A stretch of DNA of 64,000 bases from contig JAJPGU010000003.1 of NCBI GenBank assembly GCA_021325615.1, positions 1 through 64,000 on the forward strand, read 5' to 3'. How positions within the stretch are numbered: position 1 is the first letter of the stretch; each line of letters begins with the position of its first letter. Positions 1-64,000 of this stretch are shown piece after piece. The DNA comes from Nitrososphaerota archaeon. GTDB lineage: Archaea > Thermoproteota > Nitrososphaeria > Nitrososphaerales > Nitrosopumilaceae. Under the pieces are notes generated by a model. The model did no database searches and had not been told where the DNA came from. It was given only the letters and a program-made list of their open reading frames with translations. A program made the position numbers and the translations under genes.

Positions 1-262
1 ATGCTACTTGTGCACGTGCTTGTGGCATTGCTCCTGGCAAGCCAAAGACAACCGTGCTGGTAAGTAGTATTGATAGTAGTGTTAGACTAGTTACTTTTCG
101 TAGTGTGCTATTGCTCATGTTATTGGAGTTCACGACGTTTTTTAATTAATAAAAAATGTGATACACTACTCTAAATGAAAAAAATCATCCAACTTGTAGT
201 TCACGCCTAGAAGATCGAAACCCTCCCGGTCAATTAGATAACTGTATTAGAAAGGAAAATAA
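1..262. other. Window edge, no gene assigned
   Basis: No reading frame here can be called a gene. Short open frames run in from the left edge and stop by about position 175, so the end of an unseen upstream gene cannot be excluded. An AT-rich stretch at 139-156 could hold the promoter of the gene that starts at 263. The segment 163-181 recurs with two mismatches at 1251-1269, downstream of the wHTH/membrane gene pair. Confidence 0.4.
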
Positions 263-859
263 GTGAACTTGAAACAAATAAGGTTGTTAATCAACAGTGT
301 AATGACATCACCAGATGGGAAACCAATGGAAAATCTTCAGAATAATTCTGGGAGGATTTTTAAATATATAGAGGAAAATCCCGGGTGCCACCTGCGCCAA
401 CTAAAACGGGACCTAGGCCTTTCCATGGGGACTGTCCAATACCACCTAAACCACTTGGAAAAGACAGGCAGGATAATCTCCGAGAGGTTCAACCTTTATC
501 GATGTTATTATGCATCCGGCCTTTTCAAGGAAAATGAGAGAAATATCCTAAAAATTCTAAACCAGCAGACTGCAAGGGAGGTCCTGATGTTCATCCTAGA
601 GTGGAAAAACTCAACCCAGACAGACATTGCAAACCACCTAGGAATAGCTCCGGCGTCGGCAAGCTGGCATATTAAGAGGCTAATAGATTTAGGCGTCATT
701 TTGGAGTCAAGGGAAGGAAAATACAGAAGATACCAGCCTGCCGTAGACCCAAAGGAAATAATCAAAATATTAAAGACCTACCACCCAACCCTGTGGAACA
801 GGTGGAGTGATAGGTTGGCAGAGATGTTTCTTTCACTATCAAGGGAGAACGGCGAATAA
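263..859 (+). CDS. Double winged-helix transcriptional regulator (ArsR/MarR-like)
   Basis: A 198-residue protein with two successive winged-helix DNA-binding segments. Residues about 27-80 contain a helix-turn-helix with GLSMGTVQYHLNHLEK; residues about 95-160 contain GIAPASASWHIKRLID. Tandem wHTH proteins of this kind are common regulators in archaea; the ligand and targets are unknown. The start is GTG at 263; an in-frame ATG at 302 is the alternative, but the conserved region begins only after it. The stop overlaps the start of the next gene (TAATG), so the two are co-translated and the membrane protein is a likely functional partner, perhaps a sensor. No metal-binding cysteine cluster is visible, which argues against a classical ArsR metal sensor. 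Confidence 0.75.
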   Translation: MNLKQIRLLINSVMTSPDGKPMENLQNNSGRIFKYIEENPGCHLRQLKRDLGLSMGTVQYHLNHLEKTGRIISERFNLYRCYYASGLFKENERNILKILNQQTAREVLMFILEWKNSTQTDIANHLGIAPASASWHIKRLIDLGVILESREGKYRRYQPAVDPKEIIKILKTYHPTLWNRWSDRLAEMFLSLSRENGE

Positions 860-1161
860 TGGGGCTTCCTCCGTTCACCTTCGGACACGGGAGTTTGGAG
901 ATATTCACAGTTACACAACTAGCCGTGATCATCCTAGCGCTTGTCCTCATGGCACTGTCCTTTACGGCATATAGGAATATGAGGAACAGGAAAATCCTAT
1001 TTGCAATAATTATTTTTGGGTTGTTCGCGGTACAGCATGTCATTAACTATGTAGATGCACAGGTGGTAGACATCATGCCCGATGATGTGAGGTTTGCTTT
1101 GTTTTCCTCCATCACATTAGCCATACTTCTACTGTTCTTTGTTACAATAGTAAGGAAATAG
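859..1161 (+). CDS. Small three-helix membrane protein, partner of wHTH regulator
   Basis: A 100-residue protein with three predicted membrane segments at about residues 19-37, 48-65 and 80-97, joined by short loops. Its ATG overlaps the stop codon of the wHTH regulator, so the pair forms a translationally coupled operon. I do not recognise the family. Small multi-helix membrane proteins coded directly after a double-wHTH regulator occur repeatedly in ammonia-oxidising archaea (from memory), and a membrane-signal or anti-regulator role is inference only. The gene ends inside the left arm of an 11-bp inverted repeat that may act in termination. Confidence 0.6.
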   Translation: MGLPPFTFGHGSLEIFTVTQLAVIILALVLMALSFTAYRNMRNRKILFAIIIFGLFAVQHVINYVDAQVVDIMPDDVRFALFSSITLAILLLFFVTIVRK

Positions 1162-1210
1162 GAAGAGACGGGAATAACTATGTACAACTTAAAGGTCCAT
1201 CTCTTCCTAT
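1158..1210. repeat. 11-bp perfect inverted repeat overlapping a stop codon
   Basis: ATAGGAAGAGA at 1158-1168 is exactly reverse-complemented at 1200-1210, with a 31-nt loop. The left arm contains the stop codon of the membrane-protein gene. It could form a 3'-end hairpin for the wHTH operon. Confidence 0.55.
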
Positions 1211-1347
1211 TGTGATATCCTTCCACAATTTTGAATATTAAATTTGAGAGACACTGGTCTAAATGAAAACCTCTAGTCGTGATGAAATTCTACCCCTTGT
1301 TTAGTCGAATGTACCACTTGCCTATCCTTTGCTACTCGGCCTACGCC

Positions 1348-1770
1348 TTACTTGAGGTACGCATGGATTATCCGCAAATTGTCGATGCAGCCATCGACAT
1401 TTAGGTAGGTAATGGCAAGCCTTGACTGAATCTTGAGCAGGTCAGTGTCTGATTCCCTGATTTGAGAAAGATACAGCAGGTGAATCTTAAGCGTCGGCAG
1501 ATAGGTAACCTTGAAAATTCCTGACAGGGTTGGAATCCCCTTTATTTGCGATGGGTTTTCCTTGAAAAGTCTAGTCATGGAAACTGACAATTTTTCTGTC
1601 GATTCCTTTATCCCTATCAGTTCCTCCTTAATCTGTTCTGTGGTACATCCCGTTGTCTCGAATTCATGGAGCTTGTCATATGAATCGAAAATCTTTCCCA
1701 TGTAACGAAGGATATGTTCTATGAGTGCTTTTGTCAAAATTGCTAGGAAAATGACATCGTTTCTATACAA
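1348..1770 (-). CDS. Hypothetical helical protein, 140 aa
   Basis: An all-helix-looking soluble protein without a signal peptide, membrane span or recognisable catalytic motif. The C-terminal half is rich in leucine-spaced helices (residues about 95-138). It stands alone on the minus strand between the wHTH operon and the PEFG-anchored protein gene. An ATG sits at 1770; an internal ATG 23 codons later is possible. Codon use looks normal for the window, so I regard it as a real gene, but no function can be proposed. Confidence 0.5.
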   Translation of the reverse strand: MYRNDVIFLAILTKALIEHILRYMGKIFDSYDKLHEFETTGCTTEQIKEELIGIKESTEKLSVSMTRLFKENPSQIKGIPTLSGIFKVTYLPTLKIHLLYLSQIRESDTDLLKIQSRLAITYLNVDGCIDNLRIIHAYLK

Positions 1771-1867
1771 ATCTTGTGCATCAAAAATTCATTCGGGGAA
1801 ATTGCATGCATTCCTTCCGTTTTAGATCCATACAAAGGTTAATTAGCGAATAACCGACCGACACCTC

Positions 1868-2383
1868 ATGATATTGCCCAAAATAAAAAAATTCTTTCTA
1901 GCCATTGTGATCTTCATAACCCTCGTCCCGCTTGTTCCGCAAGTTTCCCATGCACAAACATATCAAAACTACACGATTATTGCTAATGGGACGCAGTTTT
2001 CCATTCCCTATGCCTTGAACGAGGGAAAGGTTTCATCTATGACCCTTGACAGCCAAGAAAAGGCGATATCGGTTGACATCCAGTCGGATACCAAGGGCAA
2101 CCTCACGATAAATTTGCCAAGGATCCTTATCGACGCAACAGAAAATGGCGATAGTAGCCACTACGTTGTCCTTCTGAATGGTCACGGTGTAGGATACAAG
2201 GAGGTAATATCTGCCAGTTCGAGGGATCTAACCGTATTGTATCCGAGCGGGAACAACGACATTGAAATCAAAGGAACCCAGGCAATACCAGAGTTTGGGA
2301 GCGCCGTACCCTACATTTTCATGGCGTCGGTATTGATGACAGTCCTGATTTTTAGGCACAAATTCCTCCGAAACTTTAGGTAA
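1868..2383 (+). CDS. Secreted protein with PEFG-CTERM anchor
   Basis: 171 residues: an N-terminal signal peptide (about 1-29, charged start then hydrophobic core, ending near SHA-Q), an extracellular beta-rich region (30-135), then a C-terminal IPEFGSAVPYIF motif, a hydrophobic helix and a basic tail (RHKFLRNFR). That tripartite tail is the PEFG-CTERM sorting signal described for Thaumarchaeota, thought to be processed by an archaeosortase. The protein is therefore probably displayed on the cell surface. The ectodomain itself is not recognised. An AT-rich box (GTTAATTA, about 1836) about 30 nt before the ATG fits leaderless transcription. The same tail type occurs on PstS in this window. Confidence 0.7.
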   Translation: MILPKIKKFFLAIVIFITLVPLVPQVSHAQTYQNYTIIANGTQFSIPYALNEGKVSSMTLDSQEKAISVDIQSDTKGNLTINLPRILIDATENGDSSHYVVLLNGHGVGYKEVISASSRDLTVLYPSGNNDIEIKGTQAIPEFGSAVPYIFMASVLMTVLIFRHKFLRNFR

Positions 2384-2392
2384 GCTGCCCCT

Positions 2393-2866
2393 TCACTTGT
2401 TGGCCTTCTTACCCTTCTTCCAATATTTTACAAACTGTTCTAGCTTCTTGAGCGTCTCTGGGTGCAGGTGGTGTTCTATGCCCTCTGCATCCCTGTTTGC
2501 CACCTCATCCTTTACTCCAATCATCTTGAGAAATTCGACCAGCAAATTGTGTCTTTCATGCATGCTCTTAGCCACGCTTGCTCCTTGGTCGGTCAGCATG
2601 ATACCCCTGTATTTCTCATAGTTGAGGTGACCGCTCTCATCCAGCCGTTGCATCATCTTGGTAACGCTTGGCGAGCTCACATTGAGATATTCCGATATGT
2701 CTACTGCCGAGGCGTAGCCTTTTTCCTTTATCAGTTCATAGATAACCTCAAGATAATCCTCCATCCTGTATGTGTGCGAAGTGCGACCTTGTACGCTGTG
2801 TGCATCGCGAATGGCCTCGAGCCTGCTTTCCTTCTTTGCTAGTTTGCCCTTCAATCCAAACTTCAT
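2393..2866 (-). CDS. mntR: DtxR/MntR-family metal-dependent repressor
   Basis: A 157-residue regulator. After a basic N-terminal extension of about 30 residues come the wHTH (about 35-90, with YLNVSSPSVTKMMQRLDESG) and the helical dimerisation/metal-binding domain (about 100-150, with HERHNLLVEFLKMIGV and GIEHHLHPETL). This is the MntR/DtxR plan without the SH3-like third domain. The histidines and acidic residues of HERH and EHHLH are the expected Mn/Fe ligands. It is divergent from an NRAMP transporter gene, the classical MntR-MntH pairing, so manganese (or iron) sensing is likely. A TATA-like TATTTAAG (minus strand, about 2890) lies about 27 nt before the ATG and suggests a leaderless mRNA. 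Confidence 0.88.
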   Translation of the reverse strand: MKFGLKGKLAKKESRLEAIRDAHSVQGRTSHTYRMEDYLEVIYELIKEKGYASAVDISEYLNVSSPSVTKMMQRLDESGHLNYEKYRGIMLTDQGASVAKSMHERHNLLVEFLKMIGVKDEVANRDAEGIEHHLHPETLKKLEQFVKYWKKGKKANK

Positions 2867-2966
2867 CTAACAATAACAAGGCACGATCTTAAATACATTG
2901 ACTTGATTTCCAGAACTTTGTTGCATGTTTTCCATCATTTATTAATGTTAGCCGTCATTATCAAAG

Positions 2967-2980
2967 TTAGCTTGGGCTAA
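2967..2980. promoter_or_regulatory. Candidate MntR operator upstream of mntH
   Basis: TTAGCTTGGGCTAA is a 5-bp inverted repeat with a 4-bp centre, lying between mntR and mntH just before the AT-rich box at 2982-2988. GTTAGC also occurs at 2948. The half-site resembles the TTAGGTTA class bound by DtxR-family repressors. Binding is inferred from position and symmetry. Confidence 0.5.
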
Positions 2981-3018
2981 ACTAATAAGGCGCATTTGAC
3001 CACGCATGACTCATTCCC

Positions 3019-4299
3019 ATGACAGAAGCTTCCAATTCCACGAGATTCGCAAGGATAAGGGACGCATACCGGAGGAGTATGCTTGCCCAGCTGCTTTCCT
3101 ATATGGGTCCCGCTCTCATCGTGAGTGTTGCCTACATGGATCCTGGCAACTATGGGACTGATCTCCAAGGAGGTGCGGCATACAACTACAGCCTTCTCTG
3201 GGTTGTCTGGCTGGCAAGCGGGATGGCGATGCTGCTTCAATATCTCTCAGGTAAGCTGGGGATTGCAACGGGCCTTTCACTACCCGAGATACTTCGTGAG
3301 AAACTGAAAAGAAGAGCATTCATAGTCCCGTATTGGCTTGCGGCAGAGGCCGCAGCAGCTGCAACGGATCTTGCAGAATACCTCGGCACCGTCATTGCGC
3401 TGAACTTGCTGTTTGGAGTTCCCATGATCTATGCCGCGATCTTTGGCGCGCTTGACGTCATCCTCATTCTGGTCCTCACTACGCGCAGGTTCAGGCTAGT
3501 GGAACAAATGTTCATGCTTTTTGTGTCAATCATAGGAATCGGATATCTCTATGAGATATTCCTCTCGCATCCGGACGTCCCCTCGATTGCATATCACTCC
3601 TTAATACCGACCTTGGGCAGCAACGGCGCCATCATGGTTGCAGTGGGGATCATAGGGGCAACAGTAATGCCGCATGCAGTATTCGTACATTCCTCCCTCA
3701 CCGCCAAGAAGGTTCATGACCAGCCCCTTGACGCAAAAAGAAGGTCAAGGAGGCTGCACCTGTACGAGTGCATATTGTTGCTTACCATTGCGGGGCTCGT
3801 AAACGCCGCCATTATGATTATGGCTGCAGCTGCTTTTCACCCACACAATGCAGGCATCTCATCCATTTCCGAAGCGTACAAGACGTTGGTTCCGCTGTTT
3901 GGAATCGGGGCTGGGGTCATATTCCTTCTTACACTTCTTTCCTCAGGAATTTCCTCCTCCGTTACCGGAACTCTGGCAGGCCAGTCGTTGTTTGAGGGGC
4001 TTTTGGGGAGAAAGGCCAACATCTGGGTCAGGCGATTTGTGACAAGATTTGTCAACGTAGTGCCTACTACCGTTGCGGTGCTTTTGGGAATTGATCCGCT
4101 AAACATATTGGTCTACAGCCAAGTCATTCTCAGCCTGCTCATACCGCTGCCGATGATACCGCTGGCACTACTCTCAAAGGACAAGAACATTATGGGCGAA
4201 TTTGTAAACAGGAAGATTACGACGGCCCTTTCCTTCGGTATTGTGGCAATAATACTTGGATTCAATTCTTATCTGATCGTCTCCACGGTTTTCCCATAG
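3019..4299 (+). CDS. mntH: NRAMP-family Mn2+/Fe2+ transporter
   Basis: A 426-residue polytopic membrane protein with about 11 hydrophobic helices. The metal-site motif of helix 1 is present as AYMDPGNYGTD (about residues 39-49). The helix-6 motif appears as ATVMPHAVFVHS, where the usual Met-Pro-His is intact. These are the NRAMP signature elements, so proton-coupled uptake of divalent Mn or Fe across the cytoplasmic membrane is well supported. It is divergent from mntR with a candidate operator in the 150-bp gap, indicating repression when metal is plentiful. Length is normal for the family. The ATG at 3019 is preferred because the charged N-terminal tail precedes helix 1 as usual. Confidence 0.93.
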   Translation: MTEASNSTRFARIRDAYRRSMLAQLLSYMGPALIVSVAYMDPGNYGTDLQGGAAYNYSLLWVVWLASGMAMLLQYLSGKLGIATGLSLPEILREKLKRRAFIVPYWLAAEAAAAATDLAEYLGTVIALNLLFGVPMIYAAIFGALDVILILVLTTRRFRLVEQMFMLFVSIIGIGYLYEIFLSHPDVPSIAYHSLIPTLGSNGAIMVAVGIIGATVMPHAVFVHSSLTAKKVHDQPLDAKRRSRRLHLYECILLLTIAGLVNAAIMIMAAAAFHPHNAGISSISEAYKTLVPLFGIGAGVIFLLTLLSSGISSSVTGTLAGQSLFEGLLGRKANIWVRRFVTRFVNVVPTTVAVLLGIDPLNILVYSQVILSLLIPLPMIPLALLSKDKNIMGEFVNRKITTALSFGIVAIILGFNSYLIVSTVFP

Positions 4300-4316
4300 A
4301 GTGGTTTTTGAGGATT

Positions 4317-5399
4317 TCAGATTTCGATCAGGTCTTTGGTAAATCTGTGCATCACATCTGCTCTTGCGCCCACAATCATGGAATCCTCGATTCTCACCCC
4401 GAACTTTTTTGGCAGATAGATTCCCGGTTCCACCGTTATTGCCATGTTTCTCTGGAGGACCGCCTGGCTTGACGGGCCTAGGTTTGGCAGCTCGTGGACC
4501 TCAAGCCCTATCCCGTGCCCTGTAGAATGGATAAAGTACTTTCCATAGCCCCTTTTACCTATGACCCTCCTGCAGGCCTCATCTACGTCCCTGCAGGAAA
4601 CGCCTGGACGGATTTTTTTTATTCCTGCCTCTTGCGACGTTTTTACGATCTCGTATACCTTCCTTGCCTCTGCAGAAACAGTTCCCAAGCCAAAAGTCCT
4701 TGTAGCATCCGAAACGTATCCATCATGTCGGAGCGTGAGGTCTACTACAATCATGTCGCCGTCTTCAAACTGCCTTTTTGTAACCTGGGCGTGCGGCAGT
4801 GCGCTGTTGGGACCCCCTGCAATAATTAGGGGTTGAAGGGTGGACCGGTATCCCGTAGCAAAAGCCCCCCTTTCCATGGCATAAGACATCAGGATGGTCT
4901 GGAGTGCCATTTCCGACATGCCTATTTTTATCTCATCCACGCAGAGCTCGTACATTTCATCAAGTATTGACGAGCATCTTCTTAGAATCGCGATCTCGTC
5001 CGGATCCTTTACCTGCCTTGCCTGGTAGAAAGGCTGGGTAGTTGATCGTACCCGTGGAAGGTGCTTTTTCAGTGACTGGACGATGTCATAGTTGTTCGTG
5101 TCCGTACAGACCTTTCTTCCCTTTACCATCCCGAGGAGGGTGGACAGGGAGCCCTTTCCGCGCTCTGATTTTTCCACCTTGCACTTGATTGATTCCTCCT
5201 TTGCCCGTCCTACTTCCAACTCGGGCGCTATGATTGTAGTCCCGTCCTTGTCAAGAACCCCGATGGCCTCGCCCCAGAACCCTGTCATGTAGAATAGGTT
5301 TTCAGGCTCAAACGCGACAAGGGTGTCACAGTTAAGTTCTTTGCAATATTTTAACAGGTTTTTCCTCCGAGTTTGCATCATCCTCCGACTCGGGCGCAT
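4317..5399 (-). CDS. M24 family aminopeptidase (Xaa-Pro dipeptidase-like)
   Basis: A 360-residue metallopeptidase: an N-terminal creatinase-like domain (about 1-130) followed by the pita-bread catalytic domain. Metal ligands are recognisable in DMIVVDLTLRHDGYVSDATR (two Asp), HSTGHGIGLEVHE (His) and VEPGIYL plus RIEDSMIV (two Glu). It should release an N-terminal residue before proline in the cytosol. The frame stays open upstream to 5645, but that stretch is antisense to the neighbouring PP-loop gene. Starting at ATG 5399 (or 5381/5378) matches the family and puts the start 31 nt from a TATA-like box. It is divergent from the PP-loop gene and shares that AT-rich box. Confidence 0.88.
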   Translation of the reverse strand: MRPSRRMMQTRRKNLLKYCKELNCDTLVAFEPENLFYMTGFWGEAIGVLDKDGTTIIAPELEVGRAKEESIKCKVEKSERGKGSLSTLLGMVKGRKVCTDTNNYDIVQSLKKHLPRVRSTTQPFYQARQVKDPDEIAILRRCSSILDEMYELCVDEIKIGMSEMALQTILMSYAMERGAFATGYRSTLQPLIIAGGPNSALPHAQVTKRQFEDGDMIVVDLTLRHDGYVSDATRTFGLGTVSAEARKVYEIVKTSQEAGIKKIRPGVSCRDVDEACRRVIGKRGYGKYFIHSTGHGIGLEVHELPNLGPSSQAVLQRNMAITVEPGIYLPKKFGVRIEDSMIVGARADVMHRFTKDLIEI

Positions 5400-5421
5400 C
5401 TCATTTATGTTTGTTGGAAGG

Positions 5422-5430
5422 TTTAGATAT
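5422..5430. promoter_or_regulatory. Shared AT box for two divergent leaderless genes
   Basis: TTTAGATAT lies 30 nt before the GTG at 5452 (plus strand) and, read on the minus strand as ATATCTAAA, 31 nt before the ATG at 5399. One box appears to serve both divergent genes and decides both starts. Confidence 0.5.
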
Positions 5431-5451
5431 CGGACAGGGAATTTTTGCCAT

Positions 5452-6456
5452 GTGGAAGAAAAGAAGAAGGTTGTAGCTTTGCTCTCAGGAGGGCTCGACA
5501 GCAGGCTCGCGGTAAAAATGATGCAGAACCAGGGATTTGATGTTACTGCTGTAGCAATCAAGACTCCGTTTTGTGATTTCGATTGCGGAAGGGGATGCGG
5601 CTTTGAGATACGTGAGACTGCCGACATGCTCAATGTTGATCTCAAGACTGTTTATCTGGGTGACGAATACATCGAGATGCTCAAGAATCCAAAGCACGGG
5701 TTTGGATCCGGAATGAACCCTTGCATTGACTGCAGGGCGATGATGTTCCGCGCTGGAAAAAAGGTAATGGAGGATATTGGTGCAGAGTTTGTGATCTCAG
5801 GCGAGGTGCTAGGTCAGCGTCCGATGTCGCAGCATGGACCGGCGCTTCGCACAATCGAAAAAGAGGCAGGGCTCGAAGGAAAAATAGTAAGGCCACTTTC
5901 TGGTGCGCTTCTTCCAAAAACGGAACCGGAAGAGCGCGGAATCATACGGCGAGAGGATCTTGGAATGATCCGCGGCAGGTCAAGAAGGGAGCAACTGAAG
6001 CTTGCACAAGAGTTTGGTTTTGAAAACCCCCCGAACGCTGGAGGTGGTTGCCTGCTTACCGATCCAAAATTTGCAATACGGGCAAAGGATCTCTTCAGTC
6101 ATACCGATACCCCCACCACAAACGACATTGATCTTCTGAAGATTGGAAGGCATTTCAGGTTTGACAATAAAACAAAATTAATTGTAGGTAGACACAAGGA
6201 CGAGAACGAGATGCTAAAAGCTCTTGCCCTTGCAGGGGATGTTCTTCTTGAAACAAAAGACCATGTCGGACCAATCTCGCTTTTGCGGGGCGAAGATTCT
6301 GCGACCAACCTAAAGCTTGCCGCCGACATTACCTTCCGATATTCAGACGCCCCGAAGGATTCTCCGGGTGCAGTCCTAGTCCAGAGGGGAGAGGCGGTCC
6401 TGGAGGCCCCCGCAGCCAACATTGCCGAGCAAGAGTATCTGAAATACAGAATTTAG
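5452..6456 (+). CDS. PP-loop ATPase, tRNA thiouridylase (MnmA/TrmU-like)
   Basis: 334 residues from a GTG start. The PP-loop SGGLDS lies at residues 12-17, followed by a cysteine-rich segment with CDFDCGRGCG, then CIDCRAMM and GGGCLLTD. PP-loop enzymes with these cysteines adenylate a tRNA uridine and exchange oxygen for sulfur; the Cys sets could be the sulfur relay or an Fe-S cluster site. The C-terminal third (about 215-334) is a separate domain of unknown role, seen in archaeal homologues. The frame is open back to 5323, but the GTG at 5452 sits 30 nt after TTTAGATAT and starts just before the conserved PP-loop strand, so I prefer it. The exact modified nucleoside is not determined by sequence alone. 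Confidence 0.8.
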   Translation: MEEKKKVVALLSGGLDSRLAVKMMQNQGFDVTAVAIKTPFCDFDCGRGCGFEIRETADMLNVDLKTVYLGDEYIEMLKNPKHGFGSGMNPCIDCRAMMFRAGKKVMEDIGAEFVISGEVLGQRPMSQHGPALRTIEKEAGLEGKIVRPLSGALLPKTEPEERGIIRREDLGMIRGRSRREQLKLAQEFGFENPPNAGGGCLLTDPKFAIRAKDLFSHTDTPTTNDIDLLKIGRHFRFDNKTKLIVGRHKDENEMLKALALAGDVLLETKDHVGPISLLRGEDSATNLKLAADITFRYSDAPKDSPGAVLVQRGEAVLEAPAANIAEQEYLKYRI

Positions 6457-6522
6457 TCAATCTAGTCAGTGAATTGCAATTGACTGCAAAGCCTTTTTGA
6501 GGGAGGCATTTGCATATCATTT

Positions 6523-6801
6523 ATGCAGGCACAAAAGGCCCCCACATACCTCAAAGCTGTAACCCTGAGGGATTATAGCGACATCCATGCTGTAAAGGAG
6601 GATATCAAAAAGGGTATGATCCTTGTCCTGCGTGTTACTCCTCTTGCCCAAAAAAATGTAGACGAGCTTCGAAAGACGGTCGAGGAAATTTACAGCATTG
6701 CAAAGACAAATGACGCGGATATCGCAAGGCTCGGCGAAGAGAGAATAATTGTCACCCCGTCAGGGGTAAAGATCTGGCGTGCAGAGTACGACCTAAAGTA
6801 G
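6523..6801 (+). CDS. sepF: SepF-like cell-division protein
   Basis: A 92-residue protein matching archaeal SepF: TYLKAVTLRDYSDI, then the beta-strand core ILVLRVTPLA, then DIARLGEERIIVTPSGVKIW. SepF is an FtsZ membrane anchor in FtsZ-dividing archaea and bacteria. The usual amphipathic N-terminal membrane-binding helix is not obvious here, the protein being mostly the core domain. In ammonia-oxidising archaea, which divide with Cdv proteins, its role is unclear. It converges on the aCPSF1 gene and overlaps it by 9 nt. Confidence 0.8.
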   Translation: MQAQKAPTYLKAVTLRDYSDIHAVKEDIKKGMILVLRVTPLAQKNVDELRKTVEEIYSIAKTNDADIARLGEERIIVTPSGVKIWRAEYDLK

Positions 6802-8724
6802 CCTGATTCCTTCCTGCACCTGCGGGCAGGTCGTGGCAATCCTAAACATCCTGTGGATAGAGCTTGCAAGGTTTTCGGACTTTCTTCTCTCTCCATGGTT
6901 CACGATCACCCTCCTGAGTTTGGGCCTGAGTTTATGGACGAAAGACATGAGCTGGTTGTAGTCGCTGTGTCCACTGAAGCCGTCGAGTTTTTCGGTGGAA
7001 CAGTTTATGTTGATTACCTCAATTTTGCCATCCTTTCCTACCACCGACACCTGCCTAGAGCCATCAAGAACCCTCCTTCCAAGCGTGCCGTTAACTTGGT
7101 ATGAGACGAAAAGTATCTTGTTCTTCTGCGCTGGTGCAATATTTTTGAAATACTCAAGTACTGGACCGCCTTCCAGCATGCCAGACGTTGCCATTATGAT
7201 GCACGGCCCCTCGCGGAGCGGCTCTTCCCTAGCGTCGGAATGCTCTATGTTTGTAAAGTACTCCGACTCGAATGGGTTTTCCTCCGTGCTCAGTATCTTT
7301 TCCCTGAGATCCCTTGCAAGATATTCCGGGTAGGCCTCGTGTATTGCCGTTGCCTCCGAGATCATTCCCTCCGTAAAGACCGGAGCCTCCATGAGCTGTC
7401 CTGCCTTCATGTACTGGTCAATTACCATCATCAGTTCCTGTGCTCGGCCAACCGCGGGTATTGGGATTAGCACCTTTCCCCCATTTCTCAGGGTCTCGTT
7501 CACCGATCTGATAAAGGCGCCCTCAACCTCTTCCCTTGTGGCCTGGATGTCTTCCTTTGCGCCGTAGGTGCTCTCGATAAGGAGCGTTTCAACCCTCGGG
7601 AAGTTCCATGATGCGCTCTCAAAGAGCATGGACTTGCCATATTTTAGATCGCCAGTATACACAAAGTTGTGGTTGCCGTTCCCAATGTGGAAGTGGCATG
7701 ACGCGGAGCCAAGGATATGACCAGCGTTTGAGAAGACCAGTTTAATGTCGGGGGAAATGTCCGTAACCGTGCCATATGCAAGCGGGATGGTCTGCTTCAT
7801 TATCTGCTTTACGTCCCTTTCGGAGTAAAGTGGGATCTTTCCCTGGGCAGCCGCGACTTTGATTGCGTCAAGCTGGATGAGGTTCATCATCGGTAGCGTG
7901 GGTTCGGTACAGTAGACCGGCCCTTTGAAGCCGTACTTGAAAAGAACGGGGAGGAACCCAGTGTGGTCAAGGTGGGCATGGCTTATCACTACCGCGTCAA
8001 TCTCGTCAAGAGTGATGTTTGCCCAGTCAAGCCTAGGATATGCCTCCAGCGGGTTTCGGGCACCCGGGTTCACGCCACAGTCAATCAGCACCTTGGATTC
8101 GTGGGTGGTAAGGAGCATGCACGACCTTCCCACCTGGCTGAACCCGCCAAGAGTAAGGAGTGAAACTTCGGCATCCTCTGAAAGTTTGGGCCTGAATATC
8201 TGCTCCCCTACCTGTTGGAGGTGCTTGCTCCTCTCGGCTGACGATATCTTTAGGTTATAGTTTATGGTCTGAATCGTTTGGGACTGGATTGCGGTGGATT
8301 TTCTAATTCTGACACGCCATCCTGACTTTGACACAAGGTCGGCTATGTTGAAGGACGGGTTGTTGTTCAAAAGCCACGGGTGCTTCACTTCAATTGTTAG
8401 CTCGCCCGTGGCGGTGTCAAAGAAGGTACCGCGCAGTTCTATATCCTTTGGAAGCATCTGGACAAGGATCTCCCTTGCCTCCTCCTCCGTTTTCCGGATG
8501 GATTTTTCTGTCCTAACCACTATCCTTTTCTTGATTACGTTTACCATGTTGGAAATTACATCGTTGTGCTCCATTAGGTACCTAGGATTTTTGGTGTAGA
8601 TTGCAATCCTTGGTCCTTCGTACTCTATCTTGGTAACCTCGGCATCCTTTGGTATACTCTGGAGTATGGTGCCCATGATATTGGGTAATGGAGACAGTTC
8701 TCTTTGTTGCTGTTTTCTTTGCAT
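6793..8724 (-). CDS. aCPSF1: KH-domain beta-CASP ribonuclease, transcription termination factor
   Basis: 643 residues, normal length for the archaeal CPSF1 family. Two N-terminal KH-like domains (about 1-70 and 75-145) are followed by a metallo-beta-lactamase core with the zinc motif HAHLDH at 249-254 and a beta-CASP domain (LLIESTYG, later EGPCIIMATSGMLEGGP). The C-terminal motif FSGHSDYNQL and VIVNHGE complete the metal site. This endo/5'-3' exonuclease cleaves U-rich 3' ends and drives transcription termination in archaea. It lies 8 nt downstream of the proteasome beta gene and is co-transcribed with it. The ATG at 8724 is supported by that spacing. Confidence 0.95.
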   Translation of the reverse strand: MQRKQQQRELSPLPNIMGTILQSIPKDAEVTKIEYEGPRIAIYTKNPRYLMEHNDVISNMVNVIKKRIVVRTEKSIRKTEEEAREILVQMLPKDIELRGTFFDTATGELTIEVKHPWLLNNNPSFNIADLVSKSGWRVRIRKSTAIQSQTIQTINYNLKISSAERSKHLQQVGEQIFRPKLSEDAEVSLLTLGGFSQVGRSCMLLTTHESKVLIDCGVNPGARNPLEAYPRLDWANITLDEIDAVVISHAHLDHTGFLPVLFKYGFKGPVYCTEPTLPMMNLIQLDAIKVAAAQGKIPLYSERDVKQIMKQTIPLAYGTVTDISPDIKLVFSNAGHILGSASCHFHIGNGNHNFVYTGDLKYGKSMLFESASWNFPRVETLLIESTYGAKEDIQATREEVEGAFIRSVNETLRNGGKVLIPIPAVGRAQELMMVIDQYMKAGQLMEAPVFTEGMISEATAIHEAYPEYLARDLREKILSTEENPFESEYFTNIEHSDAREEPLREGPCIIMATSGMLEGGPVLEYFKNIAPAQKNKILFVSYQVNGTLGRRVLDGSRQVSVVGKDGKIEVININCSTEKLDGFSGHSDYNQLMSFVHKLRPKLRRVIVNHGERRKSENLASSIHRMFRIATTCPQVQEGIRLL

Positions 8725-8732
8725 TAAATCAC

Positions 8733-9365
8733 TTAGAGCGTAATGATGGCCTTTTTCTGTTCCTTTGTCAAGAGTCGGTATCCCTGCTTGTCGATGATCG
8801 CGACGTTGATTCCGTCACCAGTTCCGATGTTTCTGGTTATCGCAGCCTTGACTGCGCGCAGGGCTATCAGTTTGCCCTCCTCTACTGTAAGGCCGTCGCG
8901 GTATTCGCTTTCAAGAAGCCCGTAAGCCACGGGTGAGCCGCTTCCCGTAGTCACATAGTTTTTCCTGTCAAGCGAGCCGAACATGTCGATGTTGTACAGG
9001 GCAGGCCCCGTTTTGTCATATCCGCCGACTAGAATATCCGCGATGAATGGGTAGTACCTGTTCTGGAAGAAAATGAGCGAGGCAAGTCTTGCGATTGACT
9101 TGATCGGAAGGTATTCACTCTTCTCAATCCTGTGTATGTTGCAGTGGTACCTCAGCATGTCGGTTACATTCTGGGCGTCTGCAACCCCTCCTGCTATTGT
9201 CATGCCGGCGTGGTTGTCTATCTTTTGAATTTTCATGGTGTTGTTGTTCGCTATGAAATAGCCCGCGCTTGCCCTCATGTCTGCGCAAAGGACAACGCCA
9301 TCGGTGCAGGTTATTCCTACCGTGGTCGTCCCATGAAATGTGTGTTGTTCAATGTAGTCTGACAA
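8733..9365 (-). CDS. psmB: Proteasome beta subunit
   Basis: A 210-residue N-terminal-nucleophile hydrolase. A 12-residue propeptide ends in HG, exposing catalytic Thr13 (TTTVGI). Asp29 and Lys45 correspond to mature Asp17 and Lys33 of the catalytic triad. GSGSPVAYGLLE near residue 133 is the usual conserved loop. It forms the proteolytic rings of the 20S proteasome in the cytoplasm. The start is TTG at 9365, chosen because a strong GGAG ribosome-binding site sits 8 nt upstream (9374-9377) and no in-frame ATG fits. A TATTTAAA box at about 9412-9419 gives a leader of about 25 nt, so this gene is not leaderless, unlike many neighbours. Confidence 0.95.
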   Translation of the reverse strand: MSDYIEQHTFHGTTTVGITCTDGVVLCADMRASAGYFIANNNTMKIQKIDNHAGMTIAGGVADAQNVTDMLRYHCNIHRIEKSEYLPIKSIARLASLIFFQNRYYPFIADILVGGYDKTGPALYNIDMFGSLDRKNYVTTGSGSPVAYGLLESEYRDGLTVEEGKLIALRAVKAAITRNIGTGDGINVAIIDKQGYRLLTKEQKKAIITL

Positions 9366-9470
9366 ATAACATTCTCCTAACTAGAGATACTATCACTAGC
9401 AAGGCACCCGTTTAAATAACTTTGTATTGTTGTGGGATATCGATAAATAACGAGATTTGAGGAAAATCTC

Positions 9471-10511
9471 ATGCCTTCCCATGTGATGGAACTTCCAAGG
9501 CAGATTGTCGTGGGTGAAAAGAACATCGGCGAGATTGGGAATTTCCTGCGGGGCCTTTCCGACCCTGCAAAGATCTCTCTTGTGTCGGGCGACCAAGTGC
9601 GAAGGATTACCCATGAGAAGGTTTCAAGGTCGCTTGCCGGTTCCAAGATTAGGAGTGTATGGCACAGGTGCACAAGCAATGACGTCGATTCTGCCGAGAA
9701 GACCCTGCTTGAGATAAAAAGGGATGTCAGCGACCTCATCGTGGGGATTGGCGGGGGAAGATCCGTCGATATTGCTAAGATGATTGCCTTCAAACTAAAG
9801 AGGCCTTTTGTAAGCGTCCCAACCTCGGCCTCGCATGACGGGATCGCAAGCCCGTTTGTATCGCTGCGCGGGGACAAGCCATACTCCATAATTGCCACCG
9901 CTCCACTTGGGGTCTTCGTGGACATTGAGATCCTAAAGAAGGCGCCCCATAGGCTTCTTGCAAGCGGGTGTGGAGACCTTATGGCAAAGGTGACGGCGGT
10001 CAGGGACTGGGAGCTTGCTAGGGACAAGGTAGGCGAGTATTTCGGCACATATGCCGCAAACCTTGCTTCCATGAGCGCAAAGATAGTGATCGACAATTCC
10101 AAGAATTTCAAGAAGAGGCCTGATGTCAGGATGATCGTGGAGGCCCTCATAAGCTCGGGCGTCGCTGCCTGCATCGCGGGTTCCAGCAGGCCGTGCTCTG
10201 GCGCCGAGCACCTTTTCTCACATGCCGTCGACTATTTACACCCCGGCATTGGGCTACATGGTGAAAAGTGCGGGATTGGGGCTATACTGATTGCCAAGCT
10301 CCAGGGCCAGGACTGGAAGAAGATAATCCAGATGCTGAAAAACGTCGGGGCGCCCACTACCGCAAGGGAGATAGGGCTGCAGCCGGAAATCCTGGCGGAG
10401 GCACTCTGCATTGCGCAGTCCCTCAGGCCTGAGAGATACACAATCCTAAGCGAGATAAAGATGACCAGGCAAAAGGCCCTGGTCCTTGCAAAAAGTACCG
10501 GCGTGCTCTAG
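9471..10511 (+). CDS. egsA: sn-glycerol-1-phosphate dehydrogenase
   Basis: 346 residues of the iron/zinc alcohol-dehydrogenase-like G1PDH family. The NAD(P)-binding loop is GIGGGRSVDIAK (about 89-100), and the metal-site elements are SASHDGIASP, GAEHLFSHA and GLHGEKCG with their His/Asp residues. It reduces dihydroxyacetone phosphate to glycerol-1-phosphate, the committed step for archaeal ether lipids. ATAAATAA (about 9443-9450) lies 25 nt before the ATG at 9471, suggesting a leaderless message; ATG 9486 is an alternative start. The stop interlocks with that of the convergent FKBP gene through one CTAG. Confidence 0.95.
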   Translation: MPSHVMELPRQIVVGEKNIGEIGNFLRGLSDPAKISLVSGDQVRRITHEKVSRSLAGSKIRSVWHRCTSNDVDSAEKTLLEIKRDVSDLIVGIGGGRSVDIAKMIAFKLKRPFVSVPTSASHDGIASPFVSLRGDKPYSIIATAPLGVFVDIEILKKAPHRLLASGCGDLMAKVTAVRDWELARDKVGEYFGTYAANLASMSAKIVIDNSKNFKKRPDVRMIVEALISSGVAACIAGSSRPCSGAEHLFSHAVDYLHPGIGLHGEKCGIGAILIAKLQGQDWKKIIQMLKNVGAPTTAREIGLQPEILAEALCIAQSLRPERYTILSEIKMTRQKALVLAKSTGVL

Positions 10512-11263
10512 GCTGCCTTTGGCTGTGCCGGCTTTGCCTCGGCTGCCTTTTGTTCTGCCGGTTTCTCCTGAGGCTTGGCCTTGGTGTAGGACTCGACGAA
10601 GCTTATCTTCTCGAGTTTGGTGACAAACTTGAATATCTCGTTTGCTATTGCCCGCTTTACCACTTGTAGGCCCTCCATCATCATCGCCTCATCCGGTATG
10701 TTGATGTCAAGCTGCGTCCCCTTTATCTCAAACTTGAGCTTGGACTCGTCAAGCGGGAACCTCCTTTTGAGCAGTCCCATTACCTTGTCTTGGTCGGTGT
10801 CAAGTGACTTGACAACGTTTACGTCATAGAGAATGGTTTTTCCTGCAAACCTGTGATTGAAATCTACTTGTACCCTGCCGGAACCGATGAACCTGACAAT
10901 TCCGGTCCTGTCGTCAAGCTCTATCGTGTCCCCTACGGAAACCTTATCGGCATCGTCGCCGAGCTTTCGCAGCGGGATCATCCTGACCTTGCCCGTGTCG
11001 CGTGCGCCAAATCCCTTCTCGGGGGGCACTTCGACTGTGAGCTTGTCCCCAGAACCTGCTGCAAGGAGGGCATCATCAAGACCCTTGAGCACCCAAGACT
11101 CGCCCACTGAAACAAGCCTTGGTTGGTACTTGATGTTTGCATCAAAAATGTTGCTTGACTTTGCATCGGCTTCCCTTGTCGTTTCAAAGACTTGGTTGGT
11201 GTCCTTTACCTTGGCAGTGTAATCCACCAGAATGAGGGTGCCTTTTTGGAAAGCCAACGTCAT
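10508..11263 (-). CDS. FKBP-type peptidyl-prolyl isomerase (SlyD-like, long archaeal form)
   Basis: 251 residues. An FKBP domain (about 1-90, with GESWVLKGLDDALLAAGSGD and VEVPPEKGFG) is interrupted by the insert-in-flap domain (about 90-145), as in SlyD. A C-terminal domain of about 60 residues follows, then a low-complexity Lys/Pro/Ala tail (EKPAEQKAAEAKPAQPKAA). It should isomerise Xaa-Pro bonds and act as a cytosolic chaperone. The long archaeal form is common in this phylum. It converges with egsA and shares the CTAG at 10508-10511 as stop. The Ala/Pro/Lys tail is repetitive and likely disordered. Confidence 0.9.
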   Translation of the reverse strand: MTLAFQKGTLILVDYTAKVKDTNQVFETTREADAKSSNIFDANIKYQPRLVSVGESWVLKGLDDALLAAGSGDKLTVEVPPEKGFGARDTGKVRMIPLRKLGDDADKVSVGDTIELDDRTGIVRFIGSGRVQVDFNHRFAGKTILYDVNVVKSLDTDQDKVMGLLKRRFPLDESKLKFEIKGTQLDINIPDEAMMMEGLQVVKRAIANEIFKFVTKLEKISFVESYTKAKPQEKPAEQKAAEAKPAQPKAA

Positions 11264-11300
11264 CGATCCTCTTTGTTCCTTATATTAAGTTAACATGGAT

Positions 11301-12443
11301 TCAGAGTGCTTTTAGTTTCTCTTCAGCTACTTTGAGTGCCTCGGGATTTGTCTTGTGCCCCATCATGTCAAGAGTCGAGTGGATTGCCGATATTGTTCTC
11401 ATCACGTGGTACTTGTCGACCTCTCCCATGCATCCTACCCTGAACACTTTTCCCTTTAGTTCGCCGAAGCCCCCTGCGACAAGTACACGGAACTTTTCTG
11501 AGAGCGTTCCCCGGAAGGTTTTGTCGTCTAGGCCCTGCAAATAGTTCAGGGCAATCACAACGGTGGAACGCGCATCCTCCTTTGCAAAGGGCGAAAGACC
11601 AAGCGCACTCAGCCCGCTGTAAAACGCATCGGAGCATATCCTGTGCCTGCGTACCCTCTTTTCCATTCCCTCCTCCAGTATCATGTCAAGAGCTTCCTTG
11701 TATGCATAAAGCAGAGGTATTGCTGGGGTGAAAGGAGTCTCCTTGTTCTCGTCATAATACTTGAAGTAGCGTGCCATGTTAAAGTAGAATGTCGGGGGCT
11801 GGTTTGCAATCATGTGCTTTTTTGCCTTTGCACTCACTGCTATAGGCGAGATTCCCGGTGGCGCTGCAAGCGCTTTTTGCGCTCCCGTAACGCAGACATC
11901 TATGCCCCACTTGTCCATGTGCAGTTCCTCGCCGCCCACTATGGATACGCCGTCCACTACAAAGAACGAGTCGTTCCTTGCGGTAAGGGAGGATATCTTG
12001 TCCAGATATTTTACCATCGTACCGGTGGAAGTTTCATTCCATACCACATAGAATGCCTTGACATCCTTGTTGTTATCAAATGCCTCCTTTACCTGATCAA
12101 AGCTTGCGTTCTGACCGAATGGTGTCTGTAGTTTGATGACACTTGCTCCAGCCCATTCAAGCATTGTTGCAAGCCTGCTGCTAAACTCGCCGTTGACTGG
12201 AATTATCACCTTGTCCCCCTTCTTCACCATGTTTACTACGGAGGCTTCTACGGCGCCTGTGCCGGAGGCGCTAAGGGCAACAACGTCTCCAGTAGTATCA
12301 AAGATCTTCTGGCTCTTGTCGACTACGTCCGAGTATAATTTTACAAAATCTTTGCTCCTGTGGTTTATCATATGAGTAAACATTGCACGCGTTACTCTTT
12401 CCGGAACGTTGGTCGGTCCGGGCAGCATCACCAGATATTCCAA
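11301..12443 (-). CDS. Class V aminotransferase (serine/alanine-glyoxylate type)
   Basis: 380 residues of the AGXT/SGAT family. The start MLPGPTNVPERV is diagnostic; the PLP-binding segment is TGAQKALAAPPG with the Schiff-base lysine near residue 195, and the preceding FVVDGVSIVGGEE supplies the cofactor Asp. It transfers amino groups between Ser/Ala and glyoxylate or pyruvate, so it may feed glycine/serine metabolism. The specific substrate is not resolved by sequence. The gene stands alone between the FKBP and NMN adenylyltransferase genes, all on the minus strand. Confidence 0.88.
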   Translation of the reverse strand: MEYLVMLPGPTNVPERVTRAMFTHMINHRSKDFVKLYSDVVDKSQKIFDTTGDVVALSASGTGAVEASVVNMVKKGDKVIIPVNGEFSSRLATMLEWAGASVIKLQTPFGQNASFDQVKEAFDNNKDVKAFYVVWNETSTGTMVKYLDKISSLTARNDSFFVVDGVSIVGGEELHMDKWGIDVCVTGAQKALAAPPGISPIAVSAKAKKHMIANQPPTFYFNMARYFKYYDENKETPFTPAIPLLYAYKEALDMILEEGMEKRVRRHRICSDAFYSGLSALGLSPFAKEDARSTVVIALNYLQGLDDKTFRGTLSEKFRVLVAGGFGELKGKVFRVGCMGEVDKYHVMRTISAIHSTLDMMGHKTNPEALKVAEEKLKAL

Positions 12444-12486
12444 ATAAATTTCTCCATTCCCTAAAATTATAGACCATTATTTATAA

Positions 12487-12984
12487 CTACAGAATTTCGG
12501 ACAGGCGTTTCGTTGCATTTATTCTGACAAGAACCGACCTCGTGCCCTCAGGCACAAGACCTGACCAGTCCCTGTCCGCTGCGATCATCTCCCGGATGTT
12601 TGTCCCAGAAACCACATCCCTGTTCAAGAGAGGTACTGGTACCACCCTGATGCCCCGCCTCTGGTATAGCGAGATGGTAAAGTCGTCGTTTGAAAATACG
12701 ACATCATAATTAGGAACGATCGAGTCCACATGGTAGGTCCACCGTTCGTGATCTCCTATATCTGGGACGAAGTAAATCTCGATCCTCGCCTTGGCCTTGG
12801 CGTCAAGTGAAGATAGTATCATTTCCTTCCTTTCTTCCGCGGTAAAGGGGTTCCTTCTCTCGTTGCTTTTGTTTGAGCTTCCTATGCCTATCCAGAGTTT
12901 CTCTACCTGAGACAGGGCAAAATTTACTGCGGCAAGGTGTCCTACATGGAATGGCTGAAACCTTCCAATTAGTAGGCCGTTCAT
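12487..12984 (-). CDS. Nicotinamide-nucleotide adenylyltransferase
   Basis: 165 residues of the archaeal NMNAT family. The nucleotide-binding motif GRFQPFHVGH lies at residues 7-16. The second element is GTNIREMIAADRDWSGLVPE, containing the ISSTxIR-like loop (SGTNIR) near residue 130. It makes NAD from NMN and ATP in the cytosol. Length is typical. It lies upstream of the class V aminotransferase on the same strand, but the gap of about 45 nt with AT-rich sequence suggests separate transcription. Confidence 0.92.
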   Translation of the reverse strand: MNGLLIGRFQPFHVGHLAAVNFALSQVEKLWIGIGSSNKSNERRNPFTAEERKEMILSSLDAKAKARIEIYFVPDIGDHERWTYHVDSIVPNYDVVFSNDDFTISLYQRRGIRVVPVPLLNRDVVSGTNIREMIAADRDWSGLVPEGTRSVLVRINATKRLSEIL

Positions 12985-13052
12985 TGCCAGACTCTTGCTG
13001 CCTTATTTAAAAAACCATTGCTATCGCAGGCAGTCGCAGGGTGTGAGGTCGC

Positions 13053-13247
13053 TCATTCCGCCATAGAGATGCGTGCGGGGATGAACGCATTCTGCCTAGC
13101 CTCCGCGAAGCACCCCTGATGAAACCTTTCCGCGGTCCTCCTGCCGCATTTTGTGCAGATTTGCTGGATGGGCCTCTTGCACTCTGAACACTGGGAGTAT
13201 CCGACGAGCTCCTCTCCACAAGTCCTGCAGATTTTGTCAGGCATCAC
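13053..13247 (-). CDS. Small zinc-ribbon protein
   Basis: A 64-residue protein with four CxxC-type knuckles: CRTC, CSEC and CTKC, plus HQGC. The arrangement can bind two zinc ions. There is no other domain. Proteins like this in archaea are often nucleic-acid or protein adaptors, but no role can be assigned. It lies upstream of the NMNAT gene on the same strand. The overlapping alternative frame at 13007-13219 lacks the cysteine pattern and is rejected. Confidence 0.6.
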   Translation of the reverse strand: MMPDKICRTCGEELVGYSQCSECKRPIQQICTKCGRRTAERFHQGCFAEARQNAFIPARISMAE

Positions 13248-13403
13248 TTTCTCACGCTTTCATCTAAGCACAACGTGAAACTTTAACCGAGTGCAAATAG
13301 TTCCCATATGTCACATGTCAAACCCGGGCAGTCCCGGGGGACCCATAACCTACGATATGACTCAAAAAGGAAAGGTACTTTATGATTACCGGTTTACAGT
13401 CTG

Positions 13404-13628
13404 GTGGAATTGGACGAATGCAAGCGTTGTGGGCATCCTAAGGAAGACCATAAGGGAAGGGCATTGGTCTGCATGAAGCGGGAGGGCGTCGAGCCCGACA
13501 TCCTCTGCGACTGCTACTGGTTTGACGACGGCAAGGAGCATATCCTTCCCCTTCGGAAGGGCGGGCGCCTTGGCGGTGCGCAGCAGGGCGGCGCGGAAGA
13601 AAATAAAATAAAAAAAGAAAGGATTTAG
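13404..13628 (+). CDS. Small zinc-binding protein with C-terminal Gly/Lys tail
   Basis: 74 residues from a GTG start. The N-terminal half has CKRCGHPKEDHKG, then CMK and CDCYWFDD, a compact Cys/His set fit for one zinc. The C-terminal 25 residues are Gly, Gln and Lys rich and probably disordered. An AT-rich ACTTTATG (about 13378-13385) lies about 25 nt before the GTG, in line with leaderless transcription. It converges on pstS and overlaps its end by 4 nt. Function unknown. Confidence 0.55.
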   Translation: MELDECKRCGHPKEDHKGRALVCMKREGVEPDILCDCYWFDDGKEHILPLRKGGRLGGAQQGGAEENKIKKERI

Positions 13629-14818
13629 AGTTTTGGCGCAAGGTTGAGTCCGGTTCTTGCAGAAACTACGACTATGGATGTAATCGCAACCGCAAGCACT
13701 AGGGCTGCAACAGGACCAAATTCTGGCACGGCGCTCATAGGCGAGCCGTTGAACTGTATCTCGGCAAGTCCCTGCTGGTCGATCTTCTTTATCGAGTCAG
13801 GCAACGGAACGTAAAGAAGCGATGTTGCATACTGCTGGCCATCGTTGACTATCCAGTTTAGGAAGTTTACTACTTCTTTTGCCTTGTCAGGAGTTTCGCC
13901 GCTTATTTGTCCCATGTCCTTGTAGACCATGACGTAGGTCAGGGTCGATATTGGATAGGCGTTGTCCCCAGGCTGGTTCACAATCGATACCTGTGACCAG
14001 TCTCCATCAGCGGTTGGGAGATTCGATCCGGCTGCTGCTGCATCGGCTGCAACAGTTGCTATCGTAGGCTCTACAAATGCTGTCTTGTCCGCATTCTGGA
14101 CGACCGCATAGGTAAAGTTGTTTTGGTAAGCATATGCCAGCTCGACATAACCGCATGCGTACGGTGTGGTCTTGACTATGTTTGCCACGCCTGCATTCCC
14201 CTGTGCGCCCGTACCCACTGGCCAGGGAACGACCTTGCCTTGACCTACCGTGCTCTTCCAATCAGGGCTTACCTTGGACAGGTAGTCCGTAAACGCGTAG
14301 GTTGTGCCCGAACCGTCTGCACGGTGTGCAATCAGGATCTTCTGATTTGGAAGATTCACTCCTGGGTTGAGACTGGTAATTGCGGGATCATTCCACGAGT
14401 TTATTTTTCCCATGAAGATCTGTGCAATCACTGGGCCCGTTAGCTTGAGGCCTCCATTGACACCTGGAATGTTGTAGGATATGGTGATACCGCCCAGCGA
14501 ATCTGGAATGGTCAGGACTCCCGGTGCCGCTGCCTCCTCGTTTGGCTGCAGTGGCGCGTCAGAGGCTGCAAAATCGACAGTCTTCTTTTCAAGCAGGTTG
14601 ATTCCCGCCCCGCTTCCTATGGACTGGTAGTTCAGCTGTATGTTGGAATGCAAGTTGTTGTACTGTACTCTCCAAGTGTCCATCAACGGAAAGATGAATG
14701 TCGATCCGGCGCCTGTGATCGTATAGGATTGACCGCTCGTCTGTGCCCTTGCGGGCATTGTAGCTGCCGGTACTGTCAGCAATAGCACGAGTGCTACTGC
14801 CAAGAAAGTTTTCTTCAT
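13625..14818 (-). CDS. pstS: Phosphate ABC transporter substrate-binding protein with PEFG anchor
   Basis: About 397 residues. A signal peptide (about 1-26, ending ARA-Q) precedes the PstS fold. GAGSTFIFPLMDTW is the first phosphate-binding loop, FAASDAPLQPNE the second, and RADGSGTTYAFTDYLSK the third. The C-terminus is a PEFG-type tail: VPEFGPVAALVL, a hydrophobic helix and a short basic end. The binding protein is thus probably anchored by archaeosortase processing rather than by the lipobox usual for archaeal or bacterial binding proteins. The ATG at 14818 is preceded by an in-frame TTG at 14821. It has its own promoter although it is the last gene of the pst cluster, consistent with a need for excess binding protein. 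Confidence 0.93.
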   Translation of the reverse strand: MKKTFLAVALVLLLTVPAATMPARAQTSGQSYTITGAGSTFIFPLMDTWRVQYNNLHSNIQLNYQSIGSGAGINLLEKKTVDFAASDAPLQPNEEAAAPGVLTIPDSLGGITISYNIPGVNGGLKLTGPVIAQIFMGKINSWNDPAITSLNPGVNLPNQKILIAHRADGSGTTYAFTDYLSKVSPDWKSTVGQGKVVPWPVGTGAQGNAGVANIVKTTPYACGYVELAYAYQNNFTYAVVQNADKTAFVEPTIATVAADAAAAGSNLPTADGDWSQVSIVNQPGDNAYPISTLTYVMVYKDMGQISGETPDKAKEVVNFLNWIVNDGQQYATSLLYVPLPDSIKKIDQQGLAEIQFNGSPMSAVPEFGPVAALVLAVAITSIVVVSARTGLNLAPKL

Positions 14819-14881
14819 CAATCTTATGGAAAGAGGATACTTATTTACACATAATCAGAATAGATTACATAATTACTCATA

Positions 14882-14925
14882 GCCTATGTTGACTATATAG
14901 ATTCAGAAGATCAAGGGTTGTGACC
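14882..14925 (-). promoter_or_regulatory. pstS promoter with candidate phosphate operator
   Basis: Read on the minus strand: GGTCACAACC (14925-14916), a 15-nt gap, then the TATA box CTATATAG (14900-14893) with downstream TCAACATAG. The TATA end lies 72 nt from the annotated TTG (75 from the ATG) of pstS. The same box, gap and distance recur before pstC. Confidence 0.6.
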
Positions 14926-14935
14926 AGAAGAAAAC

Positions 14936-15562
14936 CTAGTGATGGCCCCGTTGACCCGTGACAATATAGTTTACCGATTCTCCGATGAATGCAGCGTGGT
15001 CGGCTATCCTCTCTAGATACCTCAGTACCAGCGCGTCGGCAAGCGCGCACTTTACGTTTCCTGAATTTATCAGCATCGGAAGGTGCTTGTTGTAGTACTT
15101 GTCTACCAGATCCTCGTCCGTTCGAAGTTCTTTTGCTTTTTCTAGGTCAAGGGTTGCAAATGATTGGACTGCCAGTGTTATCATGTGTTTTATCTCACCC
15201 GATAGCGTATAGATTACCTCGTTGCGGCATTCTGAAAGATCGCCAAACATGTCCCTTACCAATGTGATGTCATAGGCATAGCGCCCAAATCTGGTAAAGC
15301 CGTATGCTATCTCAAGCGAGGACCTTATCAGCCGAAAGTCGCTGGCAACCGGCTGGTATCTCAGCATCATGTCAAAGGTGAGGTCACCGACCTCGTCATA
15401 AAGCAAAAGTATCTCGTGAGAGAGATTGTAGGATTCCTGGCGGGCGTTTTTGCCTCCCAAGTATGAATCCAGCGCCAAGTTTATTGACTGCAGGGAAAGT
15501 GTCCCCATCTTTTCCATGAGAAATGACAGTTTTTGCAGGTGGGGATCGATTAGTCTTGTCAA
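14936..15562 (-). CDS. phoU: PhoU phosphate-signalling protein
   Basis: 208 residues with two PhoU three-helix bundles, seen in repeated segments such as RYQPVASDFRLIRSSLEIAY and LVLRYLERIADHAAFIGESV. The E/DxxxD-type metal-binding residues near the ends of each bundle (RIADHA) are kept. PhoU restrains the Pst transporter and phosphate signalling when phosphate is abundant. The start is a TTG at 15562 directly after the pstB stop (TAG then TTG), so it is translated with pstB. A separate AbrB-PhoU fusion lies divergent to the cluster. Confidence 0.9.
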   Translation of the reverse strand: MTRLIDPHLQKLSFLMEKMGTLSLQSINLALDSYLGGKNARQESYNLSHEILLLYDEVGDLTFDMMLRYQPVASDFRLIRSSLEIAYGFTRFGRYAYDITLVRDMFGDLSECRNEVIYTLSGEIKHMITLAVQSFATLDLEKAKELRTDEDLVDKYYNKHLPMLINSGNVKCALADALVLRYLERIADHAAFIGESVNYIVTGQRGHH

Positions 15563-16411
15563 CTAGCCAAACTGCCCCTGCACATACTTGGCCGTGATCT
15601 CATTCCTTGGATTTTCAAATATCTGCACGGTCTCACCAAATTCGACCAGCTCGCCTAGGTACATAAATCCTGTGTAATCTGACACCCTCACGGCCTGCTG
15701 CATGTTGTGGGTTACTATTATTATTGCATATTCTTTTTTCAGTTCTGTTATCATTTCCTCAATCTTTTGGGTAGCTATGGGGTCAAGGGCTGATGCTGGC
15801 TCATCCATAAGCAGCACCTCAGGCTGTATGGCAAGTGCGCGCGCTATGCAAAGTCGCTGCTGCTGCCCCCCGGAAAGGCTCATGCCGGGCTTTTTAAGAT
15901 CGTGCTTTACCTCGTCCCAGAGATATACCATTTCAAGGCACCCCTTTACTATCTGGTCAATTATTTCCCGATCCCTTACTCCGTTAAGTTTCAATCCTGC
16001 CGCCACATTGTCATAGATTGACATGGTAGGGAACGGGTTGGGTTTCTGGAATACCATTCCTATTTTCCTGCGGTGTATGATTGCGTCTTCCCGCGTTGAA
16101 TAAAGATCCTGCCCGTCCAGCAGCACCTTGCCCGTCACCTGGGCACCCTTTGAAAGCTCGTGCATCCTGTTGAGGCAGCGGAGGAACGTTGTCTTGCCGC
16201 AGCCTGACGGTCCTATGAGGGCGGTTACCGCTTTTTCTTTGAACTTCATGGTTACGTCCTTTACGGCAACCACACCGCTGTAGCTTGCGACAATATTTTC
16301 TGCAACCAATTTGTATTTTGATCTCTCAATAGCCGTTCTCACTATCGGTGCCCTCGTGATTGTTTCCACCCTATCCACCTCTTGCGATTCTAAATCGTCC
16401 CCCTCCTCCAC
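15563..16411 (-). CDS. pstB: Phosphate ABC transporter ATP-binding protein
   Basis: An ABC ATPase of up to 282 residues. Walker [10 protein letters not shown], the Q-loop [12 protein letters not shown], signature LSGGQQQRL, Walker [15 protein letters not shown] and the switch histidine VTHNMQQ are all present. It powers phosphate import by PstCA. The frame opens at GTG 16411, which overlaps pstA by 41 nt. GTG 16378, within GTGGATAG across the pstA stop, is an equally good start and gives a more usual length of 271 residues. The first 33 residues before the ABC core are acidic and unlike the family. Confidence 0.94.
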
Positions 16412-17288
16412 CCTGTTTCCTCAAGAAAATGTACCTTATTCCGATGTTTAGTGAAAGCACGATCATGATAAGAACTAACGCAGCCCCCCACCCCTCAGCG
16501 ATGGAAGAATTGTATGGAAGTAGTGAGAGCCTCCAGATTCGAAGAGGGAGTGCATCAACGGGCTGGTCAAGACCAGAAAAGAATTGGCTGCTTCCAAGGA
16601 TTGTAAATATCAGAGGGGCTGTCTCTCCCCCGATCCTTGCCACTGCAAGCATAATCCCTGTAATGAGGCCGCTTTTCGCGCTGGTCAGCAGGATTCTTGT
16701 GATGACCACCCACCTCTTTATCCCCAGGGCGTATCCTGCTTCCCTGTAGGTCACCGGCACCAGCTTTAGGGACTCTTCCGTTGTTCTGGTGATTATTGGA
16801 AGCATTATAATCGAAAGAGCAAATGTTCCAGCCAAAATGGAGAAGCTGCCAAATGTCAGAACAATCATTACAAATGCAAAGAGCCCTATTACGATTGTTG
16901 GAAATTCTGCCAATACGTCATTGAAGAATCTCACCGTGTTTCCAAGCTTGTTGCTCCCAAACTCGGATAGGAAAATGCCCCCTAGAACTCCGACTGGAAC
17001 CCCTATGAGGCTTGACAGCCCAATAAGCAAGAGCGTGCCCTGTATCGCTGGCCCTACTCCCCCAAGCTGGCTCGACCCTACCGCACCAGGTATCTGGGTC
17101 AAAAAGTCGACGCTCAGTACTGGACCGCCGTTTCGTATCACTTCTATAAGGATGCTACCGAGAGGGACTACTGCCACTACCACGCAGCAAAATACAACTC
17201 CCTTTACAATCCTGTCAGTCATTAGCCTGGTAGGAATATTGTTCCTAAAGTGCTTCCTAAACTCGGCCCTCTGCTCTATCGTTATCAT
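16371..17288 (-). CDS. pstA: Phosphate ABC transporter permease
   Basis: 305 residues with six predicted membrane helices. The EAA-type coupling loop is [21 protein letters not shown] (about 180-200). It forms the membrane channel with PstC. The ATG overlaps the pstC stop (ATGA), so translation is coupled. The C-terminus ends in a glycine-rich stretch (KQGGGGGRF), whose coding sequence also holds the pstB start region. Confidence 0.93.
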
Positions 17289-18262
17289 GCCAAGACTGCC
17301 CCCTCGTGGGCTTTCAATACTCGTGAAACCAGCAATTGGGCTACGATGTTGATACCTATTGCCACGATGAAAAGTATGAGACCTATTCCTATGAGTGCCG
17401 CAAGATGAAGGCTGCCGGCAGATGCTTCTGCAAACTCGTTTGCTATAATACTTGACATTGTCTGTCCCGGGGCAAATAGTGAGGACGGGAATGCACTACT
17501 GCCCGTTGCATTTCCAATCAGCATTGTAACAGCCATGGTCTCCCCTACCGCGCGCCCAAGCCCCAGTATCGAAGCTCCCACAAGGCCGGATTTGGAATAT
17601 GGGACCACTGCCATCTTGAATACCTCCCACTTTGTCGCCCCAAGCATGTATGCCGCCTCCCTCTGACTGTTTGGAACCGCGATCATTATCTCCCTTGAGA
17701 TTGACGAAATGGTTGGAATGATCATGATGGCAAGAACTAGGCTTGCGGTAAAAATATCAAGACCAAACGGCGCGCCAGACAGGAACCAGACGCTGTTGCC
17801 AAAGGTACTGTTGAGAGGTGCCTCTATCCAGTTCCGGACATAATCCCTGAAAATATAGATTCCCCATAAACCATAGATCACACTGGGTACCGCGGCGAGA
17901 AGCTCTATCACGAAGGAAAGCGGCGTGCGCAGGAACTTGGGTGCAAGTTCGGACATGAACATCGCAATACCCATGCTGATGGGGACTCCGATGAGCATGG
18001 CAAGTCCCGCAGTCACAAAGGTTCCTGCAATATAGGGTGCAGCACCATAGGACTCTCTGCCCTCGACTGCATTCCAGCTAGAACCCGTAAGGAATGATAT
18101 TCCTTCCTTTGACCATATGGCAGAGGAGCCGTTTATGAGTTGAAAGACCATAAGTACAATGATCGCAAGGACGTAGGTGGCGGCGACGGCTGCGGCGATC
18201 TTGAAGACTTTGTCTCCCATATGAGATCCCCGTTTCATCTTAAGTGATTCCATCAAGGACAA
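17285..18262 (-). CDS. pstC: Phosphate ABC transporter permease
   Basis: 325 residues with about six membrane helices. The coupling loop REAAYMLGATKWEVFKMAV lies near 200-218, and the preceding conserved segment is IPTISSISREIM. It pairs with PstA. It is the first gene of the order pstC, pstA, pstB, phoU, pstS on the minus strand. Its promoter 72 nt upstream has the same box and TATA arrangement as pstS. Confidence 0.93.
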   Translation of the reverse strand: MSLMESLKMKRGSHMGDKVFKIAAAVAATYVLAIIVLMVFQLINGSSAIWSKEGISFLTGSSWNAVEGRESYGAAPYIAGTFVTAGLAMLIGVPISMGIAMFMSELAPKFLRTPLSFVIELLAAVPSVIYGLWGIYIFRDYVRNWIEAPLNSTFGNSVWFLSGAPFGLDIFTASLVLAIMIIPTISSISREIMIAVPNSQREAAYMLGATKWEVFKMAVVPYSKSGLVGASILGLGRAVGETMAVTMLIGNATGSSAFPSSLFAPGQTMSSIIANEFAEASAGSLHLAALIGIGLILFIVAIGINIVAQLLVSRVLKAHEGAVLA

Positions 18263-18332
18263 CCTGTATGGGATTTACTCGCCATATCAGAGGTTCGACC
18301 ATAATTTCTTAAGTTTCATATTTGAATATAGA

Positions 18333-18366
18333 TCTATATAGTGCTACATAGAATGAGGTCACAACC
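18333..18366. promoter_or_regulatory. pstC promoter and shared operator with divergent AbrB-PhoU gene
   Basis: GGTCACAACC at 18357-18366 (GGTTGTGACC on the minus strand) lies 15 nt upstream of CTATATAG (18334-18341), whose near end is 72 nt from the pstC ATG. On the plus strand the same box directly abuts CTTTAATTATT (18367-18377), the likely TATA region of the regulator gene starting at 18398, so one site could govern both directions. Confidence 0.6.
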
Positions 18367-18397
18367 GCTTTAATTATTACCGATATAGGAATAGTCA

Positions 18398-19447
18398 TTG
18401 GCGGAGATACTTAATGAAAAGGAGGTACGCAAACTACAGCTTGTTGGGGGATCAACCTATGTTCTTTCTCTGCCTAAGAAATGGATTGATGAACTGAATC
18501 TAAAGACGGGCGATCCGGTTTCTATTGTTAAAAATGTAAACAGATCTCTTTCAATACTGCCTACTGGGGCCGTTCAGACCCCCAAGGTATTGAAATCCAA
18601 AACTGTCATCAGCCAGAAGGAACCCGTAGAATCCATACAGCGCAAGGTGATAGCCATGTACCTCGCAGGCTACCAGATGTTAGAGATCCAGTCAAAGGGG
18701 GGCAGGATTCAGCTTGAACACAAGCAGGCCATAAGAGACCTTGTAAGGCGTAACATGATTGGAACTGAAATTGTCGAATCAACCCCCGAGTCCATTACGA
18801 TCCAAATACTAACAAGCCTTCCCGAACTCTCGATAAATGACGCCCTGAAACGAATGTTCTTACTTACCACCACAATGCACAGGCAGGCAATAGACGCCCT
18901 CAAAGAAATGGATGCCGAACTAGGGGAGGAGATAACTCATCTGGATGACGAGGTAGATCGCTTTAGCCTGTACATACTTCGCAACCTTACCCTTGCGGTG
19001 GAACACGAAAGGATTCTGCGCGACATTGGGCTGAAGAAACCGTCGGACTGCATAAGTTACAGGATAGTAGTCAAGTCAATAGAAAGGGTAGCAGACCATG
19101 CAGTTTCCATAGCAAGCAGGATCAAATTCTTAAAGTCTACGCTAGAACCAGCCCTCTTGCAGAAGGTAACAAAACTAAGCGAGGAATCACTGAAGGTTTT
19201 CGAGGACTCGATTGCGGCTTTGAACAAGAGAGACTACGGGTTGGCTGACACGGTTGCATCAACAGCGCGCAGGATTGCCATAAAGGAAAAGGAGTTTACC
19301 GATAGCCTCGAGGAATCCAGAAAATATACAAGCGTGATAAAATTCGTCTTGGAGGACATCCGGAGAACCGCGGAATATTCAAGCGACATAGCGGAAGCGG
19401 TGATCAACGAGACGGTCCAGGATGTAATATCAGAAAATGGTTCCTAG
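18398..19447 (+). CDS. AbrB-like DNA-binding domain fused to PhoU domain: candidate phosphate regulator
   Basis: 349 residues. Residues about 10-60 form a SpoVT/AbrB swapped-hairpin DNA-binding domain (LVGGSTYVLSLPKKWIDEL, then KTGDPVSIV). From about 115 to 340 there is a PhoU-like helical domain, including a repeated IERVADHAV-type metal-binding helix. The fusion of DNA binding to PhoU suggests a direct transcriptional regulator of phosphate uptake. Its divergent position and the shared GGTCACAACC site at its own promoter support this. The TTG at 18398 lies about 25 nt after CTTTAATTA, fitting leaderless initiation. The DNA target is inference. Confidence 0.82.
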   Translation: MAEILNEKEVRKLQLVGGSTYVLSLPKKWIDELNLKTGDPVSIVKNVNRSLSILPTGAVQTPKVLKSKTVISQKEPVESIQRKVIAMYLAGYQMLEIQSKGGRIQLEHKQAIRDLVRRNMIGTEIVESTPESITIQILTSLPELSINDALKRMFLLTTTMHRQAIDALKEMDAELGEEITHLDDEVDRFSLYILRNLTLAVEHERILRDIGLKKPSDCISYRIVVKSIERVADHAVSIASRIKFLKSTLEPALLQKVTKLSEESLKVFEDSIAALNKRDYGLADTVASTARRIAIKEKEFTDSLEESRKYTSVIKFVLEDIRRTAEYSSDIAEAVINETVQDVISENGS

Positions 19448-19542
19448 CAAAACGGCTCTGATCGTTTCTCGGGCAAATTCTTTTCCCTGCCCGTCCTTAC
19501 CACGACTATCTCATTGTATACAACTTGCAAGAAGTTAGTCCA

Positions 19543-20349
19543 ATGAAACCTATTCATCCAAGCAAAAAATTGCTTTCTAGGAAATTCGCAAAATATCTAA
19601 GAACGTTTTCAAAAGTTTTGGATAGGTACATCACCAATCCAGATGAGGAAAACATACATGACATGAGGGTAGTGATAAGGCGCCTCCAGGCCATACAAAG
19701 GGTTCTTCCGAAAAAGATCAGGAAGAGCCGAATCATGCGAGAATTTTATAAGAATGCAAAGGAAATATTCAGGATTAACACGCAGATAAGGGATTTCGAC
19801 ATTATCTGCATGAAACTGGAGGGAAAAAACCAGCCGCAGCTGTCCCAAATTATTGATTCGATAAAAAATCGACGCAAAGAACAGCTGGATGTCGGGCACA
19901 AGGTAGCTATTGCCGCAAGGAAGTTGCCCGTGCCTAGATTAAGACAGGTGGAGATTGCGGAGCCCCGGCTGAGAAAGAGATACCGCAAGGTGGTTTTGGG
20001 CCTTGTCAACGAGATAAAGAGGAACATACCAATAGTAATTGGCAATGACAAGAAAATCGACGAAATCCACAAATTAAGAAAAGACTTCAAAAAACTGCGC
20101 TATTCAATAGAACTTATGGCAGACGAATCGGATTCGCTGCAATCCGTGAAAAAATTAAAAAAAATCCAGGACGAGTTGGGTATGATCCACGATAGTGACA
20201 TTTTTCTTGAGCACCTGTGGAAAATTCAACCTGCCCGTGTACTATCAAGTATCATAAGCGCGGAAGTCCTAGAGAGAGAAAAAAGATACCAACGATTCGT
20301 CAGGGTTTTCAGAAAGGAGAAAATCGATCCAATGAAAATGGTATCATAG
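19543..20349 (+). CDS. CHAD-domain protein, polyphosphate-binding
   Basis: 268 residues forming one CHAD domain: two four-helix halves, each with the basic histidine motif (HDMRVVIRRLQAI near residue 38 and HKLRKDFKKLRYS near 178). The surface is very rich in Lys and Arg, fitting the known affinity of CHAD domains for polyphosphate. It likely targets to or remodels polyphosphate granules. Neighbours agree: the AbrB-PhoU regulator upstream and the convergent Ppx gene, whose stop codon directly abuts this one. The ATG at 19543 lies 29 nt after TTGTATA; the in-frame TTG at 19525 is too close to that box. Confidence 0.85.
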   Translation: MKPIHPSKKLLSRKFAKYLRTFSKVLDRYITNPDEENIHDMRVVIRRLQAIQRVLPKKIRKSRIMREFYKNAKEIFRINTQIRDFDIICMKLEGKNQPQLSQIIDSIKNRRKEQLDVGHKVAIAARKLPVPRLRQVEIAEPRLRKRYRKVVLGLVNEIKRNIPIVIGNDKKIDEIHKLRKDFKKLRYSIELMADESDSLQSVKKLKKIQDELGMIHDSDIFLEHLWKIQPARVLSSIISAEVLEREKRYQRFVRVFRKEKIDPMKMVS

Positions 20350-21855
20350 TTCAAGCACGGAATTTTGCATGTTCTGGCCGTCCCGCAGAGTGCAAATCAC
20401 GTGAGTATCAAAGGCATTTTCAAATCTATTCAGGGCGTTCCTAATTAGGAGTTTGGGCATTATTTTTGCCTGTACTATACCCAATTCCAAAATACCATCG
20501 CTATACCTCTTTAACGATATTTTGGATTTTGTCTGCTCAAGAACCCTTGTCAATGTAATCAGAGACGAGATCTTTCTTATCGAAAGCCTGTCCTGCTGGG
20601 AAAGGATTGGTTTGTACCTTGTGAAAAGCCAGTCAGATGTCTTCACGTGCCTGGTGTGCACCAAGGCAAGGCCAAGAATGAGCTGGCTTGCATGGCTAAG
20701 AGACATGTCCTCGTCCATTATCGAATAAAACAGGTTTTGTGGATTGTTAAATGAAAATTTGTCCCTAATTTTCCTCTCTGCAATAGAAAGGATATCCAAC
20801 TCCCTCCTGCTAAGCAGCCTCAGCGAATAAAGACTTTCAACAAATTCCTTTGCATGTGGGAACACCTGGAATGAAATTCCAGATCCTATGGTCTGGCGTA
20901 CTTGTTCGGCCGTGATGTTTTTCGAGTGATATGCCTTTGGGTTTTCAAGAAATACCGAAAGTGCACCCTCCCTTACGCCGTGATTGCTAAGGTATAGGTT
21001 GTCAAATCCGAACCTTTCCATCAGGGTTTCTATAACGCAGGTGCCAGCAACAATTGTTTCAGCCCGGCTGGACCCTATGACGGAAATCTTTGCCACGTCC
21101 TCGTAGCTCATTTTGTTGAGCTGTTTTGAAATTGACCTTATCGATTTAGCGCTCATCCTATAGTTGTGCATCTTGTCAAGTGGGTATTTTGAGACCTTCT
21201 GGTCATATCTTGCAAGTGCCCTCAAGACGCCGCCTACTCCCACAAGCCGGGTATTTTTACCGAATCTCATTTCTTTCTTACCAGGCAGTAAAGCCGAGAC
21301 GAATCTTTTCATACTCTTGTAATTTTTTTCGCTAAAACTGCCGTCCTTTCCATCAAATTGCTGGGTGAGCCTGAGGGCGCCTAGCGGGAGAGATATTACT
21401 TTTCTTATCTTGAACCCCTCGGAGTGAACAATTTCCAAGCTCCCACCCCCTATGTCAAAGAAGAGGGCGTCTGCCACCTGAAGGGACTTGATCGCTCCCA
21501 CATAGGAATACAGAGCCTCCTCCTTTTCTGACAGGACCTTGAATCTAAACCCGGTTTCTTTGTAAACCTCCTCAAGAAACTCGGCTCTGTTATTTGCCTC
21601 CCTTACCGCGCTTGTCGCAATGGGAAGGACCGATTTTATTGGCTGTGTCTGGATTATGTCCCTGAATAACCTGAGGGTGTCAATTGCCCTAAGGATTGGC
21701 TTTTTGCCCAGCCTTCTCTTCTCGTCCAATCCATCACCCAGTTTTACTTTGATCCCTTCCTGCTGAAAAACCTCGAAGGTGTCATCGTCCTTTACATTGT
21801 ATGTGACAAGTTTGGCCGAGTTGTATCCAAGATCGATTACTGAAATTTTCAACAA
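20344..21855 (-). CDS. ppx: Exopolyphosphatase / GppA-type phosphatase
   Basis: 503 residues of the Ppx/GppA family. The N-terminal actin-like ATPase fold has VIDLGYNSAKLV (phosphate 1) and ALFFDIGGGSLEIVHSEGF (phosphate 2); the adenosine-motif region is RLVGVGGVLRAL. Residues from about 310 onward form an HD-like helical extension, as in full-length Ppx. The enzyme shortens polyphosphate chains. It converges on the CHAD gene and lies near the pst genes and SixA, so the block handles phosphate storage and recall. Length is normal. Confidence 0.9.
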   Translation of the reverse strand: MLKISVIDLGYNSAKLVTYNVKDDDTFEVFQQEGIKVKLGDGLDEKRRLGKKPILRAIDTLRLFRDIIQTQPIKSVLPIATSAVREANNRAEFLEEVYKETGFRFKVLSEKEEALYSYVGAIKSLQVADALFFDIGGGSLEIVHSEGFKIRKVISLPLGALRLTQQFDGKDGSFSEKNYKSMKRFVSALLPGKKEMRFGKNTRLVGVGGVLRALARYDQKVSKYPLDKMHNYRMSAKSIRSISKQLNKMSYEDVAKISVIGSSRAETIVAGTCVIETLMERFGFDNLYLSNHGVREGALSVFLENPKAYHSKNITAEQVRQTIGSGISFQVFPHAKEFVESLYSLRLLSRRELDILSIAERKIRDKFSFNNPQNLFYSIMDEDMSLSHASQLILGLALVHTRHVKTSDWLFTRYKPILSQQDRLSIRKISSLITLTRVLEQTKSKISLKRYSDGILELGIVQAKIMPKLLIRNALNRFENAFDTHVICTLRDGQNMQNSVLEL

Positions 21856-21946
21856 ACCTTCACCGTTTCGTTAAAGCCCCCAGAGTATTAATCTAGACTA
21901 GATTTACATTTGTTTACCAAGTGAAAAACAGGGAATACCCGAATCA

Positions 21947-22438
21947 TCACGCCATCCTTTTCAGATGTTTTGGCGTTAGCAGCCACCTCAATTCGCCTTT
22001 GAGTGCTGGAAGGATGTTTGTTACTTTGATGCGTGCAACGCCTCCTTTCTTGAGGCCAATTTTGCACTGACCGGTTGATATTGCTCCCACTATCAATTCG
22101 CTAAGATAGGGTTCATGGCCTACGACTAACACAGTCGAATCCCGCTTTAATTTTGATAGTTTTTGGAAGAGCTGATCCTTGCTTCCTTCCGGCTTGAGTT
22201 CTTCCATATCCTGAACCCCGTTTTTGTGATCAACGGTCTGTGCAACGATTTCTGCCGTTTGTCTTGCCCTGATCAATGGGCTTGTGAATATGTGATCAAA
22301 CTCTATCTCCAGCGCCCTCAACCCCTTTGAAATCTCCCTGATTTCGTTTTCCCCGTCTATGGTAAGACTTCTCTTGGAGTCCTCCCTAGCAGGGGAGCTC
22401 CTCCCTGCCTCCCCATGCCGTATTATGAAAAGGTCCAT
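21947..22438 (-). CDS. sixA: SixA-like phosphohistidine phosphatase
   Basis: 163 residues of the histidine phosphatase superfamily. The RHG motif is IIRHGEAGRSS (about 5-14); a second conserved part is FTSPLIRARQTAEIV and the distal catalytic His is in VGHEPYLSEL. Small size and the lack of a cap domain fit SixA. In bacteria SixA dephosphorylates a phosphohistidine of a carrier protein; here a role in phosphate or polyphosphate handling is suggested by its neighbours (also seen paired with CHAD and Ppx elsewhere). Confidence 0.85.
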   Translation of the reverse strand: MDLFIIRHGEAGRSSPAREDSKRSLTIDGENEIREISKGLRALEIEFDHIFTSPLIRARQTAEIVAQTVDHKNGVQDMEELKPEGSKDQLFQKLSKLKRDSTVLVVGHEPYLSELIVGAISTGQCKIGLKKGGVARIKVTNILPALKGELRWLLTPKHLKRMA

Positions 22439-22564
22439 TTTACACTCGTCTACCTGTTGGCATCTTTAGGATTTGCTTTGACCTTCCAAAACATGTTCCA
22501 TGCCACTACCAGGTACCTTCGCTGACATATCTGAGATATGACCATGTTTTCCTACCTTTCATAG

Positions 22565-22584
22565 GCTTATGTTGTCTATATAGA
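22565..22584. promoter_or_regulatory. TATA element resembling pstS promoter core
   Basis: The minus-strand sequence TCTATATAGACAACATAAGC matches the pstS core TCTATATAGTCAACATAGGC at 18 of 20 positions. It lies 138 nt before sixA and 108 nt before the first Tmk-like gene. The GGT...ACC box at the standard spacing is absent, so membership in the phosphate regulon is uncertain. Confidence 0.4.
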
Positions 22585-22691
22585 ACAAGGTCATAATACT
22601 GTGCATAAACATACTCTATGTTGCGACGCAGACCGAATCGTATCGACAGTAGTGGAAGACCTAAAAGGGTAGGGATTGTAGTGAGGCTGCC

Positions 22692-23369
22692 TTGAAGACC
22701 GCGAGACCCTCTAGGTTGGAGGGCAAGCTAATAGTTGTAGAGGGCATCGACGGATCGGGCAAATCGACGCAAATTCATCTTCTGGAGAAATGGCTTAACT
22801 ACAAAGGCATCAGCGTCTTCAAATCCGAGTGGAATTCCTCCGAGATGGTAAAGGAAATCACTTCAAGGGGTAAAAAAAAGGGGCTGCTAACACCCACTAC
22901 ATTCAGCCTCTTGCACGCAACCGATTTTGCGGACAGGTATGAAAGGAACATACTGCCGCTCCTGCGTGCGGGATATTTTGTACTAGCAGACAGGTATGTT
23001 TACACCGCTTTTGTGAGGGATATCGTAAGAGGGTGCAACCCTGAATGGGTCAGGAAGGTATACGATTTCTCCATCGAACCTGACATTACGTTTTACTTCA
23101 AGGTGCCTGTGGATACGGCAGTGGACAGGATACTGGTGGGCAGGCCCAAGCTGAAGTATTACGAGGCCGGAATGGATCTTAACTTGAGCAACGATCCTTA
23201 TGAAAGCTATAGGATATTCCAAGGCAGAATAATTGATCAGTATGATTCGATGGCAGAGCCAGAGGGCTTTACTGTCATTGACGGTACGCTGAGCATTGAG
23301 GAGCAACAGCGAACTGTAAGAAGGGTGATATCCCCCCTTCTTCCGCAGGCGGTAAAAGGAAAAAAATGA
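22692..23369 (+). CDS. Thymidylate-kinase-like P-loop kinase, paralogue 1
   Basis: 225 residues, TTG start. Walker A is EGIDGSGKSTQ (about 18-28); the DRY motif ADRYVYTAFVRD (about 99-110) and a LID region follow. The fold is that of dTMP kinase. The usual TREPGG substrate loop is replaced by FKSEWNSSEMV, so the phosphate acceptor may differ. It is followed 7 nt later by a paralogue. Next to CHAD, Ppx and SixA, a link with polyphosphate metabolism is possible (the PPK2 kinases share this fold) but unproven; ordinary dTMP kinase remains the simplest alternative. Confidence 0.75.
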   Translation: MKTARPSRLEGKLIVVEGIDGSGKSTQIHLLEKWLNYKGISVFKSEWNSSEMVKEITSRGKKKGLLTPTTFSLLHATDFADRYERNILPLLRAGYFVLADRYVYTAFVRDIVRGCNPEWVRKVYDFSIEPDITFYFKVPVDTAVDRILVGRPKLKYYEAGMDLNLSNDPYESYRIFQGRIIDQYDSMAEPEGFTVIDGTLSIEEQQRTVRRVISPLLPQAVKGKK

Positions 23370-23376
23370 GGAACAT

Positions 23377-24102
23377 ATGAGACATAGCCAAACAAACCTC
23401 CATGGCAGACCCGTTGAATTCTACGGTCACGGGATAAAAAACCTGCAAGACATAGAAATCAAGGGCAGGCTCATCGTAATTGAGGGTCCTGATGCCTCGG
23501 GAAGAAGCACACAGATTGAAAAGATTACTGCGAGACTTGAGGCTGATGGCCATGCCGTCCTGAACACCGGTTTAAAAAGATCAGACCTTGTAAGCAGGGG
23601 CATTCTGGAGGCAAAGCAGCATTATGATCTTGGGAGAAAGACCTTGGCCCTTTTCTATGCGGCAGATTTTGCAGACCAGTTCGAATACAAAATAATCCCT
23701 GCCCTGCAGGCAGGTTACATCGTCCTTGCTGACCGCTACATTTACACTCTGATCGCTAGGAACGTGGTCCGGGGCTTGGATAGGCGGTGGTGCCACAACC
23801 TGTATGGCTTTGCAATAAAACCAGATCTGATTTTTTACATTGATGTCAAGCCTTCGGTCCTCATTCATAGGGTTTTTCAAAAAAATCTTTCACTCGACCA
23901 CTACGAGTCAGGGGCGGATATAGGCCTCTCAAACGACCTGTATGAATCGTTTCTTATTTATCAAGAGAGGATTTCCCGGGAGTTCCACCTCATGCAAAAA
24001 AAGTATGGCCTGACAGCAATCAACGGGAATAGAATGGTGTCCGAAATAAACTCCGATCTTCAGCATAGAATTGATCAGTATCTCGAAAGGGTAATGCAGT
24101 AG
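23377..24102 (+). CDS. Thymidylate-kinase-like protein, paralogue 2 with altered Walker A
   Basis: 241 residues, clearly a duplicate of the gene 7 nt upstream: same order of P-loop, FYAADFADQFEYKIIPALQAG, ADRYIYTLIARN and SNDLYESF. It has about 30 extra N-terminal residues. The Walker A reads EGPDASGRSTQ, with Arg in place of the P-loop lysine that contacts ATP phosphates. The TREPGG loop is also absent. The protein may be a weakened kinase or a regulatory partner of paralogue 1; a hetero-oligomer is likely from the tandem layout, though this is inference. Confidence 0.72.
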   Translation: MRHSQTNLHGRPVEFYGHGIKNLQDIEIKGRLIVIEGPDASGRSTQIEKITARLEADGHAVLNTGLKRSDLVSRGILEAKQHYDLGRKTLALFYAADFADQFEYKIIPALQAGYIVLADRYIYTLIARNVVRGLDRRWCHNLYGFAIKPDLIFYIDVKPSVLIHRVFQKNLSLDHYESGADIGLSNDLYESFLIYQERISREFHLMQKKYGLTAINGNRMVSEINSDLQHRIDQYLERVMQ

Positions 24103-24178
24103 GTCTCGATATTCCTCATGCATTGAGAAGTTTGTACATTATACGAGATTTACATAGGGACCATAAAATACTGATTCA

Positions 24179-24586
24179 ATGCTTATCAATAGTGTACCGT
24201 TACCTTATTCGATGGAACGGAATCAGGAACTTTCCCTGTATGATCTAAAGTGCGTAAGGCTGCTCAAAATTCCTGACATCATCTTTGCAGGCCTTATAGA
24301 TCATATGGGAAACCTGGTTGCCGGAGGCCTCAAGCATGAGGTTTTGCCAGATGAGGACGACGCGGATCGCAGAAAGATGTACATGGACGTAGTCCTGCGT
24401 GCCTCCCTCAGAAGTGATTTTGATTATAGTCTTGGACCAGTCCTATACTCGGCCTCCCGGAGAGAAAAGGCAGTCATGATGAGCTTTCCCCTTGGGGGTA
24501 AGATTCTTCTTGTTGCTGCCCAGCCTGACATAGACATAGATAAAACCGCACAAAGGGTCATTAGGATAATCCATGCCTATGGCTGA
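24179..24586 (+). CDS. Roadblock-like small protein of Nitrososphaeria (DUF6659-type), copy 1
   Basis: 135 residues. Conserved features are IIFAGLIDHMGNLVAGG (about 36-52), a central helix MDVVLRASLRSDFDYSLGP and a strand AVMMSFPLGGKILLVAA. The alpha/beta pattern resembles Roadblock/LC7 or profilin-like folds. Families of this type are found in many copies in ammonia-oxidising archaea; DUF6659 is my recollection of the name. Function unknown. Two further paralogues lie at 26942-27334 and 27666-28031, on the far side of the phospholipase gene. Confidence 0.65.
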   Translation: MLINSVPLPYSMERNQELSLYDLKCVRLLKIPDIIFAGLIDHMGNLVAGGLKHEVLPDEDDADRRKMYMDVVLRASLRSDFDYSLGPVLYSASRREKAVMMSFPLGGKILLVAAQPDIDIDKTAQRVIRIIHAYG

Positions 24587-24723
24587 AATTGTTTGTTAAA
24601 ATGCATCTTTTGGGATTCCGGCGGTATCTAGTCCCATATTGTTCACGTAATATTTTACTTGATCCCGTACCTTACCAAAAAACCATAGTAAAATTTTAGA
24701 TAGAAACCCCGCGTACCAAAGCC

Positions 24724-24780
24724 GCGGTCTACCTCTCTATTTGCAAGTGTTCCAGACCAAAGTCTCCTAGGGTAGACCGC
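24724..24780. repeat. Perfect 10-bp inverted repeat GCGGTCTACC
   Basis: GCGGTCTACC at 24724-24733 is exactly reverse-complemented at 24771-24780, separated by 37 nt. The core GGTCTAC is the same as the arm of the 50-bp element 110 bp downstream. It may be a second operator or a decayed copy of that element. Confidence 0.6.
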
Positions 24781-24890
24781 CAACGGTTTCATGTTCCAAT
24801 CGATATCAAATTACGGTACACTATCTTGCATACTTCAGGAAAGTGAATTTTTTCTACATGGTCAATTAAAAATGATCTATAGACATATGC

Positions 24891-24940
24891 GGGGAGTAGG
24901 TCTACTGCTCACATATGGACAGAGTGATCACAGTAGACCC
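24891..24940 (+). repeat. 50-bp quasi-palindromic repeat, copy 1
   Basis: The element has outer arms GGTCTACTG (24899-24907) and CAGTAGACC (24931-24939), an 8-bp GTGATCAC palindrome inside, and a GGGGAGT 5' edge. An almost identical copy lies in inverted orientation at 27470-27520, differing by one substitution and one inserted base. Each copy lies 135-170 bp upstream of a gene and points towards it (phospholipase here). Confidence 0.75.
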
Positions 24941-25107
24941 GTGTGATCACCTATTTCATTTCACCTAAAGTTTTCCCATATTGATAATGTTGGGTCCATA
25001 TTTTTGAAATATGATAAGTGTCATACATAGGAATAGGAAATTTTTCGGGTGCTGCCATGTGGGGAGTAACACCATGAGATCTATTTGCAGAATCAACAAA
25101 TTCATGA

Positions 25108-26700
25108 ATGGTAATTTTTTTATTGATGACAAGAATTCTGACAACAACTATCATTGGACTTCTAATGACATCTCTTGTCCTGAGCAGCTCAGCGTGGGCT
25201 CTGGGACAAGACCCCAGCATGGATACCAAGACACCCATCAAGCATGTGGTCGTGATATTCCAGGAAAACATTTCCTATGACCACTACTTTGGTACATATC
25301 CCCATGCAGTTGCAAATTTCACCGCAAAGCACAACACACCTATGTCAAACAACTTTCTCGAACACCCAAATCTCCTCAAAAACAATCCAAACTTGGCACT
25401 GCCGTTCCTTCTGACCAAGAAGCAGGCGATAACCTGCGATGAAGATCACGACTACCTAGCAGAACAGAGGGCTTACGACGGCGGTTTGCTAGACAAATTT
25501 GTGCAGGAGACTGGAAACGGCGAGGTTGACAACGGTGTAGTTAACTGCCTGCCGGGGAATAATGGCAACCTGACAATGGGCTACTATGATGGCAGCACCG
25601 TTACAGGACTCTGGAACATTGCCCAGAACTTTGCCATGAGCGACAACTCGTATGACACAATGTTTGGACCCTCCACGCCTGGAGCTCTGAACCTGATCTC
25701 AGGACAGACCTTTGGTGCTACCGAGGATGCAGTGGGCGGAGGATCGGCCATCTCTGATGCCGATGGCGCCTACGATGACTGTTCTTCTTCAGCCTCGCCA
25801 ACCATTGCAATGAGTGGAGAAAACATCGGGAATGTGCTCAACGCGAAGGGCATTACATGGGGCTGGTTCCAAGGCGGATTTACGCCAACAACGCCATGGG
25901 ATGGAAACCCGGCTCACAAGGCTGTATGCGGAGAAAAGACACCGAGAATGGCGACTGACAATGCGCTTGTTACAGCCTACAGCGCTCATCATGAGCCTTT
26001 CCAGTACTATGCGTCCACTGCAAATCCACACCACCTGCCCCCAATGTCTGATTCCATGATTGGAAAAACCGACCAAGCAAACCACCAGTACGATCTCAGT
26101 GCCTTTTGGACTGCCGTAAAGACCGGAAACCTGCCAGCAGTTACCTTCCTGAAGGCACCACGTGCTGAGGATGCTCATCCAAGCAACTCCGACCCGCTCG
26201 ATGAGCAGGTGTTCATAGCCAACGTCACAAACACTCTGGAGAACAGCAAATATTGGCCAAGCACTGCCGAGGTCATCCTATACGACGACTCGGATGGCTG
26301 GTACGACCATGTCATGCCGCCGATTGTAAACCACTCAAACGATCCAGTAAATGACTTTGCACCAACATGTGGAGGTCACCCTGCTGGACTTGGCGGTGCA
26401 GACGACAGATGCGGCCATGGTCCGCGACAACCACTCCTAGTGGTTTCGCCATATGCAAAGTCAGATTACATATCGCACAAGGCGACTGACCTGACCTCTC
26501 CCCTGAAATTCATCGAGGAGAATTGGGGCACCGGTGGAATACCGAACACGCTAGGACAAAAGTCATTTGACAGCCTTGCAGGTTCGCTTGACGACATGTT
26601 TGACTTTGGTAACCATGGAAGCACGCCGAAGGTTTGCTTGGATCCGATGAATGGCACCATAGTGAATCCAGCGGGCGGCGTTTGCCCCACGGTTTCATAA
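25108..26700 (+). CDS. Secreted phosphoesterase (phospholipase C / acid phosphatase family)
   Basis: 530 residues. An N-terminal signal sequence (about 1-32, ending in AWA-L) is followed by a phosphoesterase-family domain: HVVVIFQENISYDHYFGTYP at about 45-64 is the conserved metal-binding opening, FGPSTPGALNLISGQ supplies the catalytic Thr/Ser region, and VILYDDSDGWYDHVMPP plus CGHGPRQPLLVVSPYAK complete the site. The enzyme would hydrolyse phospholipids or other phosphoesters outside the cell. ATG 25126 is a possible alternative start. It lies between paralogous roadblock-like genes and inverted 50-bp repeats, so gain by transfer is possible. Together with the pst block it might supply phosphate. 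Confidence 0.87.
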   Translation: MVIFLLMTRILTTTIIGLLMTSLVLSSSAWALGQDPSMDTKTPIKHVVVIFQENISYDHYFGTYPHAVANFTAKHNTPMSNNFLEHPNLLKNNPNLALPFLLTKKQAITCDEDHDYLAEQRAYDGGLLDKFVQETGNGEVDNGVVNCLPGNNGNLTMGYYDGSTVTGLWNIAQNFAMSDNSYDTMFGPSTPGALNLISGQTFGATEDAVGGGSAISDADGAYDDCSSSASPTIAMSGENIGNVLNAKGITWGWFQGGFTPTTPWDGNPAHKAVCGEKTPRMATDNALVTAYSAHHEPFQYYASTANPHHLPPMSDSMIGKTDQANHQYDLSAFWTAVKTGNLPAVTFLKAPRAEDAHPSNSDPLDEQVFIANVTNTLENSKYWPSTAEVILYDDSDGWYDHVMPPIVNHSNDPVNDFAPTCGGHPAGLGGADDRCGHGPRQPLLVVSPYAKSDYISHKATDLTSPLKFIEENWGTGGIPNTLGQKSFDSLAGSLDDMFDFGNHGSTPKVCLDPMNGTIVNPAGGVCPTVS

Positions 26701-26941
26701 CTCCCCCCCTCCTTTATTTTTGATTTCATACACTACATGGTGGCATTTAGGGGATTGGCATGTGTAAATTTCATTTGATCTTGTCCACGTGTCATAAATT
26801 TTGTTGGGGACTCGTTGGATTGCTTATTTGTGTGGTATGACCTGCATTTATTTCGAGGAAACCTTACCGGTCTCATCTGGTTAGCAGGGTAGCTTTTATT
26901 TGAAATGGGAGGGAAAAGTTGCCATAACGCTCCCTTTTGCA

Positions 26942-27334
26942 TTATCTGTTGAACTGGTTGAAGATTGCCTCGCCTATTCTTTGTTGCATTGCCATGGGAT
27001 CAAACACTGGTCTTGCCACCACAACCAAGAGGTTATCAAAAACTTGGAATGAGAAGGCCGAGACCTTCTCCCTCTGGATGTTCAGGCACTTTACGGAACC
27101 GAACTCTTCATCGTATTCCTTGTTCATAGAAGCAAGCAGCACAAACTCCATGAATAGCATCTCCCGTTTATGCGGTGTCAGATCTTTAATTACTCCATCA
27201 TCACGTGCGATCATCTCGACTACACGACCTTTTCGGTTCAAGACCGCTACCACCTCTATGCGGTCATCTATGGCCGATACCTGTTCGCACAGGATCTCAA
27301 GAGATTGCAGGGGTTCAAGAGCCTCGGTGGTCAT
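26942..27334 (-). CDS. Roadblock-like small protein (DUF6659-type), copy 2
   Basis: 130 residues from ATG 27334. It aligns in pattern with copy 1: VVAVLNRKGRVVEMIARDDG, then FMEFVLLASMNKEYDEEFGS, then VSAFSFQVFDNLLVVVA. The frame is open up to 27547, but that part runs through the inverted 50-bp repeat and has no matching sequence in the paralogues, so the later ATG is chosen. Function unknown. It is convergent with the phospholipase gene and has its own copy of the 50-bp element 135 bp upstream. Confidence 0.6.
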   Translation of the reverse strand: MTTEALEPLQSLEILCEQVSAIDDRIEVVAVLNRKGRVVEMIARDDGVIKDLTPHKREMLFMEFVLLASMNKEYDEEFGSVKCLNIQREKVSAFSFQVFDNLLVVVARPVFDPMAMQQRIGEAIFNQFNR

Positions 27335-27665
27335 ATCTGATAAAGGGCTTCGTTCGTGAAAAGGCTTGACCGTATAGAACGCGTTCGTCTTATAGCGGTT
27401 ACATAGGACTATGAAGTATACAAAAAACCATAGCATAGCCTTAGATAATTTTGAAACTAAAGATTGGCAGGGTCTACTGTGATCACTCTGTCCATACGTG
27501 AGCAGTAGACCTAACTCCCCAGTTACCTCAATGTTCCAGATGGTCATCTTAGTTTTTTGGTATAATCATGGACCGTGAGGAGCTGCCTGAAAACAAGGGC
27601 TTTTGCTACTCTAATCCTACTCCAGCCACGATCACCTTTTTAGACGTCCGTAATGCACTGAAATC
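27335..27665. other. Non-coding region with inverted repeat copy 2
   Basis: The gap between two divergent roadblock-like genes holds the second 50-bp element (27470-27520) and the CAAAAAACCATAG/TTAGATA stretch at 27421-27447 shared with the region before the phospholipase gene. No coding sequence is supported. Confidence 0.45.
27470..27520 (-). repeat. 50-bp quasi-palindromic repeat, copy 2 (inverted)
   Basis: 51 bp that, read on the minus strand, match 24891-24940 except for one inserted T and one A/G change. Arms GGTCTACTG (27471-27479) and CAGTAGACC (27503-27511) are intact. In its own orientation it lies upstream of copy 2 of the roadblock-like genes. Confidence 0.75.
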
Positions 27666-28031
27666 GTGCGCTCCACGACAAGTTCCTTGAATCTTAGCAG
27701 ATTGTGCAAGGCCGTGCTCGGGTGCAACACCAGCATCCAAGAGGTAGAGATAATTACCAAGTCAGGCGTGGTACTCGAAAAATTTCCCTCCCAAAGAGCA
27801 ACGGGGAACAGGACCGGCGCGGGCAATAATCGGCCTTGCCTGCTGGAGATATCCCTAGGGGACGAGTTCGATGACCTTTACGGCCCAATACAGTACCATT
27901 TTTCACATGGGAATGCCTCCACGTTTACTTTTCCCTTTGGAAATTACCTTGTTGTAGTTACCGCAACCAAATCCATGGGTCCAATATCATTGGCAACGAA
28001 AATTGCGCGGGTAATAACCAGGTTCTGCTAG
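27666..28031 (+). CDS. Roadblock-like small protein (DUF6659-type), copy 3
   Basis: 121 residues from a GTG. It keeps the general pattern (IQEVEIITKSGVVLEKFPS, LLEISLGDEFDDLYGPIQYH, ASTFTFPFGNYLVVVTA) but the N-terminal helix and the loop before the central helix are divergent. It is divergently placed to copy 2. Function unknown; duplication within this locus is the likely origin. Confidence 0.55.
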   Translation: MRSTTSSLNLSRLCKAVLGCNTSIQEVEIITKSGVVLEKFPSQRATGNRTGAGNNRPCLLEISLGDEFDDLYGPIQYHFSHGNASTFTFPFGNYLVVVTATKSMGPISLATKIARVITRFC

Positions 28032-28089
28032 TCAGGCCCCAGTCCATTAGGACATAATTAATTAGATTCGATACCAAGCCAAATTCCGT

Positions 28090-29121
28090 ATGGAACCAGT
28101 GAAAATAGACGGCTCTTATGGCGAGGGCGGAGGGCAGATAGTCCGCAGTGCAGTCACCCTTGCAGCGATAACGGGAAGGGCAATCGAGGTTGACAACATA
28201 AGAAAGAGCCGCAAAGTTCCGGGCCTGAGACCCCAGCACATGGCTGGAATAAGCATCCTTGCAAAGGCCTGCAGGGCGGAGGTGGAGGGACTCCGTGTCA
28301 ATTCCACATGCCTAAAGTTTTCGCCGTCAAAGGGGGCAGACCTGGAACTGCGGGAAGATATAGGGACCGCAGGCAGCATCCCTCTAGTCATGCAGGTCCT
28401 GGTGCCAGCCATCTCGCTCATAGGAAGGAGGCTGAAAATTTCAATCACTGGAGGAACCGACGTGCCATGGAGTCCCACGTCAGACTACACTAAATTTGTG
28501 ATGGGAAGGGCATTTTCTGCGATCGGAATAGAGTTTCGCTTTGACGTAAGGAAGCGCGGTTATTATCCTAGGGGCGGAGGCCTTGTAGATGCCGAGATTC
28601 TGCCTTGCGGCAACCCAAGGGCCGTATCGTTTACCAACCGAGCCACCAAGTCTGCAAAAATGTACTGTTCCTTCCACGGCATTTCAGGGGACATGATACG
28701 CCGGGAGGTGGGCGATGCAAGGGCAGCCCTCGAGGAAAAGGGGTTTGAGGTCGAGGTCTCAACAAGGGAGGAACCCGCCCTTGACAAGGGATGCTCGATG
28801 GTCATACTCTCGCACGACGAGACCTCGGTAATTGGCTCAGACATCATATACCAAAAAAATACCCAGGGAATGGGCAAGGCAGTTGCTTCGAGGTTCCTCG
28901 AGTCCGGTCCCGGCGTGGACCCGTTCCTTTCGGACATGCTGGTCACTCCCCTATCGGTCGTGCCCCAAACATCCGTTTTCAGGGTGAACAAGATTACAAA
29001 GCACTTGGAAACGAACCTCTTTGTAGCATCGGAGATTACCGGCTGCAGGTACGGCATCGGGAGGGTGGGGGACGGGTTTGAAGTAAGGATAGAGGGAAGA
29101 TCAGACGCCCGAGTGCAATAG
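28090..29121 (+). CDS. rtcA: RNA 3'-terminal phosphate cyclase
   Basis: 343 residues of the RtcA family. The opening motif is DGSYGEGGGQIVRSAVTLAA (about 7-26); RPQHMAGI follows near 48, and the C-terminal nucleotidyl-acceptor histidine is in KHLETNLFVASE (about residue 304). The enzyme adenylates the 3' phosphate of RNA and closes it to a 2',3'-cyclic phosphate. In archaea its physiological role is uncertain. It overlaps the convergent CopD-like gene by 21 nt. Length is standard. Confidence 0.93.
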   Translation: MEPVKIDGSYGEGGGQIVRSAVTLAAITGRAIEVDNIRKSRKVPGLRPQHMAGISILAKACRAEVEGLRVNSTCLKFSPSKGADLELREDIGTAGSIPLVMQVLVPAISLIGRRLKISITGGTDVPWSPTSDYTKFVMGRAFSAIGIEFRFDVRKRGYYPRGGGLVDAEILPCGNPRAVSFTNRATKSAKMYCSFHGISGDMIRREVGDARAALEEKGFEVEVSTREEPALDKGCSMVILSHDETSVIGSDIIYQKNTQGMGKAVASRFLESGPGVDPFLSDMLVTPLSVVPQTSVFRVNKITKHLETNLFVASEITGCRYGIGRVGDGFEVRIEGRSDARVQ

Positions 29122-29634
29122 TGCGGCCATCAGAAGTATCGCGACAGATACAATGACGGTTATCCTGCCAAGGGCAATTATTTTCAGGCGGATCTTCTGC
29201 ACGAGTTCCTCCGAAAACTGCCCTGACTCTATTTTCTTTTCCACCTCGGTCCTGATGAGCCTGACGTGCACGCCAAAAGTTACGAGCAGGACTATTACCA
29301 GTGCCACCTTGATTACGAGGATCTGCCCATATGTCGTGGAAAGAATCAGCGACGGGTGCTGGATAAGGTTGCTAGAATTGTAGATCCCGCTTGCCATGAG
29401 GACGATGAGTGACGGAACAGCAATCTTGTTGAATTTTCTGCCTACCCTTATCATGATTGACAGCCTGCCCTCAACTGTATCTGACATGGTCTTGAGCAGG
29501 GGGGCAAGGACGATACCTATGAAAATTGACCCGCCGACCCATATGGAGGCGGCTACAAGATGCGCCCACATGACAAGCGCATCAGCGAGTGGCATGCCTC
29601 TATACCGCAGACAACTCGTAATATCTATTGTCAT
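29101..29634 (-). CDS. CopD-like membrane protein
   Basis: 177 residues with four or five hydrophobic helices. MWAHLVAASIWVGGSIFIG near the N-terminus carries the His and Trp of the CopD/DUF2269-type superfamily; other helices span about 60-80, 85-115 and 155-175. Copper or heme binding is possible but not shown; copper enzymes are central to ammonia oxidisers, which makes the match attractive. The start could be ATG 29634 or ATG 29595; the later one begins right at the first helix. It is divergent from the LEA-type gene with a shared TTTTTTAAAT box. Confidence 0.65.
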   Translation of the reverse strand: MTIDITSCLRYRGMPLADALVMWAHLVAASIWVGGSIFIGIVLAPLLKTMSDTVEGRLSIMIRVGRKFNKIAVPSLIVLMASGIYNSSNLIQHPSLILSTTYGQILVIKVALVIVLLVTFGVHVRLIRTEVEKKIESGQFSEELVQKIRLKIIALGRITVIVSVAILLMAALLHSGV

Positions 29635-29695
29635 GATTTTTGGGGTGCAAGATGTCTAAAGGTTTTTTAAATCAAGAGACACCGTTAGCAATAGA

Positions 29696-30193
29696 TTGGT
29701 TAGCAAAGGGAAGGCGGCGCTGGTTGCAGCCTTTGTAGGTCTTGGAGGTCTAATGCTCTTTTTCTACCTATATGCAAACTCTTACCAGCCGCAGCTGCAG
29801 GAGGTTACCATTGATCTCCAGAACGTCAAAGTTCTAGATGTTGACAAGATAAACAACCGAGCGGACCTAGAGGTGGACTATCTCCTAAACAACCCCACCG
29901 GCGTTACCTCGACCATCTCCACAATAGACTATGATCTTTATGCAAACGGGCAGGATATTGGACAGGGTCACTACAGCGTGGAGGACATACCCATGGCGGG
30001 CAGGCCTGCGCTCTTCCCGGGCGGCAACATGACGGTTACGGACAAGTTCGACCTTGTTGAGACGCCAAACATTTCCAATATTTACAACTCTATACTCAAG
30101 GGAGATCCCATCAAATTCGAGGCAAAGGGCCAGGTTACGATAGAATCGACTCTTACCTTCATCACCAAGAGCTTCGACTCTACCTTCGGCTAG
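29696..30193 (+). CDS. Membrane-anchored LEA_2/WHy-domain protein
   Basis: 165 residues from a TTG start. One N-terminal transmembrane helix (about 8-27) is followed by a LEA14-like (LEA_2) beta-sandwich: VEVDYLLNNPT-type strands, SIDYDLYANGQDIGQG and a closing SIKFEAKGQVTI-like strand. Such domains occur in archaea as single-pass surface proteins linked with desiccation or osmotic stress. A similar protein is coded at 45018-45488. The TTG lies about 30 nt from TTTAAAT (29666-29672). The stop is interlocked with that of the next, convergent gene by CTAG (30190-30193). Confidence 0.68.
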   Translation: MVSKGKAALVAAFVGLGGLMLFFYLYANSYQPQLQEVTIDLQNVKVLDVDKINNRADLEVDYLLNNPTGVTSTISTIDYDLYANGQDIGQGHYSVEDIPMAGRPALFPGGNMTVTDKFDLVETPNISNIYNSILKGDPIKFEAKGQVTIESTLTFITKSFDSTFG

Positions 30194-30597
30194 CCGATTC
30201 CCCAGCTAGACTTGCTTGCCGGTACGATTTTTACGAATGGTGCCTCGCCTTCCTTCCAAGGCATGGCCCTAACCCATGCATAGTTTTTGTAAAAAATTTC
30301 ATAGAGTCGCCGGAACTCGCTGCCCTTCTCGATAAAGCTGGCCGTTCCCTGGACCACGACTGCCTTGTGCTTGCCTGGGCTGTAAACGTCCACAGATATC
30401 GCGATTTTTTTGTTCTTCTTCAGGTTTGAATATTTTTTTGTGTCATAATCTGTCGCAAAATAAAAGCACCCGTCCTCAAAGTAGTAGGTCACCGGGGCAA
30501 TATGCGGGACGTTGCCGGAGCTTGTGGCAACCCTGCAGCCCTCGTTTTCCCTTAGGAACTTGACCTCTTTTGGGGTAAATTTTACCACGCCCCTCAT
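30190..30597 (-). CDS. Pyridoxamine-5'-phosphate-oxidase-like flavin/F420 protein
   Basis: 135 residues with the split beta-barrel of the PPOX superfamily: FLRENEGCRVATSSGNVPHIAPV, YYFEDGCFYFATDYDTKK and KNKKIAISVDVY. Members bind FMN, F420 or heme. The substrate cannot be named. The frame is open upstream to 30651, but the ATG at 30597 starts just before the conserved first helix and agrees with an AT-rich box at about 30612-30622. Confidence 0.75.
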   Translation of the reverse strand: MRGVVKFTPKEVKFLRENEGCRVATSSGNVPHIAPVTYYFEDGCFYFATDYDTKKYSNLKKNKKIAISVDVYSPGKHKAVVVQGTASFIEKGSEFRRLYEIFYKNYAWVRAMPWKEGEAPFVKIVPASKSSWGIG

Positions 30598-30830
30598 AGG
30601 ATGTATCAAGATAAAAAGAAATGGGAAGAGAGGCCAAAGAAAGACTTGCACGCGGGGCTCCGAGCGGCGCAGTCAGAGAGTCTAGGACATGGAAGGGCCC
30701 ATAGGGCCGGCTACCTAGTTTGGCATTTCGTTCAAGAAGGAAAACTATGCCCCAAAGCAGATCAGCAGAGACTGCAATTGCGATGGGCATTTAGCACTCT
30801 TTAACTAGGAACTGCGCACATGGCTAAATC

Positions 30831-31172
30831 ATGGACAAGAAGGTTTCTGGAATAGGGAGGTTTCTTGCGCCTTCCTTGGACAAAATTGAGGAAGAATTGA
30901 GCGCAATTCATGACGAAGTTAATGGAGTAAATGCAAGAATGGAAGAGACTTTGAATAGGCTGGAAAAGTTGGAAGAGGGTTACAGGCACCTTGCAGCCCG
31001 CATAGATAAGAATGACAACGGAATGACGACAGAGGCCAAAGTCCTGTTTGACAGCATAAACGAGATGGCCGGGCAGAACCGGGATGAGGTTGATGTTTTA
31101 AAGCGTACGATGGACGTTACGCAGAGAAGGCTATCCACTCTTGAAGCAAAAATGAAGGAGCTTGGCAAATAA
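30831..31172 (+). CDS. Coiled-coil protein, 113 aa
   Basis: After a short head (MDKKVSGIGRFLAPSLDK) the whole chain is heptad-patterned, with LEKLEEGYRHLAARI and VLKRTMDVTQRRLSTLEAKM, and very rich in Glu, Lys and Arg. No signal peptide or membrane span. It probably forms a homo-oligomeric coiled coil; role unknown. It is preceded by an AT-rich box (about 30799-30806) about 28 nt from the ATG. It is the last gene before the tRNA-Val-linked segment. Confidence 0.55.
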   Translation: MDKKVSGIGRFLAPSLDKIEEELSAIHDEVNGVNARMEETLNRLEKLEEGYRHLAARIDKNDNGMTTEAKVLFDSINEMAGQNRDEVDVLKRTMDVTQRRLSTLEAKMKELGK

Positions 31173-31230
31173 CTCGGACAAGCCATTTGCATGGGCTCGT
31201 TAGGGGAAAAGTGGAGCAGAATCTCAATTT

Positions 31231-31332
31231 CTATTTTTTGGATTCTTCGGCTTTTTTCACTGCGTCAATGTCATCCGATGCTTTTTTGTTACAAGAGCAA
31301 GACATTATCTTTGCAATTATTTCTTTTAACAT
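31231..31332 (-). CDS. Possible micro-protein, 33 aa
   Basis: A short frame from ATG 31332 to TAG: MLKEIIAKIMSCSCN then a charged tail ending AEESKK. The CSC group and strongly charged helix look protein-like, and the AT-rich sequence before it could be a promoter, but chance cannot be excluded at this length. Confidence 0.3.
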   Translation of the reverse strand: MLKEIIAKIMSCSCNKKASDDIDAVKKAEESKK

Positions 31333-31511
31333 GTATGCTCGAATTTTCATGCACATATAAGTGAAGGATTCGTGGAATTAATGGCACGATAGGACAGGAT
31401 GTGGCCTTTACATTGATTCTAGTCAAAAGTAATACAAGGAGAAGTTGTCGGAATTATTAGGAGGCCCATGTTGGGCAGGAAGCTGCCCATAAAGACTGGC
31501 TGTACGAGTCA

Positions 31512-31541
31512 CAACGTGACCCGTAAAGACAGAGAAAATGG
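31512..31541. repeat. Distal att-like copy, 30 bp
   Basis: Thirty bases (CAACGTGACCCG to GAAAATGG) identical to 34408-34437 in the same orientation. The bases beyond it (GTCGAGAAAG) still resemble the tRNA 3' end (GGCCGAGAGAG), as expected for a partial tRNA copy. Confidence 0.75.
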
Positions 31542-31640
31542 TCGAGAAAGGAAATCAAAGACAGAGGATTAAACCGGCAAGGATGTGGTTAAACTATTTC
31601 AATATCCAGCCTGACAGCTCGGCCGGACAATTGTAGTTTC

Positions 31641-32225
31641 TCACGGGTTCACACAAGGTAAAATTTGACCGAAATAGTCGTTGTTATTTACCGTAAAGGG
31701 GGGTTTAATGATGGCGAAGCCCAAGGTTGTCAATTCCGAGGTTTCATTCTGAGGCGCAAGTAAGGTCAGATCGGTTTCAAAATAACCATTTGGACCGCCA
31801 TATTGGTTAAATCTTGCAGCAAAATAATTCACCTCCTTATCTTTGAGATACAGGGTAACTGCTGTTCCCAAGGTGCAGGATCCCTGATTATTATGGAAAT
31901 AAGGTATGGTTGCATTTGACCAAGGCGGAATATTATTTCCCACCATTTTATATGCAAGCCAAGCAGTTTGCATCCCCATCAGTCCCCAATTGCGATTAAC
32001 CAACTTTAACGCTGTTTCTAGTTTTGTGCAGGCAGGCGACCCACCAGCCTTCTTGAAGATATTGACAAACCCTTGGTTGCATTTTATCTGGTCCAAAGGA
32101 ACACCGTGCTTTGCCTGTTGTATTGGAGGGGGATAATCGGCGTATGCAAAGTGTTGTAAACCATTTGCATCTAATGCAAGCATGATAAGGAAAAGTGAAA
32201 TTATTAGGTCAGGTGAAGTTTTCAT
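31641..32225 (-). CDS. Secreted protein with two-cysteine Nitrososphaeria domain
   Basis: 194 residues from ATG 32225. Signal peptide about 1-29; then at residues 40-81 a compact domain with IKCNQGFVNIFKK, SPACTK and LVNRNWG, holding two cysteines about 17 residues apart. The remaining C-terminal half is a beta-rich domain with a further Cys pair. The same domain occurs at 37280-38188 and 38995-40383. The start overlaps the stop of the upstream gene (ATGA); a longer frame to 32249 exists but would intrude on it. Last gene of the four-gene operon. Function unknown; extracellular. Confidence 0.65.
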   Translation of the reverse strand: MKTSPDLIISLFLIMLALDANGLQHFAYADYPPPIQQAKHGVPLDQIKCNQGFVNIFKKAGGSPACTKLETALKLVNRNWGLMGMQTAWLAYKMVGNNIPPWSNATIPYFHNNQGSCTLGTAVTLYLKDKEVNYFAARFNQYGGPNGYFETDLTLLAPQNETSELTTLGFAIIKPPFTVNNNDYFGQILPCVNP

Positions 32226-33595
32226 TTTCTCCTCCAAATAAAAATACACAGTCCTGCTGCCAAACCTGCACCTACTATACCTAGTACAATAAATGAAGTC
32301 TGCGAAGTTTGCGAATTGGAGGTTGACCCACCAAGAGAAAGGGGTACAAATCCCGTCGAGTTGTTTGAACTTTTCATTGGGCCGCCCGGATTTCCTTCAT
32401 ACTGTGCCCCTTGTTGTTCACTGATACTCAATATTCTGGTCAGGGATGGGTCTTCAGTAATTACTAGATTTTTCACAAATTTACCGTTGCTGTCAGTAAG
32501 GGTGAACACGACGTTTACCGTTGTGAGGCTGCATCCATTGAGCATGTTGGCAATACTGTTAAACTTGTAGGAATAGCCTTGGACTTTAGACCGGAACTGG
32601 TCGGAATTTTCAGCCATATTAATTGCAGTTTCATTGTCGCTTGATATGCCAAGCTGTCTTGAGCAGTATATCAGCAATCGTGTTTTATCATATGGATTCG
32701 CATCTCCAGTCTCATTCTTCGGTGTTTGTGACGTAATCGACGTGGCAGGTGCCAGTGACTGCCCTATTGAAGTCCCAAGAATGTCAAGATTGCAGGTATG
32801 ATACATATCTAGATTGCAACTCACGTACTTCATAGACAGAGTAGAATAATTTCCTGCCCTAGTTAGCGTGAATGGTATGTCATATCCACCCAAAAGCCGT
32901 ACAGTAAAGTGTCCATCAAGAAGACCTTTTGGAATCGCGACGTTCATGAAATGATGCCATTCAGTTGCGGAGACATCAAGGTCCAGCTTCCTCTCAGACG
33001 GAATGAAACTCCAGTTGCATATCCTGTTATCCGAATCCATGTTTACTTTATACCCGTCAATGTCAAGGCTGGAATGTCTTGCCTGTATTGGGTGGGCAAG
33101 ATCATCATACTGATAAACGTCCCAGTTGGAGAGTTTTACTGACGAGTCATCAAGGTATTGGAACTGAACCTGAATTGTCTGCCCCTTGTAGGATGAATCT
33201 TGTGGTCCTAGAGCAAATATGTACATGGTATAATTTCCCGGTAGGACGTCGGTCAATATCGTAATGTCTCCATCCATGATCCCATTTGTGGCGTAATCTG
33301 GCGCATGGCTGATTTGGATCGGGAGCCCATTTCTCCCTATAACGCATGACTGATAATCCAAGCTTGCTTCTGCACCCGCATCAGGAACCACATTTCCAAA
33401 ACTATCAGTAATTTTGAATTGAAAATGTAGATGGCGCTCTGGATCTACTTGCTTGTCCATTGCAAGGTTGGATACCACAATTTTTGTAACGTTCCCGCCT
33501 GTAGATCCAGAGTAAGTTTGTTGCGCAAATGAGTCTCGGGTTGTAATGACAGACAAGATTACCAGAACCGCAATTATTGCAAGTAAAGTTTTCAT
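32222..33595 (-). CDS. Large secreted, C-terminally anchored surface protein
   Basis: 457 residues from ATG 33595. Signal peptide (MKTLLAIIAVLVILSVI, cleaved near SFA-Q), a long beta-rich ectodomain with several Asn-x-Ser/Thr sites and Cys residues (YHTCNLD, YCSRQL, NGCSLTT), then a membrane helix about 430-452 and RRK stop-transfer end. No PEFG motif. It resembles Ig-like MG2-type ectodomains in outline (GNYTMYIFALGPQDS). It follows the 130-aa gene by 4 nt, and its stop overlaps the next start. The longer frame to 33658 overlaps the upstream gene and lacks a signal peptide. Confidence 0.62.
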   Translation of the reverse strand: MKTLLAIIAVLVILSVITTRDSFAQQTYSGSTGGNVTKIVVSNLAMDKQVDPERHLHFQFKITDSFGNVVPDAGAEASLDYQSCVIGRNGLPIQISHAPDYATNGIMDGDITILTDVLPGNYTMYIFALGPQDSSYKGQTIQVQFQYLDDSSVKLSNWDVYQYDDLAHPIQARHSSLDIDGYKVNMDSDNRICNWSFIPSERKLDLDVSATEWHHFMNVAIPKGLLDGHFTVRLLGGYDIPFTLTRAGNYSTLSMKYVSCNLDMYHTCNLDILGTSIGQSLAPATSITSQTPKNETGDANPYDKTRLLIYCSRQLGISSDNETAINMAENSDQFRSKVQGYSYKFNSIANMLNGCSLTTVNVVFTLTDSNGKFVKNLVITEDPSLTRILSISEQQGAQYEGNPGGPMKSSNNSTGFVPLSLGGSTSNSQTSQTSFIVLGIVGAGLAAGLCIFIWRRK

Positions 33596-33599
33596 CTCA

Positions 33600-33992
33600 T
33601 CAACCCAAAAGTTGACCAGTTTTAGCATCCACATAATGAACATCTGCCCTGACCCCACTAGTCATATCACAATCCCCCCGGACTTTCCATACGTATTGAT
33701 TATCTTTGAATCCATTTTTGACATACTCGGATGCTAATGCATAATCTTGCATGGTATTTTCGTCTACGTGGTAGCTTCTTGTGCTATTTACGATGTGGAT
33801 TAAATCGACTATTACAGTTCCATGCCTTTCAGACTGTCCCGTGCAGTTAAATGCCCTCCAAAAAACGTCTACTGCCTGTGATTTTGGTATAAGGTGAGGG
33901 TTTTCAATAAAGTTGTAAAGAATCAGCAGGCCGCTTCCTACGCCTATCGAAAGTAATCCTATTGTTATGGCGTTCAGAGCTTTCCTGTTCAT
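33600..33992 (-). CDS. Membrane-anchored small extracellular protein
   Basis: 130 residues: one N-terminal hydrophobic helix (about 8-27) and a soluble domain with two cysteines (FNCTGQ, RGDCDMTSG) and HVDENTMQDYALASEYVK. It probably faces outward. It begins 1 nt after the stop of the 73-aa gene and ends 4 nt before the next start, so the operon is tightly coupled. Not recognised. Confidence 0.55.
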   Translation of the reverse strand: MNRKALNAITIGLLSIGVGSGLLILYNFIENPHLIPKSQAVDVFWRAFNCTGQSERHGTVIVDLIHIVNSTRSYHVDENTMQDYALASEYVKNGFKDNQYVWKVRGDCDMTSGVRADVHYVDAKTGQLLG

Positions 33993-33993
33993 A

Positions 33994-34215
33994 TCAATCT
34001 TTAAGGCGTTTCAAAATTACCGCAACCATGCCTGAGACTCCTACCACAATAGCCCAACCAGCCCAACGGTTCTGTGTTAACCAATTTACATCAAACTGGT
34101 TTGGGCAGACTGCTCCTATGCCACACACACAGAAAGTGGAATGAAAATAATAATTAAAACTGGCGTAGATTCCCATCGTAAGATTATTCCAGAGTCCAAT
34201 TTCATTCTCAAACAA
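33994..34215 (-). CDS. Small single-helix membrane protein, first gene of operon
   Basis: 73 residues from TTG 34215. It contains CVCGIGAVCPNQFD and one C-terminal membrane helix (WAIVVGVSGMVAVIL) with a KRLKD tail. The TTG is preceded by TTTAGA at 25 nt. An ATG 13 codons in is an alternative. Coupled to the following gene by TGATATG. Function unknown. Confidence 0.42.
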   Translation of the reverse strand: MFENEIGLWNNLTMGIYASFNYYFHSTFCVCGIGAVCPNQFDVNWLTQNRWAGWAIVVGVSGMVAVILKRLKD

Positions 34216-34407
34216 ATTTTAGTCTACTGAAATTCTGGGTCTAAATTCAGCTCACAAATGTAGTGAGACTAACAGTCCCTCTTTGCCAAGGATGATGGTT
34301 CCCATTTGTAACACCCCTAAAAATCGAAGGGTATACTGAAAAAAAAGAATTCAAATCATAGGGAGTTCAGACCGCAACGATGTCCAAAATGCCTGTAAGT
34401 TCAACCG

Positions 34408-34437
34408 CAACGTGACCCGTAAAGACAGAGAAAATGG
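34408..34437. repeat. Proximal att-like copy, 30 bp, overlapping tRNA-Val 3' edge
   Basis: Identical to 31512-31541. It includes the discriminator and the last two acceptor bases of tRNA-Val and 27 bp of downstream flank. Confidence 0.75.
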
Positions 34438-34508
34438 GCCGAGAGAGATTCGAACTCTCGACCACCGCCGTGTCAGGGCGGTATCCTAACCAACTAGACG
34501 ATCGGCCC
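34435..34508 (-). tRNA. tRNA-Val(GAC)
   Basis: 74 nt on the minus strand. Acceptor GGGCCGA pairs with TCGGCCC plus discriminator A; anticodon stem CCGCC/GGCGG encloses loop CTGACAC giving anticodon GAC; T-stem GAGAG/CTCTC encloses TTCGAAT. The D-stem has two G-U wobbles. No CCA is encoded and no intron is seen. Similar Asp tRNAs carry GTC; the A at position 35 makes this Val. Confidence 0.93.
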
Positions 34509-34598
34509 GATAGAATACGACCTTGTTCGGCATGTTATTAACGTTTTAGAAAAGATGTTCCGCGGATTGCTCGGCAATGAAAACAAGAGTAATATGCA

Positions 34599-35324
34599 AT
34601 GAATCGAAATGAGGATCGTATGAACGGTGATTTTTCGCCTCAGGAGAAGGACGGCTTTTACAAGGCAGTATTCTCAAGGCGCGACGTAAGGTCACACTTT
34701 ACCGCCGAACCCATAGATGACATGGTTCTTTCAAGGATTCTAAATGCCGCACACCACGCCCCATCGGTGGGATTTTCGCAGCCATGGAACTTTATTCTGA
34801 TAAAGGACAAGCAGGCAAGGAGGGAGGTCAAGGAGTCCTTCGAGAGAGAAAGGTCTAGATCTTCTGCCCTTGTCGAGGATCCAAAGAGGTCAAAGTATCT
34901 TTCTCTGCGGCTTGAAGGAATCCTGGACTCGGCCCTGAACCTGTGCGTGACATACGACCCCTCCAAGTTCGGGCCGTTTGTCATAGGTAGGTCAAGCATA
35001 CCTGAAACAGGCCTTTACAGCGTCTGCTGCGCGATTCAGAACCTCTGGCTTGCCGCAAGAGCCGAAGGCGTCGGCGTAGGCTGGGTGAGCATCCTTTCTA
35101 ATAACGATCTGAAGAGGGTACTAGGAATACCGGAGCATGTAGTTCCAGTGGCATACCTGTGCCTCGGACATGTCACCAACTTTGCCGAAAAGCCCGACCT
35201 AGAGTCGGCAGGGTGGCTCAACAGGCTCCCCCTCAAGGACGTCATATACTATGAGAGGTGGAACAACGCCAAGGACTCCAACTGGGAACAGATTCAGGAA
35301 ATGATACTTTCGAACTTTGATTAG
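34599..35324 (+). CDS. bluB: 5,6-dimethylbenzimidazole synthase (BluB)
   Basis: 241 residues of the nitroreductase fold. The FMN-binding start FSRRDVRSHF, AAHHAPSVGFSQPWNF and CAIQNLWLAARAEGVGVGW are the BluB-type signatures. The enzyme breaks FMN to make the lower ligand of cobalamin. Ammonia-oxidising archaea make true cobalamin, and CobJ is coded at 51033-51824, so the assignment fits. A different nitroreductase cannot be wholly excluded. ATG 34620 is an alternative start. The gene lies between the two tRNAs, outside both candidate integrated segments. Confidence 0.85.
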   Translation: MNRNEDRMNGDFSPQEKDGFYKAVFSRRDVRSHFTAEPIDDMVLSRILNAAHHAPSVGFSQPWNFILIKDKQARREVKESFERERSRSSALVEDPKRSKYLSLRLEGILDSALNLCVTYDPSKFGPFVIGRSSIPETGLYSVCCAIQNLWLAARAEGVGVGWVSILSNNDLKRVLGIPEHVVPVAYLCLGHVTNFAEKPDLESAGWLNRLPLKDVIYYERWNNAKDSNWEQIQEMILSNFD

Positions 35325-35355
35325 GCTTAAATTGTTACCAAGTTTGATTTTTTCT

Positions 35356-35449
35356 GGGCTCGTGGCGCAGAGTCGTTATCGACGCGAAACATGGACAGCG
35401 CGGTAGCCTCCTAAGTTACAGGTCGAGGGATCGAAGCCCTCCGAGCCCG
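35356..35449 (+). tRNA. tRNA-Arg(CCU) with apparent D-loop intron
   Basis: 94 nt. Acceptor GGGCTCG/CGAGCCC, D-stem GCGC/GCGC, anticodon stem GTAGC/GTTAC with loop CTCCTAA (CCU) and T-stem GAGGG/CCCTC all pair. The D-loop is 29 nt instead of 8; removing 35372-35392 (21 nt) leaves AGAGGACA. A bulge-helix-bulge-like fold is possible: bulge AGA, GTC with GAC, GTT with AAC, bulge ATG. The T-loop reads ATCGAAG, with A at position 54 instead of T. The 3' end is duplicated at 40673-40687. Confidence 0.85.
35434..35448 (+). repeat. att-like core inside tRNA-Arg 3' end
   Basis: AAGCCCTCCGAGCCC covers the end of the T-loop, T-stem and acceptor 3' strand. The same 15 bases recur at 40673-40687. Confidence 0.7.
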
Positions 35450-35521
35450 CTCTCACTTACCGACCGGAATCCGATTATCTGCCTCCTTCCAGATCTGTCA
35501 ATTGAGTTTGAACCGTGGTAA

Positions 35522-35588
35522 AATACTGTGAACCAAAAGATCGAAATAATAAGGAGTCTATTACAGTATTAAGAGGTGCGAATTCGCA
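35522..35588. repeat. Inverted repeats just inside the tRNA-Arg-linked segment
   Basis: AATACTGT (35522-35529) is reverse-complemented as ACAGTATT (35563-35570), and a 12-bp palindrome TGCGAATTCGCA follows at 35577-35588. They lie within 140 bp of the att-like core and upstream of no plus-strand gene, so they may be recombination or control sites. Confidence 0.45.
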
Positions 35589-35613
35589 TCTTAGAGGGTA
35601 TACGATGGTGGGA

Positions 35614-36354
35614 TCACGGTCGTGTGCCTTCGTCCTTTTCATTATTATCAGGCGGGAATACGATTAGGCCATAGCCCACAATTTTCTCATCCTTGGTATG
35701 GAATAATTTTTCAAGTATCTTCCAGTACTGGTTAAAATGAGCATTTTTTGCAAGATATTTTATTGTGCAATATGCTACAGCATCGGCGACTTGGATACCT
35801 TCTGTTCCATGTGAGGTTGCAAACATGGGCTCACCAACGATGTTGTCGATTCTTTGCCATTTTTCCTTGTTTTGACGCATCCCCTTGATTATTTTGCCTA
35901 GTTCTTGGCGCTCTTCTACCGTTACCCTATCCATTTTGATTAACCCCTTTTCTTCAAGAAAATTTATCGATTCTAGGTATTGGTTAAATCTTGTAACTAG
36001 GATGATCCAAGCAGTCTTGAATATTTTCCAATTCGGATGCTTTTGTTTTAGCATCTCCTTGTCAATGACCACCGTGATAATTTTGACTGGTAGGCCTGAA
36101 ATCATGCGATAGAGCTGATCGAGTAGGTTATTTTTCTCATGCATCCGTAAGCTGGCAAATTCATCCTTTGATTTGCAAATATTATGAGTATGGATCTCTG
36201 CGTCAGTGTAATTATTTATGAAATAAGTTTGTTTGTAATCAAAAACACTTCGTTTCATTGCTTTTATCTTGTCGTTATGGACTATGATACCACACAGCAT
36301 ATAGTATTTACTTGTATCATTAAAGCTTTGAACTCCCGATTCATCGATGTACAT
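35614..36354 (-). CDS. DUF3800 family protein (RNase H-like fold)
   Basis: 246 residues. MYIDESG at the very start and the distal acidic motif GIQVADAVAYC (about 200-210) are the DUF3800 hallmarks, with VVIDKEM supplying a middle acidic strand. The family has an RNase H-like fold with conserved Asp/Glu, is common on mobile islands and sometimes linked to defence, but its substrate is unknown. ATG at 36354 directly begins the first strand; a few residues may be missing compared with longer relatives. It is coded on the strand opposite to the adjacent tRNA and is the island gene nearest to it. Confidence 0.78.
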   Translation of the reverse strand: MYIDESGVQSFNDTSKYYMLCGIIVHNDKIKAMKRSVFDYKQTYFINNYTDAEIHTHNICKSKDEFASLRMHEKNNLLDQLYRMISGLPVKIITVVIDKEMLKQKHPNWKIFKTAWIILVTRFNQYLESINFLEEKGLIKMDRVTVEERQELGKIIKGMRQNKEKWQRIDNIVGEPMFATSHGTEGIQVADAVAYCTIKYLAKNAHFNQYWKILEKLFHTKDEKIVGYGLIVFPPDNNEKDEGTRP

Positions 36355-36450
36355 GGTATACAGTTCTATCTACTCCCCGCTTTGTCAATTAGACAGGTAA
36401 TCGAACCATAAAAAGTGATCCAGACTCTATCTTGCATAGGCGCATGACAA

Positions 36451-37215
36451 TTATTCAGAATTTGATTTTGGTACTACATTTATCGGTACGCTCAGGGTTG
36501 GAGCCAATGAATTTGGGTTGTCAATGCTCTGCCATACAAAGATCTGGGCAGTATATGCCCCGGGGGCAGCCGGAATCCATGATTGTGTAGGGTTGAGTGA
36601 TTGGCCTGCAATCATGGTGCCAGTAATCCAGGAGAGCCATACCGTTACATCATTCTGATTCTGGATCTGTACTATGTATGCAAACGGTTGGACACAGTTG
36701 AGACCGTTTGCCAAAGGAGTAATAATTTGTATCTGCTGGCCCACTTTGACTGTTCCATTGATCGCATTACCAAACGTGTCAACTATCCTAGGGTTACTTG
36801 CCGGGTAGGAAATCGCGTTGTACCAAGTCATGCTTGGTTGAATGCATGGAGTACCTTCATAGCTAAATGTGGTCTGATTCTTGGCTCCCAAATAAGTGGC
36901 AATTATCGTAAACGTTCCAATCGGAATATTTTTGTTGCCTATGTGCATGGGGTAGGAATAACTCCCATCTTGGCCTGGAATAACTGATAAAGTTGCCAGA
37001 TTCGGATTGTCAGGTGCCTCAATCTGGATTGATACCGATTTGTTTGGTACAACTGGGCTGACTTTGCCTGAGATTGTGTATCGGTCGCCATAATGGTACC
37101 ATCGATTATCGGTAGAAACCGTGATTGTTTGGAGTGCCAAGACTGGTTGGTAAAAAATGGTGATGACAACTACCAAAATTGCAAGTAAAGCCATAGAAAG
37201 GATCCGAACCTTCAT
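36451..37215 (-). CDS. Secreted Ig-like/MG2 domain protein
   Basis: 254 residues: signal peptide (about 1-27, cleaved near VLA-L), then two beta-sandwich domains. YHYGDRYTISGKVSPVVPNK (about 41-60) is like the macroglobulin MG2 type; the second domain covers about 135-250. Two cysteines (TPCIQ, LNCVQ) may form a disulfide. No membrane anchor at the C-terminus. It shares with two other island genes a promoter element exactly 28 nt from the start. Function unknown, extracellular. Confidence 0.65.
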   Translation of the reverse strand: MKVRILSMALLAILVVVITIFYQPVLALQTITVSTDNRWYHYGDRYTISGKVSPVVPNKSVSIQIEAPDNPNLATLSVIPGQDGSYSYPMHIGNKNIPIGTFTIIATYLGAKNQTTFSYEGTPCIQPSMTWYNAISYPASNPRIVDTFGNAINGTVKVGQQIQIITPLANGLNCVQPFAYIVQIQNQNDVTVWLSWITGTMIAGQSLNPTQSWIPAAPGAYTAQIFVWQSIDNPNSLAPTLSVPINVVPKSNSE

Positions 37216-37242
37216 ACTTGTCCTAATATGTGCAAATTTAGG

Positions 37243-37270
37243 TTAAAAAATTGACGTATGTTTGTTCTGG
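37243..37270 (-). promoter_or_regulatory. Shared island promoter element, copy C
   Basis: On the minus strand CAGAACAAACATACGTCAA leads into TTTTTTAA. The outer edge of the TATA box (37243) is 28 nt from the ATG at 37215, so the mRNA is probably leaderless. Confidence 0.6.
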
Positions 37271-37279
37271 GTTCAAAAA

Positions 37280-38188
37280 TCACGGTACAACAGAAATTTC
37301 CTTTGTAATGTTTCCATCAAGCCAAGAAATATTGATGTAATATGTTCCCGTCTGGTTAATTATCAACGGCCCATAATTATTCCAGTCATATCCCAGATGT
37401 GATTCTCGTCCAAGAAACGCCTCATCTTCCATGTGCCCTGTGCCTATCCCTATTGCACATCCCGTTGCATATTGGGAACTCTTCCATACGATCTTCTGAT
37501 AAGAATCTCTGACTGTGATAGTTGGCTGATCACATCCATATCCAAATCCATTGACTCTGAATTTGAAATCTATTTCCTGCCCCACATGGTAAGCACTCTT
37601 GAGTCCATAGACAGTTAATTTCTCAGAAGGATCATAGCCCCAATTTAGGGAAACTAACCTCTGCAGGCTGGCCGGTTTTACGCATGCAACAGATCCATCT
37701 TCTTGCTTCATTATCATAACAAGGCCGGAATTGCATTGGATGTTCCAAAAAGCCATTCCTGCCTCTTCTTGCTTTAACGGAGGAAGGAGGCCTGCATAAA
37801 ACGTGAATGTGGCGTCACCAATGTAACAGCAGGTGCCATACTGAACCCTTAGGTCGTAAGGACCGCCCGTCTTCCAGTCTGTATTGTTGATAGGTATGCG
37901 CAAAAGAAAGGTCAGGTCCTGTCTTGGTTTTGTGACTTGGGTCAGTATGGGATTTCCTTTGCTGTCAAATATTTTGGCAGTAACGTTAGAGCCTAGGCTG
38001 TAATTTCCTATTGAACCGTAAACGAGTATGATATCTCCCTTGAGGTAGACAGTCTTGTCGATTTGAAGAAATACTGGCTGTGAAGCATTAGCTTGGCAAA
38101 ATATTTTGCATTCTGTAGTTTGGCTTGTAAGAAAAGTAATTACCGTTACTAGGATCGTTATCAATACAAGATGATGTGTCTTTCTCAT
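37280..38188 (-). CDS. Secreted MG2-like protein with two-cysteine domain
   Basis: 302 residues from ATG 38188. Signal peptide (about 1-22), an MG2-like domain (KTVYLKGDIILVYGSIGN, about 45-62) with a Cys-Cys pair (GTCCYIG), then the two-cysteine domain at about 138-184 (IQCNSGLVMIMK, VACVKP, LVSLNWGYD), then another beta domain (about 190-302) with Cys near 219 and 244. A longer frame to 38353 is only the translation of the promoter repeat. The start lies 28 nt from the promoter element A. The combination of MG2 and two-cysteine domain links the proteins of both tRNA segments. Confidence 0.65.
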   Translation of the reverse strand: MRKTHHLVLITILVTVITFLTSQTTECKIFCQANASQPVFLQIDKTVYLKGDIILVYGSIGNYSLGSNVTAKIFDSKGNPILTQVTKPRQDLTFLLRIPINNTDWKTGGPYDLRVQYGTCCYIGDATFTFYAGLLPPLKQEEAGMAFWNIQCNSGLVMIMKQEDGSVACVKPASLQRLVSLNWGYDPSEKLTVYGLKSAYHVGQEIDFKFRVNGFGYGCDQPTITVRDSYQKIVWKSSQYATGCAIGIGTGHMEDEAFLGRESHLGYDWNNYGPLIINQTGTYYINISWLDGNITKEISVVP

Positions 38189-38206
38189 AATTTGCCATAC
38201 AATGAA

Positions 38207-38243
38207 TTTTTTCTCTTTAAAAAAATGGCGTATCTTTGTTCTG
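38207..38243 (-). promoter_or_regulatory. Shared island promoter element, copy A
   Basis: 37 bp identical at 36 positions to 38914-38950. Minus strand: CAGAACAAAGATACGCCA, then TTTTTTTAAAGAG. The TATA edge at 38216 is 28 nt from the ATG at 38188. Confidence 0.65.
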
Positions 38244-38282
38244 TATTTATAATCATTTTTTGTTTTTGAGGAAATTTTCCGT

Positions 38283-38621
38283 TCAGGTAGATACCACATC
38301 GTGATAATAGCAAAGTATGGCAAGCTGCCTGAAATCTCGCCTGAATTTTTCAATATGCTTTGGGATCTCTCTTTTTACCTGTCTTTCAAACTTGGTCTTT
38401 GGTATGAAGATAGAAAATTCAAGATTTGTGTCTTGATAAACAAAGCCGTCCTCCCTCCAATATCCTTCAGAAGGGCTGTCAACACTTAGTCCTTCATATT
38501 TATCAATGAAGAAGTTTTTCACATCTACGATGGCTTGATCGGGTATTGGATCGCCGTTATTGTAATTTGTTGGCAGCTTGTAGTGGAGCTTTACTTTATT
38601 TTCTAGAAGGGGTTTTGACAA
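38283..38621 (-). CDS. Hypothetical protein, 112 aa, in tRNA-Arg-linked segment
   Basis: 112 residues, TTG start. No signal peptide. The chain mixes charged helices and strands (VDVKNFFIDKYEGLSV, LEFSIFIPKTKFERQVKREI, HIEKFRRDFRQLAIL). It begins 3 nt after the stop of the 61-aa gene, forming a small two-gene unit. Such tandem small genes on an element can be toxin-antitoxin pairs, but no known family is recognised, so this is left open. Confidence 0.5.
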   Translation of the reverse strand: MSKPLLENKVKLHYKLPTNYNNGDPIPDQAIVDVKNFFIDKYEGLSVDSPSEGYWREDGFVYQDTNLEFSIFIPKTKFERQVKREIPKHIEKFRRDFRQLAILCYYHDVVST

Positions 38622-38624
38622 CTC

Positions 38625-38810
38625 CTACAATTTTGTGTACTGGATATTTAACTTTGAGAGCAGATCGCATTGTTTTTGTGAGATATAGTATTCTGTCCTT
38701 GAGACTGCTCTGAATTGTTGGCCGCTTTTGCGCAACGCACCTATCATTTTTACTTCGATCTTGGGATCAACCCTTACTTTACGATAGGTGTCAAGCTGTT
38801 GTGATTCCAT
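38625..38810 (-). CDS. Hypothetical small protein, 61 aa
   Basis: 61 residues, ATG 38810, basic, predicted mixed helix and strand (YRKVRVDPKIEVKMIGALRK, SQKQCDLLSKLNIQY). First gene of a pair with the 112-aa protein. No family recognised. A promoter copy (38914-38950) lies about 105 nt upstream but is better placed for a lost gene. Confidence 0.45.
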   Translation of the reverse strand: MESQQLDTYRKVRVDPKIEVKMIGALRKSGQQFRAVSRTEYYISQKQCDLLSKLNIQYTKL

Positions 38811-38913
38811 CTAGTAATAATGCAAGTACATGAGTTATTAATATTGTTGAGATCTTGTACAGAAGAAAGTGCCTGTGCGCATAGCCTTTTTGATGCCCCA
38901 ATTTTTTGTTCTC

Positions 38914-38950
38914 TTTTTTCTCTTTAAAAAAATGACGTATCTTTGTTCTG
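38914..38950 (-). promoter_or_regulatory. Shared island promoter element, copy B, apparently orphaned
   Basis: One mismatch in 37 bp against copy A. At the fixed 28-nt distance (38895) there is no start codon, unlike copies A, C and D. A short frame with a signal-peptide-like stretch (HFLLYKISTILITHVLALLL) follows and stops at about 38791, suggesting the remains of a deleted secreted-protein gene. Confidence 0.5.
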
Positions 38951-38994
38951 GTTTTTCGATACCAAATCGTTACATTCAATCACAATATCTCTGA

Positions 38995-40383
38995 CTAGTT
39001 CAGGGTACCAGAGAGCATCTCAATCGAACTTTTGGGATACTCGTTTGTGACATAGATAGTGTCCGTCTTTGGGTTGACTGCAAGAGAGAAGATAACAGTG
39101 TCTGATCTCAGCTCGCCAACCTTCCTGTTTGTCTTGCCATCAAGTACATCGATGTCATGTGATCCTGAGACTACAAGATTCCTTGAAAAGTCGACGTAGC
39201 CTGCTACACCCACGTATACCTTGTTTTCTTCTGTATTGACAGCAATGGACTTTGGAGAGACAGTATAGTTGCCAATCACCTCGTTGGTGGTACCGTTTAT
39301 GATGGATATCCAGTCCGAGTTGTGGTCCTGCCCGGGCCATCTGCACCCGCCACACACAGCATAAATCGTGTTTGATGCAGGGTTTACCGCAAGTGGAACT
39401 ATTCGCAACGAATCCGGAATTGTAGATATGCCCCCAGGGCCTGTCCTGCCGATTGTCACGTTGGCCATGATGCTGTCAGTTGAGCCGTCAATTACGGTGA
39501 CATAGTATGGGACATGGTGGTGGTCATCCTGAAACTCGTCGATATAGACTCTGTTTGTGATGGGATTTACCCCTATCCCGTAGGAGCTTCCGCCGAGGCC
39601 CAAGATTGTCTTGACTACCCTGTCCGTCCTGCCGTCAATTACTGTGATACCGCCGTCGGGATAATTCCAGTCGCTTACATAGACCTTGTTGGTACTTGGG
39701 TTTACCGCAACCTCAAGTGGCTCTATCTTGTAAAATCTTGGCTGGATCCGAATTGGATTATATGTTACCTGAGGAGTATGCGCACCCATATCTGTGATCT
39801 TGATGACTCCAATCATCCTGTCTGTTGAACCGTTTATTACCACTACTGCATCAGGTGAGTTCCTGTTTACAACATAGACCTTGCCTGTTACTTGGTTGAC
39901 TGCAACATCCCAGGGGTTGCCGTTTATTGGAATCACATCCAAAGTCCTGTTTGTGGAAGCATCAAGCACATACAATGACCTGCCAAGATAGTCTGCAGCA
40001 TAGACTCGGCTCGTGACAGGATCTACGGCAACTGCAGCAAAGAGGTCTTTTGGATTTTCCTGTTTCCTTACAGTTGGCGCATGCCCCCATCCCCTCTCTA
40101 TCAGTTTCTGAGCGGTATCAGGCCTAAGACATGCAGGCATGGAGCCTTCCGATCTGACTAGCAATTGAAATCCTGCTTTGCATTTTATCTCCTGATTTGG
40201 GACGCCGGATTGGGATTGTACAAGTGGGGTGCTTGTATTGTCTGGAGGTGTCTGAGCTTGAGTGTTGCTGTTTCCAAAAAGGAGCAAAATTAGTGCCATT
40301 CCAATTATCAAAAAGTGTACGAATTTCAATCTTTGATGTATTGCCTGATTGTTTGGCAAGACGGAAAGGATGGGGGTCTTCAA
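38995..40383 (-). CDS. Secreted YVTN-type beta-propeller with two-cysteine domain
   Basis: 462 residues from TTG 40383. A long basic N-terminus leads to a hydrophobic signal core (about 22-37). Residues 59-100 hold the two-cysteine domain (IKCKAGFQLLVRS, MPACLRP, LIERGWG). From about 110 to the end, six to seven propeller blades repeat a pattern like VNPSTNKVYVSDW followed by VIDGRTDRVV. Such propellers are extracellular binding platforms; S-layer association is possible. The TTG is supported by the promoter element at exactly 28 nt; the first internal ATG would remove the charged part of the signal. Confidence 0.8.
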   Translation of the reverse strand: MKTPILSVLPNNQAIHQRLKFVHFLIIGMALILLLFGNSNTQAQTPPDNTSTPLVQSQSGVPNQEIKCKAGFQLLVRSEGSMPACLRPDTAQKLIERGWGHAPTVRKQENPKDLFAAVAVDPVTSRVYAADYLGRSLYVLDASTNRTLDVIPINGNPWDVAVNQVTGKVYVVNRNSPDAVVVINGSTDRMIGVIKITDMGAHTPQVTYNPIRIQPRFYKIEPLEVAVNPSTNKVYVSDWNYPDGGITVIDGRTDRVVKTILGLGGSSYGIGVNPITNRVYIDEFQDDHHHVPYYVTVIDGSTDSIMANVTIGRTGPGGISTIPDSLRIVPLAVNPASNTIYAVCGGCRWPGQDHNSDWISIINGTTNEVIGNYTVSPKSIAVNTEENKVYVGVAGYVDFSRNLVVSGSHDIDVLDGKTNRKVGELRSDTVIFSLAVNPKTDTIYVTNEYPKSSIEMLSGTLN

Positions 40384-40410
40384 AGTATACCATAGTTTTA
40401 GTCTCCAAAA

Positions 40411-40433
40411 TTTAAAAAACTGGCGTATATTAC
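40411..40433 (-). promoter_or_regulatory. Shared island promoter element, copy D
   Basis: Minus strand ATATACGCCAG then TTTTTTAAA. The TATA edge at 40411 is 28 nt from the TTG at 40383. The CAGAACAAA part seen in A, B and C is not kept. Confidence 0.55.
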
Positions 40434-40557
40434 CTTCTTACAGTTTTTCTGAGAAATCGAAGTTATCGGGTTGGTATAGAAGGGAATCAACTGCAGAAGC
40501 AGCAGAATTGTATTGGGCTTGTGCAAAGTCTGATTTTCGGATTAGGACGCGGTCCAC

Positions 40558-40573
40558 AAAAACTATAGTTTTT
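40558..40573. repeat. 16-bp perfect palindrome AAAAACTATAGTTTTT
   Basis: A perfect palindrome followed by three more bases of a T-run (TTT), about 100 bp inside the right att-like copy. It could be a terminator or a protein-binding site; no further evidence. Confidence 0.45.
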
Positions 40574-40672
40574 TTACGAGACTATAGCATGCTTACAAAA
40601 AAACAGTAGAGAACTGCAAGTATATGCTGGAAATAAAAAATTGGGAGGGTTTCCTATCAGCATGTGAGTCCA

Positions 40673-40687
40673 AAGCCCTCCGAGCCC
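40673..40687 (+). repeat. Distal att-like copy of tRNA-Arg 3' end
   Basis: AAGCCCTCCGAGCCC, identical to 35434-35448 and in the same orientation. Sequence on either side is unrelated to the tRNA apart from a few bases. Confidence 0.7.
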
Positions 40688-40762
40688 ATCCTTACATATA
40701 CTGGTACAGGCCAAGCACAAGGCAAGGGAAAAAATTTGCAAAAATATAGCCTAGTCAGTAGA

Positions 40763-40987
40763 CTATGGACCGGATTCGCCCGATTCTGAAGAGCCGGATT
40801 CCCCAGACTCTCCGGTTGCACCTGCTGACGAGGATTGGTTGGATTCTTGAAGATGAAGCGCGTTTTCCGTGCTCTCTTCGCCTGGCAACCCCATTGCCTT
40901 GTCACCCATGGTTGACTTGATCCCAACAATCGCTACCGCAATTGCAACTACTACAATGCCTGCACCGACTGCAATCTTCTTATTCAT
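40763..40987 (-). CDS. Small exported protein with acidic Ser/Gly tail
   Basis: 74 residues. A signal/anchor helix (MNKKIAVGAGIVVVAIAVAIVG) is followed by an acidic, low-complexity tail rich in Glu, Ser and Gly (GESGESGSSESGESG). It lies just outside the right att-like copy. Membrane-tethered outside the cell is likely; function unknown. Confidence 0.5.
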   Translation of the reverse strand: MNKKIAVGAGIVVVAIAVAIVGIKSTMGDKAMGLPGEESTENALHLQESNQSSSAGATGESGESGSSESGESGP

Positions 40988-41136
40988 GAAATACTATTTT
41001 TATTACTCTATAAGAGGTTGGTTCCCATTCCTATTGGTAAGAATGGATCTTAGCCTTTGCGGAGCTTGCCGCATTTTATGTCGTTTTCACTTTTCTGAAA
41101 AAGACAAACCCTCCGGGGCTACCCTTTTACTTTTTC

Positions 41137-41562
41137 CTATACCTTGGTTCCAGCGGTCGAGTTTACAACGTACTTGAAAATTTCTACGGTATATCCGCCT
41201 TCAAAGATATTGGTCTCGTGACCGTTTACAGTATTTGCAACGCGGAAGTATTTCTGGTACGATCCGTCCGGAGCGACTCCGGTTTGCGCAAAGTAGACCG
41301 GCTTGTTGTTCTTGTAGATCTCAATGTCAACAGGGTATCCCGGAGCAGCATTCTGCACCGTCCCCCATACGCAGCCAAACGGCAGGGCGGGATTCGGCGG
41401 GATGTTCATTGTGATGACAGATTTTTGAACCGACACCTGGTCTTCGGGTACAAGGTTTGACGGAACCTGTGCGTGCGAGGCCGGTAATGCAAGCGTAGGA
41501 ATCAGGAGCGCGGCAATTGCCATGACTGACAAGGTAAGATGCTTCACGCCCCAACATTTCAT
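41137..41562 (-). CDS. Secreted protein, 141 aa
   Basis: Signal peptide about 1-32 (cleaved near SHA-Q), then a beta-rich domain with FGCVWGTVQNAAPGYPVDIE and FEGGYTVEIFKY, like a small Ig-type or carboxypeptidase-regulatory-like domain. No C-terminal anchor. AT-rich GTTAAATATTAA is present just before the ATG, so a slightly later start (GTG 41547) is possible. Function unknown. Confidence 0.6.
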   Translation of the reverse strand: MKCWGVKHLTLSVMAIAALLIPTLALPASHAQVPSNLVPEDQVSVQKSVITMNIPPNPALPFGCVWGTVQNAAPGYPVDIEIYKNNKPVYFAQTGVAPDGSYQKYFRVANTVNGHETNIFEGGYTVEIFKYVVNSTAGTKV

Positions 41563-41601
41563 ATCGTTAAATATTAAGTTGACGCATAATTCTCACTCGG
41601 A

Positions 41602-41721
41602 ATGATGCCAGAAAAGGAGCTAAACGACGGCTGCAGGTGCGACTGTCACTACGGAGGCGCAATTAGCTGTCCGTCCTGCAAAGAAAACCATGGAAGACAC
41701 GGGTGCCCCCACTGCGGATAA
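41602..41721 (+). CDS. Micro zinc-finger protein, 39 aa
   Basis: A short gene with ATG at 41602 or 41605 ending at TAA. It reads CRCDCHYGG, then CPSCKENHGRHG, then CPHCG: seven cysteines and three histidines in 39 residues, fit for two zinc ions. The density of ordered Cx1-2C knuckles makes chance unlikely. Divergent from the 41137-41562 gene. Function unknown. Confidence 0.55.
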   Translation: MMPEKELNDGCRCDCHYGGAISCPSCKENHGRHGCPHCG

Positions 41722-41725
41722 GGCC

Positions 41726-42190
41726 CTATTTCTTGGCCTTTTCCTTTGCTGCAAGCGCCTTTAGGTTTGCCAGTTCCGACCTCAGCTTCTCAATCTCAAC
41801 AAGGGTCTGAAGGCTCTTAATCTCGGCCTTTAGGTTATCGATCTCGGCGTCCTTGTTCTTGAGCGTGCTCTGCAATGACTCCAAGTCGGCGCTAAGCTCC
41901 GCCTTGGCTTCGTTTATCTGGTTCGAGGTAAGTTGTACGGTGTGCTGCCTCTGACCGTAATTAGCTAGCTTTTTTTTTTCATCATGGCCATGGGTTGCGT
42001 GACCCTCAAGATTGTGCATGTACTGGGTGCTTTTTAGGGCCAGCCAGCATACCGCCACAATAAACCATGAAATGCCCGTAAAGACCAGAAATATGGTCTT
42101 GCCGTTGTCAGGCACTATAATGTAGCATATGGTCATTGCTATAGCAAGACAGGTTGTGACTATAGTGGGTATGTCATATTGCCGTGCCAT
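41726..42190 (-). CDS. Two-helix membrane protein with long coiled coil
   Basis: 154 residues from ATG 42190. Two membrane helices (about 9-25 and 32-51), a His-rich linker (HNLEGHATHGHDEKKK), then a continuous coiled coil from about 90 to 150 (LESLQSTLKNKDAEIDNLKA and further heptads) ending in Lys. A cytoplasmic coiled coil tethered to the membrane is likely. The longer frame to 42238 adds no conserved sequence. Function unknown. Confidence 0.6.
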   Translation of the reverse strand: MARQYDIPTIVTTCLAIAMTICYIIVPDNGKTIFLVFTGISWFIVAVCWLALKSTQYMHNLEGHATHGHDEKKKLANYGQRQHTVQLTSNQINEAKAELSADLESLQSTLKNKDAEIDNLKAEIKSLQTLVEIEKLRSELANLKALAAKEKAKK

Positions 42191-42276
42191 AAAATTATCC
42201 TTAGGGTGGTGGAATATAATAGTAATGGAAATTTTCAATTGGGAAAATCCCGAATTATAAAAATAGAAGAGTTTTG

Positions 42277-42516
42277 CTAGTCGCTGCTTTCCGTAGTCTT
42301 TGAGCTGCCTTCCAGTTCTGGAACCTCAGACTGCAAAATCTTAATCTTCTGTAAAAGTTCATTTCTAAGATCTCTTGCAACCCGCCTTACCGTAGGCCTT
42401 GGGACTCCAAGCTCCTCCACAACTTTTGTGTAGATGTCTTGCTTGTCTGTCAATCCCTTGTCAAGCAGGTTGTTGATTGCTTGTTTGATGTTTGTGCTCT
42501 GGGTAGTACGATTCAC
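42277..42516 (-). CDS. Small HTH protein of Nitrososphaeria
   Basis: 79 residues, GTG start. IKQAINNLLDKGLTDKQDIYTKVVEELG followed by PRPTVRRVARDLRNELL is a helix-turn-helix, with an acidic tail (EVPELEGSSKTTESSD). Similar small HTH proteins are widely conserved in this phylum. It likely binds DNA; targets unknown. CTTATATAG lies about 28 nt before the GTG, so it is probably leaderless. Confidence 0.62.
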   Translation of the reverse strand: MNRTTQSTNIKQAINNLLDKGLTDKQDIYTKVVEELGVPRPTVRRVARDLRNELLQKIKILQSEVPELEGSSKTTESSD

Positions 42517-42787
42517 GTTTTTTATTTTTCAGATCTTCTATATAAGACTGTTACTATGTTTTTGGTAGCAAAACTGTCCGCCGCAAAATTGGTTTCGGTT
42601 TTTGACAAGGTATCGGAATCGTATGTTTGTATCATAATTTTCAAAAGTTTCCAGATTTTTTCAAGCCCGGCTGCGTTTAAACTACAATGTTTTTATCTGA
42701 CTTGACAGGTTAAAATAGAATAACCAAGAGGATTGCCTCACTGAAAAAGTACAATTTGTAGAAAGGTTCTTATGATAAAATGGCGAG

Positions 42788-43276
42788 GTGTCAAAGGTGG
42801 CGCAGGCTACCGTAGAAACTAACTTTGGAAGCATTGTCTTTGAGTTATTGCCAAACCTTGCCCCCGAGACGGTCCGCAACTTTGCCAAGCTTGCGAAAAG
42901 TAACTTTTACGACGGCACACTCTTCCACAGGGTGATACCAGGATTCATGATACAAGGCGGGGATCCCAACACCAAGAATCAGGACAAGTCAAAATGGGGC
43001 ACCGGAGGCCCAGGATACACGATCAAGGCGGAGTTCAACCCAAGGTCCCACCTGAGGGGGATAGTCTCAATGGCGCGTGCAGCAGACCCAAACAGCGCAG
43101 GTTCACAGTTTTTCATAGTTACTACTGACAGTACCTTCCTTGACAGGCAGTACACCGTATTTGGCGAGGTTAAAAGCGGCATGGATGTTGCCGACAAGAT
43201 AGTAAACCTGCCTCGGGACAGGAACGACTGCCCAAACCAAGAGGCCAAGATACTCCGCGTGTCCATTTCGGAGTAG
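42788..43276 (+). CDS. Cyclophilin-type peptidyl-prolyl isomerase
   Basis: 162 residues, GTG start. FHRVIPGFMIQGGDP (about 39-53), SMARAADPNSAGSQFFI (about 95-111) and FLDRQYTVFGEV are the catalytic and substrate-binding cyclophilin motifs, with the active Arg in FHRVIP. Cytosolic, no signal peptide. The next gene starts 3 nt after its stop, so the two may be co-transcribed. Confidence 0.93.
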   Translation: MSKVAQATVETNFGSIVFELLPNLAPETVRNFAKLAKSNFYDGTLFHRVIPGFMIQGGDPNTKNQDKSKWGTGGPGYTIKAEFNPRSHLRGIVSMARAADPNSAGSQFFIVTTDSTFLDRQYTVFGEVKSGMDVADKIVNLPRDRNDCPNQEAKILRVSISE

Positions 43277-43279
43277 ACG

Positions 43280-44200
43280 ATGCTCAAAATCCTGATAGCC
43301 GTTGCAGCCGCACTGGTCGTTTTCTCGGCAGGCCCGGCGTTCGGCCAGATATCTATGGGTGCTGCCCCCCAGGAGGGCCTGCGGGTTTCAATCGATGAAA
43401 ACGGCACGGCCCATGTTGTCCATCTGGTAGCGGGAAACGCCTCGAGTGCAGTCCATGTCGACTTGGTGCAGGGGAACCTAACCAACCTTTCAGTCTCCGA
43501 CGAGTCAGGCAAGACAGTGCAGTACTCAACCATCAACCAAAACCCCGTATCGATCCTCCTGCTGCCAACCCAGCGTAACTTTACCGTCATCCAGTACGAC
43601 CTACAGCACGCGGTCTCAAACAGGAACGGCATATGGGAGTGGGATTACTACACGCCGGCAGACGCCCAGTATACCGACTTTTTCTTTCCAAAGGGGGTTG
43701 ACGTGATCTGGACTTTGTCGGACACAAAGGATGCGGGAAGGCCCGTTTACCTTGCAGGCAACGGCATAAGGCAGGTGGGAAACGGGGTGCACCTTGCCTA
43801 TATCAACGAGCCCCAAACAGTTCAGACAGTGCAGTGGCAGAACCAGACCTTCAACATTGGAATAAGGACCCTTGCAAACGTGGGGCCGCCGGCATTTGAC
43901 CAGGCATCAAAGGCGTATGCCTTTGATATTGACAAGCCTGGCTCGCTTGTCACGGTGGTGATGCCAAAGGCCCTGCTCTGGGGCCCGTACGAGGGAAGGA
44001 TAGATGCAAAGCCCCTACTTACCACCGATTTTCACGAGAATGACACGTATGCTTGGATAGGGATGATGCCGGACCAGAACGGGACGCTGCAAATAACCGG
44101 CACGACTGCAATTCCGGAATTCCCGCTCTTTGTGCCGCTAGCAATCGCGATATCTGCTGTGGTAGCACTGAGGTTTACAAGCAGGCTGAATTTCATCTAG
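43280..44200 (+). CDS. Secreted surface protein with PEFG-like tail
   Basis: 306 residues. Signal peptide about 1-22 (cleaved near AFG-Q), a beta-rich ectodomain of about 250 residues (NGTAHVVHLVAGN, YSTINQNPVSILLLPTQR, NGIWEWDYYTPADAQY), then IPEFPLFVPLAIAIS, a membrane helix and RLNFI end. The tail is a variant of the PEFG sorting signal (PEFP). Likely anchored on the outer face. It directly follows the cyclophilin gene. Confidence 0.65.
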   Translation: MLKILIAVAAALVVFSAGPAFGQISMGAAPQEGLRVSIDENGTAHVVHLVAGNASSAVHVDLVQGNLTNLSVSDESGKTVQYSTINQNPVSILLLPTQRNFTVIQYDLQHAVSNRNGIWEWDYYTPADAQYTDFFFPKGVDVIWTLSDTKDAGRPVYLAGNGIRQVGNGVHLAYINEPQTVQTVQWQNQTFNIGIRTLANVGPPAFDQASKAYAFDIDKPGSLVTVVMPKALLWGPYEGRIDAKPLLTTDFHENDTYAWIGMMPDQNGTLQITGTTAIPEFPLFVPLAIAISAVVALRFTSRLNFI

Positions 44201-44230
44201 ATTATTATTGGCGCGGCCGTATCGGATTCC

Positions 44231-44416
44231 ATGCAATGCGGGTGCCACTGCATAAGATGCGGCAGTACAGAACTTGAAACAAAGCGCGTGGGAGAGGTTG
44301 AAAGTGACGGATATTTTGACATGCACCACACTTGCCTAAAGTGCAATGCGCATTTTGATCACCTTGAGGGGGATGTCTTTTCCTCCTGCGCCAAGTGCGG
44401 CTACGGTGCTAGTTGA
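44231..44416 (+). CDS. Small zinc-ribbon protein, 61 aa
   Basis: Cys-rich: CGCHCIRCGS, later CLKCNAHFDHLEG and SSCAKCGYG. Two pairs of CxxC knuckles define a zinc ribbon, with a charged strand region between. It overlaps the convergent next gene by 8 nt. Function unknown. Confidence 0.6.
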   Translation: MQCGCHCIRCGSTELETKRVGEVESDGYFDMHHTCLKCNAHFDHLEGDVFSSCAKCGYGAS

Positions 44417-44882
44417 GCTCTACCATCTTTGCCATCGAGTAGTAGCTGCGTTTTTCTCTCATGTCTTTCTGGAGTTCGTTGGTAAAGGACATGTCGGTCA
44501 GGACCTTTGAAACGTCAAGCGGGACGGCGGTCCACCCGTACTCGTGCAGCTGGGAAACCACCTCGGAGACGGTCCGCGGCTGGTCAAAAAAGGCATCTTC
44601 GATAAGCGTCCTAATCTTGCCCCTTATCTGGCCCTTCTCAAGGAAGGCAGGCTTGACAAATTCCGGTTCGTGGATCTCGGCGTCGTTGAGCATGTGGAGC
44701 ACCCCGCCTGGCTGGCCAGGCTGCCCATATGAATAGTCATAGTGGACCGTGTCCTGGCTGCCGTCTCGCACGTGAGCCGAGAGGCTGTTTATAATCTCAT
44801 CAGCGGTCTGGTTGTCTATGTAAAAGTCCTTGGATTCTATCTCAATCTCGTTTTGCCCGTACCTAACCCTTATTCTTGCCAT
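44409..44882 (-). CDS. Conserved hypothetical protein, 157 aa
   Basis: The N-terminal part (RIRVRYGQNEIEIESKDF) looks like a small beta domain; the C-terminal part (about 85-157) resembles a winged helix: GKIRTLIEDAFFDQPRTVSEVVSQLHEYG, then VPLDVSKVLTDM. DNA or protein binding through that wing is plausible. No enzyme motif. The ATG at 44882 begins the first strand. Confidence 0.55.
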   Translation of the reverse strand: MARIRVRYGQNEIEIESKDFYIDNQTADEIINSLSAHVRDGSQDTVHYDYSYGQPGQPGGVLHMLNDAEIHEPEFVKPAFLEKGQIRGKIRTLIEDAFFDQPRTVSEVVSQLHEYGWTAVPLDVSKVLTDMSFTNELQKDMREKRSYYSMAKMVELN

Positions 44883-45017
44883 TTGTAAGCTTCAATCCTT
44901 CCTTTTTGATTTATCCTGCTAGCTCTAAGTAGCTTAAAAAACAGATCAAAAAGTTTACACAAGTTATTTGGCTTTTTTTTCCTCCTTGTGATAAAAGGAA
45001 ATTTTATCATCTCGGTC

Positions 45018-45488
45018 ATGGAAAAAAGGACAAAAATTGCAGTTGTAAGCATCATAGTTGCGGCAGTCGGGATATTCGGGTTTGTCCAATACATGTCGGT
45101 TTCACATCTTCACGTTTCTATCATCCAGAGCAAGGTGGTCCAGAGGACGGACCAAGGAACGCTGTATGACCTGCAGCTCCAGTTCAACAACCCCTCGCTC
45201 CTGTTCCTAAACGTGGGTAAGACCAACTTTGATGTTTCTGCAAACGGAGAAAAGCTTGGCACCGGAGTGCTACCCCCGTCGGTAATCCCTGCAATGGGAA
45301 AGTCTGTTTCGCAGACCCCGTTCCTTGCGGACAATGCGGTGCTTGACAAGTACAACAAGAACACGGACCTGCCAAGCCTCAAGCTGACAGGTACTAGCCA
45401 GTACAACATCCTGTTTACGACGGTAAGTGTACCATTCACGTATTACCCGACACAGGACGAAGCTAGGGAATTTATAGACGGCGCATAG
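45018..45488 (+). CDS. Membrane-anchored LEA_2-like protein, second copy
   Basis: 156 residues from ATG 45018. A membrane helix at about 7-25 and then a LEA_2/WHy-type beta-sandwich (YDLQLQFNNPSLLFLNVGKT, FDVSANGEKLGTG, SVPFTYYP). It is organised like the protein at 29696-30193. GATAAAA (44990-44996), the left half of a 7-bp inverted repeat, lies 28 nt before the ATG, supporting it over GTG 44988. The PfkB-type kinase gene begins 12 nt later. Confidence 0.65.
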   Translation: MEKRTKIAVVSIIVAAVGIFGFVQYMSVSHLHVSIIQSKVVQRTDQGTLYDLQLQFNNPSLLFLNVGKTNFDVSANGEKLGTGVLPPSVIPAMGKSVSQTPFLADNAVLDKYNKNTDLPSLKLTGTSQYNILFTTVSVPFTYYPTQDEAREFIDGA

Positions 45489-45500
45489 AATCAGCAGGAT

Positions 45501-46394
45501 ATGCTGACAGTCTTTGGCTCCGTTGCGCTTGACACCATCAGGACTCCCTCTAGGACACTAAGGAATGCGCTGGGCGGTGCGGCCACCTATGCGGCAGTCT
45601 CTGCCAGCTTTTTTGAAAGACCCGGCCTCATTGCAGTGATCGGGCATGACTTTCCAAAGAAATACCAGGCAATACTCGAGAGGTTTGTCAATACAAGGGG
45701 CGTCGTACACGCAAGCGGCAGGACTTTTCGGTACGACGGGAGCTATGACAGCACCCTGAGCTCCAGGAAGACCAACAAGACAGAGCTCAACGTACTTGGG
45801 GGTTTCAAGCCAATAGTCCCGGAGCAGTACCGCAAGTCGGAGTTTGTGTACCTTGCAAACAACGACCCTGCCCAGAACACGAAGATAATCGGCGAGTTTG
45901 ACAGGGTAAAGTTTTCGATGTGTGACACCATAGATTTCTGGATCTCAACCAAGAGGAGCGATGTCATAAAGATGATGGGGGTTGTGGACTCGGTTGTCAT
46001 AAACGACGAGGAGGCAAGGCTGCTGACCAAGACCCACAACCTGATCAAGGCTGCAAAGAAGATAATGGGCTGGGGGACGCGGTTTGTCATCATCAAGAAG
46101 GGAGAGCACGGATCCCTCCTGTTTTATGACGACGTTGTCTTCCCTTCGCCTGCATTTTCGCTTGAAAACATAGTCGACCCGACTGGGGCCGGTGACTCGT
46201 TTGCCGGCGGCATGGTAGGATACCTTGCCAGCAGGAACAGCACGAAACTCTCTGCGATAAGGGAGGCCGCAATTTACGGCAATGTCATGGGATCATTTGC
46301 AGTGGAAAGATACGGCATGGCAGGGCTTGTGAACCTTAAGAGGTCACAAATACTGGAGAGATTCAGGCGTTACAAAAAGATGGTCAAGTTCTGA
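45501..46394 (+). CDS. PfkB-family sugar kinase
   Basis: 297 residues. The ribokinase signature DPTGAGDSFAGG lies at 226-237 with the catalytic Asp in GAGD; the N-terminal substrate part is ALGGAATYAAV. It phosphorylates a sugar, nucleoside or related alcohol using ATP. The specific substrate is not clear from sequence. It sits 12 nt after the LEA_2-like gene and 36 nt before the dUTPase gene, likely one transcription unit. Confidence 0.88.
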   Translation: MLTVFGSVALDTIRTPSRTLRNALGGAATYAAVSASFFERPGLIAVIGHDFPKKYQAILERFVNTRGVVHASGRTFRYDGSYDSTLSSRKTNKTELNVLGGFKPIVPEQYRKSEFVYLANNDPAQNTKIIGEFDRVKFSMCDTIDFWISTKRSDVIKMMGVVDSVVINDEEARLLTKTHNLIKAAKKIMGWGTRFVIIKKGEHGSLLFYDDVVFPSPAFSLENIVDPTGAGDSFAGGMVGYLASRNSTKLSAIREAAIYGNVMGSFAVERYGMAGLVNLKRSQILERFRRYKKMVKF

Positions 46395-46430
46395 AAGAAA
46401 GGTTATAGATGTCAGTGGAAAAAAGACTGC

Positions 46431-46763
46431 ATGGAAGACAGGCTTGACGCCATTTTTGGTCTGCAAAAGAGCCTTGAAAGGATGATGAACCTTGAGAGAT
46501 ACCCCAAGGACACGCAGGGGAAAATATCCTCGCTTTGCACGGCCATCATCCATGAGGCGGTGGAGCTTCAGAGGACTACAAACTGGAAGTGGTGGAAAAA
46601 ACCCGCGGAGTTTGACGAGGCCGCCGCAAGGGAGGAGCTTATCGACATCTGGCACTTTGTGGTCCAGGCATCGCTTGAGCTTAACATGACACCAGACGAC
46701 ATACTAAGGGAATACCGGAAGAAGCACCAGATAAACAAGCAGCGGCAGATTGACGGCTATTGA
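46431..46763 (+). CDS. All-alpha NTP pyrophosphatase (dimeric dUTPase/MazG-like)
   Basis: 110 residues. IIHEAVELQRTTNWKWWKKP (about 39-58) and EELIDIWHFVVQASLEL (about 69-85) give the ExxxE and ExxD metal-binding motifs of the all-alpha dUTPase-like superfamily. The Trp-rich NWKWWKK loop is characteristic of dimeric dUTPases. It would hydrolyse dUTP (or another dNTP) to the monophosphate. Overlaps the convergent next gene by 7 nt. Confidence 0.82.
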   Translation: MEDRLDAIFGLQKSLERMMNLERYPKDTQGKISSLCTAIIHEAVELQRTTNWKWWKKPAEFDEAAAREELIDIWHFVVQASLELNMTPDDILREYRKKHQINKQRQIDGY

Positions 46764-47236
46764 GCCGCCTCGATCTCATGCGCGACCCTTGGGATCTCAG
46801 TCATTCCAATCCTGTCTATCAGCTCAACTTCTGATTGGAACCGGGAAACCTCGCCTGGCGTAAGGTCTAGGACCGGATCGGGGCTCTGCGATCCCAGTAT
46901 TCTCCCATGTGCATCAATGCCGTTTCGGTGCAGACAGAGAAGTGAGTGCCCCGCCCTGTGCCCCGCCACGTCCCTGCCGCAAACAAGAATCACGCGAATC
47001 CTGCCGTTTGAAAGTGCGTTTCTGACAAGTGTGTCTATGCCCCTGTTTTCGGAAAGCAGCCTTCCTGCTACATTGATCCTTGACATGAGGGGAGAGTTGG
47101 CAATGTCCTCAAGGAGCCCCATGCTGGAAAGGGTGCAGACCGCAATGCCCGAATCTGGGTTTCCATGGTAAACCCTCTCTTCTATTGGGAGGAGGATCTT
47201 GCATACCTCGCCTGCAATTTCCCCTAAGAGGTTCAT
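46757..47236 (-). CDS. MtrA-like corrinoid-binding domain protein
   Basis: 159 residues matching the soluble domain of tetrahydromethanopterin S-methyltransferase subunit A: VAGRLLSENRGIDTLVRNAL, IRVILVCGRDVAGHRAGHSLLCLH and NGIDAHGRILGS. MtrA holds a corrinoid through a histidine; histidines are present in the GHRAGH segment. The membrane anchor of methanogen MtrA is absent and no other Mtr subunits are near. A corrinoid- or C1-linked role is therefore inference. The ATG overlaps the DegT-family gene stop (ATGA). Confidence 0.75.
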   Translation of the reverse strand: MNLLGEIAGEVCKILLPIEERVYHGNPDSGIAVCTLSSMGLLEDIANSPLMSRINVAGRLLSENRGIDTLVRNALSNGRIRVILVCGRDVAGHRAGHSLLCLHRNGIDAHGRILGSQSPDPVLDLTPGEVSRFQSEVELIDRIGMTEIPRVAHEIEAAQ

Positions 47237-48321
47237 CTTGCAAGCGCTTGGTGGAGCGCCCTTGAGATATAGTGCAGGTTGTCCTCGGTAACGAGGGGAT
47301 GCACTGGAAGGCTGAGCACTGTGGAGGCGGCCCAGTCGGTTATCGGCAGCCTAGAATTGCTGCTGTAAAAGGGAGTCTTGTGAGCTGGAATGGCATAGTA
47401 TGCCATGGCACCGATTCCCTTGTCATTGAGTTGCTTTGCAACCCTGTCCCGGTTCTTGGTGGAAATCGTATAAAGATACCAGTTTACCTTTACTCCTGCC
47501 CTCTCGGTAGGAAGGATGATGTTTAGATCGTGCAGCAGGTCGTTGAGCACCTTGGCATTTCTTTCCCTTTTCTTCAGGAGCATTGGCAGTTTTTTCATCT
47601 GGACCTTCGCAACGGCTGCCGACAATTCGGGCAGCCTCAGGTTGAGGCCAAGCATGCGCGTATCATATCCGTGAAGCATCCCGTGGTTCCTAATCTTGCG
47701 GAGCCTTTCCATGAGGCCCTTCTCATCAGTGACAATTGCCCCTCCCTCCCCTGCTGTAACGACCTTTGCTGCATACATGCTAAAGCATCCAAGCCTGGAG
47801 AAGGTCCCGGACTGCCTTTTCCTGTAGGATGTCCCAAGCGACTGGGCGGCATCCTCGATTATGTCCAGGTTGTGCCTCCTTGCAATCTCGGAGATTTCTT
47901 TCATGAATGAAAAGTTGCCATAGAGGTGAACGGGGATTATTGCGCGCGATTTCCTCGTTATTTTTTTTCTCAGGTCGTCGGGGCTCATGGTATAGTTGCT
48001 TGAGAGAATGTCCACGAAGACCGGCTTGGCGCCCACCGACACGACGGCGTTGGCGGTGGCAACAAACGTAAAGGATGGAATTAGGACCTCGTCCCCGCTT
48101 TTTATGTCAAGTGCGTAAAGAGCTGCCTGCAGCGCCGCGGTGCCAGAGTTGACCGCGATAGCATACTTTGACCCAGTATAAGACGCGAGCAGCCTTTCAA
48201 ACTCTTGGACGCGCCTGCCTCCGGCATTTGCCGCCGTGGTAAGTGATTTCTCAAGCAATACGGACCGAACTTCTTCCACCTCTTCCCGCCCTATTGCAGG
48301 GACATTAATGGGAATTTTCAA
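47233..48321 (-). CDS. DegT/DnrJ/EryC1-family aminotransferase
   Basis: 362 residues of the sugar-aminotransferase family. GTAALQAALYAL binds PLP phosphate, DIIEDAAQSLGTSY contains the cofactor Asp, and CFSMYAAKVVTAGEGG carries the Schiff-base lysine. Members transaminate keto-sugars for surface glycans. The next gene on the same strand is the MtrA-like protein, overlapping by 4 nt; a direct pathway link is not evident. TTTTTTATATTT-like sequence near 48378 may be promoter for either this or the divergent gene. Confidence 0.88.
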   Translation of the reverse strand: MKIPINVPAIGREEVEEVRSVLLEKSLTTAANAGGRRVQEFERLLASYTGSKYAIAVNSGTAALQAALYALDIKSGDEVLIPSFTFVATANAVVSVGAKPVFVDILSSNYTMSPDDLRKKITRKSRAIIPVHLYGNFSFMKEISEIARRHNLDIIEDAAQSLGTSYRKRQSGTFSRLGCFSMYAAKVVTAGEGGAIVTDEKGLMERLRKIRNHGMLHGYDTRMLGLNLRLPELSAAVAKVQMKKLPMLLKKRERNAKVLNDLLHDLNIILPTERAGVKVNWYLYTISTKNRDRVAKQLNDKGIGAMAYYAIPAHKTPFYSSNSRLPITDWAASTVLSLPVHPLVTEDNLHYISRALHQALAR

Positions 48322-48407
48322 TATACACTACCAAATTTCACACCATAATTAAACTTCATGAATAAGATCGAAACCAATTTTTATATTTCAGATGGGATCG
48401 TTCTAAT

Positions 48408-48968
48408 TTGATGAAGGTGCACCTCAACAAGGACGAGTCCGGATACAAGATATTCCTATACATCTTCTATATCTGCGGATTCATAATGCTCTCAATCACC
48501 GTCTATGGAATTTACGGGATGACCGAGCAGTGGATGAAGAATGGCACCTATGTCATGGGCGAGATACTTGAAAAAACCGAGTTTCCCACGGCCCACTTTG
48601 CAAAGCTTACCTCGTGGCTTTTCTTCTCTTCGATAATCGGCTGGTACTGCGTCACAAGGATTGGCTGGAAGAGGACGGTCCAGGTGCCGTCGTGGCAAAT
48701 CACCCTGGTACAGCTGATGATGGCAAGCCTCGCAGCAATAACCCTCTACGAGGTGATTTACAACTTTGTCGTACTTGACGCGCAAATTACGGCAGGCATT
48801 GTAAATGGAAAGGTTCCCGACATTGATTCGCTGACAATTGCCTATCCCGATCCGACAAGGCCTTGGAACCTGAACTTTGCGACAAAGATGTTCCTTGCAG
48901 CGTTTGTCATCAGCTCGCACGCATTGTACCTCAGCACGAGGCCCAGAAAGAAAGCGGACGAGCTCTGA
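48408..48968 (+). CDS. Four-helix membrane protein, 186 aa
   Basis: Four predicted membrane segments at about 16-34, 65-82, 97-120 and 155-172, with a longer loop between 3 and 4 (GKVPDIDSLTIAYPDPTRPW). Charged ends KADEL. It looks like a conserved thaumarchaeal membrane protein, but I cannot assign it to a named family. TATATTTC at 48380-48387 is about 28 nt before the start. The TyrRS gene follows after 39 nt with its own AT box. Confidence 0.6.
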   Translation: MMKVHLNKDESGYKIFLYIFYICGFIMLSITVYGIYGMTEQWMKNGTYVMGEILEKTEFPTAHFAKLTSWLFFSSIIGWYCVTRIGWKRTVQVPSWQITLVQLMMASLAAITLYEVIYNFVVLDAQITAGIVNGKVPDIDSLTIAYPDPTRPWNLNFATKMFLAAFVISSHALYLSTRPRKKADEL

Positions 48969-49007
48969 CCGTAACTTTATAGGTTCACGCAAAAGACTTG
49001 ACTTGCA

Positions 49008-50063
49008 GTGGACATAACAGAGAAAATCAGCCTTGTCACAAGGGATCCCACAGAGGAGGTTGTCACTTCCGAGGAGCTCGAGAACCTTTTCAAGACCAAC
49101 TCGCATCCCAGGCATTACATCGGGCTTGAAATTTCAGGATTTTTACACCTGGGGTCCCTCATACTCACCGGTTACAAGATAAACGACTTTATCAAGGCGG
49201 GGGTCAAATGCCACGTCTTTCTGGCAGACTGGCACACCTACATCAACAACAAGCTGGGCGGCGACTGGGAAAAGATTCGGATGGTATCAAAGTACTACGA
49301 GGATGCCTTCAAGCTGGTCTGCCCCGAGGTCAATCTCGTCGAGGGCTCGGAGCTTTACGAGTCTCGCAAGGAGTACTGGATGGACCTCATAAAATTTGCA
49401 AAGAACATGTCGCTTGACAGGACCATGCGCTCCCTTACCATAATGGGAAGGACTGCGGACAAGGACAAGATAGAGCTTGGGCAGCTTTTCTACCCTCCGA
49501 TGCAGGCGGTAGACATCCATTCCATGGATCTTGACATCGTGCATGCTGGCATGGACCAGAGGAAGATACACATGCTTGTCCGGGAGATCTTTCCCAAGAT
49601 GCGGTGGAAGGTGCCGGTGGCGGTACACCATCACATTCTTGCAGGCCTTGCCGAGCCTGAAGCCGCCTCAGATTCAGATTCACACATGATATCAAGCAAG
49701 ATGAGCAAGTCCAAGTCTTCTTCAGGTATTTTCGTTCATGACACTGACGATGAGATAGCCGCCAAGTTCAAGAAGGCCTGGTGCCCCGAGGGCGTCGTGG
49801 AGAAAAACCCCGTCCTTGAGATTTTCAGGTATGTTGTTTTCCATCAGGTCAACGAGGTCAGGATTGAAAGGCCGGAGAAGTTTGGCGGCAATGTCAGCTA
49901 CTCCAGCTACAAGCAGCTGGAGGGCGATTTTGCCTCAAGGAAGCTGCACCCAATGGACCTCAAGGCTGCGGCGGCAAGATATGTTTCCGAAATAGTAAGG
50001 CCCGTCAGGGAGAAGCTTGTCTTGTCAGACGACCTGCGCGACGCCATCAGCGGCACTGCCTGA
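49008..50063 (+). CDS. tyrS: Tyrosyl-tRNA synthetase
   Basis: 351 residues, archaeal/eukaryotic-type class I synthetase. FLHLGS (45-50) is the HIGH-like motif and KMSKSKSSS (about 230-238) the KMSKS loop; LADWHTYINNKLGG and AGMDQRKIHML line the tyrosine site. GTG 49008 is placed about 30 nt from AACTTTATAGG, giving a leaderless message. Length is typical. Convergent with the F420-type oxidoreductase gene, overlapping it by 17 nt. Confidence 0.95.
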   Translation: MDITEKISLVTRDPTEEVVTSEELENLFKTNSHPRHYIGLEISGFLHLGSLILTGYKINDFIKAGVKCHVFLADWHTYINNKLGGDWEKIRMVSKYYEDAFKLVCPEVNLVEGSELYESRKEYWMDLIKFAKNMSLDRTMRSLTIMGRTADKDKIELGQLFYPPMQAVDIHSMDLDIVHAGMDQRKIHMLVREIFPKMRWKVPVAVHHHILAGLAEPEAASDSDSHMISSKMSKSKSSSGIFVHDTDDEIAAKFKKAWCPEGVVEKNPVLEIFRYVVFHQVNEVRIERPEKFGGNVSYSSYKQLEGDFASRKLHPMDLKAAAARYVSEIVRPVREKLVLSDDLRDAISGTA

Positions 50064-51036
50064 TCTTCGGAATCACTTTTGCCGCAAATGTGGAAAGCAT
50101 GTCAAGCGACCTTGACAGGCCGACAAAGTTCACTATGAAGTACGTGATCCCGATTCTCTCGTAGCGCCCCAGGTATTCGGATACCTCGTCGGGGGTCCCC
50201 ATTGCTATGCTGTCGCTTGAGCGGAGTACAAAGTCTGTTATTGACTCGTTTTTCTTCTTGAGCCCCGAGACTATCTCCTTGACCTCGTCCCCGTCCTTGC
50301 CCACCAAGACACGGAGAAGCACGGAATTTTCTATCTCCCCGTGATCCCGGCCCGCGTCCTTGCATTTTGTTTTCAGCATTGAAATTTTTTCTTCGAGCAC
50401 CTCAGGCGTCCCAAATGGGTGGTTGTACCTAGTTGCATGCCTTGCCACGACTTCCATGAGCCTGCTTCCGGCACCGCCTACCATTATGGGCGGGTGGGGA
50501 AGCTGGACAGGCTTGGGGCTGCAAATGGCATTTTCTACGGAATAGTGCTTTCCTTTGAAGGTTGATTTTTCGTCCTTCCACATTTTCCTGATAATTGCAA
50601 GGGACTCGTCAAGCTGCTCTATCCTGGTGCGGGCGTTGTCAAACCTGTACCCGTAGGAGACGTATTCCTCCTCGAACCACCCCGCACCAATGCCGAACTC
50701 CAGCCTTCCGTTGCTAATGGCGTCGAGGGTCGAGGTTATCTTGGCAAGGAGCGATGGGTGCCTGAAGGAGTTGCAGGTAACCACCTGGCCTATCCTGAGC
50801 CTCGTGGTAACCGATGCCACTGCAGAAAGGAGCGTGTATGCCTCAAAAAAGGGACCGTTTTCGTTGTTCCCATAATATGGAATAAAGTGATCGTAGACGT
50901 ATCCTGCCTCGTATCCAAGCCTCTCTGCCTCGAGAGCTACATCTTTTGAAAAAAGGAACTGCTCGCTTGGCTTGGCTCTTGGAAACTCGTCAAGCCATCC
51001 CTGCGGCAGGGTAAGGCCCACCCTGATAGGTCTCAT
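50047..51036 (-). CDS. LLM-class F420-dependent oxidoreductase
   Basis: 329 residues with the luciferase-like TIM barrel: AERLGYEAGYVYDHFIP, TRLRIGQVVTCNSFRHPSLL and GRLEFGIGAGWFEEEY are family hallmarks. F420 is the probable cofactor in this phylum, though FMN cannot be excluded. Substrate unknown. Its ATG overlaps the cobJ stop (ATGA), so it is translated with a cobalamin-pathway gene, which may or may not mean a joint pathway. Confidence 0.87.
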   Translation of the reverse strand: MRPIRVGLTLPQGWLDEFPRAKPSEQFLFSKDVALEAERLGYEAGYVYDHFIPYYGNNENGPFFEAYTLLSAVASVTTRLRIGQVVTCNSFRHPSLLAKITSTLDAISNGRLEFGIGAGWFEEEYVSYGYRFDNARTRIEQLDESLAIIRKMWKDEKSTFKGKHYSVENAICSPKPVQLPHPPIMVGGAGSRLMEVVARHATRYNHPFGTPEVLEEKISMLKTKCKDAGRDHGEIENSVLLRVLVGKDGDEVKEIVSGLKKKNESITDFVLRSSDSIAMGTPDEVSEYLGRYERIGITYFIVNFVGLSRSLDMLSTFAAKVIPKIRQCR

Positions 51037-51824
51037 GAGTTTCTGCTTTTCTGTGGTTCCGCTATATTGTACTTGGACGTGTATCCGCGCGGGTTGATCA
51101 TCATGTCCCTGTAATTGTAGGTAGATGAGTTGCCAACTATCACGGTTGTTATCATTCCCATCTTGTCCTGGTGGTTTTCCATGTTCTCAAGGTCTGTGAG
51201 CACCACCTCCTGTGATTCCCTGAATGCCCCCTTGACTATAGCTACGGGGGTGCTTGGAGTGCGATATTTCAGTAGGATTTTGCGCGTGTCTTGCAACTGG
51301 TGGATTCTTTTCTTGCTTGCCGGATTGTATATTACTATCACAAAGTCTCCCTGGGCTGCAGCCTCGACCCTTTTTGTTATGATTTCCCATGGGACAAGCA
51401 GGTCGCTCATGCTGACAACCGCAAAGTCCGTCATTAACGGCGAGCCCACAAGTGCAGCACATGAGTTGAGCGAGGAGACTCCCGGTACTATCTCGACGTA
51501 CAGGCCGTCCTTTCTATCCCAGCCCTCCTCGGCTAGGATTTCGTAAATGAGTCCTGCCATGCCGTAAATTCCTGGATCTCCGCTTGATACTAGGGAGACT
51601 ATCTTGCCCGCCTTGGCAAGCTCAATGCATTGGTGCGCCCGCTCGACCTCTTGGGTCATTGCATAACGGTGGACTTCCTTTCCGCCTATGAGATCTTCAA
51701 CCAAGTTAACATAGGTTTCATAACCAACAATAGTGTCACTCTCTTCTATTACCTGCTTTGCCCGGAAAGTCATGTGGTCATGGTGCCCCGGCCCCACCCC
51801 GACAATGAACAGCTTTCCAGTCAT
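51033..51824 (-). CDS. cobJ: Precorrin-3B / cobalt-factor III C17-methyltransferase
   Basis: 263 residues of the SAM-dependent tetrapyrrole methyltransferase fold. VGVGPGHHDHMTFRAKQVI (about 7-25) is the first SAM loop; SLVSSGDPGIYGMAG (about 77-91) and VEIVPGVSSLNSCAALVGSPL follow, fitting CbiH/CobJ. It contracts the corrin ring by methylation at C17. It agrees with BluB elsewhere in the window and a complete cobalamin pathway in ammonia-oxidising archaea. Confidence 0.92.
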   Translation of the reverse strand: MTGKLFIVGVGPGHHDHMTFRAKQVIEESDTIVGYETYVNLVEDLIGGKEVHRYAMTQEVERAHQCIELAKAGKIVSLVSSGDPGIYGMAGLIYEILAEEGWDRKDGLYVEIVPGVSSLNSCAALVGSPLMTDFAVVSMSDLLVPWEIITKRVEAAAQGDFVIVIYNPASKKRIHQLQDTRKILLKYRTPSTPVAIVKGAFRESQEVVLTDLENMENHQDKMGMITTVIVGNSSTYNYRDMMINPRGYTSKYNIAEPQKSRNS

Positions 51825-51861
51825 GATTAAAAGGAGCTTTCCGGAGTCAATTTATCCGTTT

Positions 51862-53322
51862 TCATGAATTGCTTTTCGGAATTTCAATCACGGGACAGTC
51901 AACAATGAAGCTGTTGTTGTAAACGAGTGCCGGCCCTACGTCTATGTCTCCCTTAGATTTTTCATAGGAGATGTCGCCAGTATTTTCCAGTACTGCCGCC
52001 GTAGCGTTGGGCCTCCATGTGACCATAGAGACCTTGCAGATGGGCGAGTAGGAAGCATCCCCAGGCTGGGCGCCCGAGATGCCCTCTTGGAAGCCAAAGG
52101 GTCCCCCTCCTACCACCCCGTTTGAAAAGTGGAAAAGATCCCTGGCCACTGCAGAAAGCCTCGCCAGTGCTGGAGTGTTCATCAGCCCCATCATCTTGGC
52201 AGGACCCTCGGGCGTACCGCTTGTAACTATGTAATACAGCGTCTTCCCATCAGGACCCCAGCCCCTGTGTGCAACAAAGGTGACATACTTGTGGGTGACA
52301 TTGTCGATGTCAAGGATCTGCCCGCCGAGGTATGCGTTCTGGTCGGACAGGTCCGGGCTTGCCCTCACTGGCATCTGACCGCCCGGCCAGACAACCTGCG
52401 GCATGTTCAGGATGGTGCCAGTCTGTGTAAGTGTTACCTTGCCCGTTGCATTTGCCGCAAGAATGTCCCTTGTAGAGTTCAAGACCTGCGCGGTCCTTCC
52501 AACGTTCCACTTGGCATGAACCACTAGTGTGATCGGCGTATAGCTCTGGCTGGCTGGGCTGGCGGAGAAGACATCGTCTTGGAATCCCTCCGTCCCCTGG
52601 CCGAAGACGCCGTTTGTAAAGACATAGGCCTTGGTAAGCAGTTTTTGCGGCGACTGTGCAAGGAGTGGCGCAGTCTGTACGGTCCATCCCTGCTTGCTTG
52701 AAACCTGTCCCGCATAGTCGCTGCTGCTTGAATCCGTTATGACATAGTATACCATGCTGCCGTCGTAAAAGCCTTCATGGAGGGGAATGGTAACCGGGAC
52801 TTGGGCCCGCGATATCTTTATGCTATTCACGGGGACAAGCTGCGTGTTATTTTGAAATACCGGGGTAACGCCCCTTATCCACCCGTCGACGCTTGCGGTT
52901 GCGGTAAACTGCGACGAATTTATGGAGCGGATGCCCACGGCTGATCCGGCAAAGTTAAGGGTGCCCCCACTGGAGCCTGCGTCAAGGATGGTCTCGGCAT
53001 AAATTGCGCTGTTGTCTACGGTCCATGCTGGCTGGCCCCTTGAATCACTCTTATCTATCCTGTGGAAGACCACTATCTGTACTGGTGCGCTTGCGGTATA
53101 GGTTAGCGTGCCGTCATATATGGTGCCATTGTTTGGTGCAAGCACCATCGCAAGCTGCTCATTGCTGAGGCCAAGCCCGGGGTCTTCGGACGACGTAAAG
53201 GTCTGCGTAAACTGGATTTTTTTTACTGTCCCCGCGCTGGCAGGATGATCTGAAAGCAGGGGTATTGAAAATATAATGCCAATAAGAGCCGCGATAATTC
53301 CCGCAACCAGGAATCGGTTCAT
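51862..53322 (-). CDS. Secreted protein with duplicated domain
   Basis: 486 residues. Signal peptide about 1-30. Residues 191-312 and 362-480 are internal repeats: each begins YYVITD/YYIVTS, then an FTNGVFGQGTEGFQ/FSNGVVGGGPFGFQ motif, then YTPITLVV/YSPICKVSM, then AQVLNSTRDI/AAVLENTGDI and a closing strand. The first about 160 residues form a further beta domain. No membrane anchor. Such domains occur in soil Nitrososphaeria secretomes; function unknown, possibly ligand-binding. Confidence 0.68.
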   Translation of the reverse strand: MNRFLVAGIIAALIGIIFSIPLLSDHPASAGTVKKIQFTQTFTSSEDPGLGLSNEQLAMVLAPNNGTIYDGTLTYTASAPVQIVVFHRIDKSDSRGQPAWTVDNSAIYAETILDAGSSGGTLNFAGSAVGIRSINSSQFTATASVDGWIRGVTPVFQNNTQLVPVNSIKISRAQVPVTIPLHEGFYDGSMVYYVITDSSSSDYAGQVSSKQGWTVQTAPLLAQSPQKLLTKAYVFTNGVFGQGTEGFQDDVFSASPASQSYTPITLVVHAKWNVGRTAQVLNSTRDILAANATGKVTLTQTGTILNMPQVVWPGGQMPVRASPDLSDQNAYLGGQILDIDNVTHKYVTFVAHRGWGPDGKTLYYIVTSGTPEGPAKMMGLMNTPALARLSAVARDLFHFSNGVVGGGPFGFQEGISGAQPGDASYSPICKVSMVTWRPNATAAVLENTGDISYEKSKGDIDVGPALVYNNSFIVDCPVIEIPKSNS

Positions 53323-53367
53323 ATACTAAAAGTATTGGGTTGGCATAAATACCTTTTAGTGAAATTT

Positions 53368-54771
53368 CTAGCCGCCTTTTGCAAGTTCGAATTCATCGTG
53401 TAGTGCCTGTACCGCAGCGTTGCATTCCGAATCCTTAACAACAAAGGCGATGTTCAGCTCCGAAGAGCCCTGGGCGATCATGATCACGTTGATTCCCCTC
53501 TTTCCCACGGCGGCAAACACCTTGGATGCAATGCCTACAATCCCGCGCATGCCGGAACCGATGAGGGCTATTATTGAGACATCCACGGTAACGTCCACTT
53601 TTTTTATTATCTTTCCAAGGAGGTTCATCTCAAGGGCGTTAACGGCCTTGTCCATGTCATTCTTTTTTACTATGATTGAGATGCTAGACTCCGAAGGACT
53701 CTGGGAGATCATCATGACGTTCACCCCGGCCTTGGCAAGGGTTGAAAATATTGTGGCCGCAGTGCCCGGCGCACCAACCATGCTTCCCCCCCTCACGTCG
53801 ATGAGTCCTGTGTGCCTAATCACACTCACGCACTTGACAGTCTTTTGCGTGTCAGGCGAGGGATCGGCAGTCACAATCGTTCCCGGGTTCTTGAGGTTGA
53901 ACGTGTTTCGTATCCTGAGCGGAATTTTTTTTGCAACCAAGGGCTCGAGGGCTCTGGGATGGATCTGTTTTGCCCCAAAAAGCGCCATTTCCATGGCCTC
54001 GACGTAGGAGACCTCCTTGATCAGCTTGGCGTTTTTTACAATCTTTGGGTCTGTTGTCATCAACCCGTCCACATCGCTCATTAACCACACCTCGTCGGCC
54101 TTGATGCTTGAAGCTATTATCGTGGCAGTATAATCAGAGCCTCCCCTTCCAAACGTTGTAATGTTTCCGTGCTGGTCCGCGCCGGCAAATCCCCCTATCA
54201 CTGGCATGGTCTTTTTCTGGGCAAGTGCCTCGATTTTGTGGGAAACGTGGAGCCTCGTGGTGTCCATTAGCGGCTTTGCCTCGCCAAAGTTTGCGTCGGT
54301 GACAATTCCAATGTCCTTGCCAGTCAGCGGCACCGCCCTTATCCCGATGTCGTTTAGCGCAAAGGCGACAAGGTTGATGGACAGCCTTTCGCCAAAAGAT
54401 ATGAGATAGTCCGAGGATCTTGGCGTCACCTCCCCTATTAGGAGCATTCCGTGAAGCAGTTCCTCGAACTCGCCAAGGTCTGACCTCATCTTGCCTACCA
54501 GTTCCTTTCGGACCTTGGGGTTTTTGATGCACTGGTTGGAAATTTCCATGTGTGTCTTGACAATCTTTTTTGCAAGAGAGTTTGCCGCCTCTCCGTTCCT
54601 GTCCCTGATGTAATTTGTTATCCTGATGAGATCATCGGTTACCCCGCTTATCGCGGAAAAGACTGGGATTATCTTGTGTTCCTTTGACAACGACTTGATC
54701 ATGTTGGCGACGTTTCTGATGTTTGGAGCTGAAACAATCGAGGTTCCGCCAAACTTTAGGACTAACTTCAA
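53368..54771 (-). CDS. Aspartate kinase
   Basis: 467 residues from TTG 54771. KFGGTSIVSAPNI is the kinase start, FGERLSINLVA and GRGGSDYTATIIAS the Asp/ATP sites; two ACT domains follow (about 320-390 and 400-460, with GAPGTAATIFSTLAKAGVNV and ASKVFAAVGKRGINVIMI). It commits aspartate to Lys, Thr and Met; the ACT domains imply feedback control. The frame runs up to ATG 54828, but that would overlap the preceding gene and lie before the TATA-like CATTTAAAG (about 54796-54803), which is about 29 nt from the TTG. Confidence 0.93.
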   Translation of the reverse strand: MKLVLKFGGTSIVSAPNIRNVANMIKSLSKEHKIIPVFSAISGVTDDLIRITNYIRDRNGEAANSLAKKIVKTHMEISNQCIKNPKVRKELVGKMRSDLGEFEELLHGMLLIGEVTPRSSDYLISFGERLSINLVAFALNDIGIRAVPLTGKDIGIVTDANFGEAKPLMDTTRLHVSHKIEALAQKKTMPVIGGFAGADQHGNITTFGRGGSDYTATIIASSIKADEVWLMSDVDGLMTTDPKIVKNAKLIKEVSYVEAMEMALFGAKQIHPRALEPLVAKKIPLRIRNTFNLKNPGTIVTADPSPDTQKTVKCVSVIRHTGLIDVRGGSMVGAPGTAATIFSTLAKAGVNVMMISQSPSESSISIIVKKNDMDKAVNALEMNLLGKIIKKVDVTVDVSIIALIGSGMRGIVGIASKVFAAVGKRGINVIMIAQGSSELNIAFVVKDSECNAAVQALHDEFELAKGG

Positions 54772-54796
54772 ATCAGTATACCTGACGTTAATGACT

Positions 54797-55393
54797 TTAA
54801 ATGCTTTTACTGCTGGAGGATTTGCCATAGACCATCCCCTTGCAGGAGCTGGCTATGGAGGCCAGGCTTCCTCCTATATGGATGGCGCCCCCTGACATGT
54901 AGGTGCCGACGTGTTCTGCAGCGTTTCCTGCGACCGAAATTTTTCCCCCTGACATGGCATATCCCACATAGTTCCCGGCATTTCCCATCACGGCTATCTC
55001 TCCTCCCGACATGTACTCGCCGACATAATCCCCGACATCGCCCACCACCTTTATGGTTCCCCGGCCCAACCCATACCCGATGCAATCAACAACTTCGGCC
55101 CCGGATAGCTCGAGCGTTACCGTTTCATCCTTTTTTATCACTTTGTTTATCGCAGCAGAGATGAAGATTCCCCTTGTCCAGTAATTTGCCGACTCTGAGA
55201 AATTTCCATTTACTGCTTTTGCAAAATCCATGACATCGTCCGCCGAAAATTCAATTGGATCGAGCTTTGAGGCGGCTGATTTGTAGGAAATATCCGATGT
55301 CACATAGTTTGCATATTTCAGGTATTGCCTGAAAACGAGGGCAATATCATGTGCGGCAGCGCCTTGCTTCCCCATGCCAGATAGGACGGCCAT
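54797..55393 (-). CDS. GXGXG-domain protein (GltB C-terminal / FwdC-like)
   Basis: 198 residues. The C-terminal 110 residues form a right-handed beta-helix with repeated YVGEYMSGGEIAVMGNAG-type turns, as in glutamate-synthase C-terminal domain and formylmethanofuran dehydrogenase subunit C. The first 80 residues are helical and may be an adaptor. Stand-alone GXGXG proteins assemble with Fe-S and amidotransferase subunits in some archaeal glutamate synthases; the partners are not in this window. Upstream of aspartate kinase on the same strand. Confidence 0.75.
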   Translation of the reverse strand: MAVLSGMGKQGAAAHDIALVFRQYLKYANYVTSDISYKSAASKLDPIEFSADDVMDFAKAVNGNFSESANYWTRGIFISAAINKVIKKDETVTLELSGAEVVDCIGYGLGRGTIKVVGDVGDYVGEYMSGGEIAVMGNAGNYVGYAMSGGKISVAGNAAEHVGTYMSGGAIHIGGSLASIASSCKGMVYGKSSSSKSI

Positions 55394-55504
55394 TCTGCTT
55401 TTCTACCTTTAGGCTTTGCCGGGCAGGGGCTGGGCAGCCGCCCGTTCCTTTGTGCCGGGTTTCACCAACGACGTTTATATCGATGAAGGTACCATTAATG
55501 CCCG

Positions 55505-55879
55505 TTGAGTACCATACAGACCCGGAAGATTTCTGGAGGCACTGCTGCTGCAACTGTAACAATTCTTGATGCCATTGGCATATCCGCCTTATTGCAGCTA
55601 CACCTTCTGCCTTTTGTCCTTGCCGTGCCTGTCTTCCTCATCCCGGTTTCAATCTATGCCACTGTGGTCGGCATAGGTAAGAAAATGCGCGCCGGTCCGC
55701 ACGACTATGGATACCACCTGACATGGTCAGCCATAATGCTGTCAGTCGGAGTGGGGTGGGTGGTGCTCTATGAAAAGATGGGTGTCATAAGCGGAGTTAT
55801 CTCGATCCTTTCAATCATACTTGCGTATGTCTACATCAACAAGGCCGTTCCTACCGGACAGCAAAAGCCTGCCGCCTAG
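55505..55879 (+). CDS. Three-helix membrane protein
   Basis: 124 residues, TTG start. Helices at about 15-28 plus 33-58, 72-88 and 93-112 are separated by a conserved-looking GKKMRAGPHDYGYH loop. No motif recognised. Its TAG is the reverse partner of the PCNA stop, both contained in CTAG at 55876-55879. Confidence 0.55.
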   Translation: MSTIQTRKISGGTAAATVTILDAIGISALLQLHLLPFVLAVPVFLIPVSIYATVVGIGKKMRAGPHDYGYHLTWSAIMLSVGVGWVVLYEKMGVISGVISILSIILAYVYINKAVPTGQQKPAA

Positions 55880-56622
55880 CTCTCTACCCTTGGTGCCAGG
55901 TAGAAATGAATCCTGCCTATGTTGGCAACCTTGAACTCTAGCCTCAGTGGCATCTTGGTCGAGTACTCGCACACTACCGTACCTGCAACCGCCCCTACCG
56001 CCTTTACGATGCTATTGAGGTACTCTAGGCTGTAGGTCGCCGTACTTTCTTCCTTGACCTCAATCTCGGGCATCTCGGGCATCCCTTTCTCGAGGGTTAT
56101 GACGGCCTCTCCCGAATCACCCCTGCCAGAAAATTCTGCCTTGGAAGGGTTTGCGGTAATCGATAGGTATTCTGAAACAACCTGAATGTCTCCAAGAATT
56201 TTGTCAAATTCTGTCGAGGTAACTGCCACTCTTGCATTGTATGTTATCTTTGGCAGGGGGGTGTCAGTCGCAGAACTCTCTATCAGCCTCATCTTGTATT
56301 TTTTGTTCTTGCCAATCGTGACAAGGAGAAGTTTTTCCTCCGAAATGCTGATCTCTATGTTGTCTTTCTTCTCTGCCCGCTTGATCAGCTTTGCAAACTC
56401 GTCAATCCTTACACCGAACTTGACATCCTCGTCACATACGTATTTTTCAAAGGCGGAATTTGGCCATGCTATGTCGATAAGTGCCACATGGGACGGGTCC
56501 ATCCCCCTGAATGCAATCCCCTCCCCGGTTGCCTCAAATGTTGCCTCCTCAACTAGTGTGGAGATTGCAGAAATTACGGCCTTCCATTCGTCGGAGCCTG
56601 CTGATTTTGCAGAAAATACCAA
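55876..56622 (-). CDS. pcn: PCNA sliding clamp
   Basis: 248 residues, TTG start. Two similar halves joined by an interdomain loop; recognisable parts are ATGEGIAFRGMDPSHVALIDI (front face, about 32-52) and the C-terminal end LRLEFKVANIGRIHFYLAPRV. It is the ring-shaped processivity factor for DNA polymerase and ligase. Length and fold are normal. It converges on the small membrane-protein gene with a shared CTAG and is followed upstream by TFS and Rpo11 genes in the same direction. Confidence 0.95.
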   Translation of the reverse strand: MVFSAKSAGSDEWKAVISAISTLVEEATFEATGEGIAFRGMDPSHVALIDIAWPNSAFEKYVCDEDVKFGVRIDEFAKLIKRAEKKDNIEISISEEKLLLVTIGKNKKYKMRLIESSATDTPLPKITYNARVAVTSTEFDKILGDIQVVSEYLSITANPSKAEFSGRGDSGEAVITLEKGMPEMPEIEVKEESTATYSLEYLNSIVKAVGAVAGTVVCEYSTKMPLRLEFKVANIGRIHFYLAPRVES

Positions 56623-56687
56623 ACTTATTCACATGTCTAGCACGTTCAAGTTAAAGGTTATGCAGTTGAAATGGATCTGAAAAATAC

Positions 56688-57002
56688 CTATGCATAGTTG
56701 CGCCATGTGTAGCTGCATTTTACGCAGCGGTAAAACTGGGTTGTCGGTTCATCAGCACTCCGAGTCTGGAGCATCCACCAGACCGCCTCGTTGTTTCCGC
56801 ACTTTTCACAATCGATCTTAATGACTGGAAGTGCTTCCTTTTTCTCCTCCTCGTCAAGCACGTTGATGGTAGAAGCCCCCTCCACCTTGACCTCCTTTGT
56901 CGCCTTGGAACCCTTTTCACTGTAGCCGCATTTTGGGCAAAGAAACTCGGACTCGGAATCAGCTAGCTTCAGCCTAGCTTCACACTTGGGGCAAAATTTC
57001 AT
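56688..57002 (-). CDS. tfs: Transcription elongation factor TFS
   Basis: 104 residues. N-terminal zinc ribbon CPKCEARL ... CPKCGYS; C-terminal ribbon CEKCGNNEAVWWMLQTRSADEP ... CVKCSYTW. The catalytic acidic pair appears as SADEP, matching the conserved DE loop that stimulates RNA cleavage by stalled polymerase. The ATG is directly after the rpo11 stop (TAA-ATG). Cys count and length match archaeal TFS. Confidence 0.94.
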   Translation of the reverse strand: MKFCPKCEARLKLADSESEFLCPKCGYSEKGSKATKEVKVEGASTINVLDEEEKKEALPVIKIDCEKCGNNEAVWWMLQTRSADEPTTQFYRCVKCSYTWRNYA

Positions 57003-57284
57003 TTAAACACCCTTGATTTTAGAATTGATTGCCTTTTTGAGTTCGTCGGAATACTCGATCGCAGCCTTGGTGGCCTTTTCGATTTCCTTGATTGGGTTGC
57101 CCTTGGACGTGTTTACACGCATTGCAAATTCCTTGGTTAGCGGGTGTTTGAGAATAACGCCCGCAAACTCTACGGCAGGGTCTTTTAGCAACTCGTGCTG
57201 GACGATGTAAAGCGTGCTTATATCGGATTTTCGGATATCTAGGAGAACTTCTTTTGAGGAAGACTTTTTGACCTGAACGTCCAT
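57003..57284 (-). CDS. rpo11: RNA polymerase subunit Rpo11 (L)
   Basis: 93 residues from ATG 57284. DISTLYIVQHELLKDPAVEFAGV and KHPLTKEFAMRVNTSKGNP are the Rpb11/RpoL core strands, with the C-terminal helix KAAIEYSDELKKAI. It dimerises with Rpo3 in polymerase assembly. The frame extends to 57323, but the later ATG matches the family start. Coupled to TFS. Confidence 0.92.
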   Translation of the reverse strand: MDVQVKKSSSKEVLLDIRKSDISTLYIVQHELLKDPAVEFAGVILKHPLTKEFAMRVNTSKGNPIKEIEKATKAAIEYSDELKKAINSKIKGV

Positions 57285-57331
57285 CTGCAAGTCAAAAAAA
57301 TACTTATTGAGGATATAAATCATTAGAACAG

Positions 57332-57874
57332 TTGACTAGCGAAAAGAACGCAATAGGCGAAATTCAGTTGGAAAAACCTGCTGACAAGTTCGGCATAGAT
57401 GACAACATTACCATCAACGTCAAGTTTTCCGTCACTGGGGAACTACGTGAGGCATTTAATGAGAAAAATTGGGAGAAGGCATACAACAAGCATGACAATG
57501 TCTTCAAGCTGAAGTATGGCGTAAAGCTCTTCTCAGGGGGACTGAGGAAGCACGAGGTGGGAGATTCCCTTGACACATACAAAAAGGCAGCACTCTTCTG
57601 GACTCGAAATCCGAAGCTCACCCAGATGGCTGAAAAGAAGGTATGGGTGCAAATATCAAAGAACTTCGAGCCGCACATCCCCATGAACCAGGCTGAGGCC
57701 CAGCAACTACTGCTCGATTTTGATGAAAAGATGAACCTCAAGGCATCGGATCTTGGAGCGGGCAAACACAAGATAGGAGCAGAGGTCTATGTCAGCTGGT
57801 TCAAGCATGACTATACCGAGGCAATGGATGCCAGATCATCCTCAAAAGAGATAGAGATAGAGATAACCAAGTAG
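57332..57874 (+). CDS. Conserved hypothetical protein, 180 aa
   Basis: TTG start; divergent from rpo11. The chain begins with a short charged part, then alternates strands and helices (NITINVKFSVTGELREAF, FKLKYGVKLFSGGLRKHE, KHKIGAEVYVSWFKHDYTEA). Soluble; possibly an arrestin-like or beta-sandwich fold, but I cannot place it. A 6-bp hairpin (GGGCAT, CATC, ATGCCC at 57874-57889) begins at the last base of its stop codon. Confidence 0.55.
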   Translation: MTSEKNAIGEIQLEKPADKFGIDDNITINVKFSVTGELREAFNEKNWEKAYNKHDNVFKLKYGVKLFSGGLRKHEVGDSLDTYKKAALFWTRNPKLTQMAEKKVWVQISKNFEPHIPMNQAEAQQLLLDFDEKMNLKASDLGAGKHKIGAEVYVSWFKHDYTEAMDARSSSKEIEIEITK

Positions 57875-58195
57875 GGCATCATCATGCCCGTCCCTCATCA
57901 TGACTCAACCAACTGCCATGGTGCTTTATGGCCCGGATCCTACATGACCGGCAGAGACTCTCACAGTAAGGAGATGAGGCTGCCCTGTTCGTGGTTATTT
58001 TCAAAACCGGAGGCTCGTCTGCGTCCATCAGATTGGATCTTGCGGTTTGGTGTGCCAGATGCAGGTCGGACACCCTTTGCACGGTCAGAAACGCATGCTG
58101 TGGAATCAGCATCGCCTCAGAACCCATGGCAAATTCTTGGCGCATGGCAGGCCCGAATTAAAAATAATTATTAATGGATTGGTGTGGGCTGAAAT
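57875..58195. other. 321-bp gap with no supported coding gene
   Basis: Open frames exist on both strands (57884-58174 plus, 57882-58145 minus) but neither has protein-like patterns. GC content is as high as in genes, unlike the AT-rich spacers elsewhere. The minus strand has an AT-rich box at 58160-58174 that could start an RNA ending at the GGGCAT hairpin. Sequence checks by eye for SRP, RNase P and tRNA motifs were negative. A non-coding RNA is possible. Confidence 0.35.
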
Positions 58196-58351
58196 ATGGC
58201 AAAATTTGACGGCATTAGAGGCCAGGAACTCCTTGAGGTTGAGGACAAGTCTGAGAAGGAGAATGAGATCACCCTGATTTTCAAGGACAACAGGTACCTC
58301 TTCATCAAGCTCGAGAACGGAAAGATTGTCACTACATCAATTCCGGAATAG
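58196..58351 (+). CDS. Small acidic protein, 51 aa
   Basis: ATG 58196 to TAG 58351: FDGIRGQELLEVEDKSE, then EITLIFKDNRYLFIKLENG, then a short end. The strand pattern and charge look like a real compact beta protein. AAAAATAATTATTAA (58160-58174) is about 26 nt upstream, fit for leaderless transcription. The stop abuts that of the convergent phosphatase gene. Function unknown. Confidence 0.6.
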   Translation: MAKFDGIRGQELLEVEDKSEKENEITLIFKDNRYLFIKLENGKIVTTSIPE

Positions 58352-58846
58352 CTACCCGTTTACGTGCTTGTAGTACAGGCCGATGGCTATTTCCTGAGAC
58401 TCGGACTGGACGGAACCCGGCCTTGCTCTTCGGACTTTTTCTATTGCATCCCTTGCAGAGGCCTTTTGGTACTTGATAAGGTAGCATGCAAGTATAGTGC
58501 CGGTTCTTCCTATCCCCGCGGCGCAGTGAACCATGACGGGTTCATTGCTTTGAATGCGTTCGTGGATGAACTCGACTGCGAGGTCAATCTGGTCCATGTC
58601 GGGCGCGGAAAGATCCTCGGTGGGCACGTGAAGGTATTTGACATCCTTAACCCATTCCTCTGGAAGCGATGCCTCCGTCATCGTGACGATTGATTTTACG
58701 CCCTGCTTTTCCACCCATTCGATCTCAGACGGGGTGGTCGGCATCCCGCTTCCTGCAAGCTTGTTGTTAATGAGCCAGCTGAAGTTTGTTGGCTTTTTTG
58801 TAACCTTTCCGTGTATCTTCCTCCAGAGGTTTCCGGGTTTGCTCAC
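58352..58846 (-). CDS. Dual-specificity protein phosphatase
   Basis: 164 residues, GTG start. The active-site P-loop HCAAGIGRTG lies at 107-116 with nucleophile Cys108 and Arg114; PTEDLSAPDMDQ (about 75-86) supplies the general acid Asp. NFSWLINNKLAGSGMP is the usual N-terminal part of archaeal DSPs. It removes phosphate from Ser/Thr/Tyr or from lipid or RNA ends. Cytosolic. Confidence 0.88.
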   Translation of the reverse strand: MSKPGNLWRKIHGKVTKKPTNFSWLINNKLAGSGMPTTPSEIEWVEKQGVKSIVTMTEASLPEEWVKDVKYLHVPTEDLSAPDMDQIDLAVEFIHERIQSNEPVMVHCAAGIGRTGTILACYLIKYQKASARDAIEKVRRARPGSVQSESQEIAIGLYYKHVNG

Positions 58847-58939
58847 TAGGAAATATGGGTCGATTCCATATAAGTAGAAAACGAAATCAAGCTAGGCGTG
58901 CGTGAAAATTAAAATAAGAAAAAGAAGTTTTTGTTAGAC

Positions 58940-59239
58940 CTATTCTACTAGTTCGGTCCAACCTTTGACGAATACTGAGTTCCTGTACAGCGGCACTGGT
59001 TGTCCTGGAGTAAAGTCCATTGGTCTCATCCAGAAGATTGCCTTTGTCGGGCATACACCTATGCATGCGCCGTCTGAGATGCATCTCTCTGGATAAAATA
59101 CAAATGCTTTTCCTCTCTTCCAGCCCTCTACTGGTTTTACTCTCAATACGTCTGGGCCTAGTGATGTGCAGATCTCTACGCAGAGTGCACATCCTATGCA
59201 CATTTGTTCGCCTATATCTGGAATAATTCCAACTGGCAT
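58940..59239 (-). CDS. Ferredoxin with one Asp-containing cluster motif
   Basis: 99 residues. First motif C14-x2-C17-x2-C20-x3-C24; second motif C53-x2-D56-x2-C59-x3-C63-P. Asp56 stands where the second Cys would be, as in Sulfolobus-type and Pyrococcus ferredoxins that carry a [3Fe-4S] or Asp-ligated [4Fe-4S] cluster. The other cluster should be a normal [4Fe-4S]. It is a cytosolic electron carrier. A direct-repeat pair (59291-59330) lies in its promoter region. Confidence 0.88.
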   Translation of the reverse strand: MPVGIIPDIGEQMCIGCALCVEICTSLGPDVLRVKPVEGWKRGKAFVFYPERCISDGACIGVCPTKAIFWMRPMDFTPGQPVPLYRNSVFVKGWTELVE

Positions 59240-59290
59240 GTTCAGTATTACTTGAAAAGATCTTAATATAACTTGCTGAAAAAATCGATC

Positions 59291-59330
59291 TTATAACGCC
59301 GTTTGGGAATTTTATAACACCGTTAGGAGA
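59291..59330. repeat. Tandem 19-bp direct repeat in divergent promoter region
   Basis: TTATAACGCCGTTTGGGAA (59291-59309) and TTATAACACCGTTAGGAGA (59312-59330) are spaced 21 bp start to start, about two helical turns. They lie between the ferredoxin and parvulin genes, ideal for a dimeric regulator binding one face. Confidence 0.55.
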
Positions 59331-59410
59331 TTTTTCCTCATTCTAAAAACTTGGAATGAGCCCCCATTTATGCCCCAAATTTTTTATAATTTGGAAACAG
59401 ATTCTCGTTC

Positions 59411-59686
59411 GTGGTCACTAAAATCCACTGCGCCCACATCTTGGTTGAAAAGCAGAGTGTTGCATTGGAGATCAAGGCAAAGATTGCTGCAGGCGAGAGC
59501 TTCTCAAAGCTTGCCCAGCAGTACTCGATAGATGTCTCAAAAAAGAGGGGCGGCGACCTCGGGCTGTTTGGAAGGGGCGTCATGGTGAAGGAGTTTGAGA
59601 AGGCCGCCTTTGCCCTTGAGAAGGGCCAGATATCAGACATTGTAAAGACCCAGTTTGGGTATCACATCATCAAAAGGCTGGACTAG
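59411..59686 (+). CDS. Parvulin-type peptidyl-prolyl isomerase
   Basis: 91 residues, a bare PpiC domain. KIHCAHILVEKQ at the start and RGGDLGLFGRGVMVKEFEKA plus TQFGYHIIKRLD are standard. Cytosolic, no signal peptide. GTG 59411 lies about 28 nt from TTTTTTATAATTTG. Its stop lies in the same CTAG (59683-59686) as that of the convergent gene. Together with FKBP and cyclophilin, all three PPIase classes are coded in this window. Confidence 0.92.
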   Translation: MVTKIHCAHILVEKQSVALEIKAKIAAGESFSKLAQQYSIDVSKKRGGDLGLFGRGVMVKEFEKAAFALEKGQISDIVKTQFGYHIIKRLD

Positions 59687-60312
59687 AGAGGGACCGATCT
59701 TGCGGGAAGCAAGAACCTGACCGAGTCGTCCAGCAAGCTTACAAGTATACCGTCCTTTCCCTGCTCAAGCAAAATCTTTTTGCTGTTTTTTGTTTCTATG
59801 AACCTACTGCCGGTGGGTGCCAGCACCCATCCTTCCTGCTTCCTGAACCTTGCCATGCTGGTTATCACAACCGGGGAGTTTGTCTTTCGCGTTAGGCCTG
59901 CAAGAAGCATTATGACGGAAGCCACGACCTTGCCCGCCTGTTTCTTGTAATGCAGGATGTTGAAAAGCCCGTTGACAGAGTCCACTACAATCAATGCCTG
60001 GGAGAGGCTCGCTTTGCCAAGTACCTCGGCAACCATCGATGCAATGGTTTCTTCGGTGGGTTGGTAGACCGTGACGTTTGGCATGGCCCGAAGCGAGCCT
60101 GCCGCAACATATCCGCTGTACAGAAGGTCTAGATCCACGTACAGGACCGGCATCTTCGTCTCACCTACAAGCCTTGATAGGAATCCGGCCTTCAGAAAGG
60201 GGTCGGAGTAAATTATGGAGTTGACCCGGGTCTGCGAGAGAATTTCTCCGAGTTCCGGTGCATGTCCTATGGGGCCTCCGCCATGGTTTTTAAACAATAG
60301 AGTATCTACCAA
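59683..60312 (-). CDS. RecA/RadA-like fold protein lacking Walker A
   Basis: 209 residues. The order of strands resembles the RadA/KaiC core: MPVLYVDLDLLYSGYV, a Walker B-like ALIVVDSVNGLFNIL, a later strand SPVVITSMARF, and GSRFIETKNSKKILLEQG. A GxxxxGK[ST] P-loop is missing near the N-terminus, so ATP hydrolysis is unlikely. It may be a recombination mediator or a RadB/RadC-type accessory protein; this is inference. Confidence 0.6.
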   Translation of the reverse strand: MVDTLLFKNHGGGPIGHAPELGEILSQTRVNSIIYSDPFLKAGFLSRLVGETKMPVLYVDLDLLYSGYVAAGSLRAMPNVTVYQPTEETIASMVAEVLGKASLSQALIVVDSVNGLFNILHYKKQAGKVVASVIMLLAGLTRKTNSPVVITSMARFRKQEGWVLAPTGSRFIETKNSKKILLEQGKDGILVSLLDDSVRFLLPARSVPL

Positions 60313-60326
60313 GCTGTAATATAATA

Positions 60327-61463
60327 ATGAAATTAGATTTTTCAGACGAGTTTGGATATGACAGGATCTACCTGAACAACGCCTCTACCTCAAGGATGCC
60401 GAGATCGAGCATAAAGGCAATTGGAGATTTCCTTTCAAAGTACAACGAGCACGGTCCCGACTCGGAATTGTCAGACAGTTACGTCAAGGAGCGCCTCAAC
60501 AGCCTGCGAAAGGCCATCTCGCTCCTGATAAAGTGCAGGCCTGAGGAGGTGATACTCACCCAGAGCGTGACTGATGGAATAAATTTTGTAGCAAACGGGA
60601 TGGGCCTCAAGCCCGGATCAAACGTCATAACCCGCGGCGCAAACCATGAACACCCCGCAAACTATTTTCCTTGGCTGAGGATGTCCAGAAGGACTGAGCT
60701 GAGGGAACTGCCCATCGACGAGAAGGGCTTTTTCGAGTTTGACAATCTAAGGAAGGCGGTGGACGAAAATACCGGGCTGGTTGTACTAAGCCATGCACTT
60801 TTCAACACGGGGGCGATCCTCCCACTTGAGGAAGTGGGCAGGTATCTTGCCGAGCGCAACGTTCCCTTCTTTGTCGATGCAGCCCAGACTGTGGGGTGCC
60901 TTGAAGACGTGGACGTGAACAAGATAGGATGCAATTTCATGTCATTTAACGGGTCCAAGTGGCTGTGCGGGCCGATGGGTATGGGAATATTTTTCTGCAG
61001 GAAGGACTCGGCGGAGATGGTGGAGCCCCTCCAAGTGGGCGGTGAATCTGCGATGCTTCATGACAAGAAACTCGTGTACAAGGACCTGCCTGCACGGTTC
61101 CAGGCAGGCTTCCGGAACTGGGCGGGGGCGGCAGGATTGGAGGCCTCGGTGAACCTGCTTCTCAAGGTAGGAATCGGAAAGATTAGGGAACACAACATCA
61201 GGCTTGCAAACCTTATGCGCGAGGAGCTCTCAAAGGTGCCCGGTGTGACCCTTTTTGGGCCCGAGGAGGCAGCAAAAAGGACAAGCATAGTGTCCTTCGC
61301 CATAAAGGACAAGGATCCCGAACACCTGGCAAAGAGGCTTGAAAAGGAAAACATGATACTTGCGGTGAGAGAGATTTACTCAACCAAGATAATCAGGGCC
61401 TCGCCGCATTTTTACAACACGGAATCCGAGATTTTGAAGGTTGTCCAGACGGTAAGGGGCTAG
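60327..61463 (+). CDS. Class V aminotransferase, cysteine desulfurase-like
   Basis: 378 residues of the SufS/CsdB type. FFVDAAQTVGCLEDVDV carries the cofactor Asp; FNGSKWLCGPMGMG the Schiff-base lysine; LNNASTSRMP the substrate-side start. SufS enzymes have a catalytic Cys in a loop near residue 350; none is apparent here (NMILAVREIYSTKIIRASPHFYN), so cysteine desulfurase activity is doubtful and an isopenicillin-epimerase-like or lyase role is possible. Its stop directly abuts the stop of the convergent Lrp-like gene (TAG-CTA). Confidence 0.78.
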   Translation: MKLDFSDEFGYDRIYLNNASTSRMPRSSIKAIGDFLSKYNEHGPDSELSDSYVKERLNSLRKAISLLIKCRPEEVILTQSVTDGINFVANGMGLKPGSNVITRGANHEHPANYFPWLRMSRRTELRELPIDEKGFFEFDNLRKAVDENTGLVVLSHALFNTGAILPLEEVGRYLAERNVPFFVDAAQTVGCLEDVDVNKIGCNFMSFNGSKWLCGPMGMGIFFCRKDSAEMVEPLQVGGESAMLHDKKLVYKDLPARFQAGFRNWAGAAGLEASVNLLLKVGIGKIREHNIRLANLMREELSKVPGVTLFGPEEAAKRTSIVSFAIKDKDPEHLAKRLEKENMILAVREIYSTKIIRASPHFYNTESEILKVVQTVRG

Positions 61464-61721
61464 CTATCTTTCCTGCTCTTCGATTACCATCATAGTAAGG
61501 GTCGAGTAGACCTTGTCAATCTTCCTAATCTTGTTGGTAATGATTCCCCGCAGGCGGTCCATCGTCTCTGCCGTGATCTTGATTATGATGTCATAGACGC
61601 CGTATACGCCCTGCACCTCGTACTTTACACCGGCCTCTTTGTCCAAAATTCCCTTTATCTGTTTTATTATCTCCATGTCGGATCCCAGATCAGAATTTAT
61701 CAGGATGTAGGTGGTCGGCAT
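61464..61721 (-). CDS. Stand-alone Lrp/AsnC effector-binding (RAM) domain
   Basis: 85 residues of the RAM/AsnC_trans_reg fold only: TYILINSDLGSDMEIIKQIKG, then VQGVYGVYDIIIKITAETMD, then RKIDKVYSTLTMMVIEE. The wHTH is missing, as in stand-alone RAM proteins that bind amino acids and modulate Lrp-type regulators. ATG at 61721 matches the first strand. Confidence 0.83.
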   Translation of the reverse strand: MPTTYILINSDLGSDMEIIKQIKGILDKEAGVKYEVQGVYGVYDIIIKITAETMDRLRGIITNKIRKIDKVYSTLTMMVIEEQER

Positions 61722-61777
61722 GAGTTAACTCGCGTTGCACAATATTTAGCCTTTGCCTACCAAGTCAAAATTGATTT

Positions 61778-62443
61778 ATGGCAGGATCCAAAGGTCCATG
61801 GTTGAAACCTGTCGACTTGACACTTGAAATTTCAAACAAGCTTCCCAGTTTTCCCGGATCACCCAGGCCACAGTTCATTTCTTGGGCGGATAGGAAAACC
61901 GACGGATACAACCTTGAGATGCTCTTCCTAAGTTCGCACACCGGCACCCATCTTGACGCGCCGTACCACTTTGTACAGAAGGGCCTAAAAATAGACAGGA
62001 TACCGCTGAGCAGACTGATGACAAAAGCCTTCCTTTGCAAAACAAGCAAGGGCTCCGGCGGCCAGATAACCCGGCAGGACATACAGGCCTTCAAGGAGGA
62101 GGTTGGCACCTTGCCCCCCAACTCATCCGTGATTTTCAAGACAGGCTGGTCAAGAAACGTGAAAAGAAGGGACTATTTTACCAGAAACCCCGGCCTGTCG
62201 CCCGGTGCTGCAAGACAGCTTGCAAGAATGGGGCCGGTGCTTGTTGGGATAGACTCTCCGAGCATTGATCCCGGAACCGATGCCGCCTTTACTTCCCACC
62301 ACGTGCTGCTTGGAAGCAACATTTTGGTTTTGGAAAACCTGTGCAACCTCGACAGAATCAAAGATGCCTCTTTTCGGCTCATAGTAATGCCGCTCAAGCT
62401 CAAGGGCGCGACGGGTTCTCCCGTACGGGCCTTGGCGGTCTAA
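61778..62443 (+). CDS. Cyclase-family metal hydrolase (kynurenine formamidase-like)
   Basis: 221 residues. The metal-binding motif SSHTGTHLDAPYHF (about 48-61) is the cyclase-family (PF04199) signature; a second part is VGIDSPSIDPG. It would hydrolyse an amide or lactone; kynurenine formamidase is the best known activity but not certain. ATG 61778. The stop overlaps that of the convergent AmrS gene (CTAA). Confidence 0.85.
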   Translation: MAGSKGPWLKPVDLTLEISNKLPSFPGSPRPQFISWADRKTDGYNLEMLFLSSHTGTHLDAPYHFVQKGLKIDRIPLSRLMTKAFLCKTSKGSGGQITRQDIQAFKEEVGTLPPNSSVIFKTGWSRNVKRRDYFTRNPGLSPGAARQLARMGPVLVGIDSPSIDPGTDAAFTSHHVLLGSNILVLENLCNLDRIKDASFRLIVMPLKLKGATGSPVRALAV

Positions 62444-64000
62444 ACGACAAACTGGAATCTGTTTTGTCTGTAGTTTTCCGCAAGCTTGCCGGTGATTGGG
62501 ATCCTGTATCCGCAGAACTTGCAGTTGTTTTGCCCGTCCAGATGCCAGCCCTGTATGTCAAAGCCAAAACGTTTGACCACCACCTTCCCGCACCCGGGGC
62601 AGTAGGTATGCTCGAGCTTGTGCCCGGGGACGTTTCCAACGTAGGCAAAGTTCAGGCCTTCCTTTTTTGCCACCTCGTGGTGTCTTTCCAGCATCTCCAC
62701 GGGCGTGGGCTCGAACTCCATCATCTTGTAGTCTGGATGGAACCTGAGGAAATGGATGGGTATGTCGGGGCCAAGCTCTTCGTAGATGAACCTGCAGAGC
62801 TTTGACGCGTGTTCAAGGCTGTCTCCGACGCGCGGCACGATGAGATCAGTTATCTCGACATGGATCTTTGTCTTGTCCCGTATCTCCTTGAGGGTGTCAA
62901 ATATTGGCTGCGGATCCGGTACTCCGATGTACTGCCGCGTAAACCCAGGCTCGGCGCTTCCCTTAAAGTCCACCGTTATGCAGTCCAGAAACTCACCCAT
63001 CATCTTTACCGTTTCTGGGGTGTCGTAGCCGTTTGACACAAAGACGTTGAACAGCCCAGCCTTCCTTGCCGCAACTCCGCAGTCTCTTGCAAACTCGATG
63101 AATATGGACGGCTGGTTGTATGTATAGGCTATCCCTTGGGAGCCAGACCTTGTCGCAAGCTCTACCACTTCTTGTGGAGAGAGATCCCTCCCCTCCACCT
63201 TTCTCCTCTGGCTAATGTCATAGTTCTGGCAGTATTTGCAATTATGCAGCAATATGCCATCGCCGACATAATTGTGGTTTGGAATGCATTCAAAACTAAA
63301 AACTTGGGCAGTTTTGCCTGTGTATTTTACTTGCTCAACGTTAATCCATGTTCTCTTATTTTTTCTAACTGATGGGGCGATATAATCTAGGATAAGAGCC
63401 TCAACTTCGTCAGGATGATTGCAGACTTGTCTGTCGGAAATGCGTATGGTCCTCCACCCGTTTGCGGCCAGTGTCATGTCTCTTAATCTGTCTGCCTGCG
63501 GGATTTTCTCAGAATCATAGTGCCGCCACTCCTCAACTTCGATGTCTATTTTGGCTTCGACTATAGCGGCACCTGCAATGTAGAAACTCCTCGAATCCTC
63601 GGGCTGATCCTTTATTTCAATCCGATAATCCTTTTCATGTTTTATCCCCATTCTATCAAGGAGATTGAAAAGCGATTTTTGAGATTCCGAGGGGCGGCCA
63701 TGCAGCTCCTTTGGCATTTCATGTCCGTTCAAGCAGCACACTTCTTGATGTCGGTTCCATTCGTCACCATCTGTGATTATCTTATCACAGTTTTTGCATG
63801 AGAATTTAGATTGTTTTACCGGATCCGAACTTTGCCGCTTCCAGACTTTGGCATTATGATGCCAAACCTTAAGGATTTGATCGCCCCGGTCCAACGTTTC
63901 GGCTGTTTTCCACCCGTCGGTTGTAAATACAGGGTGCTCCCTAGTGAGGTATAACTTTCCCTCTCCCCTGTTTCCATAAGTCACTTCTAAAAGTTCAGCA
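62440..64000 (-). CDS. amrS: AmrS-type radical SAM enzyme, interrupted by an intein, 5' end outside window
   Basis: Partial: the frame runs on to position 64000 without a start. From 63240 to 62440 is the C-terminal extein (266 residues): CKYCQNYDISQRRK is the second half of the CxxxCxxC cluster motif, followed by the radical-SAM barrel (GIAYTYNQPSIFIEFARD, FVSNGYDTPETVKMM, ITVDFKG) and a C-terminal Cys-rich region (YCPGCGKVV, NNCKFCGYR). The family belongs to the AmmeMemoRadiSam system and is related to pyruvate-formate-lyase activating enzymes. Upstream lies intein sequence ending in HN before the +1 Cys, so the enzyme works only after splicing. Confidence 0.9.
   Translation of the reverse strand, partial: AELLEVTYGNRGEGKLYLTREHPVFTTDGWKTAETLDRGDQILKVWHHNAKVWKRQSSDPVKQSKFSCKNCDKIITDGDEWNRHQEVCCLNGHEMPKELHGRPSESQKSLFNLLDRMGIKHEKDYRIEIKDQPEDSRSFYIAGAAIVEAKIDIEVEEWRHYDSEKIPQADRLRDMTLAANGWRTIRISDRQVCNHPDEVEALILDYIAPSVRKNKRTWINVEQVKYTGKTAQVFSFECIPNHNYVGDGILLHNCKYCQNYDISQRRKVEGRDLSPQEVVELATRSGSQGIAYTYNQPSIFIEFARDCGVAARKAGLFNVFVSNGYDTPETVKMMGEFLDCITVDFKGSAEPGFTRQYIGVPDPQPIFDTLKEIRDKTKIHVEITDLIVPRVGDSLEHASKLCRFIYEELGPDIPIHFLRFHPDYKMMEFEPTPVEMLERHHEVAKKEGLNFAYVGNVPGHKLEHTYCPGCGKVVVKRFGFDIQGWHLDGQNNCKFCGYRIPITGKLAENYRQNRFQFVV
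63241..64000 (-). other. Intein (3' part) with zinc finger and Vsr/DUF559-like nuclease domain
   Basis: At least 253 residues. The Hint fold has block B (LTREHPVFTTDGWKTAETLD, about 63947-63888) and the C-terminal blocks VFSFECIPNHNYVGDGILL and HN, followed by Cys +1. Between them are a C2HC zinc finger (FSCKNCDKII ... HQEVC, about 63804-63736) and a nuclease-like stretch EAKIDIEVEEWRHYD ... DRLRDMTLAANGWRTIRIS (about 63555-63436), which resembles Vsr/DUF559 PD-(D/E)xK proteins. No LAGLIDADG motif is seen. The N-terminal splice junction lies beyond the window. Confidence 0.88.

Follow-up and report, generated by a model that had tools for sequence, protein, structure and literature searches.

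Insertion at the 3' end of tRNA-Arg(CCT)

A 5.2-kb segment (element A, positions 35449-40687) within a 64,000-nt stretch of DNA (the window) from an ammonia-oxidising soil archaeon of the genus Nitrosotalea is very probably a decayed cryptic integrated element (CIE) seated at the 3' end of tRNA-Arg(CCT), probably in tandem with the remnant of an older one. Comparison with congeners shows an insertion, the tRNA end is present in two copies, and sister genomes have complete elements of the same class together with a tyrosine recombinase.

The target gene, on the forward strand at ~35357-35448 (attB/attL), is conserved in ~30 congeners and contains a ~20-nt intron in the D-loop, an insertion that occurs throughout the genus and is absent in a genome from another family (G053). 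ARAGORN did not report this gene in the window, probably because of the extra D-loop stretch, and tRNA-anchored elements at tRNA-Arg(CCT) may escape notice since the program misses it. The neighbouring tRNA-Val(GAC), placed by ARAGORN on the reverse strand at 34435-34508, is the target of further elements. As the preliminary description had stated, the two tRNAs are separated by bluB alone, with each insert 3' of its own tRNA. The gene order around bluB is kept in the genus (RtcA, copD-like, LEA-like, PNPox, tRNA-Val, bluB, tRNA-Arg, s141, cc170, s79, and peptidyl-prolyl isomerase). In one congener, G032 (L057, 2863-6046), the copD-like and LEA-like genes are separated by ~3.2 kb of additional DNA, in an interval that is compact in relatives.

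A search for relatives without the insert had been proposed, and 23 of the 29 congeners assessed at both tRNAs have an empty site at tRNA-Arg. At these sites, bluB and tRNA-Arg come directly before s141, which has its stop codon ~15-50 bp past the tRNA. Both tRNA-Arg and tRNA-Val are unoccupied in G005, among the closest congeners by bluB (protein identity 88%). The clean empty sites imply that the window DNA at tRNA-Arg was inserted; no insert collinear with A was found in any sister genome. Two contigs of the MAG G016 (C8 and C13) are 99.7% identical over the 1,170 nt up to the tRNA-Arg end, past which C8 runs into an element and C13 into an empty site. The pair suggests a population in which the site is occupied in some members and empty in others, and would be indirect evidence for mobility of the element family; the contigs could also come from two mixed strains, in a MAG that is error-prone and 70% complete.

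The last 15 nt of tRNA-Arg (attL, 35434-35448, forward strand) recur exactly (15/15) and in direct orientation at 40673-40687, as first described, and this inner copy forms the right end of A and probably also the left end of a second unit, B. These are the only two sites for the core in the whole 1.83-Mb genome when up to one mismatch is allowed. The left end of A, GCTCTCACTTACCGACCGGAATCCG(A)TTATCTGC (35449-35482, forward strand), agrees with the tRNA-Arg element of G030 in 33 of 34 nt and resembles those of G016 and G020, all of which have an integrase gene or its remnant just inside. Base composition also sets A apart, as predicted: it has 41.8% GC versus 48.9% in the rest of the window, a value lower than in any of the 430 windows of equal length outside the inserts, and the GC3 of its genes is 0.40-0.51 versus mostly 0.5-0.7 outside. 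Neither equal composition and codon use inside and outside nor a gene order conserved through 40687 in unrelated genera, both of which had been named as evidence against a mobile segment, was found.

The converse history, in which the genes are ancestral at the locus and were lost in congeners, would fit the presence of secreted-protein genes with WING-49 (an NCBIfam domain of 49 residues) in 14 of the 15 genus genomes searched. It is nevertheless extremely improbable: the empty sites are clean and collinear genus-wide, and both the duplicated tRNA end and the aberrant GC are left unexplained.

Extent of the insertion and tandem units

The preliminary description ended the segment at 40687. 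Its left side holds, whereas the right edge is ~430 bp short, as DNA foreign to the empty sites runs on to ~41105. The additional stretch (40688-41105), which contains a 74-aa ORF (40763-40987, reverse strand), would be the remnant of element B. Directly beyond it, at 41106-41120 on the forward strand, lies AAACCCTCCGGGGCT, which matches the core at 11 of 15 positions, a score equalled by 0.4% of the other 60-nt segments of the window, and its distance to the s141 stop codon is that of the tRNA end in empty relatives. From this match and spacing we infer a decayed outer attachment site, probably the original attR, and thus probably two tandem units, A (35449-40687) and B (40688 to ~41120). A would be the younger and B the older, because the inner core copy is perfect and the outer copy is decayed.

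It is rather unlikely that there was a single insertion with its right end at 40687 and that 40688-41105 with its 74-aa ORF is ordinary lineage-specific chromosomal DNA, an alternative that concerns the extent only and overlaps with the favoured explanation. The incomplete match of the third core is in line with it, as are the left ends of A and B, which are not clearly alike. Yet all empty-site relatives are without 40688-41105, the third core sits at the spacing expected from the empty sites, and the tRNA-Val side likewise has a two-step structure, with an exact inner repeat and a degenerate outer junction. Where a tRNA-end repeat marks an inner boundary only, integrated elements can be undersized if a decayed outer copy is not sought.

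At tRNA-Val, the exact repeat is 30 nt long (31512-31541 and 34408-34437); only 3 nt of it are tRNA, and it is mainly a repeated element left end. The segment 30619-34434 probably consists of two tandem units that have an inner boundary at ~31541 and an outer one at ~30618-30634, further out than the repeat suggests. Element V1 (31551-34434, reverse strand) has four ORFs including a WING-49 protein (31641-32249), and V2 (30619-31550, reverse strand), which has the same 30-nt left end, is a remnant with a coiled-coil ORF (30831-31172). The outer junction is a degenerate outer tRNA-Val att (~30618-30634, reverse strand, 20 of 24 positions) beside the preserved empty-site flank CCCATTTCTTTTTATYTTGATA. 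The left end of V1 and V2 is common to integrase-bearing tRNA-Val elements of other species, and the left-arm motif is strong at this tRNA, where it has a fixed position in nearly all occupied sites. One left-arm motif for both tRNAs was considered and dropped, the motif being weak at tRNA-Arg.

The inserts at the two tRNAs had been taken to suggest a related pair of elements, which is borne out as far as their kind goes. At each of the two tRNAs, the left end of the insert matches elements with an integrase that sister species have at the same tRNA. Both inserts contain WING-49 secreted proteins, and an upstream motif of A is shared with a V1 gene (one core mismatch). They do not form a simple matched pair, as the left ends differ by target and each tRNA probably holds two tandem insertions. 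Joint occupancy across the genus is suggestive only and not clearly non-random: five of the six Arg-occupied genomes are also Val-occupied, versus 7 of the 23 others (Fisher p = 0.056, without phylogenetic correction).

Integrase genes at the two tRNAs

That the segments lack an integrase was confirmed for the window, in which tblastn and a 60-sequence HMM applied to six frames detected nothing above noise. A tblastn match at 31202-31300 was considered as an integrase remnant and dropped as weak (E ~2).

Integrase-bearing relatives hold the same sites. At tRNA-Val, G018 has an integrase-bearing insert, and G006, G034, and G026 have complete elements with both att copies, which share with V1 and V2 the locus, the left-end motif, and WING-49 cargo with MKTLHL-type leaders. 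They differ from V1 and V2 in their size of 10.5-11.9 kb and in having retained a tyrosine recombinase, the gene of which adjoins the tRNA; some add restriction-type genes (Vsr, DNA methyltransferase-like, and nuclease-like) and regulators. At tRNA-Arg, G020 has the C-terminal part of the integrase gene, G016 a frameshifted integrase gene, and G030 a 32-aa remnant.

No model in Pfam, NCBIfam, or PHROG matches this integrase. It has R, K, R, H, and Y as invariant residues where they are expected, a profile match to archaeal XerA (8.4e-6), and a predicted fold like that of XerA/Cre (best E 7e-7, probability 1.00), and by these predictions it is a divergent tyrosine recombinase. The residue set and the predicted fold are those of the archaeal tyrosine recombinases reviewed in PMC8371274, from which it differs in that its HxxR box is YxxR. 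The gene is not split by integration and is thus not of the SSV or suicidal type. Neither relatives of the integrase nor the left-end junction were found in viral contigs. In G034 (L036, 6852-7022) and in L085, the stop codon of the integrase gene is closely followed, in another frame, by the sequence coding for the tail EGWRFVAVLPNGKVVLEK, which is in frame in distant relatives; this may be decay of the tail or possibly frameshifting.

Given these relatives at the same sites, the lack of an integrase in the window looks like a secondary loss rather than a defining feature, a loss that we infer from the relatives since no remnant is detectable in the window. The following course of events is the most likely. 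An element-coded integrase would have recombined its own attP with the tRNA 3' end, restoring the tRNA; an earlier element would have entered first and decayed to B, and A would have entered later at the intact tRNA end. Deletion of the integrase gene of A would have left its secreted-protein cargo fixed in the chromosome, the integrase gene having been lost from both tandem elements.

Alternatively, A never had an integrase and consisted, like a satellite, of att ends and cargo only, integrated in trans by the integrase of a related element. Short inserts without an integrase at the same tRNA-Arg in three congeners are what this origin would lead one to expect. The cleanest is that of G018 (L031, 7727-8733), 1.1 kb long, in which the outer core matches at 14/15 positions, the chromosomal flank is intact, and almost the only genes are those for a HicA toxin (PF07927, 2.9e-21) and a weakly HicB-like protein; the others are 0.9 kb with one WING-49 gene (G017) and 1.5 kb (G036). 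Tandem stacking would supply compatible ends, G018 codes for up to seven integrase-like matches elsewhere, and the left end that A shares with integrase-bearing elements is compatible with, rather than indicative of, such an origin. Deletion of an integrase gene, however, yields the same present-day anatomy, the integrase decays in graded steps at tRNA-Arg in G020, G016, and G030, and the genome that contains A has no copy of the related integrase family, its matches being one distant XerA-like sequence and one fragment. We therefore consider a satellite-like origin unlikely; mobilisation of A in trans is possible. It is similarly doubtful that in Nitrosotalea the tRNA-Val and tRNA-Arg genes are sites at which small cargo units stack up, each equipped with att ends but no integrase and moved by the integrases of separate elements. 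If true, this would be an archaeal satellite or cassette-like system, with WING-49 units, the HicA-type pair, and others.

Comparison with known integrated elements

The thaumarchaeal CIEs, in the sections of Krupovic et al. 2019 (PMC6563490) that bear on them, target tRNA 3' ends, including those of intron-containing tRNAs, have short att sites (median 17 nt), range from 2.6 to 98 kb, and encode mostly unknown genes. A, as a decayed element of this kind, resembles the CIEs described there in its position in a tRNA 3' end, its 15-nt att, its size within the range, its mostly unknown genes, and its auxiliary host-type cargo, and scans with Pfam, NCBIfam, and PHROG found no viral, conjugation, or casposon signature genes in it, as is required of a CIE. 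The CIEs in that account have an integrase, which A, B, V1, and V2 lack, and the latter are therefore relics of a CIE-type element rather than intact CIEs. No case of tandem stacking at both members of an adjacent tRNA pair turned up in the same sections, which report tandem casposons and tandem proviruses.

A and its neighbours are thus of a known thaumarchaeal kind and a fairly ordinary relic, not a new system, and what they add to the known CIE picture is modest: double, stacked occupancy at a pair of adjacent tRNAs. They offer a worked case of how ammonia oxidisers of acid soils acquire genes for surface and secreted proteins at fixed tRNA sites, in a single genus that displays empty, intact, decaying, and stacked states.

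Cargo and the secreted-protein repertoire

The genes of A are on the reverse strand. They encode a DUF3800-family protein (35614-36354; PF12686, E=1.7e-13), for which PADLOC gave no match that would indicate a defence role; a secreted Ig-like protein (36451-37215) with a weak Big_3_5 match and a signal-peptide-like N-terminus; a secreted WING-49 protein (37280-38190; NF058652, E=4.5e-16); a 112-aa ORF product with no assigned function (38283-38621); and a secreted protein that combines WING-49 with a YncE-like beta-propeller in profile searches (38995-40383). A homologue of the WING-49 protein at 37280-38190, with 74% identity, lies in a secreted-protein island of G018, and one of the YncE-like protein, with 46% identity, in the G030 insert downstream of tRNA-Arg.

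A motif search found four copies of the upstream motif AKATACGYCANTTTTTTAA on the reverse strand between 37243 and 40430, at 37243 (one mismatch), 38217, 38924, and 40412. Genome-wide there are 11 sites (up to two mismatches; 0 for the reversed control), four of them in A and the remainder mostly on contigs with WING-49 genes. WING-49 itself has 11 copies in this genome and up to 31 in one congener; of eight genomes of the order searched outside the genus, one has it. Since the motif sites and WING-49 genes are spread over the genome and congeners, the cargo of A belongs to a large dispersed repertoire of secreted proteins. No duplicated tRNA ends were found at the other WING-49 islands of this genome (G000) in the stretches examined (ARAGORN with introns).

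The form TACGYCAnTTTTTTAA lies 5' of WING-49-type secreted genes at 34155, 37243, 38217, 38924, and 40412 of the window and in G000:C32 (14117-18620). It occurs in mobile inserts and in other islands and may serve as a shared promoter or regulator site. G030 also has an extended series of paralogous secreted proteins, many of which begin with MKTLHLAII; it spans L067 5931-12126 and beyond, downstream of the tRNA-Arg element with the 32-aa integrase remnant and a transposase-like gene.
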